From: Liolophura sinensis
Taxonomy: Eukaryota; Mollusca; Polyplacophora; Chitonida; Chitonidae
Direction of reading: 5' to 3'
NCBI RefSeq assembly: GCF_032854445.1
Contig: NC_088304.1
Span: forward strand, 12,845,704 to 12,909,703
DNA: 64,000 nucleotides
Position 1 is the stretch's first letter, and each line of letters starts with the position of its first letter. The notes under the pieces were generated by a model, which had not been told where the DNA came from, did not search any database, and saw only the letters and a list, made by a program, of their open reading frames with translations. Positions 1 to 64,000 of the stretch are shown in pieces. The position numbers and the translations under genes are program-made.

Positions 1-1140
1 AAATATCTGAAATCAACTGCAAGAATAGGAAAAAGAGATCTTGATGAAGGCAAGAAAAAGAGATCTTTTAACTGGCTGAGATGGAAACTGCATACTGTGT
101 GGTCTACTTTTGTCGACAATTTTATCACCTATATTATTTTCCTCAAATTGCGCGTAATGAATAGAAAATGGGTGAGAAATCAATGAAAACAGTAAAGATT
201 CAGGAAAACACAGAAACAATATATGAGGCTGGCGGGTTCATTTTTATTCAGGAGTTGTCTTGTGATTGGTTTATTGAGGAAGTTTATTTCATCTATCTAT
301 TTCACAATGTTGCAATAGTTCTGTTCGAACCTGCAATAGTCGTCATGATCGACAAACTTCATGGGAGTTTGCGAGCAATTTTATCTATTCTCGTGACTAA
401 TATACTCTGCCAAAAAAAAGGAAACCAGAGGTGTCGCATGGTGGCGCATGGTGACGTCACCAATTGCTGAGATGAACGTGTACTTGTGACGTCACGCATG
501 AGTGAATCAGCTCCTGATTCCTACTGGTGACATTTTGACTTTCTCGTTACTCTTGTAAATTGTTTGAAAATGATATTAAGTTAATTATCCTACCAGACAG
601 AAGGTGGAAAGAAATCGGATAGAATATGGAGGAAACCCGACAGAAGGCTAAAGAAACAGAACAAAGTTGGAAAAATATTACATAAATTGGAAAAAGTGGA
701 GGAAACCAGTAAATCTCGATACGTTCAAGAAAATGGTAACGAAACAACAGTGACGTCTGGGATTATAGACCTATTGCAGCTCGATCTTAAGACGGGGCTG
801 TTATTATAATTATCAGTAGTATTGTCCATTCTTTTCATCAACTTCTATGACGTGCCAGGAAAAACTCATACAAGACTCTAGTTTTTCTTTCTTTATTAAT
901 TTCAACCTAATTGAAATTTTGATCTGGCTATACAGTTTTGACTTTTGTGGAAAAACTATTGTGTGCGCGCTATAACATCATCAACATAGGTACAAGCATA
1001 AATCATCGATGCATTGGTTTTCTTCTTAATCAAATATGTTGCGAGCAATTCTAGGCCAGTGACGTCTAATAAACTGCGCTTGACATGTTTTTTACCTAAT
1101 GCTGAAACCATGGTGCCAGTGAAGGCGTGTACGTTGCTAC
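1..1140. other. No gene recognised
   Basis: AT-rich single-copy-looking sequence apart from the CRE pair. The short open frames lack domain-like composition or splice logic. Confidence 0.5.
451..495. promoter_or_regulatory. Two perfect CRE palindromes
   Basis: GTGACGTCAC at 451-460 and again at 486-495, 35 bp apart. No gene is recognised downstream, so function is uncertain. Confidence 0.35.
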
Positions 1141-1285
1141 TTTTAACGCATACTCATGAGCATTTCAAATAAAACCTAGCTGAGGTAAGTTAACAAGAGG
1201 CCAGTTTTCCTCTCTTATGTGTGGCCATTTGCCAACTATCACACCGTCGTCACTTTTCTAGTATTACTATCCATGCTGTAAAATG
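1141..1285 (+). repeat. Interspersed ~130-bp repeat family (ccatttgcc type)
   Basis: Blocks 'aataaaacctagctgaggta', 'aacaagaggcc', 'tgtggccatttgccaactat', 'cacaccgtcgtc' and 'ctatccatgctg' recur in order at 5128-5235, 10938-11075, 11500-11645, 34275-34380 and, reversed, at 21118-21172 and 22785-23020. No terminal repeats, tRNA boxes or ORF were recognised. Confidence 0.65.
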
Positions 1286-1610
1286 GACTGCCGACTCATG
1301 CCTACATTTTGATGTGTTTGTAACGAGCTTAGATACTACAACTGAGCTTTCTGTGGTATTTGGTTAAGCATGCACGTTAATTACAACACGGCATAAGAGA
1401 TCCCCATGCAGGAGTTAAAGGCCCGTCCCCAACCCGTCCGAGATTAGTTAGGTAATTAGACACTTGCACGAATTTTGTTTAACGACCAGGACTTCCGCCG
1501 TTTATTTCTGATTTTCTAGAATGTGGACATGACTGACTGAGACTATACAACACCCCATAGCCATTAATTATAGCCTGAAGATAACTTATGCGAAGCGACA
1601 AAATTAAGGT

Positions 1611-1880
1611 TTTTAACGATTACAGCTAAAAGAGGCTGTACCGAAGATTTTTTGCAAAACATAGATCAGTGCAAATCCAATCAAATTTTTGCTATTATTT
1701 TAGAATAGCCCAAATAATTAGTCTTCATAAAATATCCTCGTCTGTACAACATTATTAACGATTAACAATTAAAGCTAAAAGAGATTTAACAAAAAATCAA
1801 TCAGCGCAAATCCCACAGAATTTTTGCTATTATTTTAAGATAGCCCAAATAATTACTCTTCCTATATCATCAACTTGGTC
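1611..1880. repeat. ~137-bp tandem duplication
   Basis: Both halves contain 'acgatta...agctaaaagag', 'gtgcaaatcc', 'tttttgctattattttaga' and 'tagcccaaataatta' in the same order. The copies are diverged and the flanks show no gene. Confidence 0.75.
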
Positions 1881-3049
1881 TGTGCAAATTTTTACCCGTT
1901 TTAAGAAAACTACAAAACGGGCGGTATTTTAACTTTTTGCAAAGTTTTTAAATCATTTTAACCCTATAAATAGTATAAATCTGATATTGTCTGACAGGCA
2001 ATAATTTGAGGCATCCATGGTAAATGCTTAAAAATTTTATTTGATTCGCCAGTATGGATGTTTTGCCAAAAATTTCCCGCATAGCCTCATTAATGAAACA
2101 CATCATTTAATACATATGTATAGGAAGCCTCTCCGTCTAAAGCCATTCAAAGCTATACGTGTACTTTTGCTCTAGGCCAACATTGCATGTGCGCGTGAGA
2201 ACTCTGCGTTTTGTGCAAATTTCTAACAAGGAGATATCTTATGGACGGATATTTCGATGACAGTAACGATATCAAAACCCAGGAAAAAAGCAATAAAGCA
2301 ATAAGCTACCAGATAACAAAACCAAAGAGCATCCATACGCCAAAATAAAACTTAGCAACCTTACACACATGCAGTTGTCTAGTTTGGCAAAATTAAAGGG
2401 TAATCCTTTAATCAATTTTCATCACGTTGTGTACGATCTTTGAGCACGCAAAGAGCTCTTTACGGTTAAAAGCATGAGAAAAATTTGTTTACAGCGAAAA
2501 CAGGTCCTGGATATTTCACTGTGCGAGTGATTTGATTGGTCAAGCTGTTGTTTCACATCGTGTCTTCAGCTACAGGTGCAGAAGCTTGCTTGGGGCATTT
2601 CCTGCATTGAAAAAAGCAACAGGCGTTCACTTTGACTTAACAGTACCTACTTGCAGGTTAAATGAACAATGTGCCTGTGAATATCAAACAGACATTCAAA
2701 TATCTCAGCATTGGGTAATGTCCAGTGAAATGATCAATCTGTGGGTTCGAGTTTCTTACTCCATTATTTGTTTGATGTTGCACATCCTGCTCATGAATAG
2801 GGGTTTGGAGTTCGAACTCTTTTACGGCTAAAGGTAACAAAAGTCCTGCTTTATCATGTGACCTTTCATATATATTAAGTGACTATGGCGGGATCATATT
2901 TACTAAAACATGGGCGTCTAAAAAAAGTTTTGCAACAAGTTATTTAGAGTAGACAAGTGGGAGAGAAAATTGAGGAGCTTAACGTTTGTGAAGGAAAAAA
3001 GTTGAGACAAGGGATCGCTAAATTAATGTCTACAAAGGTTGACTAACAT
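1881..3049. other. No gene recognised
   Basis: AT-rich intergenic sequence. A 99-codon frame at 2532-2831 shows no family resemblance. Confidence 0.5.
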
Positions 3050-3440
3050 TTTTCATTTCACATTGCCTGGGTGGAGGTAACCAGTGTGCGTGGAGTAAAC
3101 ACTCGACCATTGCTTGGTCGTGGGTCGATGACGCTCCTGTGGCTGTTTTCGCAAGCTAACTATCGTTGAAGACCACTTGCCTTCCATCGGTATGCATGGT
3201 GTGCATATATGTACGTCATAAGTGGAAATGTTTGTTACTAACTTCCTTAAGGTCGGTGGTTTAATTCGCACACTCCCATTCCTTTAAGCGACAAAACTGA
3301 TCGCCATCGTATAAGTGAAATATTATTCCTTTAATATGGTGTGCATATCAGAATATCACATGTGGGAAGGTTCGTAAGTATAACTTGCCAAAGGTCAGCT
3401 GTTTTCCCTGGGTACTCCGACTACATTCAATCATAAAATT
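3050..3440 (+). mobile_element. SINE-C-like fragments
   Basis: 'accacttgccttccatcggt', 'ggtgtgcatat', 'acttccttaaggtcggtgg' and 'gtataagtgaaatatt', then a second partial unit from about 3338 ('aacttgccaaaggtcagctg'). Confidence 0.5.
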
Positions 3441-3518
3441 GGAAACCATCAAGACACATAAATAAAAACATAGATAAAATAGCTTAAAACATAGCTTAAA
3501 GAGAAATGCCATGAAAAT

Positions 3519-3520
3519 AT

Positions 3521-3579
<59 letters not shown>

Positions 3580-3582
3580 TTT
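3519..3582. repeat. (TTTA)n microsatellite at a SINE tail
   Basis: About 16 copies of TTTA at the tail of the minus-strand SINE beginning here. Similar tracts are at 55408-55470 and 56219-56242. Confidence 0.95.
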
Positions 3583-3777
3583 GATTGGTGTTTTACGCCG
3601 TGCTCAAGAGTATTTCACGTATATAACGGCAGCCGGCATTATGGTGGGAGGAAACCAGGCAGAGCCCGGGGGAAACCCACGACCATCCGCGGGTTGCTCG
3701 TACACCTTCCCACTTACGGACGAAGAGGAAGCCAGCATGAGCTGGACTTGAATTCACAGCGACCGCATTAGAGAGAG
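3519..3777 (-). mobile_element. SINE-A copy (tRNA-derived, molluscan type), head truncated
   Basis: Reverse-strand copy of the window's main SINE. It has the tail (TTTA)n, then 'gattggtgttttacgccgtg', and stops at the 'gcgaccgcatt' region, lacking the tRNA-like A box. A poly-C tract follows. Confidence 0.92.
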
Positions 3778-3904
3778 CCCCCCCCCCCCCCCACCCACTC
3801 CCCCACGAAAATATATAGTATATATGTAAATATGTATAACAACATATTTTCGTGGCATTTCTGTTTAGGCTACTTACATCAAAGTAGAATCCATTCAGCT
3901 GCAA

Positions 3905-5127
3905 ATATATGCAAACACTCTATTCCGCCTCATTACATTGGAGGTATCATATTTTTATAAATGAGTTATTATTACATCTCAAATCTCAAATAAAACTTCA
4001 CCTACATAACAATAATATACCATTCTAGGTATAAGTGTTTATACCCGAACAATGAACCTGACATGCGTCGTTGATTACATCTGGCTGTAAGTTATCGCCA
4101 GCTCACAGGTCGTCTTGGTTAATGGCGTTTTGTGTTTCAACCATTGGGACGCACGAGGAGCGGATTCAAAACCGTGCTTTGGCCCAAAATTTCCAACGCG
4201 CAGTACTGACAATAAGCGCTCCACGATGCTCGCACATGGACGCGTGCGCAGTCGGGTACTCCCGTGTCCTCCATCCATAAAATCGACCACCATAAAATAG
4301 GCGAAAACGCATTGAGGATATGGCCCTACACAGCTGTCATTTAATAAAAAAATAATGAAAGTGTATCAGATGGTGCAATGGATGGGCGACATGTGCTGCC
4401 ACATTTTCAAGCTATGGACACAAAAGACCAACATAGTCTCGATGAAAGTTCGTCCATGACTAAGTCCTTCACTTTGTGAAATTCTGAGTCCTGTTGATTT
4501 TGTTAAGCTCTTGTGATTATTGTTTGGAAGGTAGGATGATATCTTGGGAAAATGTAAGTTTAAGGTTACACATTATACACAATTCAACTAATAGGGTCAA
4601 AGATTTGGAGTTGGAATGAAGACTGAAAGGGTATACATTGGATGATAATATCACAGGGACTGAAGGGGTGGGTAAGGCATATGATAAATTTGACTGTGAA
4701 TATGTACCCAGTTTAAACACACATGAATTTTGCAAAAAAAAAATGTTAACCCACTAACCGGAAACCCATGACTAGACGCCATGACCTCATTTCCATCAGC
4801 TGTAATTTTAAAAAGGCTGAGTTACAAGCACTGTCCCGGTGAAAGTTTGACAGCATAGCTTTATCAGTCTGAACTTGGAAAAACTTAGTACCTAAATAAC
4901 AGAGAAAATGAATGCCCTCGCTTAACCTTAAGCGCGTTATTTCCCGGAAACTTAATTTCTTTGCATTGTTTTTATGTTGTTGTATGTTAAATGTGATGAC
5001 ATCACAGCATTTTGGGTGATTCAAGCCCACAACAATAATAATCTGCAAAATAACATCACCTCATTTTCATCCATTTCTTATTTAACCATGCATGGTACAA
5101 ACGGGGATGTAATTTGCTACTGTTTAA
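3905..5127. other. No gene or repeat recognised
   Basis: Intergenic. Short frames on both strands around 4071-4300 and 4517-5048 look random. Confidence 0.45.
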
Positions 5128-5387
5128 CCATTTACGTGAACAATTGGAATAAAACCCTGACTAAGTTAGCCGTTTTTTAGCTGTTACGTGTGACCATTTG
5201 CCGACTATCACTCTCTGCTTTTACTGTAGATTTTTCGTGTTATATTTAACCTAAACGTTATCTTTGTTGAGATATTTTTTCTACTGGGGTATTCATCGTT
5301 TATGCCTTATAGAATGCGGTTAACTGATTTTTTTCTCAAAAACTTTGATAACGTAAAAATGATGTTTTTGTTACAATTGCCAATACG

Positions 5388-5465
5388 TGTACAATTAATT
5401 CAATTAAGCGGATTGTACAATTAATTCAGTTAAACGAAGTGCACAGTTAATTCAGTTATACGTTT
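5388..5465. repeat. 26-bp tandem repeat, 3 copies
   Basis: The unit 'tgtacaattaattcagttaa' plus 6 bp occurs three times; AT-rich. Confidence 0.8.
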
Positions 5466-5604
5466 AATAATGTTAAATCTAACATCTTGCCAGAGTGAAG
5501 AAGCTCTTCCTATGTTAAAATAATATTTTCTAAAGTATTACAGAATGATCAAAAAATGCTGCAATTTAACACTATACATTCTGTCATATTAACATTTTAG
5601 GTGT

Positions 5605-5850
5605 TGGGGACCCTCCGTGGCCTAGGGTGTTGGCACGTGGTGCGGTGATCCAGGAGCCTCCACCAATGTGGTCGCTGTGAGTTCAAGTTCAGCTCATGCT
5701 GGCTTCCTCTCCGGCCGTACTTGAGAAGGTGTTGGAGCAACCTGCGGGTGGTCGTGGGTTTCTCTGCCCGATTACCTCCCAGTAGAATGCTAATAAAATA
5801 TTCTTGAGTACCGTGTAAAACACCGATCAAAATAAATAAATAAATAACTT
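5605..5850 (+). mobile_element. SINE-A copy, near full length, diverged head
   Basis: The head 'ccctccgtggcctagggtgt' is altered. The B-box region 'gtgagttcaagttc' and the tail ending in 'aaataaataaataa' are present. Confidence 0.9.
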
Positions 5851-7072
5851 CAGCTTTTGTGCTAAAAATCTTGCTGTCTATCACTGTTACAACTTGCAAG
5901 CAATTTACTTAAGATGTTGCATGTATCATTTATTCTTCAGTATTCGACATTATTATGGTGTCTAGAAATTGCTGACACTTTAACATTTGAGTTCTCAGAG
6001 AGGAGAAAGCATACACCATTTATCAATCAACCAGCCAATCACTCAATCAATCAACCTATCAACCATTAAGACTGGCTGAAGGTATCACCGTTCCTAGTGA
6101 CGGAGAAACAATCAATCATTCAATCAGCCATCCAGTTAGTTTACCTGTCCATACATGTAAGATTGACTATAATACAGATGATAACTACGAGCTCAAGTCT
6201 ATATGAAACTATCTATGAATCCGATTAACTCTACCCAATGTAATTCTTTTCACCTTATTCTGCACGTACTGGTTAGCTAATTCTGATTTTCTCATTTTTT
6301 CCCATTTTTTACATATATCACGATGACAGAGATCCGTAACTGATTTAGGCTACATGCTGTGCCTAAGAATATATCACGCTACACTTCAAGTCAATTACGA
6401 AGCAATTGCAGTCGTGTTTTTGTAAATCATACGCTGTCATTTACTTTCGCAAGTTGGATCAGAAAGCACGCTCAATCTATAAAGGTCCGAATATAAAGCC
6501 ATGCGTTATCACCCACCGGCATAAGCAATCATCGCTAACATAACCCTAGAAATCGGATTTAATTGTAGATGGCCATGTTAAATTATATACAGTATTCAGT
6601 ACAAGGGAAATGAGACGAAAGTTTTTCATTAATGAGTTAACGAACGTGACTATGCCATGCATATTATCGTCATTAAACACGTTTTTATGTGGCTCTTCTG
6701 TCTTTTATGTATAAAAAGAGAAATTACCAGTAATATATTCAATATATATATACATGTGTGTGGAAAAAGAAATTACCAGTAAAAAGTTCTAGTCAAACTT
6801 GTCCCAAATGGGGTAAAATCTCTAACGCGAATTATATGTAATTAGTTAACCAGTTTACAGACTTAATAATAGTGACTTCATTAATTCAGTTTGTTCATTT
6901 GATTTTTATCTTACGCCATACCCAACAACTTTTGTTTCATACAACGTGGTCTATTCACCGTGCCCAGTGCCAATGACGATTGGTAAGTTACTAACGAACT
7001 TCCCCATGTACTTGTTACGTACAAAAATCACACCTTGCTTATTGGCTGGACAACAGTATGTCTTTAGCGAAG
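5851..7072. other. Intergenic; 'caatcaatc' tract and a paralog of 13100-13580
   Basis: Low-complexity caatc repeats lie at about 6020-6135. The segment at about 6555-6760 is homologous to 13110-13226 plus 13526-13580, the site carrying the SINE. Confidence 0.55.
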
Positions 7073-7633
7073 GTGAGACTGTACAAACGGTGAGACTGTA
7101 CAAACGGTGAGACTGTACAAACGATGAGACTGTATAAACGGTGAGACTGTACAAACGGTGAGGCTGTACAAACGATGAGACTGTACAAACGGTGAAACTG
7201 TACAAACGGTGAGACTGTACAAACAGTGAGGCTGTACAAACGGTGAGACTGTACAAACGGTGAGACTGTACAAACGATGAGACTGTATAAACGGTGAGAC
7301 TGTACAAACGATGAGGCTGTACAAACGATCAGACTGTACAAACGGTGAGACTGTACAAACGATGAGACTGTACAAACAACGAGACTGTACAAACGGTGAG
7401 GCTGTACAAACGATCAGACTGTACAAACGGTGAGGCTGTACAAACGATCAGACTGTACAAACGGTGAGACTGTACAAACGATCAGACTGTACAAACGATG
7501 AGACTGTACAAACGGTGAGACTGTACAAACGGTGAGACTGTACAAACAGTGAGGCTGTACAAACGGTGAGACTGTACAAACGGTGAGGCTGTACAAACGG
7601 TGAGACTGTACAAACGGTGAGACTGTACAAACG
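7073..7633. repeat. 17-bp minisatellite, about 33 copies
   Basis: The unit 'gtgagactgtacaaacg' is repeated head to tail with single-base variants (cgatgag, cgatcag, cagtgag, gaggctg). Length 561 bp equals 33 units. Because 17 is not a multiple of 3, all minus-strand frames stay open as VQSHRLYSLTVCTVSPF-type peptides, which are artefacts. Confidence 0.97.
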
Positions 7634-7725
7634 GGCCACATGAGAGTCGTCAGCCAGTCGTCACTAGGGCGCAACTAGCAGTGAGAGCTGGGAAATCTAG
7701 AAATTATGCTTCTAACATTTAATTT

Positions 7726-7851
7726 TTATTTATTTATTTGACCGGTGTTTTACGCCGTGCTCAAGAATATTTCACTTATACGACGATGGCCAGCATTATG
7801 GTGGGAGGAAGCCGGGCAGAGCCCGGGGGAAACCCACGACCATCCGCAGGT
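7726..7851 (-). mobile_element. SINE-A fragment
   Basis: 3' half only, reverse strand, directly after the 17-bp satellite. It ends at 'catccgcagg', a recurrent truncation point. Confidence 0.88.
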
Positions 7852-8595
7852 TTAACATTTAATCAACTTGGATTTCCTTATGCATCATATAAATCTCCAT
7901 AACTCGGTTTATTTTTCTGTAAGAACGCGAGTTCAGTACCGAGACAGGACCTGTCTATAAAACGATAAAAAAATCCAGCGAATATTATAACTAGGCAGTC
8001 ACGGATCTATGGATGTATGTAAGTGTATATGTGAATAATTTCTTGGTACTGACATTACCAAGAGTTGGAGTTCCGTCATTGATTTCACTGAATGGCACCC
8101 GGATTTCAATTTATACTGGGTAATCCAGGCGTCTTAAGTCAATATTTTTTCAGGCTATAATTATAATATTGTAGCCTACATTCCGTTGACCTTACAAGCG
8201 GTATTGTACTGTCACGAAGAAATGGAGAGAGGCACGAGACTTTGCATGTATGCCGGAGTAACAGGTTGAGGGAAAGCCTGACAAAAGCCAATCGCTTACT
8301 TTGGGTGCTCCCTTTTCGTCCACCCATAAGCTGAAAATCAGTTGTTTCCGGAAGCCATCGTAAGCTCAGCTCAAAGTTAGTCCCGGGCCTACTTCAGAGT
8401 ACTAGCATGAGCTCTGGTGACAGGCTGGTTTGACAAACATCCATCAGAATTTGAAGGAACAAGACACTTAATTGGATTTAGTGCCTTCCAATGCCTTTTT
8501 TCTGTTAATTACAACTATAGTTACTATGTCCGAATAGGAGGCAATTATTCTCAGCGCGAGCTGCCCGTTCTTTTGTAGCACTTTGATTCCGTTTA

Positions 8596-8862
8596 GGGGG
8601 CTTCCATGGCTCAGTTGGTTAGCGCGCAAGCGCAGCGTAATGACCCAGGAGACTCTCACCAATGCGGTCGCTGTGAGTTCAGGTCCAGCTCGTGCTGGCT
8701 TCCTCTTCGGCCGTAAGTGGGAAGGTGTACGAGCAGCCTGCGGATGGTCGTGGGTTTTCCCCGGGCTCTGCAGGGTTTCTTCCCACCATAATGCTGGGCG
8801 CCGTCGCATAAGTGAAATATTCTTGAGTACGGCGTAAACCAACAATGAAATAAATCAAATAA
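8596..8862 (+). mobile_element. SINE-A copy, full length
   Basis: The A box 'tggctcagttggttagcg' and B box 'gagttcaggtcc' mark the tRNA-derived head. The body and 'gtacggcgtaaaccaacaat' tail are intact. Confidence 0.93.
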
Positions 8863-9220
8863 ATTCACAGGGACCTGTGGCAAGCTTTAAATCAATGTGA
8901 AGGGTAGGCCTACGGTATGTTTGTTATGTCGTTTAACATTTAACACTAGTAAGACCTACTTTAATTCTTCTAAAATTTTGGACAGATATTAGTAGTGTTG
9001 AAAGTAGAATATTACATGTCTTTACCAGACTGTTAGAAAAGTAAAGATATGAGTATGTTGTTCATTAGATGATCTAACCATTTGAAAAAAAGGAAACTCA
9101 ATATTTCTGCTGGAATTACATATATGTCTGCTAGAATGAGCAGACCAGGTGTCCTGAATTTTAGAAAAAATAGGCTATGCATGAAGCAATGCAGTAGAAT
9201 CCCAGTTTCAAACGTTATGA

Positions 9221-9587
9221 AAACCGGCCCGGATAGCACAGTTGGTAGAGCGTCCGCTTCGGGATCGGTAGATCCAGGATCAATCCTTGATCGAGTCACA
9301 CCTAAGACTTTAAAAGAGGAAGTTGTAACTTCCTCGCTTGGCGTTCAGCATGAAGGGGATAGTGCAACGACTGTTTGACCCGTATCAGTATAATGGCTCG
9401 GGCGGGGCGGCTTACTTGCCTTCGGTAAGTCGTCTCAGTGAAGCAGCACTAAATAAAAGAGCGGTGGAAATCCGTCCTGCAACAAGGAGGCACATTACAC
9501 GTACATGCACCCTAATGATTCCTTCGTCGTCATATGACTGAAAAATTGTTGAGTACGACGTTAAACCCCAAGCACTCACTCACTCAC
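9221..9587 (+). mobile_element. SINE-B copy, full length, with 13-bp target duplication
   Basis: Second tRNA-derived family. The head 'gatagcacagttggtagagc' (A box) and 'gatccaggatcaatcc' lead to a conserved 'ggctcgggcggggcggctta' core and a tail 'gagtacgacgttaaacccca' followed by (CACT)n. The target duplication tcaaacgttatga is at 9208-9220 and 9588-9600. Confidence 0.94.
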
Positions 9588-9600
9588 TCAAACGTTATGA

Positions 9601-10937
9601 CAGCGGAGTTATGGATACATTATATACGTCCCATTGTGAGCATTTTGCTATCTTAAAATGTTGTAAATTTTACCCCTCGATTGGACAAGGTACTGTATAG
9701 AATTTTGTGTACACTAAGGCTTCTAAAGCTTGAATGAATGAATGGTTGTGTTGTTGTATGTCTGTATGGTTGTATGGCTGTATTGTTGTGTGGTTGTATG
9801 GTTGTATAGTTGCATGGCTGTATGATTGTGTGGTTGTATGGTTGTATGGTTGAACATAACATTTTTTGCAGTAATCTAGCCATACTGTGGCAGGAGCGTA
9901 TTAAAACAAGAAAACAATCACTAATAACTGAGAAAATAATGAATGTCATGAGTTTTGGGTATACATTCCAAAATAGTACACACGCCCACTAATGCTGAAC
10001 AGTACACTTTTACATCACAATGTGGCGGAAAGTGTTCGTCATGGTGTACACTGGAAACTGTACTTTACTTTCCCCGTAATGCAATACAAAAACGATATAC
10101 AGACCTTGGATAAAAGCCAGCTGTGACCTCATCTAGCATTATTAACACCCTCACGACATATTCTACCCGGCATACAGGAAACGGAAGGGCATGAGCGTTT
10201 CAGTTGCACACAAATCTTGCGTGTAGAGAAAAAAGGCGCACTAATTAAATTCATCAAAGCACATGCAAACAAACAACGCCCATTCTAACTTAATCTAACT
10301 TGAATAATCTTGCATTTAGACGTGCAGCAAAAACCAATGTCTCTGCCTGAAAACACGCCTACCTGCACAACTATGATCAAGCCACTGCCCTTTTCTGTAA
10401 AGTTTTTGCGTGCACTGTAAAGAAAAAGTCTGTGTGTTTTCTGCCGAGATTGAAAAACTGCACAGAAGGTATACCATTCGCGTTTAAACGTTAGCAATAT
10501 GAGGTTATCCCATGGCTCAAACGACAATTTCCTTTTTCTCAGGAATCACAAGTTTCTGACACTGAAACAACGTTTTAATATTCAGCGTTTATTCAAAATA
10601 CACTTAGTATTGATGTTTCACTAAACTATCAGTCTTTTACACTTATACGTAACAGACAGGGGTTATACAATCTTGTTTTTAATTGCTGGTCAGTGATGAA
10701 GATTTTAGCATTTTTAGCACTGTGCGTAAGTGAGTCATACTGTTAATCAATAGGTGATACAGAAATGTAATTGATATTTCTCTAATGATATCTGCTCAGA
10801 TGAGTCAGAACGTAAACGAGGATTTTATTTATGTGACAAGTCTTTACTTTTCACAATCAGTGCAGTGAGCAACATCGCATTTTTTCATCTAATACCCCTT
10901 AAGCCATTGTGCTGCGGACATATGCGTTTCTATTATT
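9601..10937. other. No gene recognised
   Basis: Contains the gttgtatg tract; the rest is plain intergenic sequence. Confidence 0.45.
9735..9855. repeat. 'gttgtatg'-type low-complexity tract
   Basis: Irregular 8-9-bp repeats of gttgtatg/gctgtatg/gttgtgtg. The open frames here are artefacts. Confidence 0.85.
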
Positions 10938-11075
10938 TAAGCGTTTACACGAACCTTTGAAATAAAACTCTAGCTGAGGTAAACTAATTAGGAGCCGTAT
11001 TTCACCAATTACGTGTGACTATTTGACAATTATCGCACTGTCGTCGCTGCTCTGGTTTTACTCTCAATGATGAAA
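10938..11075 (+). repeat. Interspersed ~130-bp repeat copy
   Basis: 'gcgtttacacgaacctttga', 'actctagctgaggtaaacta', 'gtgtgactatttgacaatta', 'cactgtcgtcgctgctctgg'; the best-preserved copy of this family. Confidence 0.65.
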
Positions 11076-11707
11076 AGCTTTTATTGTTTCATAACTGTTA
11101 TCATTATTGTAACTTGGCATTCTGTGCTCACTGTGCATGACTTAAAAATTAACAAATAATTGCGGATGAGACGTTAGTATACTAAAAAAGCCATTCAGTT
11201 TGTCAATCGATCATTTAAAACATGCCGATTTGGGGTATTTCGCAGTATTTTATGTCACAGAAGAAAAGTGCTACAAAGAAACCATAATTCTGCTGGACTG
11301 AGCATCCTCGAGGCCTGGTCCATTTACAATCTTTTAGTGTGCTTATGTATTAATAGTAATTCTGTAAATTAAGTAATTCTGGACAATTAAAAGTAATTCT
11401 TGACCAGCGACGTCCAAAAATCTGCAACATACAACATAGCATTTCTTTTGTCCAATTCTGCTTAAACCATGGTGCTAATGGGCGTCTAAGTTGCTAGGTT
11501 TTAATCTTGCACACGAGTGGTTGTAATTAAACAAGGACGTATCACAAGAGGCTGTATTTCACCACTTACATGTGACCATTTGCGAACTTTCAAAAAGCGG
11601 TACCACTTTCCCGGTTTTATTCTCTGTTCTGTATTATTTTATATTCTGGCCATAGGGCGCAATTTTGTTAGTTTGTTTATTCGTTTGTTTATTTGTTTAC
11701 AAAGAGA

Positions 11708-12695
11708 GGGTCTTTGGTCATATCAGGACAATATCTTTGGTTATATCAAGACAGCGTCTTTGGTCATATCACGACGGGGTCGTTGGTCATATTAGGATGG
11801 GGTCTTTGGTCATATCACGACGGGGTCGTTGGTCATATCAGGACGGGGTCTTTGGTCATATCAGGAGAGTGTCCTTGGTCATATCAGGGCGGTGTCTTTG
11901 GTTATATCAGGAAGGGGTCTTTGGTTATATCAAGATGGGATCTTTGGTTATATCAGGACTGTGTCTTTGGTCATATCAGGACAGTGTCTTTGGTTATATC
12001 AGGACAGTGTCTTTGGTTATATCAGGACTGTGTCTTTGGTCATATCAAGGCATTGTTTTTGGGATGTATTCTGGTAATTTCGCAACAGTGTCTTTGGTAT
12101 GTAAGGACAGTGTCGACGGTCATCTCAGGACGGTATCTTTGGTTATATCAGGACCCTGCCCGGTAATTTCGCAATAGTGTCTTTGGTTATGTAAGGACAG
12201 TGTCTTTGGTCATAAGTGGACATTGTCTTTGGTCATATCAGGAGGGTGTCTGTTAATTTCGCAACAGTGTCTTTGGCCATATCAGGGCGGTGTCTTTGGT
12301 CATATCAGGACGATGTCTTTGGTTATATCAGGATGGGGTATTTGGTTATATCAGGAAAGTGTCTTTGGCCATATCAGGACGGTGCCTGGTAATTTTGCAA
12401 CAGTGTCTTTGGTCATATCACGACGGTGTCTGTGGTCATATCTGGGCGGTTTCTTTGGTCATATCAGGACGGGGTCTTTGGCCGTATGAGTATGGTGTCT
12501 GTTAATTTCGCAACAATGTCGTTGGTCATATCAAGGCGGTGTCTTTGGAAATTTCACGATGGAGTCCTTTGGTCATATAAGGGCCGTGTCTTTGGTAATT
12601 TCATGACGGTGCCTCTGATAATTTTATGACGGTGTCTGGTAATTTCATGACGGTGTCCTTTGGTAATTTCATAACGGTGTCTTCGAATATATCAT
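11708..12695. repeat. 23-bp minisatellite, about 1 kb
   Basis: The unit 'gtctttggtcatatcaggacggt' is repeated about 40 times. The first half is regular; the second half is mixed with a variant 'gtaatttcgcaacagtgtct' that recurs near 12070, 12165, 12250, 12390 and 12500, then with 'ggtaatttcatgacggtgtc' units. Long ORFs in all plus frames are artefacts. Confidence 0.95.
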
Positions 12696-12767
12696 GCTCG
12701 GTCCTCGTACCCAAGCACTGCGATGCTACTCCACTGCTCAAATCGCCAGATCTGACTTTTTCCTTTT

Positions 12768-12875
12768 TTTACTTCATTGTTGTTTTTACGCCATACTCAA
12801 GAATTTTTCACTAATAAGATGGTCGCCAGCATTATGGTTCGGGTAAACCGGAGTGCCCGGTGTAAACCACGAAGC
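12768..12875 (-). mobile_element. SINE-A fragment
   Basis: Diverged 3' half on the reverse strand after the 23-bp satellite. Confidence 0.75.
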
Positions 12876-13226
12876 TGGAAAATACCTTGGAAAAACAATT
12901 AACGATGAATTCCCCACATGTGACGTGCTGATATGCACACCATAGTGGTGAAAGACAAGTCGTCTTCAGCGAATGTTAGACCACGCAATCGGCCTTGTCA
13001 ACCCTCTGTTCACCAAGACCTTGCAAACAGTGAGTGACGCAGTCAACAAATTCAGCATATAAAAATCGATATAAGGAGTTAATACTGACATACCCCTTGT
13101 AATTGGATATAAGTGTTGATTGTCAAGTTAAATTGTATACAGTATTAAACGCATCTGAAGAGAAACGAACGTTTTACATACATAAGATAACGAACGAGAC
13201 TATGCCATGCATATTATAGCCATTAA

Positions 13227-13513
13227 GGAGCCTCCGTGGCTCAGCTGGTTAGCGCGCTAGCGCAGCGTAATGACCCAGGAGACTCACCAATGCGGTCGCT
13301 GTGTGCTCAAGTCCAGCTCATGCTGGCTTCCTCTCCGGTCGTAAGTGGGAAGGTCTTGCAGCAACCTGTGAACGGTCGTGGGTTTTCAGTGGCGTGGGTT
13401 TTCCCCGGGCTCTGCCTGGTTTCCTCCCACCATAATGCTGGCCGCCGTCGTATAAGTGAAATTGCTTGAGCACGGTGTAAAACACAAATCAAATAAATAA
13501 ATAAATAAATAAA
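13227..13513 (+). mobile_element. SINE-A copy, full length, 12-bp target duplication
   Basis: Full element flanked by tatagccattaa at 13215-13226 and 13514-13525. The related locus near 6632-6760 has the same flanks without the SINE, so it acts as an empty site. A short internal duplication of 'cgtgggttttc' is seen at about 13376-13402. Confidence 0.95.
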
Positions 13514-13866
13514 TATAGCCATTAAACGGGAAAATTGTCGCGCTTTTAAGTGTCTTTTCTTTCTTTTATGAATAAAAGCAAAATTACGTTTCGTATGTTT
13601 TTTCTAGAACTTTTTCTGGTATTTTCTTTTTTCACCAGGCATGACAGCACACCAGTAGCCATGTACAGTAGTAACACAATGGGCTGTCATCTCTCATTAT
13701 TATCAAATGTTATTTGAATGCTTGCTGGCAGACCGAAGTGTGGATTCGATATTTCCCTACAGATCTTATCAACTCATACCGTTGATTTGTTTTCTTAGAA
13801 CGTGTATAGAGATTTTTAGTGCGTATTTTTTAAAGATAGGATGTGATGTAATATTCATGCAGTCCT

Positions 13867-14252
13867 GATACATACTCCTTACAGCGCATGCGCCGCTCTC
13901 TACCTTCGGCCTTACATCACTGCCACCAATAGACAAACTTGACCTTTGGAGCTTTTGAGACACAGGAGGGCTTGTTTAGGATTAGCCTCATCATCAATCA
14001 GCATTCATCAATAAAATTGTTTTAGGTGTTGGTTAGAATCATGTTGCACATTCTCTAGGCAAAGAGAATGCATGTGTTTAAAGTATTATTCGAGAAAAGG
14101 TTGAGATGGACTGTTTGTGTTTTCTGACATCACTTCCTGTCTCATCACTGTGCCACCAGAACCTAGGGGTAGTTCAAGAATTTACCATTGGTGGCAGTGA
14201 TGTAAAGCGAAATGCAGAGAGCAACAAATGCGCTGTAAGGAGTATTGTCTAA
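13867..14252. repeat. Inverted repeat pair (~58-bp arms), MITE-like
   Basis: 'atactccttacagcgcat' to 'catcactgccaccaat' (13867-13928) is matched by the reverse complement of about 14190-14252, with roughly 80% agreement. The conserved 'tacatcactgccaccaatag' core also appears reversed at about 25715-25750. Confidence 0.65.
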
Positions 14253-15336
14253 CATCATTACAAAGGAATCCTGGCAGTACCCGGGTAAACCTGCTACAGA
14301 GCAAACTTGACGCACTCAAAAAATAAATTTGTTAATTTGAACAAAAAGGCTGTTGTCTGAGTGATGCTAGAATGTATTCTGTTTTTATAACACAACATTG
14401 TGTCATATTCGCCATAATATTCTGTTAATCTAATGGAATCCTTCCGTTGAACTTTGCGATGTGTGGGAAACCACCGCACCTGGCCAGCCTTAGAACTTAA
14501 TAACGCAACCTGCAGGCCCTGAATTCCATGCCTAGCTTTTATTGGCAGGCAGATATAGTTGTCATGCGCATATAGATTTGGTATGTCGCTTTGCCAACTA
14601 AGCATACAGGTATTCTGTCTGTCCTTTGTTGGTTTGGTCAAATTTTTGACACCCAACCTTTGGACATGCCTGTGTCATTTTCTTAACGAAGGACCTAGGG
14701 ACATCGACTTTTTGTGGGATATCGCAGTAACTGTGGCTTTGCAATAAGTGATGTCTTCAAATGGCATCGACTTATCAAATCCAAGACTTAAATTAACTGT
14801 CAGGGTTTAAATGTCCATATACTAGGTAAAAGCATAACCGATTTGGTCCTAATTCCCTTCCATATTTAGCAGCGTGATAACGTTGAAGTTCATATGGTTT
14901 AGTTTTGCACCATCTAAACATGGGATAGATGTGCTGTTTTGAAGTGACTGGAAATACGCGCAACATATTTATTACTCCGACTCGTTCATCTGGTCGAGTG
15001 ACCCAGAGCTGGAGACGACAGCCGATATTAACAGACATAAATACGCAACTCTTGCACGGTTATGTCAAAACTAATGCAGTTAACCATCAATCACTGGTGC
15101 ATTAATTTACCTCCAAGGTGATGTATTACTTTGACGACTTGCACAGATTTTTCTTAAAGGTGGCCTGAAAGTGAAATTTGAAGCTTTCGCGGTGGGTGTA
15201 ATAATTGTCAATGCTGACTTAAGAAACAAAATAAATGACCCATGTCCGGTCGCCAACTATAGTATAGAATCGCACCCGAATTGCATCAATCACTGATACA
15301 TGAATTTATCTCCAACATGTTTAATACATGTTCATA

Positions 15337-15427
15337 ACCAATGCGGTCGCCGTGAGTTTAAGTCCAGTTCATGCCGGCTTCGCCTCTGACCTTACGTGGA
15401 TAGGTGTTGCAGCAACCTGCAGATGGG
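15337..15427 (+). mobile_element. SINE-A fragment (middle)
   Basis: Starts at the recurrent 5' truncation 'aaccaatgcggtcgc' and breaks off at 'gcaacctgcagatggg'. Confidence 0.8.
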
Positions 15428-15647
15428 AGAGGTGGATAGCAAATAAGTGCATTCCGTGTTTTCTTCTGCCTTCAGGACGAATGTGCTGACCCCATTTTTT
15501 TCCGGTGCCTCAGGCATGTTGAACAATGCAGAAGCAGATTCCACAAAACCAGTTTTGACTACAGCACAAATTTTAGAATGTGATTTAAACACTTGTTTGT
15601 AGACCACGTGTTAAAATTGGGAACAAGTGTTCTATGAATACAAATAC

Positions 15648-15826
15648 ATGCTGGCTTCCTCTCCTGCCGTGTATGGGAAGGTTTTGCAGCTATCTGCGGA
15701 TGGTCGTGGGTTTCCCCCGTGCTCTGCCCGGATTCCGCCCGCCATAATACTTGCCGCCGTCGAGTAGGTCAAATGTTCCTGAGTATGGCGTAAAACATCA
15801 GTCAAATAAATAGATAAATAAATACA
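15648..15826 (+). mobile_element. SINE-A fragment, 3' two-thirds
   Basis: Begins 'catgctggcttcctctcc' and runs to an AATA-rich tail. It overlaps in content with the 15337 fragment, so two copies rather than one split copy. Confidence 0.85.
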
Positions 15827-16229
15827 TGTTTATAGATAGATACTTGCAAATCTCTCCTGAAAGACCTAGTTGAAGTTTTCTCCGTGGGTGTAATCATTGT
15901 CATTGTTTTCTCAAAAACAATGGATGTGCAGTCACACGCAGTGACACAAAAACGCACCCAAGTGTAAGAACAAGAAGTACAGGATACTGCCCCTCATCTT
16001 CCAACAAAAAGAACTACAACAACGACTCTCACGGGGAACAGGTCTTCACTCATACCACTATGCGTGTAGTGTATATATATATATATATAAAAAAGGGCAA
16101 CGGCAGAACAAAGTTTCGCCGATATTAGAACTAAAGCATTTCTCTGTGATTTTTCACACTCAACTGAGGTGTCCTGCTAATCTTACACAGCCATCCATTT
16201 GTCGGAATTATTCACAACGTGGACAGAAT

Positions 16230-16386
16230 CCGGTCGTACGTGAAAAGGTATGCAACCTGCGGATGGTCGTGGATTTGCCCCAGGCTCTGCACGGTTTCTT
16301 CCCATCATAATACTGGGCGCCGTCGTATAAGTGAAATATTCTTGTGTACAGCGTAAAACACCAATCTAAAAAAAAATAAATAAATA
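16230..16386 (+). mobile_element. SINE-A fragment
   Basis: 5'-truncated, from 'ggtcgtacgtgaaaagg' to the tail 'aataaataaa'. Confidence 0.85.
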
Positions 16387-16436
16387 TACAGTGCACATAT
16401 TATAGTATGGTTGACCTTTGATCTACAAGTAATTTG

Positions 16437-16543
16437 ATTTATTTGATTGTTTGTTTTTTTTTACGCCGTACTCAACAATATTTCACCTATACGACGGCGG
16501 CCAGCATTATATGGTGGGAGAAAACCCAAGACCATCCGCAGGT
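16437..16543 (-). mobile_element. SINE-A fragment
   Basis: Reverse-strand 3' half, with an internal deletion after 'tatggtgggagaaaaccc'. Confidence 0.85.
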
Positions 16544-17176
16544 TGATCTACATGTAAGGGGGACTGTGAATATTGATCGAAGCTAAAAACAGGCAAACGT
16601 CAGCATGTTGCATGACGCACAAAAAGTTCAACTAAGCTCAAAACAATATTATGTAAAGCTTTCTAACATGTATTACATTATGCAAACATCGATGGACCAA
16701 TTATTAATTAAATGATCAGGCCTCGTCTTAACCTCTGTATACCAGTTATGTTCCCGGGCATGTATTTTGATGAACCGAACATGAACTCCTTAAAAAAAGG
16801 CTGTTTTACGCAATGTCATGTTATACTTAACATAAACAACGTGATACTATGCAGGATATTTTAGCAGACGTATTCTGAGCACAAAATAGAAAACACAAAA
16901 AAAAAAAATTTCGGCCAAGATGAAAGGTGTAATTTAAATGATAAAGGGGGCGTAACTCTCTACTGACTAAAGCTCGGGTAATCTGATCGCTGAGTAGTTT
17001 ACGCTACAGCTCAGTGTGGTGCAATACTCAAATGAACCATGCGCACACATTTAAAGGAAATGTTGCATGCTAGAGCCAGTCCTACCAAAGATTTAACGTC
17101 TAGGGAACTTCTCAAGTTCAAGATGATAGTCTGACTAAACTTAAAAGTACTTACGCAAGATGCAGTTAAAATATTG

Positions 17177-17262
17177 TCCACCATAATACTGGCCGTCGTC
17201 GTATACGTGAAATATTCTTCAGTTTGGCGTAAAAGACCAATCAAGTAAATAAATAAATAAAA
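17177..17262 (+). mobile_element. SINE-A 3' fragment
   Basis: Only the tail module 'ccaccataatactggccgtc' to 'aagtaaataaataaataa'. Confidence 0.85.
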
Positions 17263-17447
17263 TTTTGACCTGGTTAGCGTCGATCTTCATATATTAAGGT
17301 AAAAGCAGTGCGCTTTATTTTGGTAAGCTTTCACTTAGCAACCATCCCTTCAATGGCCAGGAAACCTTTATGGGCCCTTCGACGATGATTTCTAACTCTG
17401 ACATAAGGATTTGGGAATTTACACTGTCTTAACGTATTCTTAAAAAA

Positions 17448-17598
17448 AATGCTAGAATGTATTGTGTTTATGTATAACAGAATATTATGCTCCATATGAC
17501 AGAATATTGTGTTATAATAACAAAATCCATTCTAGCATCCCTCTGACAACAGACATTCTGTTAAAATTAACAGATTATTTTTTGAGTGTAAATCTTTT
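17448..17598. mobile_element. AT-rich MITE family (aatctgttaa type)
   Basis: Features 'gctagaatgtatt', 'tataacagaatatt', 'cattctagcatc', and an end 'ttctgttaaaattaacagat' + tattttttgagtgta. Relatives: 14312-14440, 21075-21130, 41618-41860, 45868-45992, 47698-47885, 57186-57325, 62585-62835. Confidence 0.7.
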
Positions 17599-18289
17599 AG
17601 GACAATTCTCCTTTTTTCCTTCACCAGATTCTTTGCCACTGCAGGGGATCAGCAAAATGTTTTTCTTTGTTTTCTTTTAAACAATAAGACGTAGTTTCAA
17701 CAATTGGACACGCCTGCTGGTGTCCGTGTTTAGGTCACGTCATACAGCCTACACGAACAATAGGCCAAGTGGAAACCATTACAGCGGAAACCTGACAAAG
17801 GCCAGAGGAAATATCGACGTGCGATAGAGGACGGATGCTAGTAAGACGGGGGAAATCACTGCACCTGGCCAGCCTTTGAAGTTAATACGCAACCTGAGGG
17901 TGCTGAATTCAATTCCGATCTTTTATGGTTAGCAGATATGGTTGTCTTGCGCGTATGAATTCAATATATCGCTCTGTCAAATAAGTACTCAGATTTAACT
18001 TTGTCCGTAGCTCGTTTGGTCGAACTTTAGATATCTAGGCTTAGGACATGCCCGTGTCACCCTCTTATCACATGGGTAAGACTTTTGTGGGGACGTCGGA
18101 GCTACTGTAACTTTGCAATAGATGATGTCTTCAAATGGCATCGAGTCAAATGCAAGACTTTAACTGTCAGGGTTTAAATTTTCATATACTAGGTAAAAGC
18201 ATAACCGCTTTGACCCTAATTCTCTTCCATATTTTCCAGCATGATAACGTTCATATGGTTTAATTTTGCACCATCTAAACTGGTCTAAC

Positions 18290-18845
18290 TCGGGGCTGGT
18301 AGATCCAGGGCCAGGTCCCGGGTAGTGTCACACCTAAGAATGGCGTTCATTAAGGGGGTAGTGATTTATTTATTTCATTGGTGGATTACGCCGTACTCAA
18401 GAATATTTCACTTATACGACGGCGGCCAGCATTCTGTGGGTGGAAACCGGGCAGAGCCTGAGGGAAACCCACTACCATCCGCAGGTTGCTGCAAGACCCT
18501 TCCCACTTACGACCGGAGAGGAAGCCAGCATAAGCAGGACTTGAACTCACAGCGACCGCATTGGTGAGAGGCTTCCGGGTCATTACGCTGCGCTAGCGCG
18601 CTAAGCAACTGAGCCACCGAGGCCCCAAAATGGGGTAGTGCAAAGACTGGTTGGTCCGTATCAATATAATGGCTCGGGCGGGACGGCTTACTTGCCTTCG
18701 GTAAGTCATCGCAGTGAAGCAGCACTAGATAAAAGAGCTGTGGAAATTCGTCTTGCAACAAGGAGGCACAGTACATGCACTCTAAGGAGTCCCTCGTCGA
18801 CTGAAAAATTGCACTCAATTGTACGACAAGCACTCGTTCACTCAC
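18290..18845 (+). mobile_element. SINE-B copy interrupted by a SINE-A
   Basis: The head remnant 'ggtagatccagggccaggtc' and 'cacacctaagaatggcgttc' are separated from 'ggggtagtgcaaagactggt' and the core by a minus-strand SINE-A at 18364-18626. This is a nested insertion. Confidence 0.88.
18364..18631 (-). mobile_element. SINE-A copy, full length, nested in SINE-B
   Basis: Complete reverse-strand element from 'tttatttatttcattggtgg' to 'gagccaccgaggcccc'. The target duplication ggggtagtg is at 18355-18363 and 18632-18640. Confidence 0.93.
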
Positions 18846-19227
18846 TGTATAGACACAGAGTACTTATTACTCTAACGCGTTAATTTGGCCCAGTGACCCA
18901 GGCCTAGAGACGACAGCTAATTTTAGCAGAAACATAAATACGCAACTCTTGCACGTTTGTGTCAAAACTTATGCAGTTAGCCATCAATCACTGGTGCATT
19001 AATTTACCTCCAAGGTGCGTGTATATAGGTGTTTATAGATATAGACCTACAGGAACAGAGTTTTCGCAAAGGTGGACTGAAACTCGAACTTGAAGCTTTC
19101 ACTGTTTTCTTAACAAACAAGACAAAATGACCCATGTGCGGTCGCCAACTACAATACAGAATCGCACCCAAACTTTATCAATCACTGTTGCATTAATTTA
19201 CTTCCAGCGTGTTCACTACATGTTTAT

Positions 19228-19461
19228 AACCAATGCCGTCGCTGTGAGTTCAAGTCCAGCTCATGCTGGCTTCCCTTTCGGCCGTACGGCTAGCTTCCTC
19301 TCCGGCCGAACGTGGGAAGGTGTACTAGCAGCCTGCGGATGGTCGTGGGGTTTCTCTCGTGCTATGTCCGGTTTCCTCCCACCATAATGCTGGCCGTGTT
19401 AGTACACATAAGTGGAACATTCTTGAGTATGGCGTAAAACATCAATCAAATAAATAAATAA
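19228..19461 (+). mobile_element. SINE-A copy, 5'-truncated
   Basis: Starts 'aaccaatgccgtcgctgtg'. It contains a local duplication of the 'ttccctttcggccgtacgg' module. Confidence 0.88.
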
Positions 19462-19806
19462 ACAGCTGTATGAGAAATTCCTTATTTGACAACATGCACC
19501 GAGTTTTCGCAAATATAGTGACAAATCATCTTTCTTAACAAGCAAAGCGACAGATGTGCGGTCACAAGCCGCGACACAAAACGCACCCAAGTATAAGAAC
19601 AAGAAGATCAGGTTAGCATCCCAAACACGATAGAAGACCTACAACAACAACCCCCTCCCACAGGGCACAGGTCCTCACTCACATGTGTACTGTTAGTTTT
19701 ACACTGAAGTGTTCTGCTTGTCTAATACAACCCCCCATCTGTCGAAATTATGCCCAACGTGAACAGAATCCATGAAATTGTCCGCAAGTAGAATAGCGAG
19801 TTATTC

Positions 19807-19957
19807 ACTTATTTATTTGATTGGTGTTTCACGCCGTATTCAAGAATACTTCACTTATACGACGGCCGCCAGCATTATAATGGGAGGAAACCGGGCAGAG
19901 CCCCGTGGAAAACCCACGACGATCCGCATGTTGCTGGCAGACCTTCCCACGTACTGG
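19807..19957 (-). mobile_element. SINE-A fragment
   Basis: Reverse-strand 3' part, ending at 'agaccttcccacgtac'. Confidence 0.87.
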
Positions 19958-20049
19958 CGGATTAATGATTTAGCTTGGGTCTATACTGTACGTCTAAATT
20001 ATACTGTAGTCCTTCTTCATATGTACAGTGATTAGCACGCCAGCACGCC

Positions 20050-20275
20050 CCAAGACCCTCTCACCAAAGCGGTCTCTGTGAGTTCAAGTCCAGCTCATGC
20101 TGGCTTCCTCTCCGCCCGGACCTGGGAAGGTCTTCCAGCAACCTGCGGATGGTCGTGAGCTTTCTCCTGTCTCCTGCCAGGTTTCCTCCCACTATAATGC
20201 TGGTCGCCGTCCTATAAATGAAGTATTCTTCAGTACGACATATAACACCAATCAAGTAAATAAATGAATAAAAGT
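20050..20275 (+). mobile_element. SINE-A copy, 5'-truncated
   Basis: Begins 'caagaccctctcaccaaagc' and has the complete body and tail. Confidence 0.88.
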
Positions 20276-21706
20276 AAATAAATGAATATACAATACAGAT
20301 ATAGTAGTAGGATAGAGCTTTGATCGAGAAGTAAGTGGGCATGAGAATATAGGGTTACTGCTAATGAATGATCGCGGTTATAAACAGACAAACGTCAGCA
20401 TGCTACATGACGCATGTTGTATGTATAAAATTGTGAAAACATCGATGCACCAATTGTTACTTAAATGATCGGGCCTCTTCTTAACCTCTGTATACAGGTT
20501 ATTTTCCTAGGCCTGTATTTTGATGAACCGAACATGAAAGCATTGACAAAATCTGTTCTGTGTCTGTAATGTTACATTTAACATAAACACCATGTTTCTA
20601 CGCAGAGTAATTTTAGCAGCATATCCTGCAAACAAAGTAGAAAAGAAAAAAATTAATTTTTTATCGAAGATGAAATATGTAATTATAATGATAAAGGGGA
20701 CTTAACTCTCTACTGACTGAAGATTTGGCTGTATCCCTGAACAGCAATGACCTTCACACTGGGCCTGAATAGCGGCAATGTCATGGATTCAGTTCAAGGT
20801 GGTGCAACACTCAAATCAACCATGCGCGCACATTTAAAGAAAATGTGGAACGCCAGAATCAACTCTACCACAGCTTTAAACTTCAGGAAACTTCTCAAGT
20901 AGGCTATAATACGCTAATCAAAACGATACTCGAATAAACTAAAAATACTAGTAAAAGTTGCAGTTAAAATATTGCCTCGTTTAACATCGATCATTATATA
21001 TTAAGTAAAAAGCAGTGGGGTTTATTTTGGGAATTTACACTGTGTTAATGTAAGCTAAAAAAAAAACCCACAAAAACAAAATCTGTTAAATCTAACAGAA
21101 AGCCTGTTGAAATACAGTCTCTTATCAACTTACCTCAGTTACGGTTTTATTCTAATATGAACAGCGTGTTAAGAATTCCTTTGAACATTCCTGGCGTCTT
21201 TCATCATCAATGAAAACTGTTGACTACTTCTCTTTGTATGAATCCGTGCTAATTTCGTACTTTATACACTAGACGTACAAAGTACACAGGTCACGACCGA
21301 TAAACATCCCTTAGGCTAACCATCGTTCCATTCAAGGCTCTATCTATCAGCCAGCCAATGTTGTGCACTGGTCATGAAACTTAGGAACTAAACATCCTAA
21401 AAAAACCGGGGTCAGAGATGGAAAAGGGGCTGGAGTGGGGGAGAAGGGCGAGGACGTTTATTATAGTCAGCATAAGACCAACAGCACAAATATAAACACT
21501 CTGCCGTGCGGTACTTACAATTAAAGTGTGAGTCACGGGAGCACATGCCGATTGCTGTGTTCAAGGACTGCTACTGCACCTTATGAAAGGACTAAAATCG
21601 CCAGGAACTGGACTCCATGCAATACGACACCAATTTTTGTTTCCGGGAAATTAATAAAATATCTAAATATTCAAGTATTACGGGTCGCACGATCCTGAGG
21701 CTTTGG

Positions 21707-21715
21707 TATAAAAGG
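21707..21715 (+). promoter_or_regulatory. TATA box upstream of the 21842 signal-peptide exon
   Basis: A canonical TATAAAAGG lies 127 bp ahead of the ATG at 21842. It is the best TATA match I noticed in the window and supports a genuine first exon there. Confidence 0.55.
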
Positions 21716-21841
21716 CGTTACCTTATACTGCTCTGGCTTCCTAAACCTGCCAGTTCTTTTAAAATCACACATTTTTTTTCTGGATTTAACCTGTCTGTTT
21801 ACTAAATTTTAAGCTGTGTTGGGTTTTTTTTCCCCACCAAA

Positions 21842-21902
21842 ATGTCTTCCTGCCTTCGATGTTTAACTTGCCTAGTCCTAGCGGCGACAGTTTTGTGCGC
21901 AG
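21842..21902 (+). CDS. Orphan signal-peptide exon, candidate alternative first exon of the carbonic anhydrase
   Basis: ATG at 21842 opens 20 codons of a Cys-rich hydrophobic signal peptide (MSSCLRCLTCLVLAATVLCA) and ends at G|GTAAGT in phase 1. The layout matches the CA first exon at 28797: TATA box, short leader, about 20-residue signal peptide, 'gcgcag|gtaag' junction, phase 1. Joined to the exon at 37674 it would keep frame and give a 313-aa CA with a different leader. No other CA exon was seen between 21903 and 28796, so it is either an alternative promoter/first exon, the remnant of a duplicated CA gene, or the start of an unrelated secreted gene. Only transcript data can tell. Confidence 0.5.
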
Positions 21903-22144
21903 GTAAGTTCGTATACAAACGTTACAAATTTTACTCTTATATCTTAATTGGCATATGGGCCTATATGAATAGTGAGTTGAAATTGGTAAATGCTTACATG
22001 AAATTTCTCGACAATGTTGACAATGATTTTGTCCTTGTAAATTTCCATTGTATCAATGAGAAAACTGTAATCCTATTTGTAAAACCGTTAATGGCTAATC
22101 TTGGCACGCTCTCGCTTCTCGCTCACTCCAAAAAAAGCCATTTC

Positions 22145-22340
22145 TGACTGGAGCCGAATTTAACATACAATTTAAGAGGTTATTTTTGGGCCGTAGGTAT
22201 TAAGATTTTGTCCACCATAGGAATGTTATCTTAAGACAAATGTGTCAAAATTCCAAAGCCCTACATCAAAAACTAAGTATTATCACGAGGTTTTAATTTG
22301 CACTCCGAAAATGGTTTTGTGAAATAGAACCACGACACTG
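22145..22340. mobile_element. MITE-like element, relative of 29612-29772
   Basis: 'ctggagccgaatttaaca' to 'ggttttgtgaaatagaacc', sharing 'ttatcttaagacaaatgtgt' and 'catcaaaaactaagtat' with the other copy. Confidence 0.55.
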
Positions 22341-22784
22341 AATGGTACGGTGTCTGTATGCGACGATAGGATTCGGCTTGTCCAGTGAACCAAACTGTAA
22401 AAATCACATAATGTAATAATTATTACACCATGGGTATTACATGCTACACATAATGTAGTATTATTAGTAAGTGCTACATAGTGCCCATAGTGTAACAGTT
22501 ATGGGTAGCCTTTTTCCGAATGCATTCTACTCATGTTAGATGCTCTCAAATCTGTTTTGTTTTCTGCCCCCTTCCCGCCATATTTCAAAGCTGGGAAGTC
22601 TTGAAAAGGCCTTTTAAAATTAAGAACTGGCGTTTTGTCAAAGCTTTATTCTCATTAACTAAATATACTGGTAGATCTTACAGTGTAAATGAAATATTTC
22701 AACATTTGCAAACTCAAACGTTACAAAAATTAGCGAATACCCCTTACATTTAAACAATTTACAACATCATTATAAAAGACCACA

Positions 22785-23020
22785 TCTTATAGCAGTGACG
22801 ACATTGTGGTAGTTGGTAAAAGGTCACATGCCTATATTTTGGTCTTTCATTCAGCGAATCCTATCATCGCTGTTTTAATATAATTAAAGACGTACAGCAT
22901 AGAGTAACAACAGAGCAGCGACGGCAATGTGGTAGATGGCAAATGGTCACATGTAACCGGTGAAATACGGCCTCTGGTCAGTTTACCTGTCAGGGTTTTA
23001 TTCTAACTGTTCATGTAAAC
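22785..23020 (-). repeat. Two reversed copies of the ~130-bp repeat
   Basis: 'cgacggcaatgtggtagatg...gtcacatgtaaccggtgaaat' (about 22915-23020) and a partial copy at about 22785-22840. They lie in the interval between the two signal-peptide exons. Confidence 0.6.
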
Positions 23021-23278
23021 GCCTTTGTATAATTGAAAGTTCGTCAAAATATCCTTTTTCAGTTTCAAATTGATTTTCTTGAACTGCAATGAGAAGTTGG
23101 GGACTATGCAGATATGAATGGTCTTATTTGGCTTTATTTTTCCAAATCATCCAGCTAGACTTAAATAAAATGATAGCTTGTCCATGCAATTCGTCATACT
23201 TCTGCCATTTGATTAACACACAACAAATGTTGAGAGGCAACATGTTTGTGTACGAGTGCCGGTTTTTTTGTCTTTGAA

Positions 23279-23399
23279 TATGTTTGCTTGTCTCTCGACA
23301 GTCGGAATATGTTTGCTTATCTCTCGACAGTCGGAATATGTTTGCTTGTCTCTCGACAGTCGGAATATGTTTGCATGTCCCTCGACAGTAGGCATGTTT
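23279..23399. repeat. 29-bp tandem repeat, 4 copies
   Basis: The unit 'tatgtttgcttgtctctcgacagtcggaa' occurs four times, the last one diverged. An AT-rich hairpin follows directly. Confidence 0.9.
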
Positions 23400-23407
23400 G
23401 CTTGCAC

Positions 23408-23507
23408 ATGAGTACTTATGGACTGAAGAAAAAAGAAATTATCTTTTTTGCTTACACACACATATATATACATATATTTCTTTTTTCTTTAGTCCATAAG
23501 TACTCAT
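23408..23507. repeat. 32-bp inverted repeat (hairpin), 36-bp loop
   Basis: The arms 23408-23439 and 23476-23507 are complementary with one mismatch (arm starts 'atgagtacttatggactga'). The loop contains (CA)/(TA)-rich sequence. Confidence 0.85.
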
Positions 23508-23628
23508 ACAGCCCATAAGACAAGAAGGTTCAAGTATATGTAAACTGGCTGTATGACAGATTGGGTTTTAAAAAATAAAAATGCACGCATACTCGATGAA
23601 CATTTGTATATTAACGCCTGAAAACCTA
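23505..23628 (+). repeat. Recent direct duplication, copy 1
   Basis: About 124 bp starting 'catacagcccataagacaag' are repeated almost identically at 23854-23977 (offset 349 bp). Each copy runs into a (TA)n tract, the second much longer. Confidence 0.9.
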
Positions 23629-23853
23629 TATAATATATATATATATATTGTCTATTCAGCAATTGGACTAATCGCGGGACTCCAATTAACGCGAGATATT
23701 ACGAGGTTTTGAGGAACAATTTTACACTTGACTATATTCACCACAATGCTTCATACCCTAGTGACTACTTTAAACCCTAAGTATGCATTCATATTGAAGT
23801 GGGGATATATCAAAATACAAATGGGCGCCAAACTACCGGAAACAAGATTTGAA

Positions 23854-23974
23854 CATACAGCCCATAAGACAAGAAGGTTCAAGTATATGTAAACTGGCTG
23901 TATGACAGATTGGGTTTTAAAAAATAAAAATGCACGCATACTCGATGAACATTTGTATATTAATGCCTGAAAAC

Positions 23975-23977
<3 letters not shown>
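23854..23977 (+). repeat. Recent direct duplication, copy 2
   Basis: Copy of 23505-23628, with about one substitution visible before the TA tract. Confidence 0.9.

Positions 23978-24031
<54 letters not shown>
23976..24031. repeat. (TA)n microsatellite
   Basis: About 28 uninterrupted TA dinucleotides; a shorter tract is at 23627-23648. Confidence 0.95.
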
Positions 24032-24035
<4 letters not shown>

Positions 24036-25349
24036 ATTACTTAGAAATTAACTGCATGTATATGAGCAGCATTTCTTCACGTTAAAAAGTACAGCTGCCC
24101 CATATGAAATTCCCACCCACCGGCCGAGTATTCCTATATAGCATGGAACTAGTGCTGAAAGAATTCGTTCAGTTCGCTTAAATGCTTATATATTCATATT
24201 TTTTCGAAGTAGCTTCGAAAATGAAATACTCTGATCCATTCATTATTGGAATCCGGCAAAATTCTTGTATATTTGTACTTTTGGTACTTGTGGTACTATA
24301 GCTCCCGCTCTGTCCGCTAATTATAGGTGACCGGATCAAGGCAATATTGTGACATCAACGTGACGTCCAATCTTGTGTCCTTGCTTTGGTCTTTTATGCA
24401 GGCAGCACTCCTAAAACGTTTTTGGCGTTAGGTTTGTCGGGCTACAAAAAACGCCCAGTGTCGTACAGAAATAAATGCTCTAGACGGTCATCCGTGGGTT
24501 GTCAGTGTCCCCATAAATGAGGAATTTCACTGTTAGTTGATGTACTGCGCACTAACACTTCCTTAAATTACTGGCGCTTCATGTGTGTACACATTCAATA
24601 GGATTCCATTTTTATGATAAACTTCTTTAGAACTTAACCGCAATGGAATTAATTATCGCCAGCCTTTTGTCTCGCGTAAGAGGAACATATTACGGATTAT
24701 ATATGTAGGTGTTTGGGTTATTGACATATACACGGATGAATCACTTCGTCACAGTCGAGCGATCACTATTGCATTACTGTCTGCACGTGCCTTTTTGTTT
24801 AGCGACGAATACGTAACATAGTAGAAAGAAAACACGAAATGGCTCGGAAACTTCAAACTAGCGGACCATGTATTGCAGTTTCATACACGATAAAGTTCGG
24901 GTAATATAGGATTTGTCTTATGGTCGTTATCATCGGTAAATTGTGCTGCGTTACTAAACAAAAATAAAATATTCATAAAAATATTATTGGCATTCTGGAT
25001 GTACTGCATTCGCAATACCTGCCACCTATCGGCTTCTCCTGCCAGAATGGTACATATCGCTATATCAGAGTCAAACATGCAGAACAAATGTAGCCATACT
25101 TTTGTCGAAAGTGGACGAAATTTGATGGCCACTTGTCATGGTGAAGCCACATACAAAGTTTCAATTTAATGATTTTGAAGGTCAAAATTCAAAACCGGTC
25201 AAAAATTAACGGGCCATGTCTTGACGAAAACTGATTAAAACTCGGAGTTAACCTGTAACTTGCCCAGGTTAAGTCGTGTGCAAAGTTCAAATCCAAATAC
25301 AATGAGCAAGTTCACACATCTGCGTGAAGTCTGACAAGCGAAGGGGCTA
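24032..25349. other. No gene recognised (between the two signal-peptide exons)
   Basis: No carbonic anhydrase-like exon (no QSPVNI, HFHWG or SLTTP coding) was found here. Only short random frames. Confidence 0.45.
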
Positions 25350-25540
25350 TTTTACGTCGTACCTAAGAATATTTCAATTGCATGCCGGCGGCCAGCATTA
25401 TGGTGAGAGGTCTTGGGAAACCCATGATCATCAACAGGTTGCTGGAAGACCTCCCCACCCACGTGCCATCGGAGAGGAAGACTGCAAAAGCTGAAAATGA
25501 AACTCACAGCGACCACATTGATGATAGGCTCCTGGGATTT
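25350..25540 (-). mobile_element. Old SINE-A copy
   Basis: Diverged reverse-strand copy ('ttttacgtcgtacctaagaa', 'ggccagcattatggtgagag', 'cacagcgaccacattgatga'). Confidence 0.75.
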
Positions 25541-25648
25541 AGACTAATACCTAGTGTACATACTCATTACGAACCAGACAAAACGGACGACGCGGTGTAC
25601 TAGTAATTCTGAACACCGCCAATAACTTGATCAACTTACAATACGTGA

Positions 25649-25930
25649 TCAACTACACTTGTGTGGCCGATTAATGTTCCGTGTAAGAACGGCTGTGGTG
25701 ATGCCAAACCGCAGGTTCCACAGGTCAACCTTGTCTAGTGGTAGCAGTGCTGTAAAGCGCGCGCAAAATGTTGGTGTTCCCCATTTCAATTTTTCAATGG
25801 CATTATAGTCGTTCAAATTCAGGAGGTAAGTACGGATGAAAGCAAATCTGACTTCATATATGTTGTTGGGTTCAGAACTGACATCTGCAATTTCATGTTC
25901 GATCAAATCTTCAGCATTATCTTGTTCCAT
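25649..25930 (-). other. Possible coding fragment of unknown origin
   Basis: A 93-codon reverse-strand frame of balanced composition (ends ...LPLDKVDLWNLRFGITTAVL...). The stretch coding TALLPLDKVDLW is also similar at nucleotide level to 13905-13940, so it may come from a repeat. It is not assigned to a family; it could be a decayed gene or transposon fragment. Confidence 0.3.
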
Positions 25931-25945
25931 ACTATTGGCGGTTAG

Positions 25946-28700
25946 GTGAAAAAGTTCTGCATGTTTTCATCAGATCCATTGAGTTATGTTGGTAAGATTG
26001 AACAAAACGGGATTGAATTAACATATATTCATGTTCTGTGCATTCAAAGGGTTATTTTGATTGGTTGTTTTTTGTGCTGTGTAAAACTGACCAGACGTAA
26101 ACAGGTCTGCACATTTTCTGATATCACACATGCATACCCTCAACACCTATTTATACCTATCAATTCACGTAGTCTGCTGGTGTGTAGTGCCTCCTTTTTT
26201 CCAGACTTCTCGTTTTCTAGGACTTGTTATTGTACTATTTCAAGGACACTTCTAACCGAATGTAAGTTGATGAAATGGAAATACCATTATCAAGCTTTGT
26301 GCGAGTTTTGCGTTCTCAAGGGATGTCGAATGTAAGACAAAGTTTATTTTGCACCTTAATTGTTTAATACAGGGTATAATTAACGGCATCGAATTGTCCA
26401 AAACTTCGTTTCTATTATGGCAAGATTTAGTGAAGTAATTGCGTTTCGGTGGGTAATCGTAATGTTTTACAATATTTCTCCTTCAGTTCTGAGAAAGGCT
26501 TGGCTGACTGGTTTGTTGCCGTCATGAAATATTTTGAAGTTTTGACAAATCGACCCATATTTTGAACGAAGGCAAACGGACGTATTGCATTTTGGCATCG
26601 CAACGATATGGTTGGAAAAGTTAAGCCATAATACCTTATTCACATTTTAGCAATGTAGATGTTCCATCTATAGTCAGTACTTTGGACACTCCGGTGTCGT
26701 ACACTAGTAAGGCTGAGCGCCGTCGTATACGCTAAAGATTCCTTTTTTTGTAGTGTTGCATATTCAAAAATCGCGCATATTGGAAGAAAAATAAAATCAA
26801 AAACGCCGCCATGTTATAAATTTTAACTATTCTAACCAGTCAGATTTATCATGGTACATTCCATAGCCACGTAAGAATTCCGAAATAATAGCTTATTTAT
26901 AGAGTTATCAAGCACGTCAGAAAGCAAATATTTCGCCGTTTTGATCGGTTTCCACCCTTCCGAAAGAATAAGGTTATATTGTTTGTCTTGTTTGTTACCC
27001 CCATAAAGCCAGATTGCAGTTTTGAATGAATGTTTGAGGTTTAACGTCGTATTTAACAATTTTTCAGTCATGTGACGTAGTTATTTGTGTGTAGATCTTT
27101 CTTGTGGCAGAGCTAGTCCTTGCCGCCAAAGTGCTGTCCCCACTGAAGTATCATGCCGAAGACACCAGACATGACACCAGTCATATTATACTGACACTGG
27201 GCAAACCAGTTCTGTTTCCGTTGCTCTAACCTCTGTGCTGAGCGTCGTAAGGCAGCAACAAGTAGCATTTTTAAAGCCTTTAGTATATATATTAAATAGA
27301 ACCTGGCACACGTGTGGCAAAAGTATACGGCCTATAAAACCTATGCTATATCATTACAGGCTTTTAGACATCCTAATATGCATGTTTTAATTCCTGTGTA
27401 AACTGATCTTTCCTTAAATAAATTGATTCAAACTCCATGTTTCAGATGTAACAAAATCCCTCATAAAATGCGCAGAATTTGCTGAATTGGTTTAGGTTTA
27501 CAATACTTTCACACATGGACTCATCCGTTGTCAAGGTTTACAATGTTTTCACTCATGGACTCTTCCGTTTGTCAAGGTTTACAATACTTTCGTACATGGA
27601 CTCTTTCGTTGTTTGTCCCCATTTAGCACTTGGACTGGTATGCGCACTCAAAAGTATACAATCCGTTTTATACAATTACTAAATATTCAGTCTAAGGTTA
27701 CTTATTCCGGCTTGGCCTTTGAATTTTGACATTGAACCAGTGCTAGAATAGTACAAAATGACATGGTTCACCACCGAGAAAAGTGTCTGTCCATAGCACA
27801 ATACGAATGTGGCAGACTTCTGTGCATTGACTCGCCGTTAACTTCGTGGTATAAGGCTGAAAATGCATCGCAGCAGATCTGTTGATGGATGGCAAACAAG
27901 TCAGATCGCGCCGATCAGATATTGGCGAGCTATTTCTGCACGGACTGCATGTGTAACACCCGGATGTTGACTGGTTTCTGCCCATGTTACGATTTATCAC
28001 AACTTCACGAAAGTTTAAAATTTTTTTTCTCTGTTTTGAAATAGGTAAAGGTTGAGTTGATTTTCTTACACAATTTCTTACACCGTTGTTATATGTATAT
28101 TTCGCGGCACATTGATATATTTTTTTTCTTTCTACTCCAGTTGTGATGACCATTCAGGCCAGAGATCTCTCTCCCCTTTTCTCCCCCCTCCACCCCTCTT
28201 CTCCCCACTCCTCCCCTCATCCACCATGACATCGCATATAGAAGCCTATCCTAGGGTTATCTAAACATCACCCTTTATACACAAGCTGCATGTCTGCATG
28301 CTAACAGTCGAATACATGTTTCACTACATGTGCAGCTGTCTAGCTTGCAACCTTCTGAAAGCACATATATGCAATTTAAACAGATGCGCATGCAGAGTTT
28401 TGTATATTTACACTGCTCGGAATTCTGCTGGGGTTCCCCCCCACCCACCCTCCCGTGGTTTTGTAACCCTTTCTACATTACACAAGTTCTGCCGTTTGGT
28501 CACCGACATAGAACATTTAACCCGCTTAAGTAACGGTGAAATTTTTGAGCTTTGTCCGAAGAAGACATAACGCCGTTTCAGTAGACTGCCTCCATTCTAG
28601 TGTCGAATTGTTTACCACGACGTAGCTCTCCGGTTGTCTGTATACCTGGTCCCTGGCTGAATGCCGCCTTGAAGTCACGTGAGGAGGTGAGGGAGATTCC
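25946..28700. other. Intergenic before the carbonic anhydrase promoter
   Basis: Holds SINE crumbs (about 26700, 27030), the 41-bp repeat and a C/T-rich tract at 28160-28225. The 136-codon reverse frame at 27743-28153 has no recognisable domain. Confidence 0.45.
27492..27615. repeat. ~41-bp tandem repeat, 3 copies
   Basis: The unit 'aggtttacaatactttcaca...catggactcttccgttgtca' occurs three times with minor changes. Confidence 0.8.
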
Positions 28701-28716
28701 CTGGGCCATTGCAAGG

Positions 28717-28725
28717 TATTTAAAG
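28717..28725 (+). promoter_or_regulatory. TATA-like box of the carbonic anhydrase
   Basis: TATTTAAAG lies about 80 bp upstream of the ATG at 28797, in a locally GC-richer stretch. Initiation about 30 bp downstream would give a 5' UTR near 50 nt. This is inferred from position and sequence only. Confidence 0.5.
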
Positions 28726-28796
28726 GGAGAGTTAGCCAGTGATTACGATTCCTACCTGACCCCACGCAGCCGTTATACTGCCTGCCTGCAAGAGCT

Positions 28797-30860
28797 ATGG
28801 AGTGGACACTAACTGTTCTAGCTTTAGCCTTTGTTGGTGCATTAGGCGCAGGTAAGCCCTTTCAATATTCAGTCCAAAAGGCGAATATCGCTTTTTTTCT
28901 CATTCATTATCTTAATTTTAATTCAAAATTTATAGCATCTTGCTAAAAGTAACTGGAGGATTTATTCAAAACAACCCGCATTACTTCGTAGAACGTCGCC
29001 CGAATTATTTCGTAGAAAATCTCACAAGTGTCTGAACTTTCCTTTTCCCTTTTTTAACGTTTCCACATTGTCGGTGTATAGTCTCTATGCATAGGGAGTT
29101 CTTCGCTCAATTCTCAGCTGTTCATCGTCATTGTGAAGGAATCGATGCCAAATCATCACGCGACCTAATCGGCACCATAAACTCGAAAACTTCTTTGGTT
29201 ATAGTACCCGTCTTTGATCGGTGTCCCCGAAAGTTTTTAAGATCCATAAATTACCTAAATCGGTAGGCTACTACATAAACTTTTTTGCTTAAGTTAACAA
29301 AAAAAATAATACAAAAAAAAAACTTCTTCAAACCACGGGCCCAGTGCATATAGCTTTGATTGGCAGGTCAATGAGTTACACGCAGCGTGGTCAAGGCCAA
29401 CACCTTTTGCTGCCCTGCATGGGCGTTGTCCGGATTGTTGACGTGGTTTTAAAGTCACTTCGTACCTAATTTTTTTTCAACTCCTCCCCGTCCCCCAGTA
29501 TGATTTTATGGTGCGTTCTTATGACATCCTGTTGGTAAAATCTTACACGGTAACTTGCCATGTCCTATATTTAGGAGTCATCGATTGTTGAGGGCAATTT
29601 TATCTTTGGGAAAATGGGGCCGATTCCACAAAGTCACGATCGCGAAGCTTAGTTTTGGGCTTTAGAAAATAATATTTAGCCCATAGTATCAATGTTTTCT
29701 TAAAACAAATGTCGGAATTTCAACCTACAGTACCAAAAACTAAGCACAGTGAAAAGTTGTGAAAGGGTCCATTGAATTTGCATGCTTTAATGTGTAAATA
29801 AGAGTTTTTGGACACTTATTTTTGATTGAATATGTATAGCTTGTTTTGTCAGGTAAGTCTGAATTGGTCCGTTAATAAGCGAGAACGGGTGACCGGCTTG
29901 GCTAGGGCATGAAACAAATAAGATATCATCTAATTTTATTTTCATGGTCCGTTTCCTTGCAAGCCGGTGGAGGTGGTTCAGCACAGGCAGGGGAGGGGGG
30001 GGGTTTGGCTTGGTTAGTGGTGGAGAGGGCGCCGATCCAGATATCGGCTAATGCAGTGGTCAGTGGGTTTGGTCAAGCACCGTTACTTTCTCTTACCCAG
30101 TAGGTCAATGTCAACTCCTCCCTCGTCGTCATATGACTGAAAAATTGTTGAGTACGACGTTAAACCCCAAGCACTCACTCAACTCCTCCCTCCACAATAC
30201 CCCCTCCCTCTTCCCAACAACCCGACCACCAATCGCAATGTCATTCTGCCCTCCGGAACGTTCTCTGCGCATTTGACTGTAGACATTTCAAACCCATAAA
30301 ACGTATTTATGGTTGTTTGTAAGTGAATACACGTACCTTCCTGTTTGCGATGAAGCGGAACTTAAATGAGTTGTTTACGACACTCAATCCTGAGTGTTCA
30401 CGCAAGATGAAATTCATACCCTAGATGTACAGATTGGTTTTGTAGTTTTCTGACGGGTATAGAAAACAATATGCTCCACTTTAACCCACAGTGAATATAA
30501 CATAATAAATTACTTTCAATTTGCTCTTGTCCTAGATAAAATGGCAGTTCAAAGATCTGTTTTCGTATATTTCCAAGACAAGGTTAAACGCTTAGGGGCT
30601 TATTGAAGGTTTTCTCACGAAAAGTGTGTACAATTCTACCCCGTTGTCAGGTGAAGGTCGTGTGCGAATATACACATCAAATAGCGACTCTTTCAAACAT
30701 AGAAAGCGTCGCTCCACACACCTACTGGTGTGTTTACCTCCCAAGAATAAGGCAGGACTTCATTGATACGCAGCTTATAGAAATATAGCTCAACCCCTTA
30801 GATTGCCGTTGAATGGTCGAAAATTCAGGTGATCTGCGAAAAGTGAGATAAGTGCAGCAT

Positions 30861-30895
<35 letters not shown>

Positions 30896-33800
30896 GTAGA
30901 CCTGAACACCTTTTGTCTTTGTGCATTTTGTGTAACCCATATCGCCGAACTCTCAAATGCTGCGCGGATTCTAGATTTCAGTACGAAACGAGGTTCAGCG
31001 GTATCAATCCTAAAAATAACCCAAAGTAAGCCAAAGCAAGATAAACATGAACAGAGATTTACTGTAATAATGAATGGTCTATTTTCACCGTATAATTTGG
31101 TAGTTTTGGGTACCGCGTTTTTTTCTACTTTTGGAATTGCGAAGAAAAGCTGTCAATTTGGCTTAATAGCCTTCTTATATCAAACAGTCCGGGCTCATTC
31201 CGGTTTTCTCCCGCCATAATGCTGGACCCTGTCGTATAAGTGGAATATTTCTGAGTAGCCTAAATAAACGTATCAAACAAATGCAGGACATTCGCTTTTC
31301 TGTGACTTCCTAGAGTGACATTTTAAAGTTGGCTTGTGACCAAATACAGGACAAATCATTTACGGATTTAAGCAGTCGTTAAGATCGACTGATTCCAGCT
31401 TTAACTCATGTTTCCGTGTGGAGTCGTAACACAGTTATGTCACAAGATTTTGGATCGGAAATTCCTTCTTCTAGTTTAGGATGTGAGTCATCTGCCTGGT
31501 GAAGGGCAGTGGTTTCATTCGGACTCATAGCGGTTTTCTTTACGCATAGATGTAAGTTTTTGCTACAGTCTTGAACGCCAGTCCAGTAAGTACTTTGAAG
31601 TTTGCTTTCACTGCATCTTATTACGGCGAACGTTGTTTTGTCAATTTTGGCAAACTGCAAAAAAAGTACAGGATCTTGACGGTAAGGATAATCTATAGCT
31701 TCAGATGAGCTTCTGTGTTCTAAGCACAAAACATGGTATATAGTATCGCTAGTTTATGATCATAGCAAATATCATACCTTTACACGTATACTCCACAATT
31801 ACGTTTCAAGATCACACATTTATATAGGCGGCATACAGTAAAACAGGATGAGCTGTATTATTTACATATTTATCATATAAATAGTAGCCGAATGATTGTT
31901 TCAAATGAATCTGTTATCATATTTGGGGGGGGGGGGGTATAGCAGGGTTCTTCACAACCTTCTGAGCATATACCAGGGCGTTCCGTCATGACTTGTATTG
32001 CCTCTGACATAAATGTGGTTTGTCTCACGTTCATTTCAGTAATGAAATGTTGAAAAATTAGCTTTTTGGGGCTCTTTTTCAAAATTTACAGGAACGCGAC
32101 TGTCCCGAGCTTGCATGGCAATTATAATTCACCTAATATTAGATATTCCACATGCATAGGCTTTAGAGTGTTACATTAAAAGCATTACAGTGCATTAAAA
32201 AAGTACATGTATTTTTGCCGCATGTCGTGGTTTCCCCCTAGGTTCTGCCCGGTTTCCTCCCACCATAATGGTGGTTGCCGTCGTATAAGTGAAATATTCT
32301 TGTATGCAGTAAAATACCAATCAGTGAAAGAAGTAAATCAACAAGAACCTCGCAGACTTTAGCTGAGTATTGCTATGCTTTCTCTCAATAGCAAATTCTG
32401 CTGCCCTGTGGCTCTTGTGCGCTGCCCTGTGGCTCTTGGCCCTAATTTTCGCTAAGACTGTCCATTTCGATACACTGTTGCGTTGGCGCTGGTGCTGTCC
32501 TGCTCTGCACCGCGGCTTGCCGTGTTGTCATGCGGCTCTGCTCCGCAGTGCTGCCGCGCGGCTCTGGAGCTCTATTTTTAGTCACACTAAAAGGCTGTTG
32601 CGGTGTACAGACGATGGCAAGGACATGGCCATGTTATCTATTTCTGATGTTCAAATTAACCACGGGTGATTGAATATGCACAAGCAAGACGAACATCTTA
32701 CTTGTTATGAATTTGGTTTTGTGCGGCGGTTTTCTTCATGACCAACCAAGCAAATCGTGGGGCGTTTCTCTCTGTCTACCACTTCGGAGTTTCACCACTT
32801 CGGAGTTTCACCACTTCGGAACAGAAAATTCATATTTTGTTTACTAATTCAGCGATTTGACACTAAGCACTCGGTACCAAGTCAATTTTTTTTTTTTTTT
32901 TTTTTTTTTTTGGGGGGGGGGGGGTGTTTTTTTGGGGTTTTTTTATAGTTCGGTATAAAGATTTTTCTAACACTACATTTGTTTTCATCACTGGTCAGTT
33001 ACTATAGCGAGTTCCTGATAAAAGGTCTTTCTGCAGATGGTCATTGGTTTCCACCATGCTTAATGCTGGCCAACGTCGTAAAAGTGAAATATTTTTGAGT
33101 TTACTAAATGAATAAATAAATATACACTGTAGTGAGTCCTTAGTTTTGGGCTATAGTGTATTTTCTTGTTGATAAAAGGCTCTCTCTTGTGGCTGGCTAT
33201 AAATTAAAAGCCAACTGCATAGTTTAACTAGAATTAAGGTTTAAAATTGTGATGGCGAACTATGGCGAATGTATACAGGTTTTACAGTTTGCCATTCCAG
33301 TGAAGTAGTTCGGCTAGAAGTTGTTGGATTTTAACACCGGTCTAGGTCGAGTATGTGGGGGCAATGAAAAGGTATAAGCAACGCATATGAATGGACTCAA
33401 AAGTAACTCGGTATTGTAAGGAGAATTTCTTGGCATAAAGGTGTATACAATCATTACGGTGGGATATGCCCGAACACGGGGTACTGTATACTGAAGTTTG
33501 AGGTCAGTGTGTTGTGAAGACGAGTAATCAATCAGAATATGTCTGCAGCTGAATTAATAATGAACTCTGAATTGTGGGACAAGTTTCTGTTCGCTGAAAA
33601 TATTTGCGAGTATTCAGATGTCTGCCCCTCAGTGGAGAACCTTTTTCAGAATGCTCAGTTTGGTATTTATGTTCATAACCCAATACTAATTGTAAAGAAA
33701 GGGTTATAAAGTGCAACTCCTGAAGAAAGCAGAGTAAATATATAACTACAGACAACTGCTTAACTGTTATCAAGCACACACTCGTCGCTTTTCTTATATA

Positions 33801-36800
33801 GCAAGCATAAACTGGGATATTCGCCATATTGGATTTATACAGAGATACTGATGACGTCAAGTGGACCGCTTTCTCTATAGTGAAACTTGACGAGGGTAAT
33901 ATTTTATGACCCCCCTCATGCACCGTGTTTATTGCTCGATTACTGCCTAAGGGCAATGGATTTTTACCTTTGCAATGAAAAAGACGCGCAGTTTACTTTA
34001 TCCCACACATTGTCGAATCGGTAAATATCCCGAAGACCATCCATACTCATTCAATCCTATGCCGCATCTAATGTTGCAATATTTACATTAACCATTGCCG
34101 TATTTTCTTTCCGTATCAGTGTTTTCGATTTGTTTTTTCCCTGTGAATTGCAGTATTTTTGATCTACACTCTATTGCTGTATTTTCTCTCAAAATTGCAT
34201 ATTATTGATTTTGAGATTTTGAGTGGGCAGCAAGTGTCTCTAGGGGAATTGCTAGGGGGCGTGTTATTTGCTGCTAATTAAGCATTTACAGGAACCGAAC
34301 GAAACCCTAAATGAGATAAATTGACAAGAGACTGTACTGCTCTCGTTTTATTCTCTATGCTGTGCGTCTTCAATTATACTGAAATCCTTTTACTTCATGA
34401 CCACCCACATATCCACCCCTCCTTATTTTTCGAATCTCGTACACCGTCGAATGATTGTTTACTGGATTTCTGAAAAGATGCCTTAGTAACAATTGCTTGA
34501 GAATGTACTATGAGTCAGCCGAAAGTACGTCACGAGCTCAAATTCCTAGCAACAATTTGCGCCTTTAACCAGTAATGTTATCTACAAGACTGACGTGTGA
34601 TTAACAAAGACTGTGACCTTGTATATTTGGGTCTAGTGGGTCATCGTTTGTTGTGTATACATGTTATCAAAGCAGCATTTCTATGTCCGGAAAATAGGTG
34701 ACTCGATGGTCTATTAAGCTTGCTTTAACGTTGACAAAATAAGATAACCATCACCTGAAATTCGGCACTCGATACAAAACTATACCATGTATAGGCTTAA
34801 TCTCTGTAGAAAAAGCTCTGACGCACAAAATTCTACAGGTGCCATTGCCTGACCGTGTCGAGTATATCATCAGGTTTTGTATTTCTTCTTATCCATTTTA
34901 AGGCCACACGATGCACGGGCTAACCTTGTAACACTGTAGGGGGTGTGACGTTAAAGAAACGTTCTCCATAAGACGAGTATCGTTAACTTTAAACGTCCAA
35001 GAATTTCTTTCAAATTACACGCTTATTGTATCATGTCAAGGTTACACAGGATATGGTTGACCGATTTCAAGGTGGAGCTTTAACATGGATTGTTTTTCGC
35101 CAAAGTAAATTAAATTAAGCCCAGTGTGTTTTTGGACCAAATGTTCCGTTTTAACATTGAATAAAAAAAACTTTTTTCTCTATGTATTTTGTCAAAAAGC
35201 CGAGCCTTTTAACATATGAATTCTTTTAATATCTGTTGTTAGGAAAAGTAACTTAAAATGATTGTGGGAGTATATTTTAAAGTGTATATGTCGGTCAAAA
35301 AAAGGTTTTGATTTGACTATGCGGTCGCTCTCCTGTCATCTGGAAAAACCTAGTAAGTCAAATTTTGGTGAAAAATGAGTTAGGCCCACAACTGGACTTG
35401 CTATGTTTTTCTCTTTCATTTCATCCAGGTAAAGTGTGTGAAAGTCCCTCCTGTTGGGAATTTTTGATCTTGAAGAACCTAGTAAGTCAATATCATGCGG
35501 AAAAATACCACATAGTCATCTGGGAAAACCTAGTAATTCGTCTTGCTAGGTTTTTTCAGATCAATGTACGACTACATGTCACTTACTAGGTTCTACAAGA
35601 TCAAAAGCTCTCAACAGGAATCGCTTTCACACTCTTTACCTGGATCAATTGAAAGGGAAAAACATAGCAAGTCAAATTATTTCTCATATGAGTTAAACCA
35701 ATCACATTACCTAATTCTGGTCATGTGATCACAACAAATTGGACAACTTTTTTAAAGACAATTCAGTCAGGATGTTCTCACGTTTTCTGTACCCATTATC
35801 GAGAAGACCACGATGGTGCTGTTGATAAGGAAAACACCAGTATATTTACTGTAGATATGCAAAAGGTTATCCTCCTTCCCAAAATGACCATCAAAGAACA
35901 TTTCTTTGTTAGCAGATTAGTTGTCTTCAATGAGACATTTGCATCAGTAAAAGAAGACGGTGACTTTGTTATTTTGTGGCATGAGGCTATCAGGGGTAGA
36001 TTAGGAGTTGACATTGCCTCCACGTATATAAAGTGTTTGTGCCTTTGTGAGACAGATTTTGTGATATTCTGGGCAGACAACTGCACGGGACAAAACAAAA
36101 ACTGGGTCCCTTACACGGTGTTGTGTTGGTGTGTCAATCAACCCTGGGGCCCACAAAGTATCACAATGAAGTATTTTGAAAGGGGACACACTTTTATGCG
36201 TGCAGACAGCGTCCATGGCTGCATTGGAAGGAAAATGAAGAAATGTCCCGAGATTTGTAATTTCCAGGACTTCGTAGATTTGTGTGACAAATCGGGAACT
36301 AAGATCAAGCCAATCACAATGCAATACCATGACTTTTATGAATTTGAGGACGGTCACGGTAATAGAAAGTCCAAGAACGTAACGCTACCTCATCTCAGCT
36401 CCATATCAGTGGCAGAATTTCGTAAAGGTTCACGCGCAATGTGGTTTAAGGAGGGTTTTGAAGGAGACTACATGTACCAGGAAGTTGACTTTCTTAAACC
36501 CAAGTTCAGACTGGACTTTACACCACCAACACAGAATGAACCAAGAGGAATTCCTAGCGTGAAACGCCAGAATATTCTGAAACTGGCCGATTCATTCCCC
36601 GCTGCTAAGAGGAAATTCTGGCAGGAAATTCCAGTAAATGACAACAATGATGACCTTGTTGAACACTTTGGGTGATTCCTAAATATGTAATCAAGCTGCA
36701 GTTGCTGCTATTCCTCGAAAATGTCTCAGACTGGTAGATTTATTTACCACGGCTAAATTCTGGCTGGAAATCACAGCAAATCATGATCTTGTTGATTAGT

Positions 36801-39800
36801 TAAAACACTTGTTTTATGTATTCAAACTACACTTGGTGTTATTTCTCTGATAATTGTTCATGTGTTAGGCAATAAAGTGAAGTTATCACGCTGCTGTTGA
36901 CATACTAGGCTTTTGTTGATAAAATGTTTTAGTTGAAGGATTGGTTAGATCAGGTAAAACATAGTAAGTCATTTTGTAACCAAATTAAACCAGTAACAAT
37001 AATATACCTATGTGAGCTGAAAAGGCATCTAATTGTCTTGATCTAAAATGCCGAAATAAAATTTATTTCATATTTTGCAGCTTAATCCTGAAACAAAACA
37101 CGTTTCCTTTGTTTCCTCCAATTTGCATTCAACTGACTAACTAGGTTTTTCCAGATTACAGGAGCGCTGTGAGTCCAGCTCATGCTGGCTTCCTCTCCGG
37201 CTGTACGTGGGAAGGCTCGTCAGCAACCTGTGGATGGCCGTGGGTTTCCCTTGGGCGCTGCCCGGTTTCCACCTACCATAATGCTGACCGCCGTCGTATA
37301 AGTGAAATATTCTTGAGTACGGCGTAATACACCAATCAAATAAATACTAGATTTGACTATTATATGAAGTTCAGGCTCAAACGAAAATTGAGCATCTTGT
37401 GTGGTATTAAACTGAGTGTAGAAAAAGTGTGAACACGTGACCGTGGTAGGTTTAATTTTCTAAATCATCTGACGCACTGACCCACTAGATTTACCTCCAG
37501 TCGAAAGAGCGCTACACTTTTAAAGGGAGTTAACTGTTAGTTTAGGACCCCGGGAAATGTCTTTCAAGGTGTCGCGGGTCAAAATGTACTTTTGCAAACG
37601 TGAACAAATTCATCTCTCTGGAATAAAATTCGCTGCAAGCCTATTAATCTGTAATTTTCATTTTTTTTTTCAGAATGGAAATATGAGGGTGAACAAGGTG
37701 AGTACACAGACGATTTCAATTATCAACTTCATTTTGATGAATATATGTAGAGGAATGCCTAGAATATTAAAGCTTGTGGGTGCCGGATGAAGGATACTAA
37801 CGACAATTTATCGAAATATATCCCACTCTTGCTTTGCTAGACCTTGCCCTATATTTTCCATACCTACAAGAAGGGGCCATAATGCGTTTTGCAACCACCT
37901 CGCGCAGCATCTGATTCTCCTTTTTGTTTGCTTTCTAAAAGGTCCCAACGCATGGAAAGACATTCAGAGCAACTGTGGCGGCCGCGCTCAGTCTCCTGTC
38001 AACATCGACACTTCCAACCTGATCTTTGACGAGTTCCTTGCTTCAGATCCCTTCATATTCCACGGCTATGACAGCGCTGATAATCTGGGCATAACCATGT
38101 CTAACAGTGGACATTCAGGTAGGGAAATTACCCGGTAACGTTTGGAACTTTTATTTCCTCAATAGGGAACCAGAAGGAACTATAGATTTACACTTCGCCT
38201 GACTGTCCACGCGTCTGTGAATTCTGCAGTCTGTCACTCCTTCAGACTAGTTTCCAGGACGTTTTTCAAAACGGTGTACGGGCCCGTGGCCAAGAGTTTG
38301 GCATGCTTGCGCTGTATAGGTCAGACCAGCAGAATGGTCGTGGGTTTCTCTCGTGCTCTGCCTGGTTTCCTCAGACCATAATCCTGGTCACCGTTGTATA
38401 AGTGAAATATTCTTGTACAGCGTAAAACATCAAATATCAAGACAAAAAAAATCGAAATTTGAATCCTGGAGAACAATTTTTGTACTTATATTTGTAGTTT
38501 TTGTCAGTGTGTTTGTAGTTTTTATGTGTAGTTTTTATAATTGTTATATATTTCAGTCCAGCTTACGTTCACCGGTGAGCAACGTTTTCTAACCGGAGGT
38601 AATCTACCAGGCATCTACAACCTTCTGCAGATTCACTTCCACTGGGGAAGCTCTAGCAATCAGGGGTCTGAGCACGCCTTAAATGGCAAATTCTTCCCAA
38701 TGGAGGTAAGATTTTCCATTTATTCAGCAAAAAATGATCTTAAATTTAACAGTTATCTGAGTGATGCCGTAATGTTTTGTTTTTTTTTTTTGTTTTTACA
38801 TCAAATTATTCTGTTAAATATAACCCACATATTCTATTAATTCAGCCTAACGACTCTATTAGGTCAACAGGATATTGAATATAACATAATATCGTGTTTT
38901 AAAGAAGAAAACCCCAAAACATGACACTATAGGCTAAAAAGAGCACATTTTTTTTCTATCTGGTGCCTGCTGCATAATTTTGCTATTTTTCCTCGCCATA
39001 CAAGCCTGAAAACGGCAAAGTTGGCATAAATCGCTGAGTCCATCGCGCCCTCCATCTTTAACACTCTGTAATATATGCTGAGGTGTGTTACCTCTCAGCC
39101 AATGACAGTCGTTAAAACTACCGGCTTGTTGTGTAAACTCGGGACCTACGTCCAACATTCCGGTTTACCGATCGTCAAGCGGAAAACGAACTGTATTGTT
39201 CGCTACCTTCTGGGAAGAAGAGTTCTACCAAAAATGTATGAACTGCACTTCGGCGGTTTCCGACGGCAATTCTACGAAATACAGAAAGACTTCAGGACTA
39301 GTTCTTTGGCAAAATGGAGTCGCCCACAGCGGATTTTGGCGCTGACTTTATTTAGAAATAAAGAACGTGTGGTACATATTAGAATTTTTGTTATAACATG
39401 CACCTGCGAGTAAAATCAGTCTTTTCAATGATATTTGAATGATATTTAAATTTTCTTCTCCTTTATTAACAGAATGCATTCTAGCATCACTCAGACAACA
39501 TACTTTCTGTTAAAATGAACAGATTATTTTTTCGAATGTATACTCCTTAATTCTTCACTTCTAAGGTGTGTTATCATGGCCCTGTCCACCTGTCTAAAGC
39601 TATTGACCGAAAATTATAATTAGGGACGCATTTAAAATTACCCATAGACATGTAAATCCGTAATTACACAAATCTGCATACCAGACATTGGAACAGGATC
39701 TTTTCATTCTGTTTTCCTCATTCTCATGGGAGGAGGAGGGGGTCATTCATCTGTGTAACGGACAAATGATATAGTTCAAATTCTTTCAGATTAAAAGTTT

Positions 39801-42625
39801 TGATTTTCATTGCGAAATGAGTTAGCCATGTCTGATTTTGTGAACACGATGAATCTGTTAATCAACAATTGCGCTGGCATTTACTGTAATACAAAGTGAT
39901 TATCAAGATAATGCGTTGCATATTGCAGAAAGCGACGTTTTAATTCCCCAAAACGTTTTTGACAGATATACGTTGTAATATGGATTATTGCGCAAACATT
40001 TTGTACTTAACCAGGTGGAGTCTTAATGGTGAGCTCGGAAGCTCTCTTAATTTCGAGTTCACCACTGGAAAAATACCACTCGTGAACTCGTACAAGTAAT
40101 CGGAACGATAGATTTCGTGACTTTCACCTTGGCAAGTTTAATGCAATGGTTAATAACATGAAAAGGTAACAAAGCTGTTTGTCTAAAATCTTTTGATCCT
40201 GTTTTGACGTTTTGAATTTGTTACTGTCAAACTATACTACACCTTACATTTGCAGATGCACGTGGTTCATACCCATAGCAAGTACAACGTCTCTGAGGCT
40301 TTGGAGGCGCCCAATGGGCTAGCCGTCCTTGGTTTCTTCTTTGAGGTGAGCTTTGCCGTAACTGTAACGCCGCTTGTTGACGCCCACTGTCTTTGTTTGG
40401 TGCTGCAGCGTTACAGTTTTTGTTACGTACAGCTAATCCTACTCTCACAAACATGATTAAAAACTAGATCAGTTCTTAAATGATTTCCTATATTTCCTCA
40501 AAAATAGAAGTTCTGATAAACTCAAGGCTGAGTGGCCGTATTGGTCAGAAAGTCGTTCAAAGATTCAATCAAAAGGACCATTACTATTTGTTCCATCTCA
40601 GTTTTGTGCATTTTTTGTTTTCTTTCAGATAAGCGATTATGACAACGCTGCAATGGAACGGCTTCTGGACCATTTTAACTATGTGATATATAAAGGTAAG
40701 GTTTAAACACTTTATCCTGCAGTATTAGTAGACGGTTTCGCAAGGACAGTGTGTTCAATTCATGCCGTCTTTTGACGGATTATATAGATTAAATTATGTC
40801 ACCTTTCGTCACGTGTACATTGGGGCAGCATGTTGGGACGGTGATTGGACGCCTACCCTCAGACCATTTGGTTTGTTGTGAAAGAAAGTGTTGCTTGGAT
40901 TTGTTGAAGACAAGTGAATGTGGCAAAGGGTAAATACGCTTGTGCGTGTGAGACGTGTGTTTGTCATCAGCACAGCATTTGAAGTGTCTGTTCGCCAAGA
41001 CTCATTTAGGGAAGCCTGAGTAAAGTGAAGTCGTGTGTGTGTGAGAGATAAAGTAATAAAAAACATGTTGACACAAGTGTAACAATTTAGCTGATTTTTC
41101 GACCCGTCAGGCCTGCATTTTGTTCTATAGTAAACACCTGATCTTAGTAATGCTATATCATTCATTCATGAGCCGTTATGGATTTTCACAGATTGTCGGC
41201 GTCTTTGACTATCAAAACACAATCGAATATATTTTGGTTACAGGAGGAAAGATTGAGTTGAAGCCGTTTCCGATTGCCTCTTTGATGGTAGAGGACGTTT
41301 GGAACTTTTACCGGTATCAAGGAAGTTTAACAACGCCCGGTTGTTACCAAAGCGTTATCTGGACAGTCTTCAACCAACCAATCATGATTTCTGAGAGACA
41401 GGTAAATTCCAGAAACTGACGTCTTGTTGAACGTCTTGGGATTGCACGTTCTATATCAAGAAGTACATTCAGTACATGCGTTATTCCTGAAATTGCAAAA
41501 CGCCACAGCAAGGTATAGGATTATCTACCCCATAGGAAGTATTGACGGATGGCAATTTTACTAATAAAATTAGGCGTCTCTTTTTATATGTGCTCTTGCC
41601 AGGATACGGTTGCGGTACTACACTAAAAAAAATTAATCTGTTAATTTCAACAGAAAATGTCTTGAGTGATGGAAGTATGCATGCTGTTGTTATAACACAG
41701 TATTGTCATATTCAACATAATATCCTGTTAGTCTAGAATCGCTGTTAAATTAATAGAATATTTTATTTTGGGGTTATATTCAACAGAATAACCCGTTGCA
41801 ATAACCAAATACATTATAACATCACTGAAAGCATTCTTTCTGATGAAATTAAGGGTGCAGAAGTGGCGTTAAACCATAATCATTCGTGTTAAGCAGGCAG
41901 TTTTGGTACTGCCTCATTTTCCAAACATTCTAAAGCCAACACTGACATAGCCACATGGCATACTTGAGACATCCTATTTGCGATTGAATCATTTTGCGAT
42001 ACTCTTCTAAACCGTGGATATTTGGCGTGGATTGTTGTTCCGTTGGCTGAGCCTTTCTTGCTGAGGGACTAATAGCTTTTAGGGGCCTTAAGACTTAGAT
42101 TGTTTAAACATTGTTCGCTGCCCTATTGTCTTTGGGGTTGCATGTTCAAATCTGGCTCTCGCGGTCTTGGCTGCGGCTTTAAGTTAAGATGGTTGTTCTT
42201 TACCTGGCGATGGTTGGCGGTGCACTCGGTTTTCCTCCAACCAAAAACCTGACCGTTGTCCTACAGGCTAAATATTTTTGATCTGTGTAAAACACGCACC
42301 AATCAAATAGATGTTGCCACAGTTGCACAGCTAGCGCTTTGGTGTCCAGAGATCTGGTAAGTGTTGATGTTGCAATCGTCTCAGTTTTATTCCCGTGCTT
42401 TACATTCAGATGGAAAAATTCAGAATGCTACAAGAGTACGAACCTGGTTCAGGGAAAGTGGATTATATGTCCGACAACTTCCGACCTCTACAGAAACTAA
42501 ACGGGAGGCCACTCTACACGACGGACTACAGTCAGGACAGATGGGGCTCAGTTTCTGGTGCAAGTGCGTTCACAATTTCCTGGACCACTGCTCTTCTTGT
42601 ATACGGGATTTACACGTTTCTGTGA
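28797..42625 (+). CDS. Secreted/GPI-anchored alpha-carbonic anhydrase (CA IV/XV-like), 8 coding exons
   Basis: Catalyses CO2 + H2O to bicarbonate + H+ outside the cell. Coding exons: 28797-28851, 37674-37697 (a 24-nt microexon), 37942-38118, 38557-38705, 40256-40345, 40629-40695, 41244-41401, 42410-42625. All introns are GT-AG and the frames join to a 311-aa protein. Residues 1-18 are a signal peptide. The alpha-CA signature AQSPVNI is at 42-48. Zinc ligands are H112 and H114 (IHFHWG) and H137 (MEMHVVH). The gatekeepers E124 and T217 (SLTTP) and the proton-shuttle His (H84, equivalent to H64 of human CA II) are present. C38 and C221 match the disulfide of secreted CAs. DNFRPLQ is at 262-268. 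The last ~19 residues are hydrophobic and end at the stop, as in GPI-anchored CA IV/XV. N146-V-S is a possible glycosylation site. The gene lacks a nacrein-type Gly-Asn repeat insert. Intron 1 (8.8 kb) holds a DNA transposon. Activity is predicted from intact residues; a role in shell formation is only a guess. Confidence 0.96.
29612..29772. mobile_element. MITE-like element with 'ggggccgattccacaaag' ends
   Basis: The left end is answered by 'ttgtgaaagggtcc'. The interior 'tcttaaaacaaatgtcggaa' and 'accaaaaactaag' recur at 22190-22340. In carbonic anhydrase intron 1. Confidence 0.6.
30116..30182 (+). mobile_element. SINE-B 3' fragment
   Basis: 'cgtcgtcatatgactgaaaa' through 'cgttaaaccccaagcactca'. 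Similar remnants are at 45649-45700 and, reversed, at 27028-27075. Confidence 0.85.
31187..31270 (+). mobile_element. SINE-A 3' fragment
   Basis: Tail module 'tttctcccgccataatgctg' to 'tggaatatttctgagta', inside carbonic anhydrase intron 1. Confidence 0.75.
32222..32330 (+). mobile_element. SINE-A 3' fragment
   Basis: 'gtcgtggtttccccctagg' through 'gtataagtgaaatattcttg'; in carbonic anhydrase intron 1. Confidence 0.82.
33033..33121 (+). mobile_element. SINE-A 3' fragment
   Basis: Diverged tail module with a deletion; in carbonic anhydrase intron 1. Confidence 0.7.
35725..36675 (+). CDS. Transposase-related protein of the DUF7869/RNase-H-like type
   Basis: An intact frame of 316 codons starting in-window at a GTG; the first in-frame ATG is near codon 45, so the true start is either there or in an undetected upstream exon. 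Residues FTVDMQKV (41-48), WADNCTGQNKNW (116-127) and GHTFMRADSVHGCIGRKMKK (154-173) match, as I recall, the conserved blocks of DUF7869-containing proteins common in invertebrates. D44 and D118 would fit acidic residues of an RNase-H-like fold; residue 168 is Gly where I would expect an acidic residue in relatives, so catalysis is uncertain. The protein is short compared with the 500+ residues I remember for the family, suggesting an N-terminal loss. It lies wholly inside the inverted ends of the transposon and inside a carbonic anhydrase intron. The link to DUF7869 is from memory and unverified. Confidence 0.7.
   Translation: MITTNWTTFLKTIQSGCSHVFCTHYREDHDGAVDKENTSIFTVDMQKVILLPKMTIKEHFFVSRLVVFNETFASVKEDGDFVILWHEAIRGRLGVDIASTYIKCLCLCETDFVIFWADNCTGQNKNWVPYTVLCWCVNQPWGPQSITMKYFERGHTFMRADSVHGCIGRKMKKCPEICNFQDFVDLCDKSGTKIKPITMQYHDFYEFEDGHGNRKSKNVTLPHLSSISVAEFRKGSRAMWFKEGFEGDYMYQEVDFLKPKFRLDFTPPTQNEPRGIPSVKRQNILKLADSFPAAKRKFWQEIPVNDNNDDLVEHFG
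36871..36876 (+). terminator. Polyadenylation signal of the transposon ORF
   Basis: AATAAA at 195 nt past the stop codon and before the right inverted end, consistent with an element-encoded transcript. Confidence 0.45.
38328..38436 (+). mobile_element. SINE-A 3' fragment in carbonic anhydrase intron 3
   Basis: 'aatggtcgtgggtttctctc' through 'cttgtacagcgtaaaacatc'; it fills a quarter of a 438-bp intron. Confidence 0.82.
38729..39541. mobile_element. Long member of the AT-rich MITE family in carbonic anhydrase intron 4
   Basis: The left arm 'tcttaaatttaacag...tctgagtgatgc' and the right arm 'gcatcactcagacaacatac...aacagattattttttcg' are inverted. Between them lies about 600 bp not seen in the short copies, with no recognisable product. 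This is either a fuller parent element or an insertion between two copies. Confidence 0.5.
41618..41860. mobile_element. AT-rich MITE copy in carbonic anhydrase intron 7
   Basis: 'cactaaaaaaaattaatctg', 'gttgttataacacagtattg' and 'atttcaacagaaaatgtctt' match the family at 17448-17598. Confidence 0.65.
42040..42310 (+). mobile_element. Old tRNA-derived SINE in carbonic anhydrase intron 7
   Basis: A B-box-like 'gcatgttcaaatctgg', then 'cggttttcctccaaccaaaa' and the tail 'gtaaaacacgcaccaatcaa'. It is well diverged from SINE-A. Confidence 0.55.
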
Positions 42626-44099
42626 TGCGAGGAAATTGTCTGAAGAGAATGGTTTATATTCTAGCCTAGTAAAACGTCATACTTCTGTGATTGAAGGACA
42701 ACGATGACAAAATCGATGGCTTTGTTATCCGCAAGTTAACTTCCTATGTCACTGTTTGGCCGGATGTGTGGTATCCCATGATGCTGTTGGATGTTCCGTC
42801 GAATTTCCGTTCACGTGTATCCTGTCAACGATTGAAGAATTTTCCCTACAATAGTCAGTTCTTTTCAAGAATGTCTCCACTTCTGACAGACTGTCTCTTT
42901 CGCAGACTTACAAAACGGAACAAACCATTCACGATTTGTAACCAGCGTGGACGGACATAGTGAAAATAGCACAATGATAGTTTAAGAAGTAGCCGCCAGA
43001 GATGTAGAATAGCTACAGGTAGTTTAGGTTTTAGTTTTCTAGAAACTTTTTGGTTGTCATACTTTACCAGTGCACACATTGACTGAAAAAAAAATTTTAT
43101 CACGTAGATTGTAACACCAGGTCTCTATGATTGGCATAAAATCATAAAACAATATAACTGTCAAATAGTTTTAGCTTCCAAAAAAAGGAAAAAAGCTTTT
43201 TTTAGGCGGGGACATAAGGTTTTATATTTCACTTAATTTTGGAGTATTCTGTTATAGGACTTTTATCGTTCCTTGTTCCGAATTGCATTGTAATTAGCTC
43301 CCATCAAAAGAACGTGTAGAGCCTGTCTTTTCTGACGTTTTCGTCAGTTATGTTTTCCTAAACATACTCACATCTTGCAAACTGATTCGACGGGAAGAAT
43401 GAAGGTCATAGGTTATATTGAGTATGTGATGCGCCTAATTGTGATACTATTATATAGATTGATTTTTATATTTTAAAATCCGAAAGGATCTAAATATCAT
43501 AAAAAAATTATCATCCATATTTCAAACAGAATGACAATGAGAAAATAACAAAACAGTATAAAATGAAGAAATTTAATTAAAAATTAGCTGGGAGGCTTGT
43601 AACCCCTTTATTATCATCTGTAATATGATTTATTCATTAAATGTACCATTTAAGAGAACCCATGTTATCATGTGTAACTTTCAATTTCATTAAATACAGT
43701 ATTTTTAATGTAATAAATAAGAATTAAAATTAATGAAAATTTGTTCTTTATTTTAAAGGCATTTAAGAATTGGACTAATGATAATCAGATGGTTTGTCAG
43801 GCACCAGACAAAGTCTGGTTAACTTCCGGATCTGTAGTTATATTTCAAAAAAAAAAAAAAAAAATTACCGCCTTTGTATGTGTGTAAAATGCTCGAGTAA
43901 GGCGTTGTTGAATACAAATACAGCAATAGATTTGATCGTGGCAGAGGGCTTAAGGTATTTGCCATTCTAGTACAACGCCAAATGCAGGCGTTGTGTGCCC
44001 AGTACCATTCTGGGGTTCGGAATTTCAAGATACCTCTCGGGGTCTTGCTTAACGAGCAACGGTACTCTTTTAGCAATGCTCTTTAAGCTGTACTCGTTC
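42626..44099. other. Carbonic anhydrase 3' UTR and intergenic sequence
   Basis: AT-rich. The 3' UTR probably ends somewhere in here. No further gene seen. Confidence 0.4.
43713..43718 (+). terminator. Possible polyadenylation signal of the carbonic anhydrase
   Basis: AATAAA in an AT-rich stretch about 1.1 kb after the stop codon at 42625. The 3' UTR end is not determinable from sequence, and other AATAAA-like motifs exist, so this is weak. Confidence 0.2.
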
Positions 44100-44586
44100 A
44101 ACTGTACCCTTTCATGTTGTGTTGCATGAAGTTGACGGAGACCACTTATCTTCCAAACATGACATACGTCCAATGTCCAGGTCTCTCAAGTAATGAGAAT
44201 TGGGGTAATGGTGGTTTTCTCTACGTTTCTTCTTCCCATAATCATAACAAGGGATAGCAACTCTTTTAAGATTCCATTTCTTGTTTTCGAAGTCGGGTGA
44301 CCCGGGATCAAACCCGGATCGCGTTTTAATAATGGCACTGATTGTTGTCTTATCGTCATATGACTAAAAAAATTGTTAGGAACAAGGTTAAACCTCAAGC
44401 CTTCATTCTTCCATGTTTCTGGGTGCCCCATTGGAAAAGTGGCAGACGGTGCTTTTTCGAGTAACCTTGCATGAAGTTCCCTTTAGACATGTCACAGGGT
44501 GGAAAAGTTCAGATGACAACCTTAGTTCCATCGTTCCCTCCACTCATAATTTACTGGCCGCCATTATACAAGTAAGATATCATTAT
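44100..44586 (+). mobile_element. SINE-C/SINE-B remnants
   Basis: 'gaccacttatcttccaaaca', then a SINE-B tail ('cgtcatatgactaaaaaaat', about 44340-44400) and a SINE-C-like stretch ending 'gccgccattatacaagtaag'. Confidence 0.45.
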
Positions 44587-44852
44587 GGGCCGCCATAGCC
44601 GAGTGGTTAGCGTGCCGGCCCGCCCGAATAACCCTGGGCCCACTCATCAATGCGGTCGATGTGAATTTAAGTCTAGATCATGTTAGCTTCCTTTCCAGTC
44701 GTACGTGAGAAGGTCTGACAGCAACATGCGGATGGCCCTGGGTTTCCCTCGTACTCTGACCGGTTTCCTCCCACCATATAATGCTGGCCGCCGTCGTGTA
44801 ATTGAAATATTCTGGAGTTCAGTGTAACACACCAATCAAATAAATGAATAAA
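44587..44852 (+). mobile_element. SINE-A copy, full length, variant tRNA head
   Basis: The head 'gccgccatagccgagtggtt' has the A box GCCGAGTGG, closer to Leu/Ser-type tRNAs than the 'tggctcagttgg' heads elsewhere. The body matches SINE-A. Confidence 0.88.
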
Positions 44853-45396
44853 ATTGGATTACTTGATTGTACAAACAATACTTTACAAAGACTTGCAAAA
44901 TAAATTATGGTTGGTTAAGCGGGGGGGGTACAAGTGGGGGTACATGTGGAGGGGGGACAAAGTATTAACATAGTGAGCGTGGAAAATGAAAGCGGCTGAG
45001 TCGATAGCGAATTTATTATCCCAGTGAAATTTAAATTTGTGAGAAATTTATGAAGAAACGGGTATTTGCTAGTGTTTAGTATATATCGATGAACAACCAG
45101 TGTCGCGTAGCGCTTGGGAGGAAATCAGGAATGGTGTACATGTAATGCGGAATCTTTCATCACAGTGTGAATTCTTTTCAAAATGAAGGGACGTGCACGT
45201 GAATCGTAGTTTATCTTGTCACCTCCAAATCTCGTTCTGAAGCGAGATTTCGCCTTGCATGAATTTCACGCCTGATATGTTCACAACGAAATGCTCAGCC
45301 AAACTGTTCTGATCATTACAACGACGAAGACGTCAGCCCAAGCAGTTGGACGGTGTTGCCAGAGCCAATTTTACAACAACAACGTTAAAAAAGCAG

Positions 45397-45570
45397 CTCA
45401 TGCTGGCTTCCTCTCCGGCCGTCAGTGGGAAAGTCTGTAGCAACCTGCGGATGGTCGTGGGTTCCCTCTGGGCTCCGTCGGATTCCCTCCCACCACGATG
45501 CTGGCAGCTGTCGTGTGAGCGAAATATTCTGGGGTACAGGGTAAAATACCCAATTAAATAAAGAAATAAA
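45397..45570 (+). mobile_element. SINE-A copy, 5'-truncated
   Basis: From 'agctcatgctggcttcctct' to 'aattaaataaagaaataaa'. Confidence 0.88.
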
Positions 45571-46006
45571 CGAAACTGCATGTCGATGAGTCAACGGCCG
45601 TGATCAAACTGTTACCTGTCCAAGCCAGGACAAAGAACATCATCAAAAAGGTGCTTCGTCGTCATAGGACTGAAAAATTGAGTACGACTTTACTCATGCA
45701 ATAAGCTGCTTCATCAAATGATTAATTGTATTAAACATGATTCTGCGCTTAAAGGTTGCAAATCGATGACGTGATGCCCGGACGACTTTTGATGCTTATG
45801 GGTACATAATATTTGCATATTTTTTGATCCAGTGGAAAGCGTATTGTTATTATAGCTTGTGTCACGCTGAAAATAGTATGATAGCCTCGTACAACTTTTT
45901 TTGAATTAATAAGAATGTGTGTGCTATATTTGACAGAATAATCTACCGAATTGACGTTAAATTTAACAGAGAGCAGATTTTGAATAGTATTAAACCTGAG
46001 CATATG

Positions 46007-46370
46007 GACCGGCCCTAATAGCACAGTCGGTAGAGCGTCCGCTTCGGGACCGGTAGATCCATGATCAATTCTTGATCGAGTCACACCTAAGACTTTAAAA
46101 GAGGAAGTTGTAACTTCCTCGCCTGGCGTTCAGCATGAAGGGGATAGTGCAACGACTGGTTGACCCGTATCAGTATAATGGCTCGGGCGGGGCAGCTTAC
46201 TTGCCTTCGGTAAGTCGTTTCAGTGAAGCAGCACTAAATAAAAGAGCGGTGGAAATCCGTCCTGCAACAAGGAGGCACATTACACGTACATGCACCCTAA
46301 TGATTCCTTCGTCGTCATATGACGAAGGAATTGTCGAGTACGACGTTAAACCCCAAGCACACACTCACTC
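46007..46370 (+). mobile_element. SINE-B copy, full length, 13-bp target duplication
   Basis: Nearly identical to the 9221 copy. The target duplication acctgagcatatg is at 45994-46006 and 46371-46383. It was inserted next to a MITE copy. Confidence 0.94.
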
Positions 46371-46734
46371 ACCTGAGCATATGACCGAGATTGTAATTCA
46401 CTTGATAAAAGTACATTATATATACAGTCCCAGCAATGAGCTAAGCGCTGAAAAAAAAGAGCTGTGTACTTTTATCTTACTTAAGTTACTAACATGTTGT
46501 CGTCGATCGAATGTTTGTACATAGGTATTAATTTATATACATCCTGTCCAACAGAGAATAATGGCCAGATCGCAATTTGATATAGGTCTAGAACATGTGA
46601 GATGTGTACTATCCGTTACCGTCTATTGTGAACACACAATAGCCGTAAGTAAGAATGTGACTATAGACACTTCAGGTGTTTTATTACATGCAGGTGTTCG
46701 CCGTGCGTTTTCCGATGGGCTGCACGTCAATATG

Positions 46735-46872
46735 TTTATTTTGATTGGTGTTTTACACCGTACTCAAGAATATTTCACTTATATGGCGACAGCCATCATT
46801 ATGGTAGAAGGAAACCGTACAGAGATCGTGGAACACACGAGACCATCTGCAGTTTGCTGTAGGACCTTCACA
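46735..46872 (-). mobile_element. SINE-A fragment
   Basis: Reverse-strand 3' half, 'gattggtgttttacaccgta' to 'ctgtaggaccttcaca'. Confidence 0.82.
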
Positions 46873-47142
46873 CATGTGATCGTGGCTGGCAATATAGGCA
46901 TGTTCATTGTTATTGAAAAATGCAATTTAATGCTATTTGTTTTTTTCTTTGAGTATGTGCCAAAACCGGCATGGCAAAGAAATACATTCAGCCGATATAT
47001 TAATCTAAAACATTTGACAACATTCAGCTGTAGACTGTTTTTTAAACGAGTAGGGAGCTGGTACGTGACCGAGTGGTAAAAGCGCTTTGTTATCGAAACC
47101 AGACGTCATTTAATATCACACCGATATCCTAATTATCCAAGA

Positions 47143-47343
47143 ATGCGGTCGCTGTGAGTTTAAATCCAGCACATGCTGGCTTCCTCTCCGGCCGTACGTG
47201 GGAAGGTCTTTCAGCAACCTGCGGATCGTCGTGGGTTTCACCCGGGCTGTGCCCGGTTTCCTCCCACCATAATGCTGGCAGACGTCGTATAAGTGAAATA
47301 TTCTTGAGCACGGCATAAAACACCAATAAAATAAATAAATAAT
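47143..47343 (+). mobile_element. SINE-A copy, 5'-truncated
   Basis: Starts 'atgcggtcgctgtgagttta' and is otherwise complete. Confidence 0.9.
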
Positions 47344-47697
47344 TATCCCAGAAGAAATGGCATAGTGTGCAATAGGCGTGGAGAGTAATCTGTTTTACTC
47401 TGCAGGATATGGCCGAAATACTGCCGATGTGGCGTTAAGCCACATTCATTCATTTATTCATTTTTCTTACAACAGCAGGCCCACAAAATGAACGCAGTAA
47501 TAAAGCCAACACAAATGTCTCGGCGAATAGAAAACACTGAGCAAAGGCCTGTGTTGCATCGGGAACCCGGAAATCTGATTCTCGTCAGGACCCCTTGATT
47601 CCCAAGAACAATTTTCAAAAGAGGTGATTGTTCTCACACTCAGAAAATATAAACTGTGGAAGAAAATATAACCTGTAGAAGAAAATTTAAAGCGAAA

Positions 47698-47885
47698 GTG
47701 TGTTGTTAGAATGATGAATATTTGAATGTATTCTGTTATTATAACATAATAATGTGTCACACTGAAAATAATATCTTAGACACTTTTTTTGAATTAATAA
47801 GAATATATGCGCAATATTTGACAGAATAATCTACTGCATTGGCGAAATACATCTCTCAGATAACAGATTTTCTGGTGAACTTAAC
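47698..47885. mobile_element. AT-rich MITE copy
   Basis: 'tgttagaatgatgaatattt', 'tattataacataataatgtg' and 'gacagaataatctactgc'. SINE-A at 47888 inserted in or next to its right end. Confidence 0.6.
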
Positions 47886-47887
47886 TG

Positions 47888-48158
47888 GTGGCCTCCGTGG
47901 CTCAGTTGATTAGCGCGCTAGCGCAGGGTAATGACCCAGGAGTCTCTCTCCAATGCGGTCGCTGTGAGTTCAAGCCCAGCTCATGTTGGCTTCCCCCCCC
48001 CGGCCGTACGTGGGAAGATTTGCCAGCAACCTGCGGATGGTCGTGGGTTTCCCCCGGGCTGTGCCCGGTTTCTACCCACCATAATGCTGGCCGCCGTCGT
48101 ATAAGTGAAATATTCTTGAGTACGGCGTAAAACACCAATCAAATAAATAAATAAATTA
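47888..48158 (+). mobile_element. SINE-A copy, full length, 10-bp target duplication
   Basis: Well-preserved element. The target duplication aacttaactg is at 47878-47887 and 48159-48168. A good consensus candidate. Confidence 0.95.
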
Positions 48159-48169
48159 AACTTAACTGA

Positions 48170-48954
48170 GAGCAAATTTCTGTCCTGATTATCTTCCCAT
48201 TAAAACAAGAGGTTGTGGGTGATTCACATCAATAATGTTAAGGTTATTAACACAAAAATTCACAAGATATTTTAATATATGCATGAAAACCTCCATCTTG
48301 ACAATAGCTTTGTGGTTGTAGATTTGAATGAGAGAATCTCGCCAAGCGAACCAGGCATCCAATTAAACTCTAATAAAAAGACGAACTGATAAAGGCTCGC
48401 GAGATTGTACTGCCTGACAAATTATCGAATTCTGAAGTCATACCTTCGTGAGATCCCATAGCGACAAAGAGATTAAATAGATTTCAACTCTTAAGGTTAC
48501 ATTGATATTAAGCATTTCAGCGTTCGAGACACTGGTTTAAGTCGATCACCTACCAGGCATCAAGTGTGGCTCTCTGTTAATCCTCCTTACTCCGCAGGTG
48601 CCGCTCTCTGAGGACACGTAGTGCGAAACGGTGACGTGATAGTGTGAAGCGACAGAACGATAGTGCGATAGTGCGAAACGACAACAGTTCTTCTGGCCCC
48701 AGTGTAGAATTTAGGTATTTTACTGAGGATCGAACACACAAGTAGTTCATATCTGTGCCTATGATGTTTTGCAGTAGTGCTTGGCTCCAAAATAACATAC
48801 GTTGAGGTGGCAGATATACGGCTGAGACAACATGCCTGACACAGTCTACAGATAATATTCCTTTCTCAGCACAGTAAAGACAAAACGAAGTTACTGAAGA
48901 AACTAATACATTTTAACATTTGTATACAATCATTTTTGGACAAAAACAAAGTAA
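48170..48954. other. No gene recognised
   Basis: Intergenic; a small 'gatagtgcgaaacga' repeat lies at about 48640-48685. Confidence 0.4.
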
Positions 48955-49400
48955 GTAGCCCTTAGCTAGGTATACTTATAGTTGTCATGGTAGTTAAGGG
49001 CTTACGAAGCTATGTGACCTCCATGAAACCGAACCTTAAGGCCCGTTTCACAAAGTGCACGTGACATTATGTGCACTTTACCGTAGTGTACAGTCCCAAT
49101 ACTGTACACTACGGTAACAGTGCCCAAACACACTGCCCATAGCAAAGGAAATACGTTGTCTTGCAAACATTTACATGTACGATGTTGACGACCAAACCTG
49201 TCGTGCTGGACTTATTTGTTTAAGTCATTAGCAGGTACAGTTTTTTGGGCTTTTCACCCCACCCGAATGGTCAGAGGTCGGTCTCATGAAGCATGCTTAG
49301 TGTTAAGTAGCCCTTACTTAAGTGCACTTTATATCTCTACAACATACGTGTACGTTGTCATAGTAGTTAAGGGTTTCCTAAGCTATGTGATCTTCATGAA
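48955..49400. mobile_element. Nest of palindromic MITE-like elements
   Basis: Two related units ('gtagcccttagctagg...gtcatggtagttaagggctt' and 'gtagcccttacttaag...gtcatagtagttaagggttt') and inverted ends 'ggtcggtctcatgaag' / 'cttcatgaagccggcccc' lie around a fragment 'ggcccgtttcacaaagtgca'. Confidence 0.6.
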
Positions 49401-49410
49401 GCCGGCCCCT

Positions 49411-49540
49411 GGGGCCCGTTTCACAAAGCGCACGTAACGTGACGTGTACTTAACATCCATGGCCACCAGTGCTGTAGTTATTACGTCCCCATGGTAGTTA
49501 CGAGGACGTAGCCGTACGTGCGCTTTGTGAAACGGGGCCC
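49411..49540. mobile_element. 130-bp MITE with 26-bp inverted ends
   Basis: The left end 'ggggcccgtttcacaaagcg' and the right end 'cgctttgtgaaacggggccc' are inverted over 26 bp with one mismatch. A related diverged copy is at 49575-49695 ('cacaaagctcacatagtg' / 'ctatgtgtgctttgtgaag'). Confidence 0.8.
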
Positions 49541-49830
49541 TTGCTTCACACTAACACCACCTCATGGGATTAAAAATTATGCTGCACAAAGCTCACATAG
49601 TGTTACATGCATTTAACTTCCATGACGACCGGTACAGTAGGTATTACGTCCACATGGTAGTTACGTGCAGGCAGTACTATGTGTGCTTTGTGAAGCGAAC
49701 CCCAGTATCTCCAATGCAGATCGCGTCAAAAGGCTTTGTTGCTGGAGATCAAATATGTTGCATGCTGCGGTATCATTTATGTCGCGTTAGGTCAACTCAC
49801 TGTGTTGTTCTCTCACTGTGATAGAACGCT

Positions 49831-49963
49831 CGACGTCACTGATATGACGTAACAAAGCCCATTATGACGTCATATAGTTCCGACATCAGACAAATGACGT
49901 TTTGGAGCCCTATAACGTCACGCTTTTATGACGTATTGTTTTGAGCATATTACACACGTCAGC
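49831..49963 (+). promoter_or_regulatory. Cluster of CRE/ATF-like sites upstream of the kinase gene
   Basis: In about 130 bp before the kinase ATG there are CGACGTCA (49831), TGACGTAA (49845), a perfect TGACGTCA (49865), TGACGTTT (49895), TAACGTCA (49913), TGACGTAT (49929) and CACGTCAG (49956). Such clusters bind CREB/ATF-type bZIP factors in animals. No TATA box is visible. Regulation by cAMP or stress is inference from motif density. Confidence 0.5.
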
Positions 49964-49991
49964 TGCAGTTACAGTCTAAAGACAATTTGAC

Positions 49992-51554
49992 ATGACTGAG
50001 GAAGAAATGATCCGAGATTTTAAGATGTCAAAGATAATTCCGACTCTGTCTACTCCATGGGGAACACTATCTTTTCGCGTAAGTAAGCTATTCCATTACG
50101 CCTATTTCCTCACATCTCCTCGCCTGCACAGACTGGACTGCAACATTTGTGTAACTATGTAACTGTGTAACTATCTTGATAATATGTGTTTTATAAATTG
50201 CTACTAACTTTAAAAGGTCTCATGTCCTAACATAGACTTGTTTGTAAAATATAAGAAACTACCGGCTGCGCATGTGCCAAGGTTATCATGTTTCGCTCTG
50301 TTTTAGGGTTTCGTGAAAATTCCTCATGGATGGAAGTCTGGATATTCGCCTGCCTTTCGTGCTCTTGAATGGGCCTATCCACTATACACCGGAGCTGACA
50401 GGACTGGAATATTTGAATGCATCCTGGAGAGTGATGAGACAAGATCGGAGAGAGTTTTTATCTGGAAACATGGAGACACCTATCTCACCAGTGTCGGACG
50501 GCCCAGACACTTACAACCCGAGGCTCTCCCAGCTAATGTGAAGGTACAAAGGCAATACAATACTCGACGAGGGATCCACTTTTCCAGAAAACGCAATGTA
50601 CACGATTTTGCCACAGTAACATACCACCGGTACAACGACCACATTTTGCAAAGATATCATTATGGCCAAGAAACCCAGTCGAAAAAAGCTCCATTTCAAA
50701 ACGCAAACAACAACGGGCAATTTGTCAGTTCATCTGTGTCTCTTGGCAGGGTCAACCGTCACAAGAACACGAAAGAATGGTGGTCAAGGGAGCAAACCTG
50801 TGAGGACATTTCTCGCATCCCGATGCCCATTATCTCTCACAGACACCTGTCTACAGAACACACTGTGATCGGAGAGGGATCTTTCGGTATTGTCGCCATC
50901 AGGACAATGACGGGTGGCAAAGAGGTTGTTACCAAATCATTTGAAGATGATATTTCTTCTGAGGACATTTTAACGGAAGCCAGGCTTCTGGCTTGCCTCA
51001 GAGACACAGGTTGTGTGCCCACAATGTTTGGGGTGTGTTACTCAAGCGACTTCAGGATATCTATCGTACAGGAATATTGCGCTGCCGGTGTAACCCTGTA
51101 TGATGTTCTCACAGACGAAGTCTATGGTTTATCAAACGACACCTGGTTGACAATCATCAAACAGATAACCAGGGGACTGAGAGACATTCACCGTAAAGGT
51201 GTGCTTCTGAATGACTTGAAGGAAGACAATGTACTCGTTGACAGTCGATCCCCGAACGTCCGAGCTGTCTTCATAGATTTCGGACTGGCAACGTTCAAAC
51301 AGGGCAGGCTGTATCATATTTCTGAGGAAGAGAGACAACTCTGTGCTCATCTGGCCCCAGAAGTTTTAACCGGTCAGCCGACCAGACCTTCTTCCGATGT
51401 TTACAGCCTTGGCAGGATGCTGGAGAATATTTCATTCGAGTGTGACCTGTGTGGACTATGTGCTATCGCGGATGGTTGTCTGGATTGTGAGCCTCAACGA
51501 CCCAGCACCGACTGTCTTGTTGACTGGGTGGACAGACTGGATCCACTTCTCTGA
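49992..51554 (+). CDS. Protein kinase-domain protein with novel N-terminal half (2 exons)
   Basis: Exon 1 is 49992-50078 (29 codons) and exon 2 is 50307-51554. The GT-AG intron is in phase 0 and the product is 444 aa. The kinase domain spans roughly 210-440: glycine loop GEGSFG (218-223), VTK lysine K239, candidate alpha-C Glu E253, catalytic loop LLNDLKEDN with Asp332 and Asn337, DFG 353-355, APE 379-381. The usual HRD is LND, but the catalytic Asp is kept, so phosphotransfer is plausible. A short Cys-rich stretch (CDLCGLCAIADGCLDC) lies near the end of the domain. Residues 1-210, rich in basic and aromatic residues (YHRYNDHILQRYHYGQ), match nothing I know. There is no signal peptide or membrane segment, so it is likely cytosolic. 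Ser/Thr or Tyr specificity is not evident. The nearly intronless structure could mean retroposition or a lineage-specific kinase expansion. Confidence 0.88.
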
Positions 51555-51780
51555 CGGTTCGAAACGGCCCCTTGACTTTATATATGTACTTGTAATGTTT
51601 AATAATTGAACATATCAAACACGTCTTTGTTATTTTGTGTTATTTCTGACTAGGGGCTCAGAACCTGTTGTTTATCCCTGTGATGTATAAGCACAAATAC
51701 AAGATGAGTCATTACATTTTGGTGGTCACATGGGACCCTTGTGAGGGACGATAGCCTGGATTCGAACGAACTTAGTCTTT

Positions 51781-52012
51781 GTATTTATTTATTTATTTCA
51801 TTATTTATTTGATTGGTGTTTTACGCCGTGCTCAAGAATATTTTACTTATACATGAACGACGGCGGTCAACATTATGGTGAGAGGAAACCGGGTGGAGCA
51901 CGGGGAAACCCACGACCATTAGTTGAAGAGGTTACTGGAAGACCTTCCGAGGTACTGCCGGAGAGGAAGGCAGCATGAGCTGGACTTGAATTCACCGTAA
52001 CCGCGTTGGTCA
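51781..52012 (-). mobile_element. SINE-A copy
   Basis: Reverse-strand, 5'-truncated, downstream of the kinase gene. Confidence 0.87.
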
Positions 52013-52126
52013 GTGTTATTTTGTGTTGTAAAATCGTCATTATTTCATCGAGTGATTACCCCGACGCCTGCATAGTGATATTAAAACACGCAGCGAAGCA
52101 AAAAGTGAAACAAAGATGGCTAATGC

Positions 52127-52485
52127 AAGTGAGTGAGTGAGTCCTTGGGGTTTAACGTCGTACTCAACAATTTTTTAGCCGTATGACGACGAAGGATTTG
52201 TTAGAGCGTATGTAATGTGCCTCCTTGTTGCTGGACGGATTTCCACCGCTCTTTCATCTAGCACTGCTTCACTGAGACAACTTACCGAAGGCAAGGAAAC
52301 CGCCCAGCCCGAGCCATTACACTGATACGGGTCAGCCAGTGGTTGCACTATCCCACTAATGCTGAACACTAAGCGAGGAAGTTACATCTTCCTCTATTTT
52401 AAGATCTTAGGTGTCACCCGATCCAGGATTGACCCAGAATCTACCACACCTAACCGGATGCTCTACCGACTGTGCTGTCGGGGGA
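52127..52485 (-). mobile_element. SINE-B copy
   Basis: Reverse strand: (GAGT)n tail, 'ggggtttaacgtcgtactca', core, and a head that is altered ('ctgtgctgtcggggg'). Confidence 0.88.
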
Positions 52486-52635
52486 CTTGGGACCAGTCGT
52501 TGATTAATACAAACATTCCCGGCAGAATAAACGGCAAGGAAATCCAATGCTCTGTAGCAACCGTAAACACAGTCTGCATTAGCAGTACAAGGGAGATTAC
52601 TCTTGCCAATCAAGCTCTTCAAAATATTACAATAA

Positions 52636-52975
52636 TTCGTCTAGTCGTAGAGCGTCCGTGTGGAAGTCGGGAGTCCTGCAATTAAATCCGGGTATAACAA
52701 ATAGTAGTTGTTGCTGCCTCGCTTGGCGCTCAGCGCTGAGAGGCTAGAATAAGGAAACAAGACTGCTTGGTCTGGTGTCAGTATAATGTGACTGGGTGGG
52801 GTGTCGTGTCTGGTGTTTTTGGCTTGATTCTTCAGAGTTAGAAGCACTTTAAATGGCGACATGATCTCGCCCTGCCAAAAGAAAACACATCATGTGTACA
52901 CACACCTAGTGATTATTCGACGTCATAGGACTGAAAAGTTGTAAAGTACGACGTAACACACCAAATCCTTGCTTA
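52636..52975 (+). mobile_element. Diverged SINE-B relative
   Basis: 'gtcgtagagcgtccgtgtgg', 'cctcgcttggcgctcagcgc', 'tcagtataatgtgactgggt' and a 'gtacgacgtaacacaccaa' tail follow SINE-B order with a distinct body, so it may be a subfamily. Confidence 0.65.
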
Positions 52976-53346
52976 CATACATACATATATACATACATAT
53001 ATTCACTCGTATATGTAGAGATTACGATAACAGTGTGCGATCCACGATGGTGCATCATCTCGAGGTGTGTGACGTTGGCCCGCAAGCTCGGTAGATGAGG
53101 AACTCACACTCTTATGATATTACACAAGTATATATCATAAGCCTTTATCTTTATGAAAACTAAAACGCAAAGAGTTTCTTGTACATCAGTAGCGTGACTG
53201 ACCACACTTAGAGAACCTGTGCAGAGAAAAAGGCAGTTCATTCAGCACATTTGTACGTCTTCACCTCGAAAATGATTAATTCTTTTACTTCTGTATCATT
53301 TGTTTCAAGTGCCAACTATCTAACTTAAATTAGTGTACAGTAAATA
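52976..53346. other. No gene recognised
   Basis: Short 'cataca/catata' tract at 52973-53000, then plain sequence. Confidence 0.4.
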
Positions 53347-53494
53347 TCATGGTGGGAAGAACAGGGCAGAGCCCGGTGGAAGCCCACGACCATCCGCAGG
53401 TTGATGGAAGGCCTTCTCACGCATGGCCGGAGAGGAAGTTAAGCATAAGCTGGACTTTAACTCACTGCGACCGCATTGGTGAGAGGCTGCTGGG
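53347..53494 (-). mobile_element. SINE-A fragment
   Basis: Reverse strand, lacking the 3' tail; from 'catggtgggaagaacagggc' to 'gtgagaggctgctggg'. Confidence 0.82.
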
Positions 53495-53929
53495 TAACTA
53501 TTTTAATGTAGAGACAACAGAGTAGCGGGAAACAAATTTTTAAAACATGTTTTGTGCAATTTCGTGCCTTTTGTGCTGTCATATTACGATATTAGGGTAA
53601 AAAAAATATGTTATATTACGATATAGGGGATAACAATGTTAGTATAAGCAAGGAGCCCGTGAACTTTGCTTTCTGACTCACAGGGCTGACTTCATCGTCG
53701 ACCGATGCCAATGAATGACGGCAGAGGTGGGGTGTCAGTGTTTACCTTGGCGGGGGTGAGTCTGTGTTAGACTAAACCGCTGTTGAACATCTGTGTAAAA
53801 CACTGGTCCGTGGTATTTACATTTAAACAAGCTATTGTATGTGAGGCTTGCGCTATTTTCATAAAGGAATGCTCCAGTGAGAAACCATGTTCTATATACA
53901 GGTTTTTGTGAGCATTCGTTCAGTTGAAG

Positions 53930-54147
53930 GCTAAGCGCAGACGTTGTTCTAGACACAGCTAATAGATTCCTGACTCTTGAGGTTGCCGGCTCGAATCCAG
54001 GTCTTGTTAGTTCGGCTGCGACCTTTAAGTCAGAAGGTTTGTCAAGTAATTCGTGAAAGGCGGCGCTGTAGCTTCCAATCTTGACCAGACTTGACCGCTG
54101 TCGTGTTAGCGAATTCGGCTTTAAACACCAATGAAATAAATAAATAT
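53930..54147 (+). mobile_element. Third tRNA-derived SINE-like element
   Basis: The B-box 'ggctcgaatccaggtc' is followed by an unfamiliar body and the tail 'ctttaaacaccaatgaaata' with AATA repeats. Confidence 0.55.
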
Positions 54148-54374
54148 GCATTTACCTCTATTGTTCTAGCCAAGAATGTTTCATTTATACCTGGCTCTGG
54201 TGATAATTTATCAGAGGAGGAAACTGGACTAAGGTCGTGGAAGAAACCACCACAGCTCTTCAGGAAAGAGACACACTCAGTCCACTAACGTGCCGTCGTA
54301 GTTCAACCAGGCAAGTATTCTCGAATACTCAGCTTCATGATTTTTGTGTTCTTGCATTAGCTTGTTTACATTTT

Positions 54375-54645
54375 AGTATGAGTGCCTTGGGTTTAACGTC
54401 GTGCTTAACAATCTAGCGCTGCTTCACTGAGACGTCCTACAAAAGGCAAGTAAGCCGCCCCGACTGATCCATGATACTGATACGGGTCAACCAGTTGTTG
54501 CACTATCCCCTTCATGAACCCCCAAGCGAAGAAGTCACAACTTCCTCTTTTAAAGTGTTAGGTGTGAGTCGACTTAGGATCGACCCTGGATCTATCGCTC
54601 CCGAAGCGAACGCTTTACCAACTGTGCTATCGGGGCCGGCCATGT
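54375..54645 (-). mobile_element. SINE-B copy with internal deletion
   Basis: The tail 'gggtttaacgtcgtgcttaa' is joined directly to 'agcgctgcttcactgagac' and the head, with about 80 bp missing. Confidence 0.85.
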
Positions 54646-54671
54646 TAGTGTGATAACAGCAATGTACAGTT

Positions 54672-55325
54672 GTGATGTCTAATATGGTAATGTCTAACAG
54701 TGATGACTAATCACTGATGACCAATATGATAATAATGTCTACAAGTGATGACCAGTATGATAACAATGTCTAAAAGTGATGATCAGTATGATAATAATAT
54801 CTAACAGTGATGACCAATATGACAATAATGTCTATCAGTGATGACCAATATGACAATAATGTCCAACAGTGAACACCTATATGATAATAATGTCTAACAA
54901 TGATGACCAATATGATAATAATATCTGACAGTGATGATCAGTATGATAATAATATCTAACAGTGATGACCAATATGACAATAATGTCTATCAGTGATGAC
55001 CAATATGACAATAATGTCCAACAGTGAACACCTATATGATAATAATGTCTAACAATGATGACCAATATGATAATAATATCTGACAGTGATGATCAGTATG
55101 ATAATAATATCTAACAGTGATGACCAATATGACAATAATGTCTATCAGTGATGACCAATATGACAATAATGTCCAACAGTGAACACCTATATGATAATAA
55201 TGTCTAACAATGATGACCAATATGATAATAATATCTGACAGTGATGATCAGTATAATAATAATGTCTAACAGTGATGATCAATATAATAAAAATGTCTAA
55301 CAGTGATGACCAATATGATAAATTC
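54672..55325. repeat. 31-bp satellite with a 155-bp higher-order period
   Basis: The unit resembles 'tgatgaccaatatgataataatgtctaacag'. Five variant units form a block repeated at exactly 155 bp (from about 54877, 55032 and onward), nearly identical between blocks. The array lies between a SINE-B remnant and a (TTTA)n tract. Confidence 0.93.
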
Positions 55326-55415
55326 AATATTTATTTATCTGTACAGGCTTTAGCCATACACGATTGAAGCGAATAAGCTCTTTTAAGGAAACTGTGCAAT
55401 GCTTTAACGTCCTAT

Positions 55416-55466
<51 letters not shown>

Positions 55467-55864
55467 TCTTCTGCAAAACAATCCAACGTTGACAATGTGT
55501 TAATGCAGCAGATGAGATTAGAAATGATAAACTATAGTAGAGACATTATAGACTAAACTAGGTACACAATTCTACTACACAGCGAGCTACAGGACTTTAT
55601 GGTAGCTCATCAAACTGCCTGTTTTACTCCGCTGGCTACACTTACCCAGATGTTTTGTCAGATCTGTCCTTTGTTTATGGGATGAAGTGCGGTTCTTTGA
55701 CTTCAAATTCACCAGTGTATTGTTATATTACACAGTGAGTAGCATTATTTTAGTATATTCAAACGGTTATACTACACAATTGTTCCAAACTTGCCAAATA
55801 AAGAATAAAAATTTTTTAAAAAATAAATTTATTTATGTATTACATGGACTACACACAATTTATC

Positions 55865-56134
55865 TATTGATTTAATTGATGTTTTACGCCGTAGTCGTAA
55901 TATTTTACTTATTTATTTCATTTAATATACGAGGACGGTCAGCATTATGATGAGATGAAAATGGGCAGAGGAAACCCCATGACTATCAGCAGGTTGCTGT
56001 CAGACCTTCCCACGTTCGATCAAAGAGGAAGCCAGCATGAGCCTGACTATAACTCACGGTGACCGCATTGGTGAGAGGCTGCTGAGGCATTTCACTGCGC
56101 TGGCGTGCTAACCACCTTGGCTACGAAGGCCCCA
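55865..56134 (-). mobile_element. SINE-A copy, full length
   Basis: Reverse strand; the head 'ctaaccaccttggctacgaa' resembles the variant head at 44587. Confidence 0.88.
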
Positions 56135-57778
56135 ATATGATGATAATGTCTAGCGGTGATGACCAGTAAGATAAATTTAATATTTATTTATTGATACAGA
56201 TACAATGCTGTAACATCACATTTATTTATTTATTTATTTATTTTCTGCAATTTCCTGTATAAAACTAGGCCACAAATACATGGACGATATACAAGGAAGT
56301 TATTATTCCTTAATGGAATATAATTTTGGGGTAATTAATGGTAAGCTGGAAATTACGCCAATCATATCCACATTTACATTTTCAAAGTTTGGAATTAACG
56401 TAATTTTCACAGATTACATACTAGCATGGCCCATGGTTTTTTATGATATTCTGTCACGTCCCACAATTTAACGCTGGTTAATTCTACTATCAGGCCTATG
56501 TCGTGCTGCTCAATTCTAGGCGTTCTTGACTCTTAGGTTATCGGCAATACCCTGGTCACATGATTCCATGACTGATGTGGAGTAACGTAGAGTCAGCTGT
56601 CAGTGTAACTCGGCACGTGTACGCCTGTTAAGTCTTATATCAACAAGCGTTGATTCATAACAGATCCAGCTGTGAATGGGGAATCTTTCGTGCTTGAAAT
56701 AATTCGTCCCCAAGCTATGTACTTTTTTTTTCTTTTTTTTTTCTCACTCCACCCTTTACGATGACGATTTGGGGGTAAACTGGTGACAGAAATGAAATAA
56801 GCATCATCTAGAATATAAATAATGTAAAACCATTTTTTATCTGCAATCATAGAATAAATTTCTCATATGTTTTTTTTGTTTTTTTTTTTTTTGAAAAATC
56901 TTGATGTTAAATATTTGACCGGCCACAATACAATCTGAAGCTTTGACTGCCTGCAATTTGGTGAAAACAAAATCTAAAAAGTAAGTAAACATATTTTTGA
57001 GACTTTCAGTGTTTAGTACCCTTTCTCCTGGGGCATATTTCTTTTCCGTTAGTTACTATGTATAGTAAAGTTACAGTCTAAGAACTAACCCGTTTACTTT
57101 TAATATGTTATCATTATCTTTTGTGATGGTAGAATAGATTGGCTTAATACCTCATAATAAAAGCAAAATACTTCATTACAGTAACAAAAATATTCTGTTG
57201 GTATAACAGAATAAGTCTGCCAGATATAACACAATAGGTTGTGGCAATAACTTAATATACTCTGCCGTCACACAGAAAACATAGCATATTCTCTCAATTT
57301 AACAGAATATTTTTATAGTGTGACTCTACCGATCACTGGCCCGAGGAACAGAAGTAAGTCGGCAAGTGGGCTAAACCGAGTGACAACCATCATGCTCCGC
57401 GTTATGTATGCACCTTTTTGTTATTTGCCGGGGCAGCCTGGACTATACACACTGACGCATATCAGCATACATACCCACCCGTGGTTGTTATTCACGGCTC
57501 AAAGTAGTCCGCCTGGGTGTAGTTACCACAAACTCAGTACTCTTCACTCGAGCTCCGCGCAAATCGTCAGCCGGAGGATAAAGAACACCAAACGTTTATG
57601 ATATGAGTGGGTGAAACTTCAATGAGGCTTTCCGGGCCAAACGAGAATGTTGAATAGCGAATCGTGGACGGCGATATTAGCAGAGGATTAGCTGACAATA
57701 TGTGAAGTGACCGAGGTGTTATAACAGGTTCATAGCTAGAGCTAGGCGATATGAGACTGTGAAGACGATAGTTCAGCC
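56135..57778. other. Upstream region of the Ig gene
   Basis: Contains poly-T runs (56726-56742, 56869-56892) and a MITE copy. No clear TATA box ahead of 57779. Frames at 57320-57797 appear random. Confidence 0.4.
57186..57325. mobile_element. AT-rich MITE copy
   Basis: 'tattctgttggtataacaga' through 'caatttaacagaatattttt' upstream of the Ig gene. Confidence 0.6.
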
Positions 57779-60700
57779 ATGTTCCGAGCCCAGCCATACT
57801 TTATCCGTGTCGTGCTCACCAGTAAGTATTTAGAGCGTTTGTAGATGTTTACCTTTCCAGCAATGGTTTACGCGCTTTTCGGGGCTGTGTACTCTGTATA
57901 CACACTGTACATGTGTGTCATGATTACGCATACACACGATACGACAGGCACGCCTTCCTGGAGACATACACTCGATCTTAACGTGTCTTAGTGTACTATA
58001 TTCTCACGCCTTCAGCTCCATCAGCACTTTTCTTTATTGAAGCACCGAAATGCTTCTCGCGACAGTAAAATAAGCAGGCCTTCCTAGGCTGTGGGTCTTC
58101 GGTATTAAGTGCTACTATTGGCTACTTTCTAATATCCGCAATCGCTGATCGATCTAAACAGTTCAGTTAAGTGTTGTGTGAATGTAAGTGAGAAGATCTC
58201 AAGAAAAAGCTGTTTTCCTTATGGGTAACGACTATTGGTATGTAAATGTAAGTGGGCAGGCCTTGGTAATAGGCTGTTTTCCTCACAATTGACGGCTAGT
58301 GATATTTAAATGTAAGTGGGACGGTCTTGATAATAGACTGTTTTTCTTACAGGTAACGACTAGTGGTATGTAAATGTAAGTGGGAAGGCCTTGGTAATAG
58401 GCTGTTTTTCTCACAGGTGACGGCTAGTGATATTTAAATGTAAGTGGGACGGTCTTGATAATAGACTGTTTTTCTTACAGGTAACGAGTAGTGGTATGTA
58501 AATGTAAGTGGGAAGGCCTTGGTAATAGGCTGTTTTCCTCACAGGTGACGGCTAGTGATATTTAAATGTAAGTGGGACGGTCTTGATAATAGACTGTTTT
58601 TCTTACAGGTAACGACTAGTGGTATGTAAATGTAAGTGGGAAGGCCTTGGTAATAGGCTGTTTTCCTCACAGGTGACGGCTAGTGATATTTAAATGAAGG
58701 TGGGGAGGTCTCGATAATAGGCTTTTTTCCTCACAGGTGTTTCCTAGTGGTTTTTAAATATGTCTGGGAAGGTCTCAAGAATAGACAGTTCTCCTTACTG
58801 GTAACGACGTCTGGATTTGTTCTTTCCATTAACCTCCAACGGAGCCGACGTCATATGTCATATACAGATGGAAAAGTTTTGAACATTGATGGAATAAACA
58901 AATAAGTAAATAAAAAAAACATTACAATAAACAAGAAAAACAGCTTTTTAACTTGAACTAATGTAACAGTTAGAGTTTATGCTTGAAATTCGTCTTAGGT
59001 TAGAAACAGCAGGTGCCCAAATGACATCTGAAGCCAGTGCAGCGAATGGATGTCAGTGCAGAGGAGTCCGTTTTTAAGTGCTGACTATAAACAAGAATGT
59101 TGAGCGATAATCAGTTGACTAAATCACAAAGTAAGTAAGAAGTATTGAGACCAGGTTGTGTGTGAATACTTATGTGATCTCGGGATTAGGAATCAGGAAG
59201 TGGCACGCTAATGGTATTTTTAAGGACACACCAAAAAGGAACTGTGAAACGAAGATTATGGTTTAAAGGGAAATAAAGAATGTTGTGTTAAACAAATTAA
59301 AGAATAAAATTTCATTATTGTAGCATGATATATTTTAACTTGCTGGGACCGCGGTACCAGCTTAGCGACGCCTATTCGGTCTCCCCTTAGAACTCCCCTC
59401 GGGATCCCTTTGTTATGACAGCTAATACAGTTGACGTCACGACTGCAGGCTACTTAATTTCCGGATGGACGGCTTTAGCCTCAGGAAAGCTCTCTAGTTC
59501 AAAGTCATTGTTGTACCTTTATACTTTAGGACACGTCCTGATCTACATATTATGAAATACGCTAAACGTTCCATGTATTCCTTAAACGTAATTAAGAAAC
59601 CATGAAGAAAAGTTTACATTGCTGCACATGAGAAACCTTGTACGTGTCTTCGCGGTCTGAGCGATCTGACGGTCTTTTAACCTCACCCATGTTATTTGAT
59701 GACATGATTGTAATGAAGAAGCAACCTATTCAACCGAGGCTTTGGGGCATAGGGTATCAGGTAGCTGCCGAAGTATGGTGTGTTTTAATCAGGCTCTAGA
59801 CCTTTCACCCGAAAACCTTTACCTCTACTCCGTCGCAGGAATTAAGTATTCCAGAGTACGTTGTAAATAAATCCTTCAACATTACAGGCACTGTCTTCCT
59901 CGGTTTAGTGGAAACCCTAGAACTCTCCATGACAACAATTTATGTGAAGGCCATGGCCGGAAGCCAGGTGGACATTCCCTGTGGATGCAACACTCCGGCC
60001 ATTGACAAAGACGGTCGAGTCATATGGAAGAAAGGTCAGCCTGGTCCACTTATCATTTCCAGAGGACGACCCAATGGCAAGGTCAAGGTCGGAGAAGACT
60101 GGCAGAATGCTCGGGTCAGCATAAACGGTTCGACCTTGACCCTTCCTCACCTCCAATTCCCGCGAGATCATGGAGAATTTGTGTGCTTTAGGAAAGATCC
60201 CTGGAATGTCATGGTAACGGTGCTGGGTAAGAACTCGTTTTTTCCCGTTTTCATCATTTAGGTTTGAGTCAGAGGAGAATTGGGTGTCCTTGACCCGTAG
60301 CGTTATACAGTTGGCTTCGTTATCATGGAACAAATGGTTTGTTTTCTTATAAATTAATAAAGCAAGATATTTACAACAGTATAATACCTAAAAAGAATCA
60401 TTAATCTTTCCACATTCCTGAAGAATGGGTTATTAACTCTGTTAATACAAAGGTCTGCAAAATTCCGAAAGGCGACGACGGCATCGAAAGTCATACAAAT
60501 CAACAGCCGTCATTGGAAAGGTCTGCAGCAACCTGCGGATGGTTGTGGGATTCCCCAGAGCTCTGTAAGGTTTCCTCCTACCATAATTCTGGCCGCCGCC
60601 GTATAAGTTAATATTCTTGAGCACGACGTAAAAACACCAATTAAATAAATAAATCAAATGAACGCAACAATACGTACGTGTAGCTCTTCGACGCCAATTG

Positions 60701-63213
60701 TTATAATCAGTAAAAATGTATCAGGATGTACATTGAGGAACTGAATCAAAACATGATCTATCATAACGATTTCTTTGTGGTACAGAATTCCATTTTAGCT
60801 GGTATCCATCTAGGCACGGATTAGACAGGTCTTATTTCATTTGAATATTGTAATCCATTTTAGATAGGCCTACCAAAAATGTCCACCAAAGCACCGTCGC
60901 AAAAGCAAGAAGAAATAATTGTATGCAGAGCATAGGCCCGAGTGACTTTAGGCGAGAAACGTTCACCAGAGACCTCGAAAAATCCCAAATTTTGCATTAG
61001 TCAATACAAAACACACTGACTTTGTCAGAATTTCTCATACAATTGTCCTCTTCGCAGCCCCTGTTACAGCTGTGAGAATGCGAGGCGCTAAAACGCTTGA
61101 CGGGAGACAAACACTGGACGCTGGAGTTGGTAGGTATGTCGTGGTCACGTGTTCTACAATGGCGAATCCGGACCCGGTGTTCCGGTGGCATTTGGGGACA
61201 GGACAGCTCCCCATTGCAATTAAGGCTAACAAGAGCGACCCTAGTTCCAGATCAGTACGTTTCCCTGTTACCAGAGACATGGACGGGACGACAGTAGAAT
61301 GTGCGGCAAAAAACGATCTGGGAGATTGGGTGAAGGAAACAGCGTATTTGAGAGTGCTTTGTAAGTCTGACGGGTATTATCCCATTTTTATGCACTTTCA
61401 AATGTAATCACTTAAAAGGAGATATAAAAAGGTAACATAAAACGAACAGTATGGTTTAAAGAAAATAAAGAAAGATATGGCACAAGAAATGTATAAAAAA
61501 AGTCATTTATGAGGCATTTTTTAAATTCTTAATAATCCCTCTATTTCACTGCATACTCTCCGTCATTGGTCGGAAATATACGAAAATGACGTCATTGATG
61601 ATCATACTTGGAGCCAGTTTAGCGCCCCGAATTCGGTCTCTCCACCAGCAAAGTTGTTTTAACAGTTATCACAGCTGTAGGCTGGACAGCAGGTTTCAGA
61701 CTGACCACTGGGGCCTCAGAAAAACTGTAGTTTAAAGCCATTTTACGAGGAAAGTTGAGACGCTTATTTTGTGTTTTTATATGATGTATAAACCAAGCTG
61801 TTCATGTATCATTTATGTTGAGCATAAAATTATGATTTCTGAGCAATGATGGAATAGATGATTTTGGTATAGCATTCTACCCAGCTGTTAGTTGGAGCCG
61901 TGTTAAATAGAGATGACTTTTCAAACAACATGTCACGCAACACACCGGCCGGTACATTTACCTCCCTGATTAATATCATTTCATGCTGTTTATATCCACA
62001 GATAAAAAAAAACTGAGTTTGTTTACTTGTTATATTTGCTTCGTGATTTATGTAAAGGTGAACTATCAGAATTTCGTTCAATGATAAAATTTTTATTTCG
62101 CACAGTTTATAGATATCGCTTTTGTTTTTATAGTTTTTATAGTTTACACCCAGACACCATGACGTTAAAAAAGAAACATTAGTTTCCGGACATTCCGATT
62201 TGAACCCAGCAGTATGACGTCACAATGCATGTACAGTAAACTTTTACATTTCTACGTCACGCAAACAATAAAACACGACGTCATACGTACGTAGCTTTAA
62301 CGTATCTAGGTCAGCTGTTTTGACCTAAGTTTGCCGTTGATCGGTTTAAAACGCATGATCTCTGTGGAGGGAGAAAAACAGAATGGCAGCGAGAAATATG
62401 CATTTTTTGCCACATTTTCATCGTTTTTGGGGCGTAGAATAGACCTTAACACCTTTTTCGTACCTCGTCAAATGCTACCTATTCTCGGGACTTGACTCGG
62501 TACGAAACAAGCTTCGAGTTAAACAACAAAACACCGCTATTACCGCAAGAACAACACCAGCAAAAGTATTGCGTTGCCATTACAGAACAGGTCTCTCTTA
62601 TATAGCATAACCATCTGTAGCTGTAACAAAACCTGTTCTACTATGATTCAGAATTCGTAGTATTCTCTCGGTTTAACAGAATGGTTTTTAAAGCGCGGTG
62701 TTCTTGCGCCTTAAGCTCAAAACTGGTACATTGCTATATTATTATACACTTGCTATTCTGTCACAAGTGGACACCTGGTAGTCTTGATTTAAGATATGCC
62801 ATTTAGCGTAACAGAATCACTATGGCATAAAATTTCTTTGGTTGTCGTTTTTTTGTTTGTTCTTTCTTAAACTGATAACTAACATTTTGTAGAGACGTTG
62901 TAAAGCCATTTGCACCAAAGGCACAAACTTTTTTCTGCAGATGCCCCAACAAATATCTCTATATCGGTTAAACCCAAAACTCTGACCGCTGTGGAAGGCG
63001 AACGCGTAATTTTGAGCTGTGACGCTAACGGAACACCGTCACCGGTCTACATCTGGGTGGCACGTGGAAAAGATGGCAGACGCAATCAGACAGTTTCTAA
63101 TTCGCCCATCTACACCATACGATCCATCCGAGCATCGCAGGCAGGGATCTATCAATGTACAGCAATAAACAGTCAAGGGCTGGCAACACAAAGAGTCAAG
63201 GTCACAGTATTAC
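57779..63213 (+). CDS. Immunoglobulin-superfamily protein, N-terminal part (signal peptide + 3 Ig domains), continues past the window
   Basis: Coding exons are 57779-57821, 59888-60226, 61058-61360 and 62941-63213. All junctions are GT-AG and all introns are phase 1, the pattern of shuffled Ig modules. An in-frame stop at 57752-57754 supports the start. Signal peptide: residues 1-24. Ig1 (about 28-127, V-like) has C46, W61 and C114 in HGEFVCF. Ig2 (129-228) has C159, W171 and C209. Ig3 (230-319, I/C2-like) has C255, W267 and C301 in AGIYQC. N94-G-S is a possible glycosylation site. Each Ig domain is one exon. The frame is open at the donor after 63213, and no later exon was seen before 64000, so transmembrane or secreted nature is unknown. 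Adhesion receptors, hemicentin/peroxidasin-like matrix proteins and molluscan immune Ig proteins are all possible. Confidence 0.92.
58140..58790 (+). repeat. 64/128-bp minisatellite in Ig-gene intron 1, each unit splice-site-like
   Basis: Two alternating ~64-bp subunits ('aatgtaagtgggaaggcc' and 'aatgtaagtgggacggtc' types) form a dimer repeating at exactly 128 bp (the 'tgtaagtgggac' start recurs at 58311, 58439, 58567). Units contain a pyrimidine run followed by CAG|GTAACG or CAG|GTGACG, which looks like an acceptor fused to a donor. The two flanking units are more diverged. Confidence 0.85.
59210..59520 (+). repeat. Intronic segment paralogous to 61405-61745
   Basis: Sequence in intron 1 ahead of Ig exon 2 ('tatggtttaaagggaaataaag' region, 'cctattcggtctcc', 'agctctctagttcaaag') aligns in the same order with intron 3 sequence ('tatggtttaaagaaaataaag', 'gaattcggtctctcc', 'ctgtagtttaaagcc'). 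It suggests duplication of exon-intron blocks or two copies of an unrecognised repeat. Confidence 0.55.
60513..60653 (+). mobile_element. SINE-A copy, 5'-truncated, in Ig-gene intron 2
   Basis: From 'ggaaaggtctgcagcaacct' to 'aattaaataaataaa'. Confidence 0.87.
61405..61745 (+). repeat. Intronic segment paralogous to 59210-59520
   Basis: Partner of the preceding segment, in intron 3 between Ig domains 2 and 3. Divergence is substantial, with indels. Confidence 0.55.
61746..62940. other. Ig-gene intron 3
   Basis: Holds CRE-like motifs around 62217-62283 ('gacgtcacaatg', 'ctacgtcacg', 'cgacgtcata') and a MITE copy. No exon recognised. Confidence 0.45.
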
Positions 63214-63214
63214 G

Positions 63215-63520
63215 TAAGTCTTTCCAACCACGAGACACGGGTTCAATTCCGGTCTGGGACATGGAAGTTACAGATTCCCTCGCTCTCACTCTTCGTAGGG
63301 GCTTTCCGAAGACTTGATACTTTCGTTCAAGAGCATTTGTCTTCCACCAATATCGTGTGCTTATCTGTATGCGACATGTGGCAAAGTTCGTCTGTAACTT
63401 GCCAAAGGTCGGTGCTTTACCTCTGACCACACATGTTTCCTTCACTAATAAATGTGACCACCATCGTATACATAAAATATTCGTGAGTGTGGCGATAAAT
63501 AATGGTCAAATAAGTAAATC
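63215..63520 (+). mobile_element. SINE-C-like element beside Ig exon 4
   Basis: The B-box 'acgggttcaattccggtc' is followed by a body with 'tgtcttccaccaatatcgtg', 'aacttgccaaaggtcggtgc' and a SINE-A-like tail. Parts recur at 3050-3440 and 44100-44590. It starts immediately at the donor of Ig exon 4. Confidence 0.6.
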
Positions 63521-63578
63521 AAATGTATAAATGTTCAATTTAGTGGTAGATTTTGCGGAGGCATGGTTTACAAATGCG

Positions 63579-63828
63579 GGGCTTCCGTGGCTCAGTTGTT
63601 TAGCTAGCGCAGCATAATCACCCAGGAGCCTCTCACCATTGCGTTCACTGTGAGTCCAAGTGCAGCTAATGCTGCTTCCTCCCCGGTCGTAAGTGGGAAG
63701 GTCTGTAAGCAAACTGCGGATGGTCGTGGATTTTCCCCGGGCTCTGCCCGGTTTCCTCCCACCATAATGCCCGCCGCCGTCGTATAAGTGAAATATTCTT
63801 GAGTACGGCGTAAGACACCAATGAAATC
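63579..63828 (+). mobile_element. SINE-A copy, near full length
   Basis: 'gcttccgtggctcagttgtt' with a small deletion after the A box, then the complete body and tail. Confidence 0.9.
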
Positions 63829-64000
63829 AAATAATAATAATACAAATGCATGTTTACAAGGTTTACTTTGGTGTTCAATTTGTCGCTATAATCGAAAATG
63901 TTCTCCTGTCAGAAATATTTAGCAACCAAATATCAAACGGTTGTTGTGCCTTTTTTCTGAAAAAACTGTTGATTTTATACACCAGTGCATAGTTTTAATG

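Follow-up and report, generated by a model that had tools for sequence, protein, structure and literature searches.

An internally deleted DNA transposon with a DUF7869-type core in Liolophura sinensis, probably a Sola-like derivative moved in trans

Described systems and anatomy of the element

In the Ac/Ds system, Ds is an internal-deletion derivative that keeps its ends, multiplies in trans and can outnumber its parent. The groups of Sola transposons reportedly differ in their ends and target preference. Published accounts describe Sola elements as having a DDD transposase and a 4-bp target site duplication (PMC10741241), and the duplication of amoebal Sola2 elements as AWWT (PMC3627910). 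The element described here is located in a 64-kb stretch of DNA from L. sinensis, which we refer to as the window. The window family resembles Sola in having a probable DDD transposase, inverted repeats (of variable length in Sola) and 4-bp duplications; Sola is reported from bacteria to metazoans, with most elements 2-9 kb in size, whereas the window copy is a 1.8-kb deletion form. Its ends, which start with CTCCTG, also differ from those of Sola, and its duplications are looser than the AWWT of Sola2. Like Ds, the window copy has kept its ends and lost part of the transposase gene, but it belongs to another superfamily and has a large coding remnant that is open in 6 of 13 copies.

The element is 1835 bp long (Table 1). 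Its anatomy agrees with the preliminary description, according to which the inverted ends match over 31 bp with two mismatches, an exact CGCT duplication is present at both flanks and a SINE, called known there, is interrupted, giving definite borders. Copies of this SINE-like repeat are interspersed through the window, as identified with blastn, and the joined flanks of the element align with the other copies, as expected for a clean insertion. All 15 blastn matches that reach the insertion junction were aligned, and a single CGCT was observed at the junction in nine of these and a variant of those four bases in six, with no duplication or insert at the junction among the 15 repeat copies in the window.

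The repeated subterminal motifs in the same description were also recovered. With up to two mismatches, AACCTAGTAAGTCA had eight matches in 64 kb, as compared to 0.56 expected, and all eight are within the element. The motifs are plausible candidates for transposase binding sites; the literature matches listed for the motif were chance strings. The 5' subterminal region contains an imperfect palindrome (fold z-score -16.6), which is shared by the other 12 short copies as well as by the three longer copies and second deletion form presented below (L042-L045). A nested MITE as the source of the palindrome was rejected, since it is common to the other copies, and no direct 4-bp duplication was seen by eye at its outer edges. 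As the palindrome is flanked by terminal-region sequence in the form of a diverged direct repeat, it resembles an old subterminal rearrangement.

Table 1. Features of the element and its insertion site, in window coordinates.
Feature	Position	Strand	Details
Element	35330..37164		1835 bp
Left target site duplication	35326..35329		CGCT, 4 bp, exact
Right target site duplication	37165..37168		CGCT, 4 bp, exact
Left terminal inverted repeat	35330..35360	+	31 bp, starts CTCCTGTCATCTGG
Right terminal inverted repeat	37134..37164	-	31 bp, 2 mismatches to the left repeat
5' stub of interrupted SINE-like repeat	35320..35329	+
Remainder of interrupted SINE-like repeat	37165..37346	+
Five 5' subterminal AACCTAGTAAGTCA-type motifs	35347..35674	see details	35347+, 35476+, 35527+, 35579-, 35661+
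3' subterminal AACCTAGTAAGTCA-type motifs	36898..37147	see details	36898-, 36958+, 37134-
5' subterminal imperfect palindrome	35395..35673		roughly 280 nt; 76% when aligned to itself with gaps
Internal deletion junction	35790..35791		Comparison with L042-L044
Open frame, C-terminal half of putative DUF7869-type transposase	35692..36675	+	327 aa between stop codons
Codon of first invariant Asp (D1)	35854..35856	+	Alignment
Codon of second invariant Asp (D2)	36076..36078	+	Alignment; in ADNCTGQNKN
Codon of third invariant Asp (D3)	36205..36207	+	Alignment; in GHTFMRADSVH

Copies in the host genome and the internal deletion

In the host assembly (609 Mb), we identified at least 13 full-length short copies, including the one in the window, a lower bound that covers copies with internal similarity. 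All 13 align with the element over its entire length, have the same termini and differ by pairwise substitutions of 0.44% on average (range 0.05-0.77%). Exact 4-bp duplications were found in 12 of the 13 short copies and in all four longer or rearranged copies, with the boundary set by hand in L044, the left end of which is a few bases short. The exception is L014, which has the unmatched flanks AAGG/CGCT. Other genomic copies with the same ends and 4-bp duplications, which the preliminary description had suggested looking for, thus exist, and as the duplications are exact in 16 of 17 copies, the element has transposed as a unit. The multiplication of the short element as a unit is recent.

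Three longer copies (L042-L044), each about 3.7 kb in size, share their ends with the window element and contain an additional 1867-1868 bp at element position 461/462. The extra segment holds exon 1, an intron with the borders GTAAGT...TTTCTTTGTAG and the Cys-rich N-terminal part of exon 2, and the N-terminal half that it provides has clustered Cys residues and leads into D1 in the way known from other DUF7869 proteins. In the window ORF, the segment before the deletion junction corresponds to the sequence ahead of the first exon of the parent, read in frame, and the first in-frame ATG is located at 35857, directly after D1. The window copy derives from a longer element by internal deletion, and the earlier reading of it as a complete transposon had to be abandoned, since about 1.87 kb is absent in comparison with the longer relatives that have the same ends. 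Because the absent sequence includes the start and the N-terminal half of the transposase, the window copy is non-autonomous; its ends enclose an incomplete transposase gene with no ATG before D1. A second, different internal-deletion form (L045) has the duplication AATT. The frames are broken in all three 3.7-kb copies, and no intact parent was seen among them.

The 327-aa frame is open in six of the 13 short copies, open with in-frame deletions in two more and broken in five. In three copies (L018, L020 and L021), the ORF has lost the same single base at element position 728; these copies also have four substitutions in common (positions 292, 710, 781 and 1479), and their duplications differ (CACT, ATAA and ATTG). 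A fourth copy, L023, has three of those four substitutions, a 25-bp deletion spanning position 728 and the duplication AAAT. The lineage of L018, L020 and L021 has moved with a broken frame, and movement in trans best accounts for one frameshift being common to three copies that lie at separate sites and have different duplications.

Among the 16 duplications that are exact in the window family, there are 14 different sequences; four of the 16 fit AWWT and five fit ANNT. None of 5000 random-site draws scored as high as the target consensus C-ANNT-G, a comparison that overstates the evidence because the consensus was picked after viewing the data, and positions within single sites showed no strong pairing (5/16 at -1/4, 6/16 at 0/3). 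In the same genome, 4-bp duplications were observed in all three copies read of family C (ATAT, ATAT and ACAT), a family with an unbroken gene, while the two copies of family B with both ends read have AATT in one and ATAT/ATAC in the other. The terminal sequence is CTCCTG in the window family, GAAGAG in both family B and family C, and mostly GG in bacteria. The exact duplications of families B and C and of the bacteria are AATT, ATAT, ATAT, ACAT, ATTT and AAAT, five of which fit AWWT.

The DUF7869-type core in animals and bacteria

The preliminary description had noted an open frame with the blocks ADNCTGQNKN and GHTFMRADSVH, which is correct, and had associated it with DUF7869 (Pfam PF25273), which holds in part. 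The core blocks DNCxGQNKN and GHTxxxxD are common to DUF7869 and the window ORF, and a relationship is supported, but the profile match is weak, with a score of 19.5 bits and thus below the curated cut-off of 26. Five other proteins from the same genome and two bacterial proteins scored above the cut-off, and the window ORF aligns with these seven members with all three Asp residues kept. Because the score is below the cut-off and yet the Asp residues are kept, we consider the window ORF to be a divergent relative of DUF7869 rather than a member by score; it also differs in being without the N-terminal half found in the longer relatives.

The three Asp residues are invariant in all eight aligned DUF7869-type proteins, two of which are bacterial, and D2 and D3 are separated by 41-42 residues (42 in the window ORF). 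Not part of the alignment are L006 and L007, which are near-identical to L005, the fragmented L010 and loci L062-L068 from bacteria. The three conserved Asp residues would form the catalytic triad. A model of the core built by AlphaFold from three sequences had a mean pLDDT of 40, too low to confirm an RNase-H-like fold. Searches of the PDB by sequence and by profile yielded no transposase and only weak matches to non-transposases, and searches of PHROGs and NCBIfam were uninformative. No relatives were confirmed in viral contigs, and a search of plasmids likewise gave nothing.

Inverted repeats of 37-61 bp flank six of the eight bacterial DUF7869 loci; the bacterial L069, which matches weakly and scores under the cut-off, is not counted among the eight. 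With the element boundaries placed by eye at GG, exact 4-bp duplications (ATTT and AAAT) were present at two of these six loci and absent at four; L067 and L074 read ATAT/ATTT, L002 reads AAAT/ATTT, and L075 has no clear duplication reading. One of three pattern matches in genome contigs (L001) was dismissed as a chance match. In animals and bacteria alike, the DUF7869 family very probably consists of cut-and-paste transposases.

Proposed mechanism, alternatives and classification

We consider it likely, with good confidence, that the 1835-bp element is an internally deleted, Sola-like derivative of a 3.7-kb DDD transposon with a DUF7869 core, and that it was moved in trans. The parent would be a cut-and-paste transposon with a two-exon DDD transposase, of which DUF7869 would be the catalytic core. 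The full transposase, supplied in trans, would bind the inverted ends, probably together with the repeated subterminal motifs, and would excise the element, presumably by RNase-H chemistry. The element would then be joined to the target with a 4-bp stagger and a loose leaning to C-ANNT-G, and gap filling would leave the 4-bp duplication.

That the 1835-bp form is instead complete and autonomous, and the 3.7-kb copies carry an insertion of 1.87 kb, would fit the fact that the short form is commoner (13 copies versus three) and that most of its frames are open, some with in-frame deletions. We find this very improbable, since the 1.87-kb segment is unlike a foreign insert in encoding the Cys-cluster N-terminal half and the D1 lead-in of DUF7869 proteins, and both the ORF without an ATG before D1 and the five broken frames, three with one frameshift at different sites, speak against autonomy. 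Almost no credence can be given to a host DUF7869 gene that came to lie between inverted repeats by chance, or was captured or domesticated, in spite of the open frame and a Pfam family that has no name. A host gene was rejected on account of the 16 of 17 copies in which protein remnants, the same ends and exact 4-bp duplications occur together, and the broken frames in five short and all three long copies, as well as the inverted repeats at the bacterial loci, also argue against it.

The window family most likely belongs to Sola, as compared by published hallmarks rather than by sequence: the 4-bp duplication, the DDD triad and terminal inverted repeats, here of 31 bp, are all present. The same element and mechanism could be combined with a DUF7869 that forms its own superfamily or belongs to another named one, and the 14 sequences among 16 exact duplications, the ends that differ among families and a literature search in which no paper naming DUF7869 was found would be in line with this. 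We nevertheless regard it as unlikely, because the DDD triad, the 4-bp duplication and the presence in both bacteria and animals match Sola as published. It is quite improbable that DUF7869 is a distinct DDD superfamily outside Sola, comprising insertion sequences of bacteria as well as transposons of animals that share a 4-bp stagger and a leaning to the palindromic target C-ANNT-G, in which one lineage of the host genome, L004, would be similar enough to the bacterial proteins to suggest inter-domain transfer.

The preliminary description had also stressed that a DUF7869 protein was tied to a defined element. The ends and the duplication bear this out, but the combination fits published Sola elements; the tie is therefore probably new for the DUF name and not for the biology, because a DDD triad with a 4-bp duplication is what Sola has. 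At the locus itself, what had been read as a complete transposon is a deletion derivative, and its movement probably took place in trans. DUF7869, a Pfam domain of unknown function, gains an anatomy of definable ends and a 4-bp duplication in animals and bacteria, as well as a testable link to Sola. The young copies with known ends are suited to excision and integration assays, and annotators could cease to count DUF7869 genes as host genes.

Termini, target site and genomic copies

The inverted ends and the CGCT duplication of the preliminary description were both borne out for the window element (see the table), as was its insertion into an interspersed repeat: the flanks, once joined, restore a sequence that is continuous with other copies of that repeat. 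Among the 15 repeat matches that span the junction, CGCT is present singly at the site in nine and as a variant of these four bases in six, and none of the 15 contains an insert or a duplication there. The SINE-like repeat that the element interrupts occurs at very high density in the 64-kb window (e.g., 47953-48149, 18367-18561), with 37 further blastn pieces besides this copy. The proposed repeated subterminal motifs hold as an enrichment, with eight matches in the window against 0.56 expected, all eight within the element. The 5' palindrome also occurs in the other copies and is bordered by a direct repeat, now diverged, of the terminal region.

Features of the window element and of related DUF7869 loci
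Feature	Location	Size	Characteristics
Transposon copy	window 35330-37164	1835 bp	inverted ends of 31 bp with 2 mismatches; CGCT on either side
Imperfect palindrome, 5' subterminal	window 35395-35673	~280 nt	fold z-score -16.6
Family C	L070-L072	2.9 kb	near-identical copies; 451-aa open frame; ends GAAGAG...CTCTTC
Animal-assembly DUF7869 protein (L004)	G000:C4:7252241-7255774		bacterial-like blocks HYSFDYAQQVHLP and GHTKFAPD

The 609-Mb host assembly was searched with the whole element, and 20 candidates were scored, so that the counts are a lower bound. At least 13 full-length short copies were recovered, including the window one, together with pieces of four further copies. The expectation that other genomic copies would share the ends was confirmed, the termini being common to all 13, and so was that of 4-bp duplications, which are exact in 12 of the 13 short copies and in four of four others (16/17); the sole exception, L014, is flanked by AAGG and CGCT. 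Pairwise substitutions among the 13 average 0.44% (range 0.05-0.77%, gaps excluded), and a 6-bp deletion outside the ORF is unique to the window copy. The window family is thus the result of recent multiplication through transposition.

Broken frames and longer relatives

The 327-aa frame is present in six of the short copies (L012-L017), present with in-frame deletions in two (L022, L024) and broken in five (L018-L021, L023). L018, L020 and L021 all lack one base at element position 728 and have the same four substitutions (292, 710, 781 and 1479), while their duplications differ (CACT, ATAA and ATTG), and this broken-frame lineage has therefore moved several times. L023, with an AAAT duplication, has three of the four substitutions and a 25-bp deletion spanning position 728. 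The movement of the lineage is best explained by a transposase supplied from another copy.

Three relatives of about 3.7 kb (L042-L044) carry an extra 1867-1868 bp at element position 461/462, which, as read from the genomic sequence, appears to contain exon 1 (starting MASRGK), an intron with predicted borders GTAAGT and TTTCTTTGTAG, and the opening part of exon 2, which has cysteine clusters and runs into the portion retained by the window copy. From 35692 to the junction, the window ORF corresponds to sequence upstream of the first exon of the parent, and its first in-frame ATG (35857) lies immediately 3' of the codon for D1, the first of three invariant aspartates. Because the 1867-1868 bp are absent and this ATG follows the D1 codon, the window copy is unable to encode the full transposase. 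The frame is broken in all three long copies found, and no intact parent was seen among them. A query with the internal part returned, among the best 40 of 2054 candidates, L042-L044 again and L045, an internal-deletion form distinct from the window type; the remaining listed matches were short, to a repeat inside that part. A protein search of the host genome identified three sister sequences at 38-47% identity, in frames 427-566 aa long; in two of them a stop interrupts the match.

The left boundary of L044 was placed by hand; its left terminal repeat is short by a few bases, yet an exact AGTT duplication surrounds this long copy. The shortened end may still be usable, or the shortening may have come after insertion.

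DUF7869 proteins in the host genome and in bacteria

The window ORF matches Pfam DUF7869 weakly (19.5 bits; cut-off 26), and the domain scores above the cut-off at 31 other places in the host genome. Family C, with duplications ATAT, ATAT and ACAT adjoining the ends of the three copies read, looks recently active, judging by sequence. Six more places in the genome have the same 41.4-bit DUF7869 score as this family. In family B, one copy is flanked by AATT and another by ATAT/ATAC, and a third was read on one side only.

A search with a degenerate DNCxGQNKN-block pattern gave three bacterial stretches, two of which, in Desulfocicer vacuolatum and Candidatus Thiomargarita nelsonii, encode DUF7869 proteins (66.7 and 77.3 bits); the third was rejected as a chance match. 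In the class of D. vacuolatum, seven of 291 sampled genomes, that species included, have the domain above the cut-off. Eight proteins were aligned (two bacterial, five others from the host genome and the window ORF), and three aspartates are invariant in all eight, the second and third being separated by 41-42 residues. Catalysis, excision and binding would, we infer, be carried out by the transposase. An AlphaFold model of the core established no fold, and PDB searches by sequence and by profile found no solved relative. The L004 protein is 33% identical to that of Thiomargarita, whereas the remaining five rows of the alignment that come from the animal genome reach 19-22%; it may represent an old lineage or have been transferred between domains.

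Inverted repeats of 37-61 bp surround the DUF7869 gene in six of eight bacterial loci; none were found in the flanks at L073, and L065 is truncated by a contig end. Exact 4-bp duplications (ATTT, AAAT) accompany two of the six, while the flanks agree at three of four bases in L067 and L074 and at two of four in the Desulfocicer locus L002, which may be rearranged, and show no clear duplication in L075. The left and right flanks of the L002 insertion (L002:4065-4595), which sits where a putative integrase frame ends, form no duplication.

Target preference and likeness to Sola transposons

At the 16 window-family sites with exact duplications, C precedes the duplication in 11, A is its first base in 11, T its fourth in nine, and G follows in nine, although A and T occur together in only five of the 16. 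The target thus leans to C-ANNT-G, a consensus chosen post hoc. ANNT also fits all six exact duplications outside this set, from families B and C and from the bacterial loci.

Kolobok and piggyBac also generate 4-bp duplications but are described as TTAA-specific (PMC9587614), whereas TTAA was seen at none of the 16 exact sites. Sola elements are characterized in a 2023 review by a DDD transposase, 4-bp duplications and variable inverted repeats, with occurrence in bacteria and metazoans (PMC10741241); AWWT duplications are reported for Sola2 of amoebae (Bao and Jurka, PMC3627910), and in a bivalve survey Sola1 and Sola2 figure among the transposons of molluscs (PMC10294476). By comparison with these published descriptions, the window family and DUF7869 proteins are a good match to Sola in their hallmarks, and would be candidate members on that basis.
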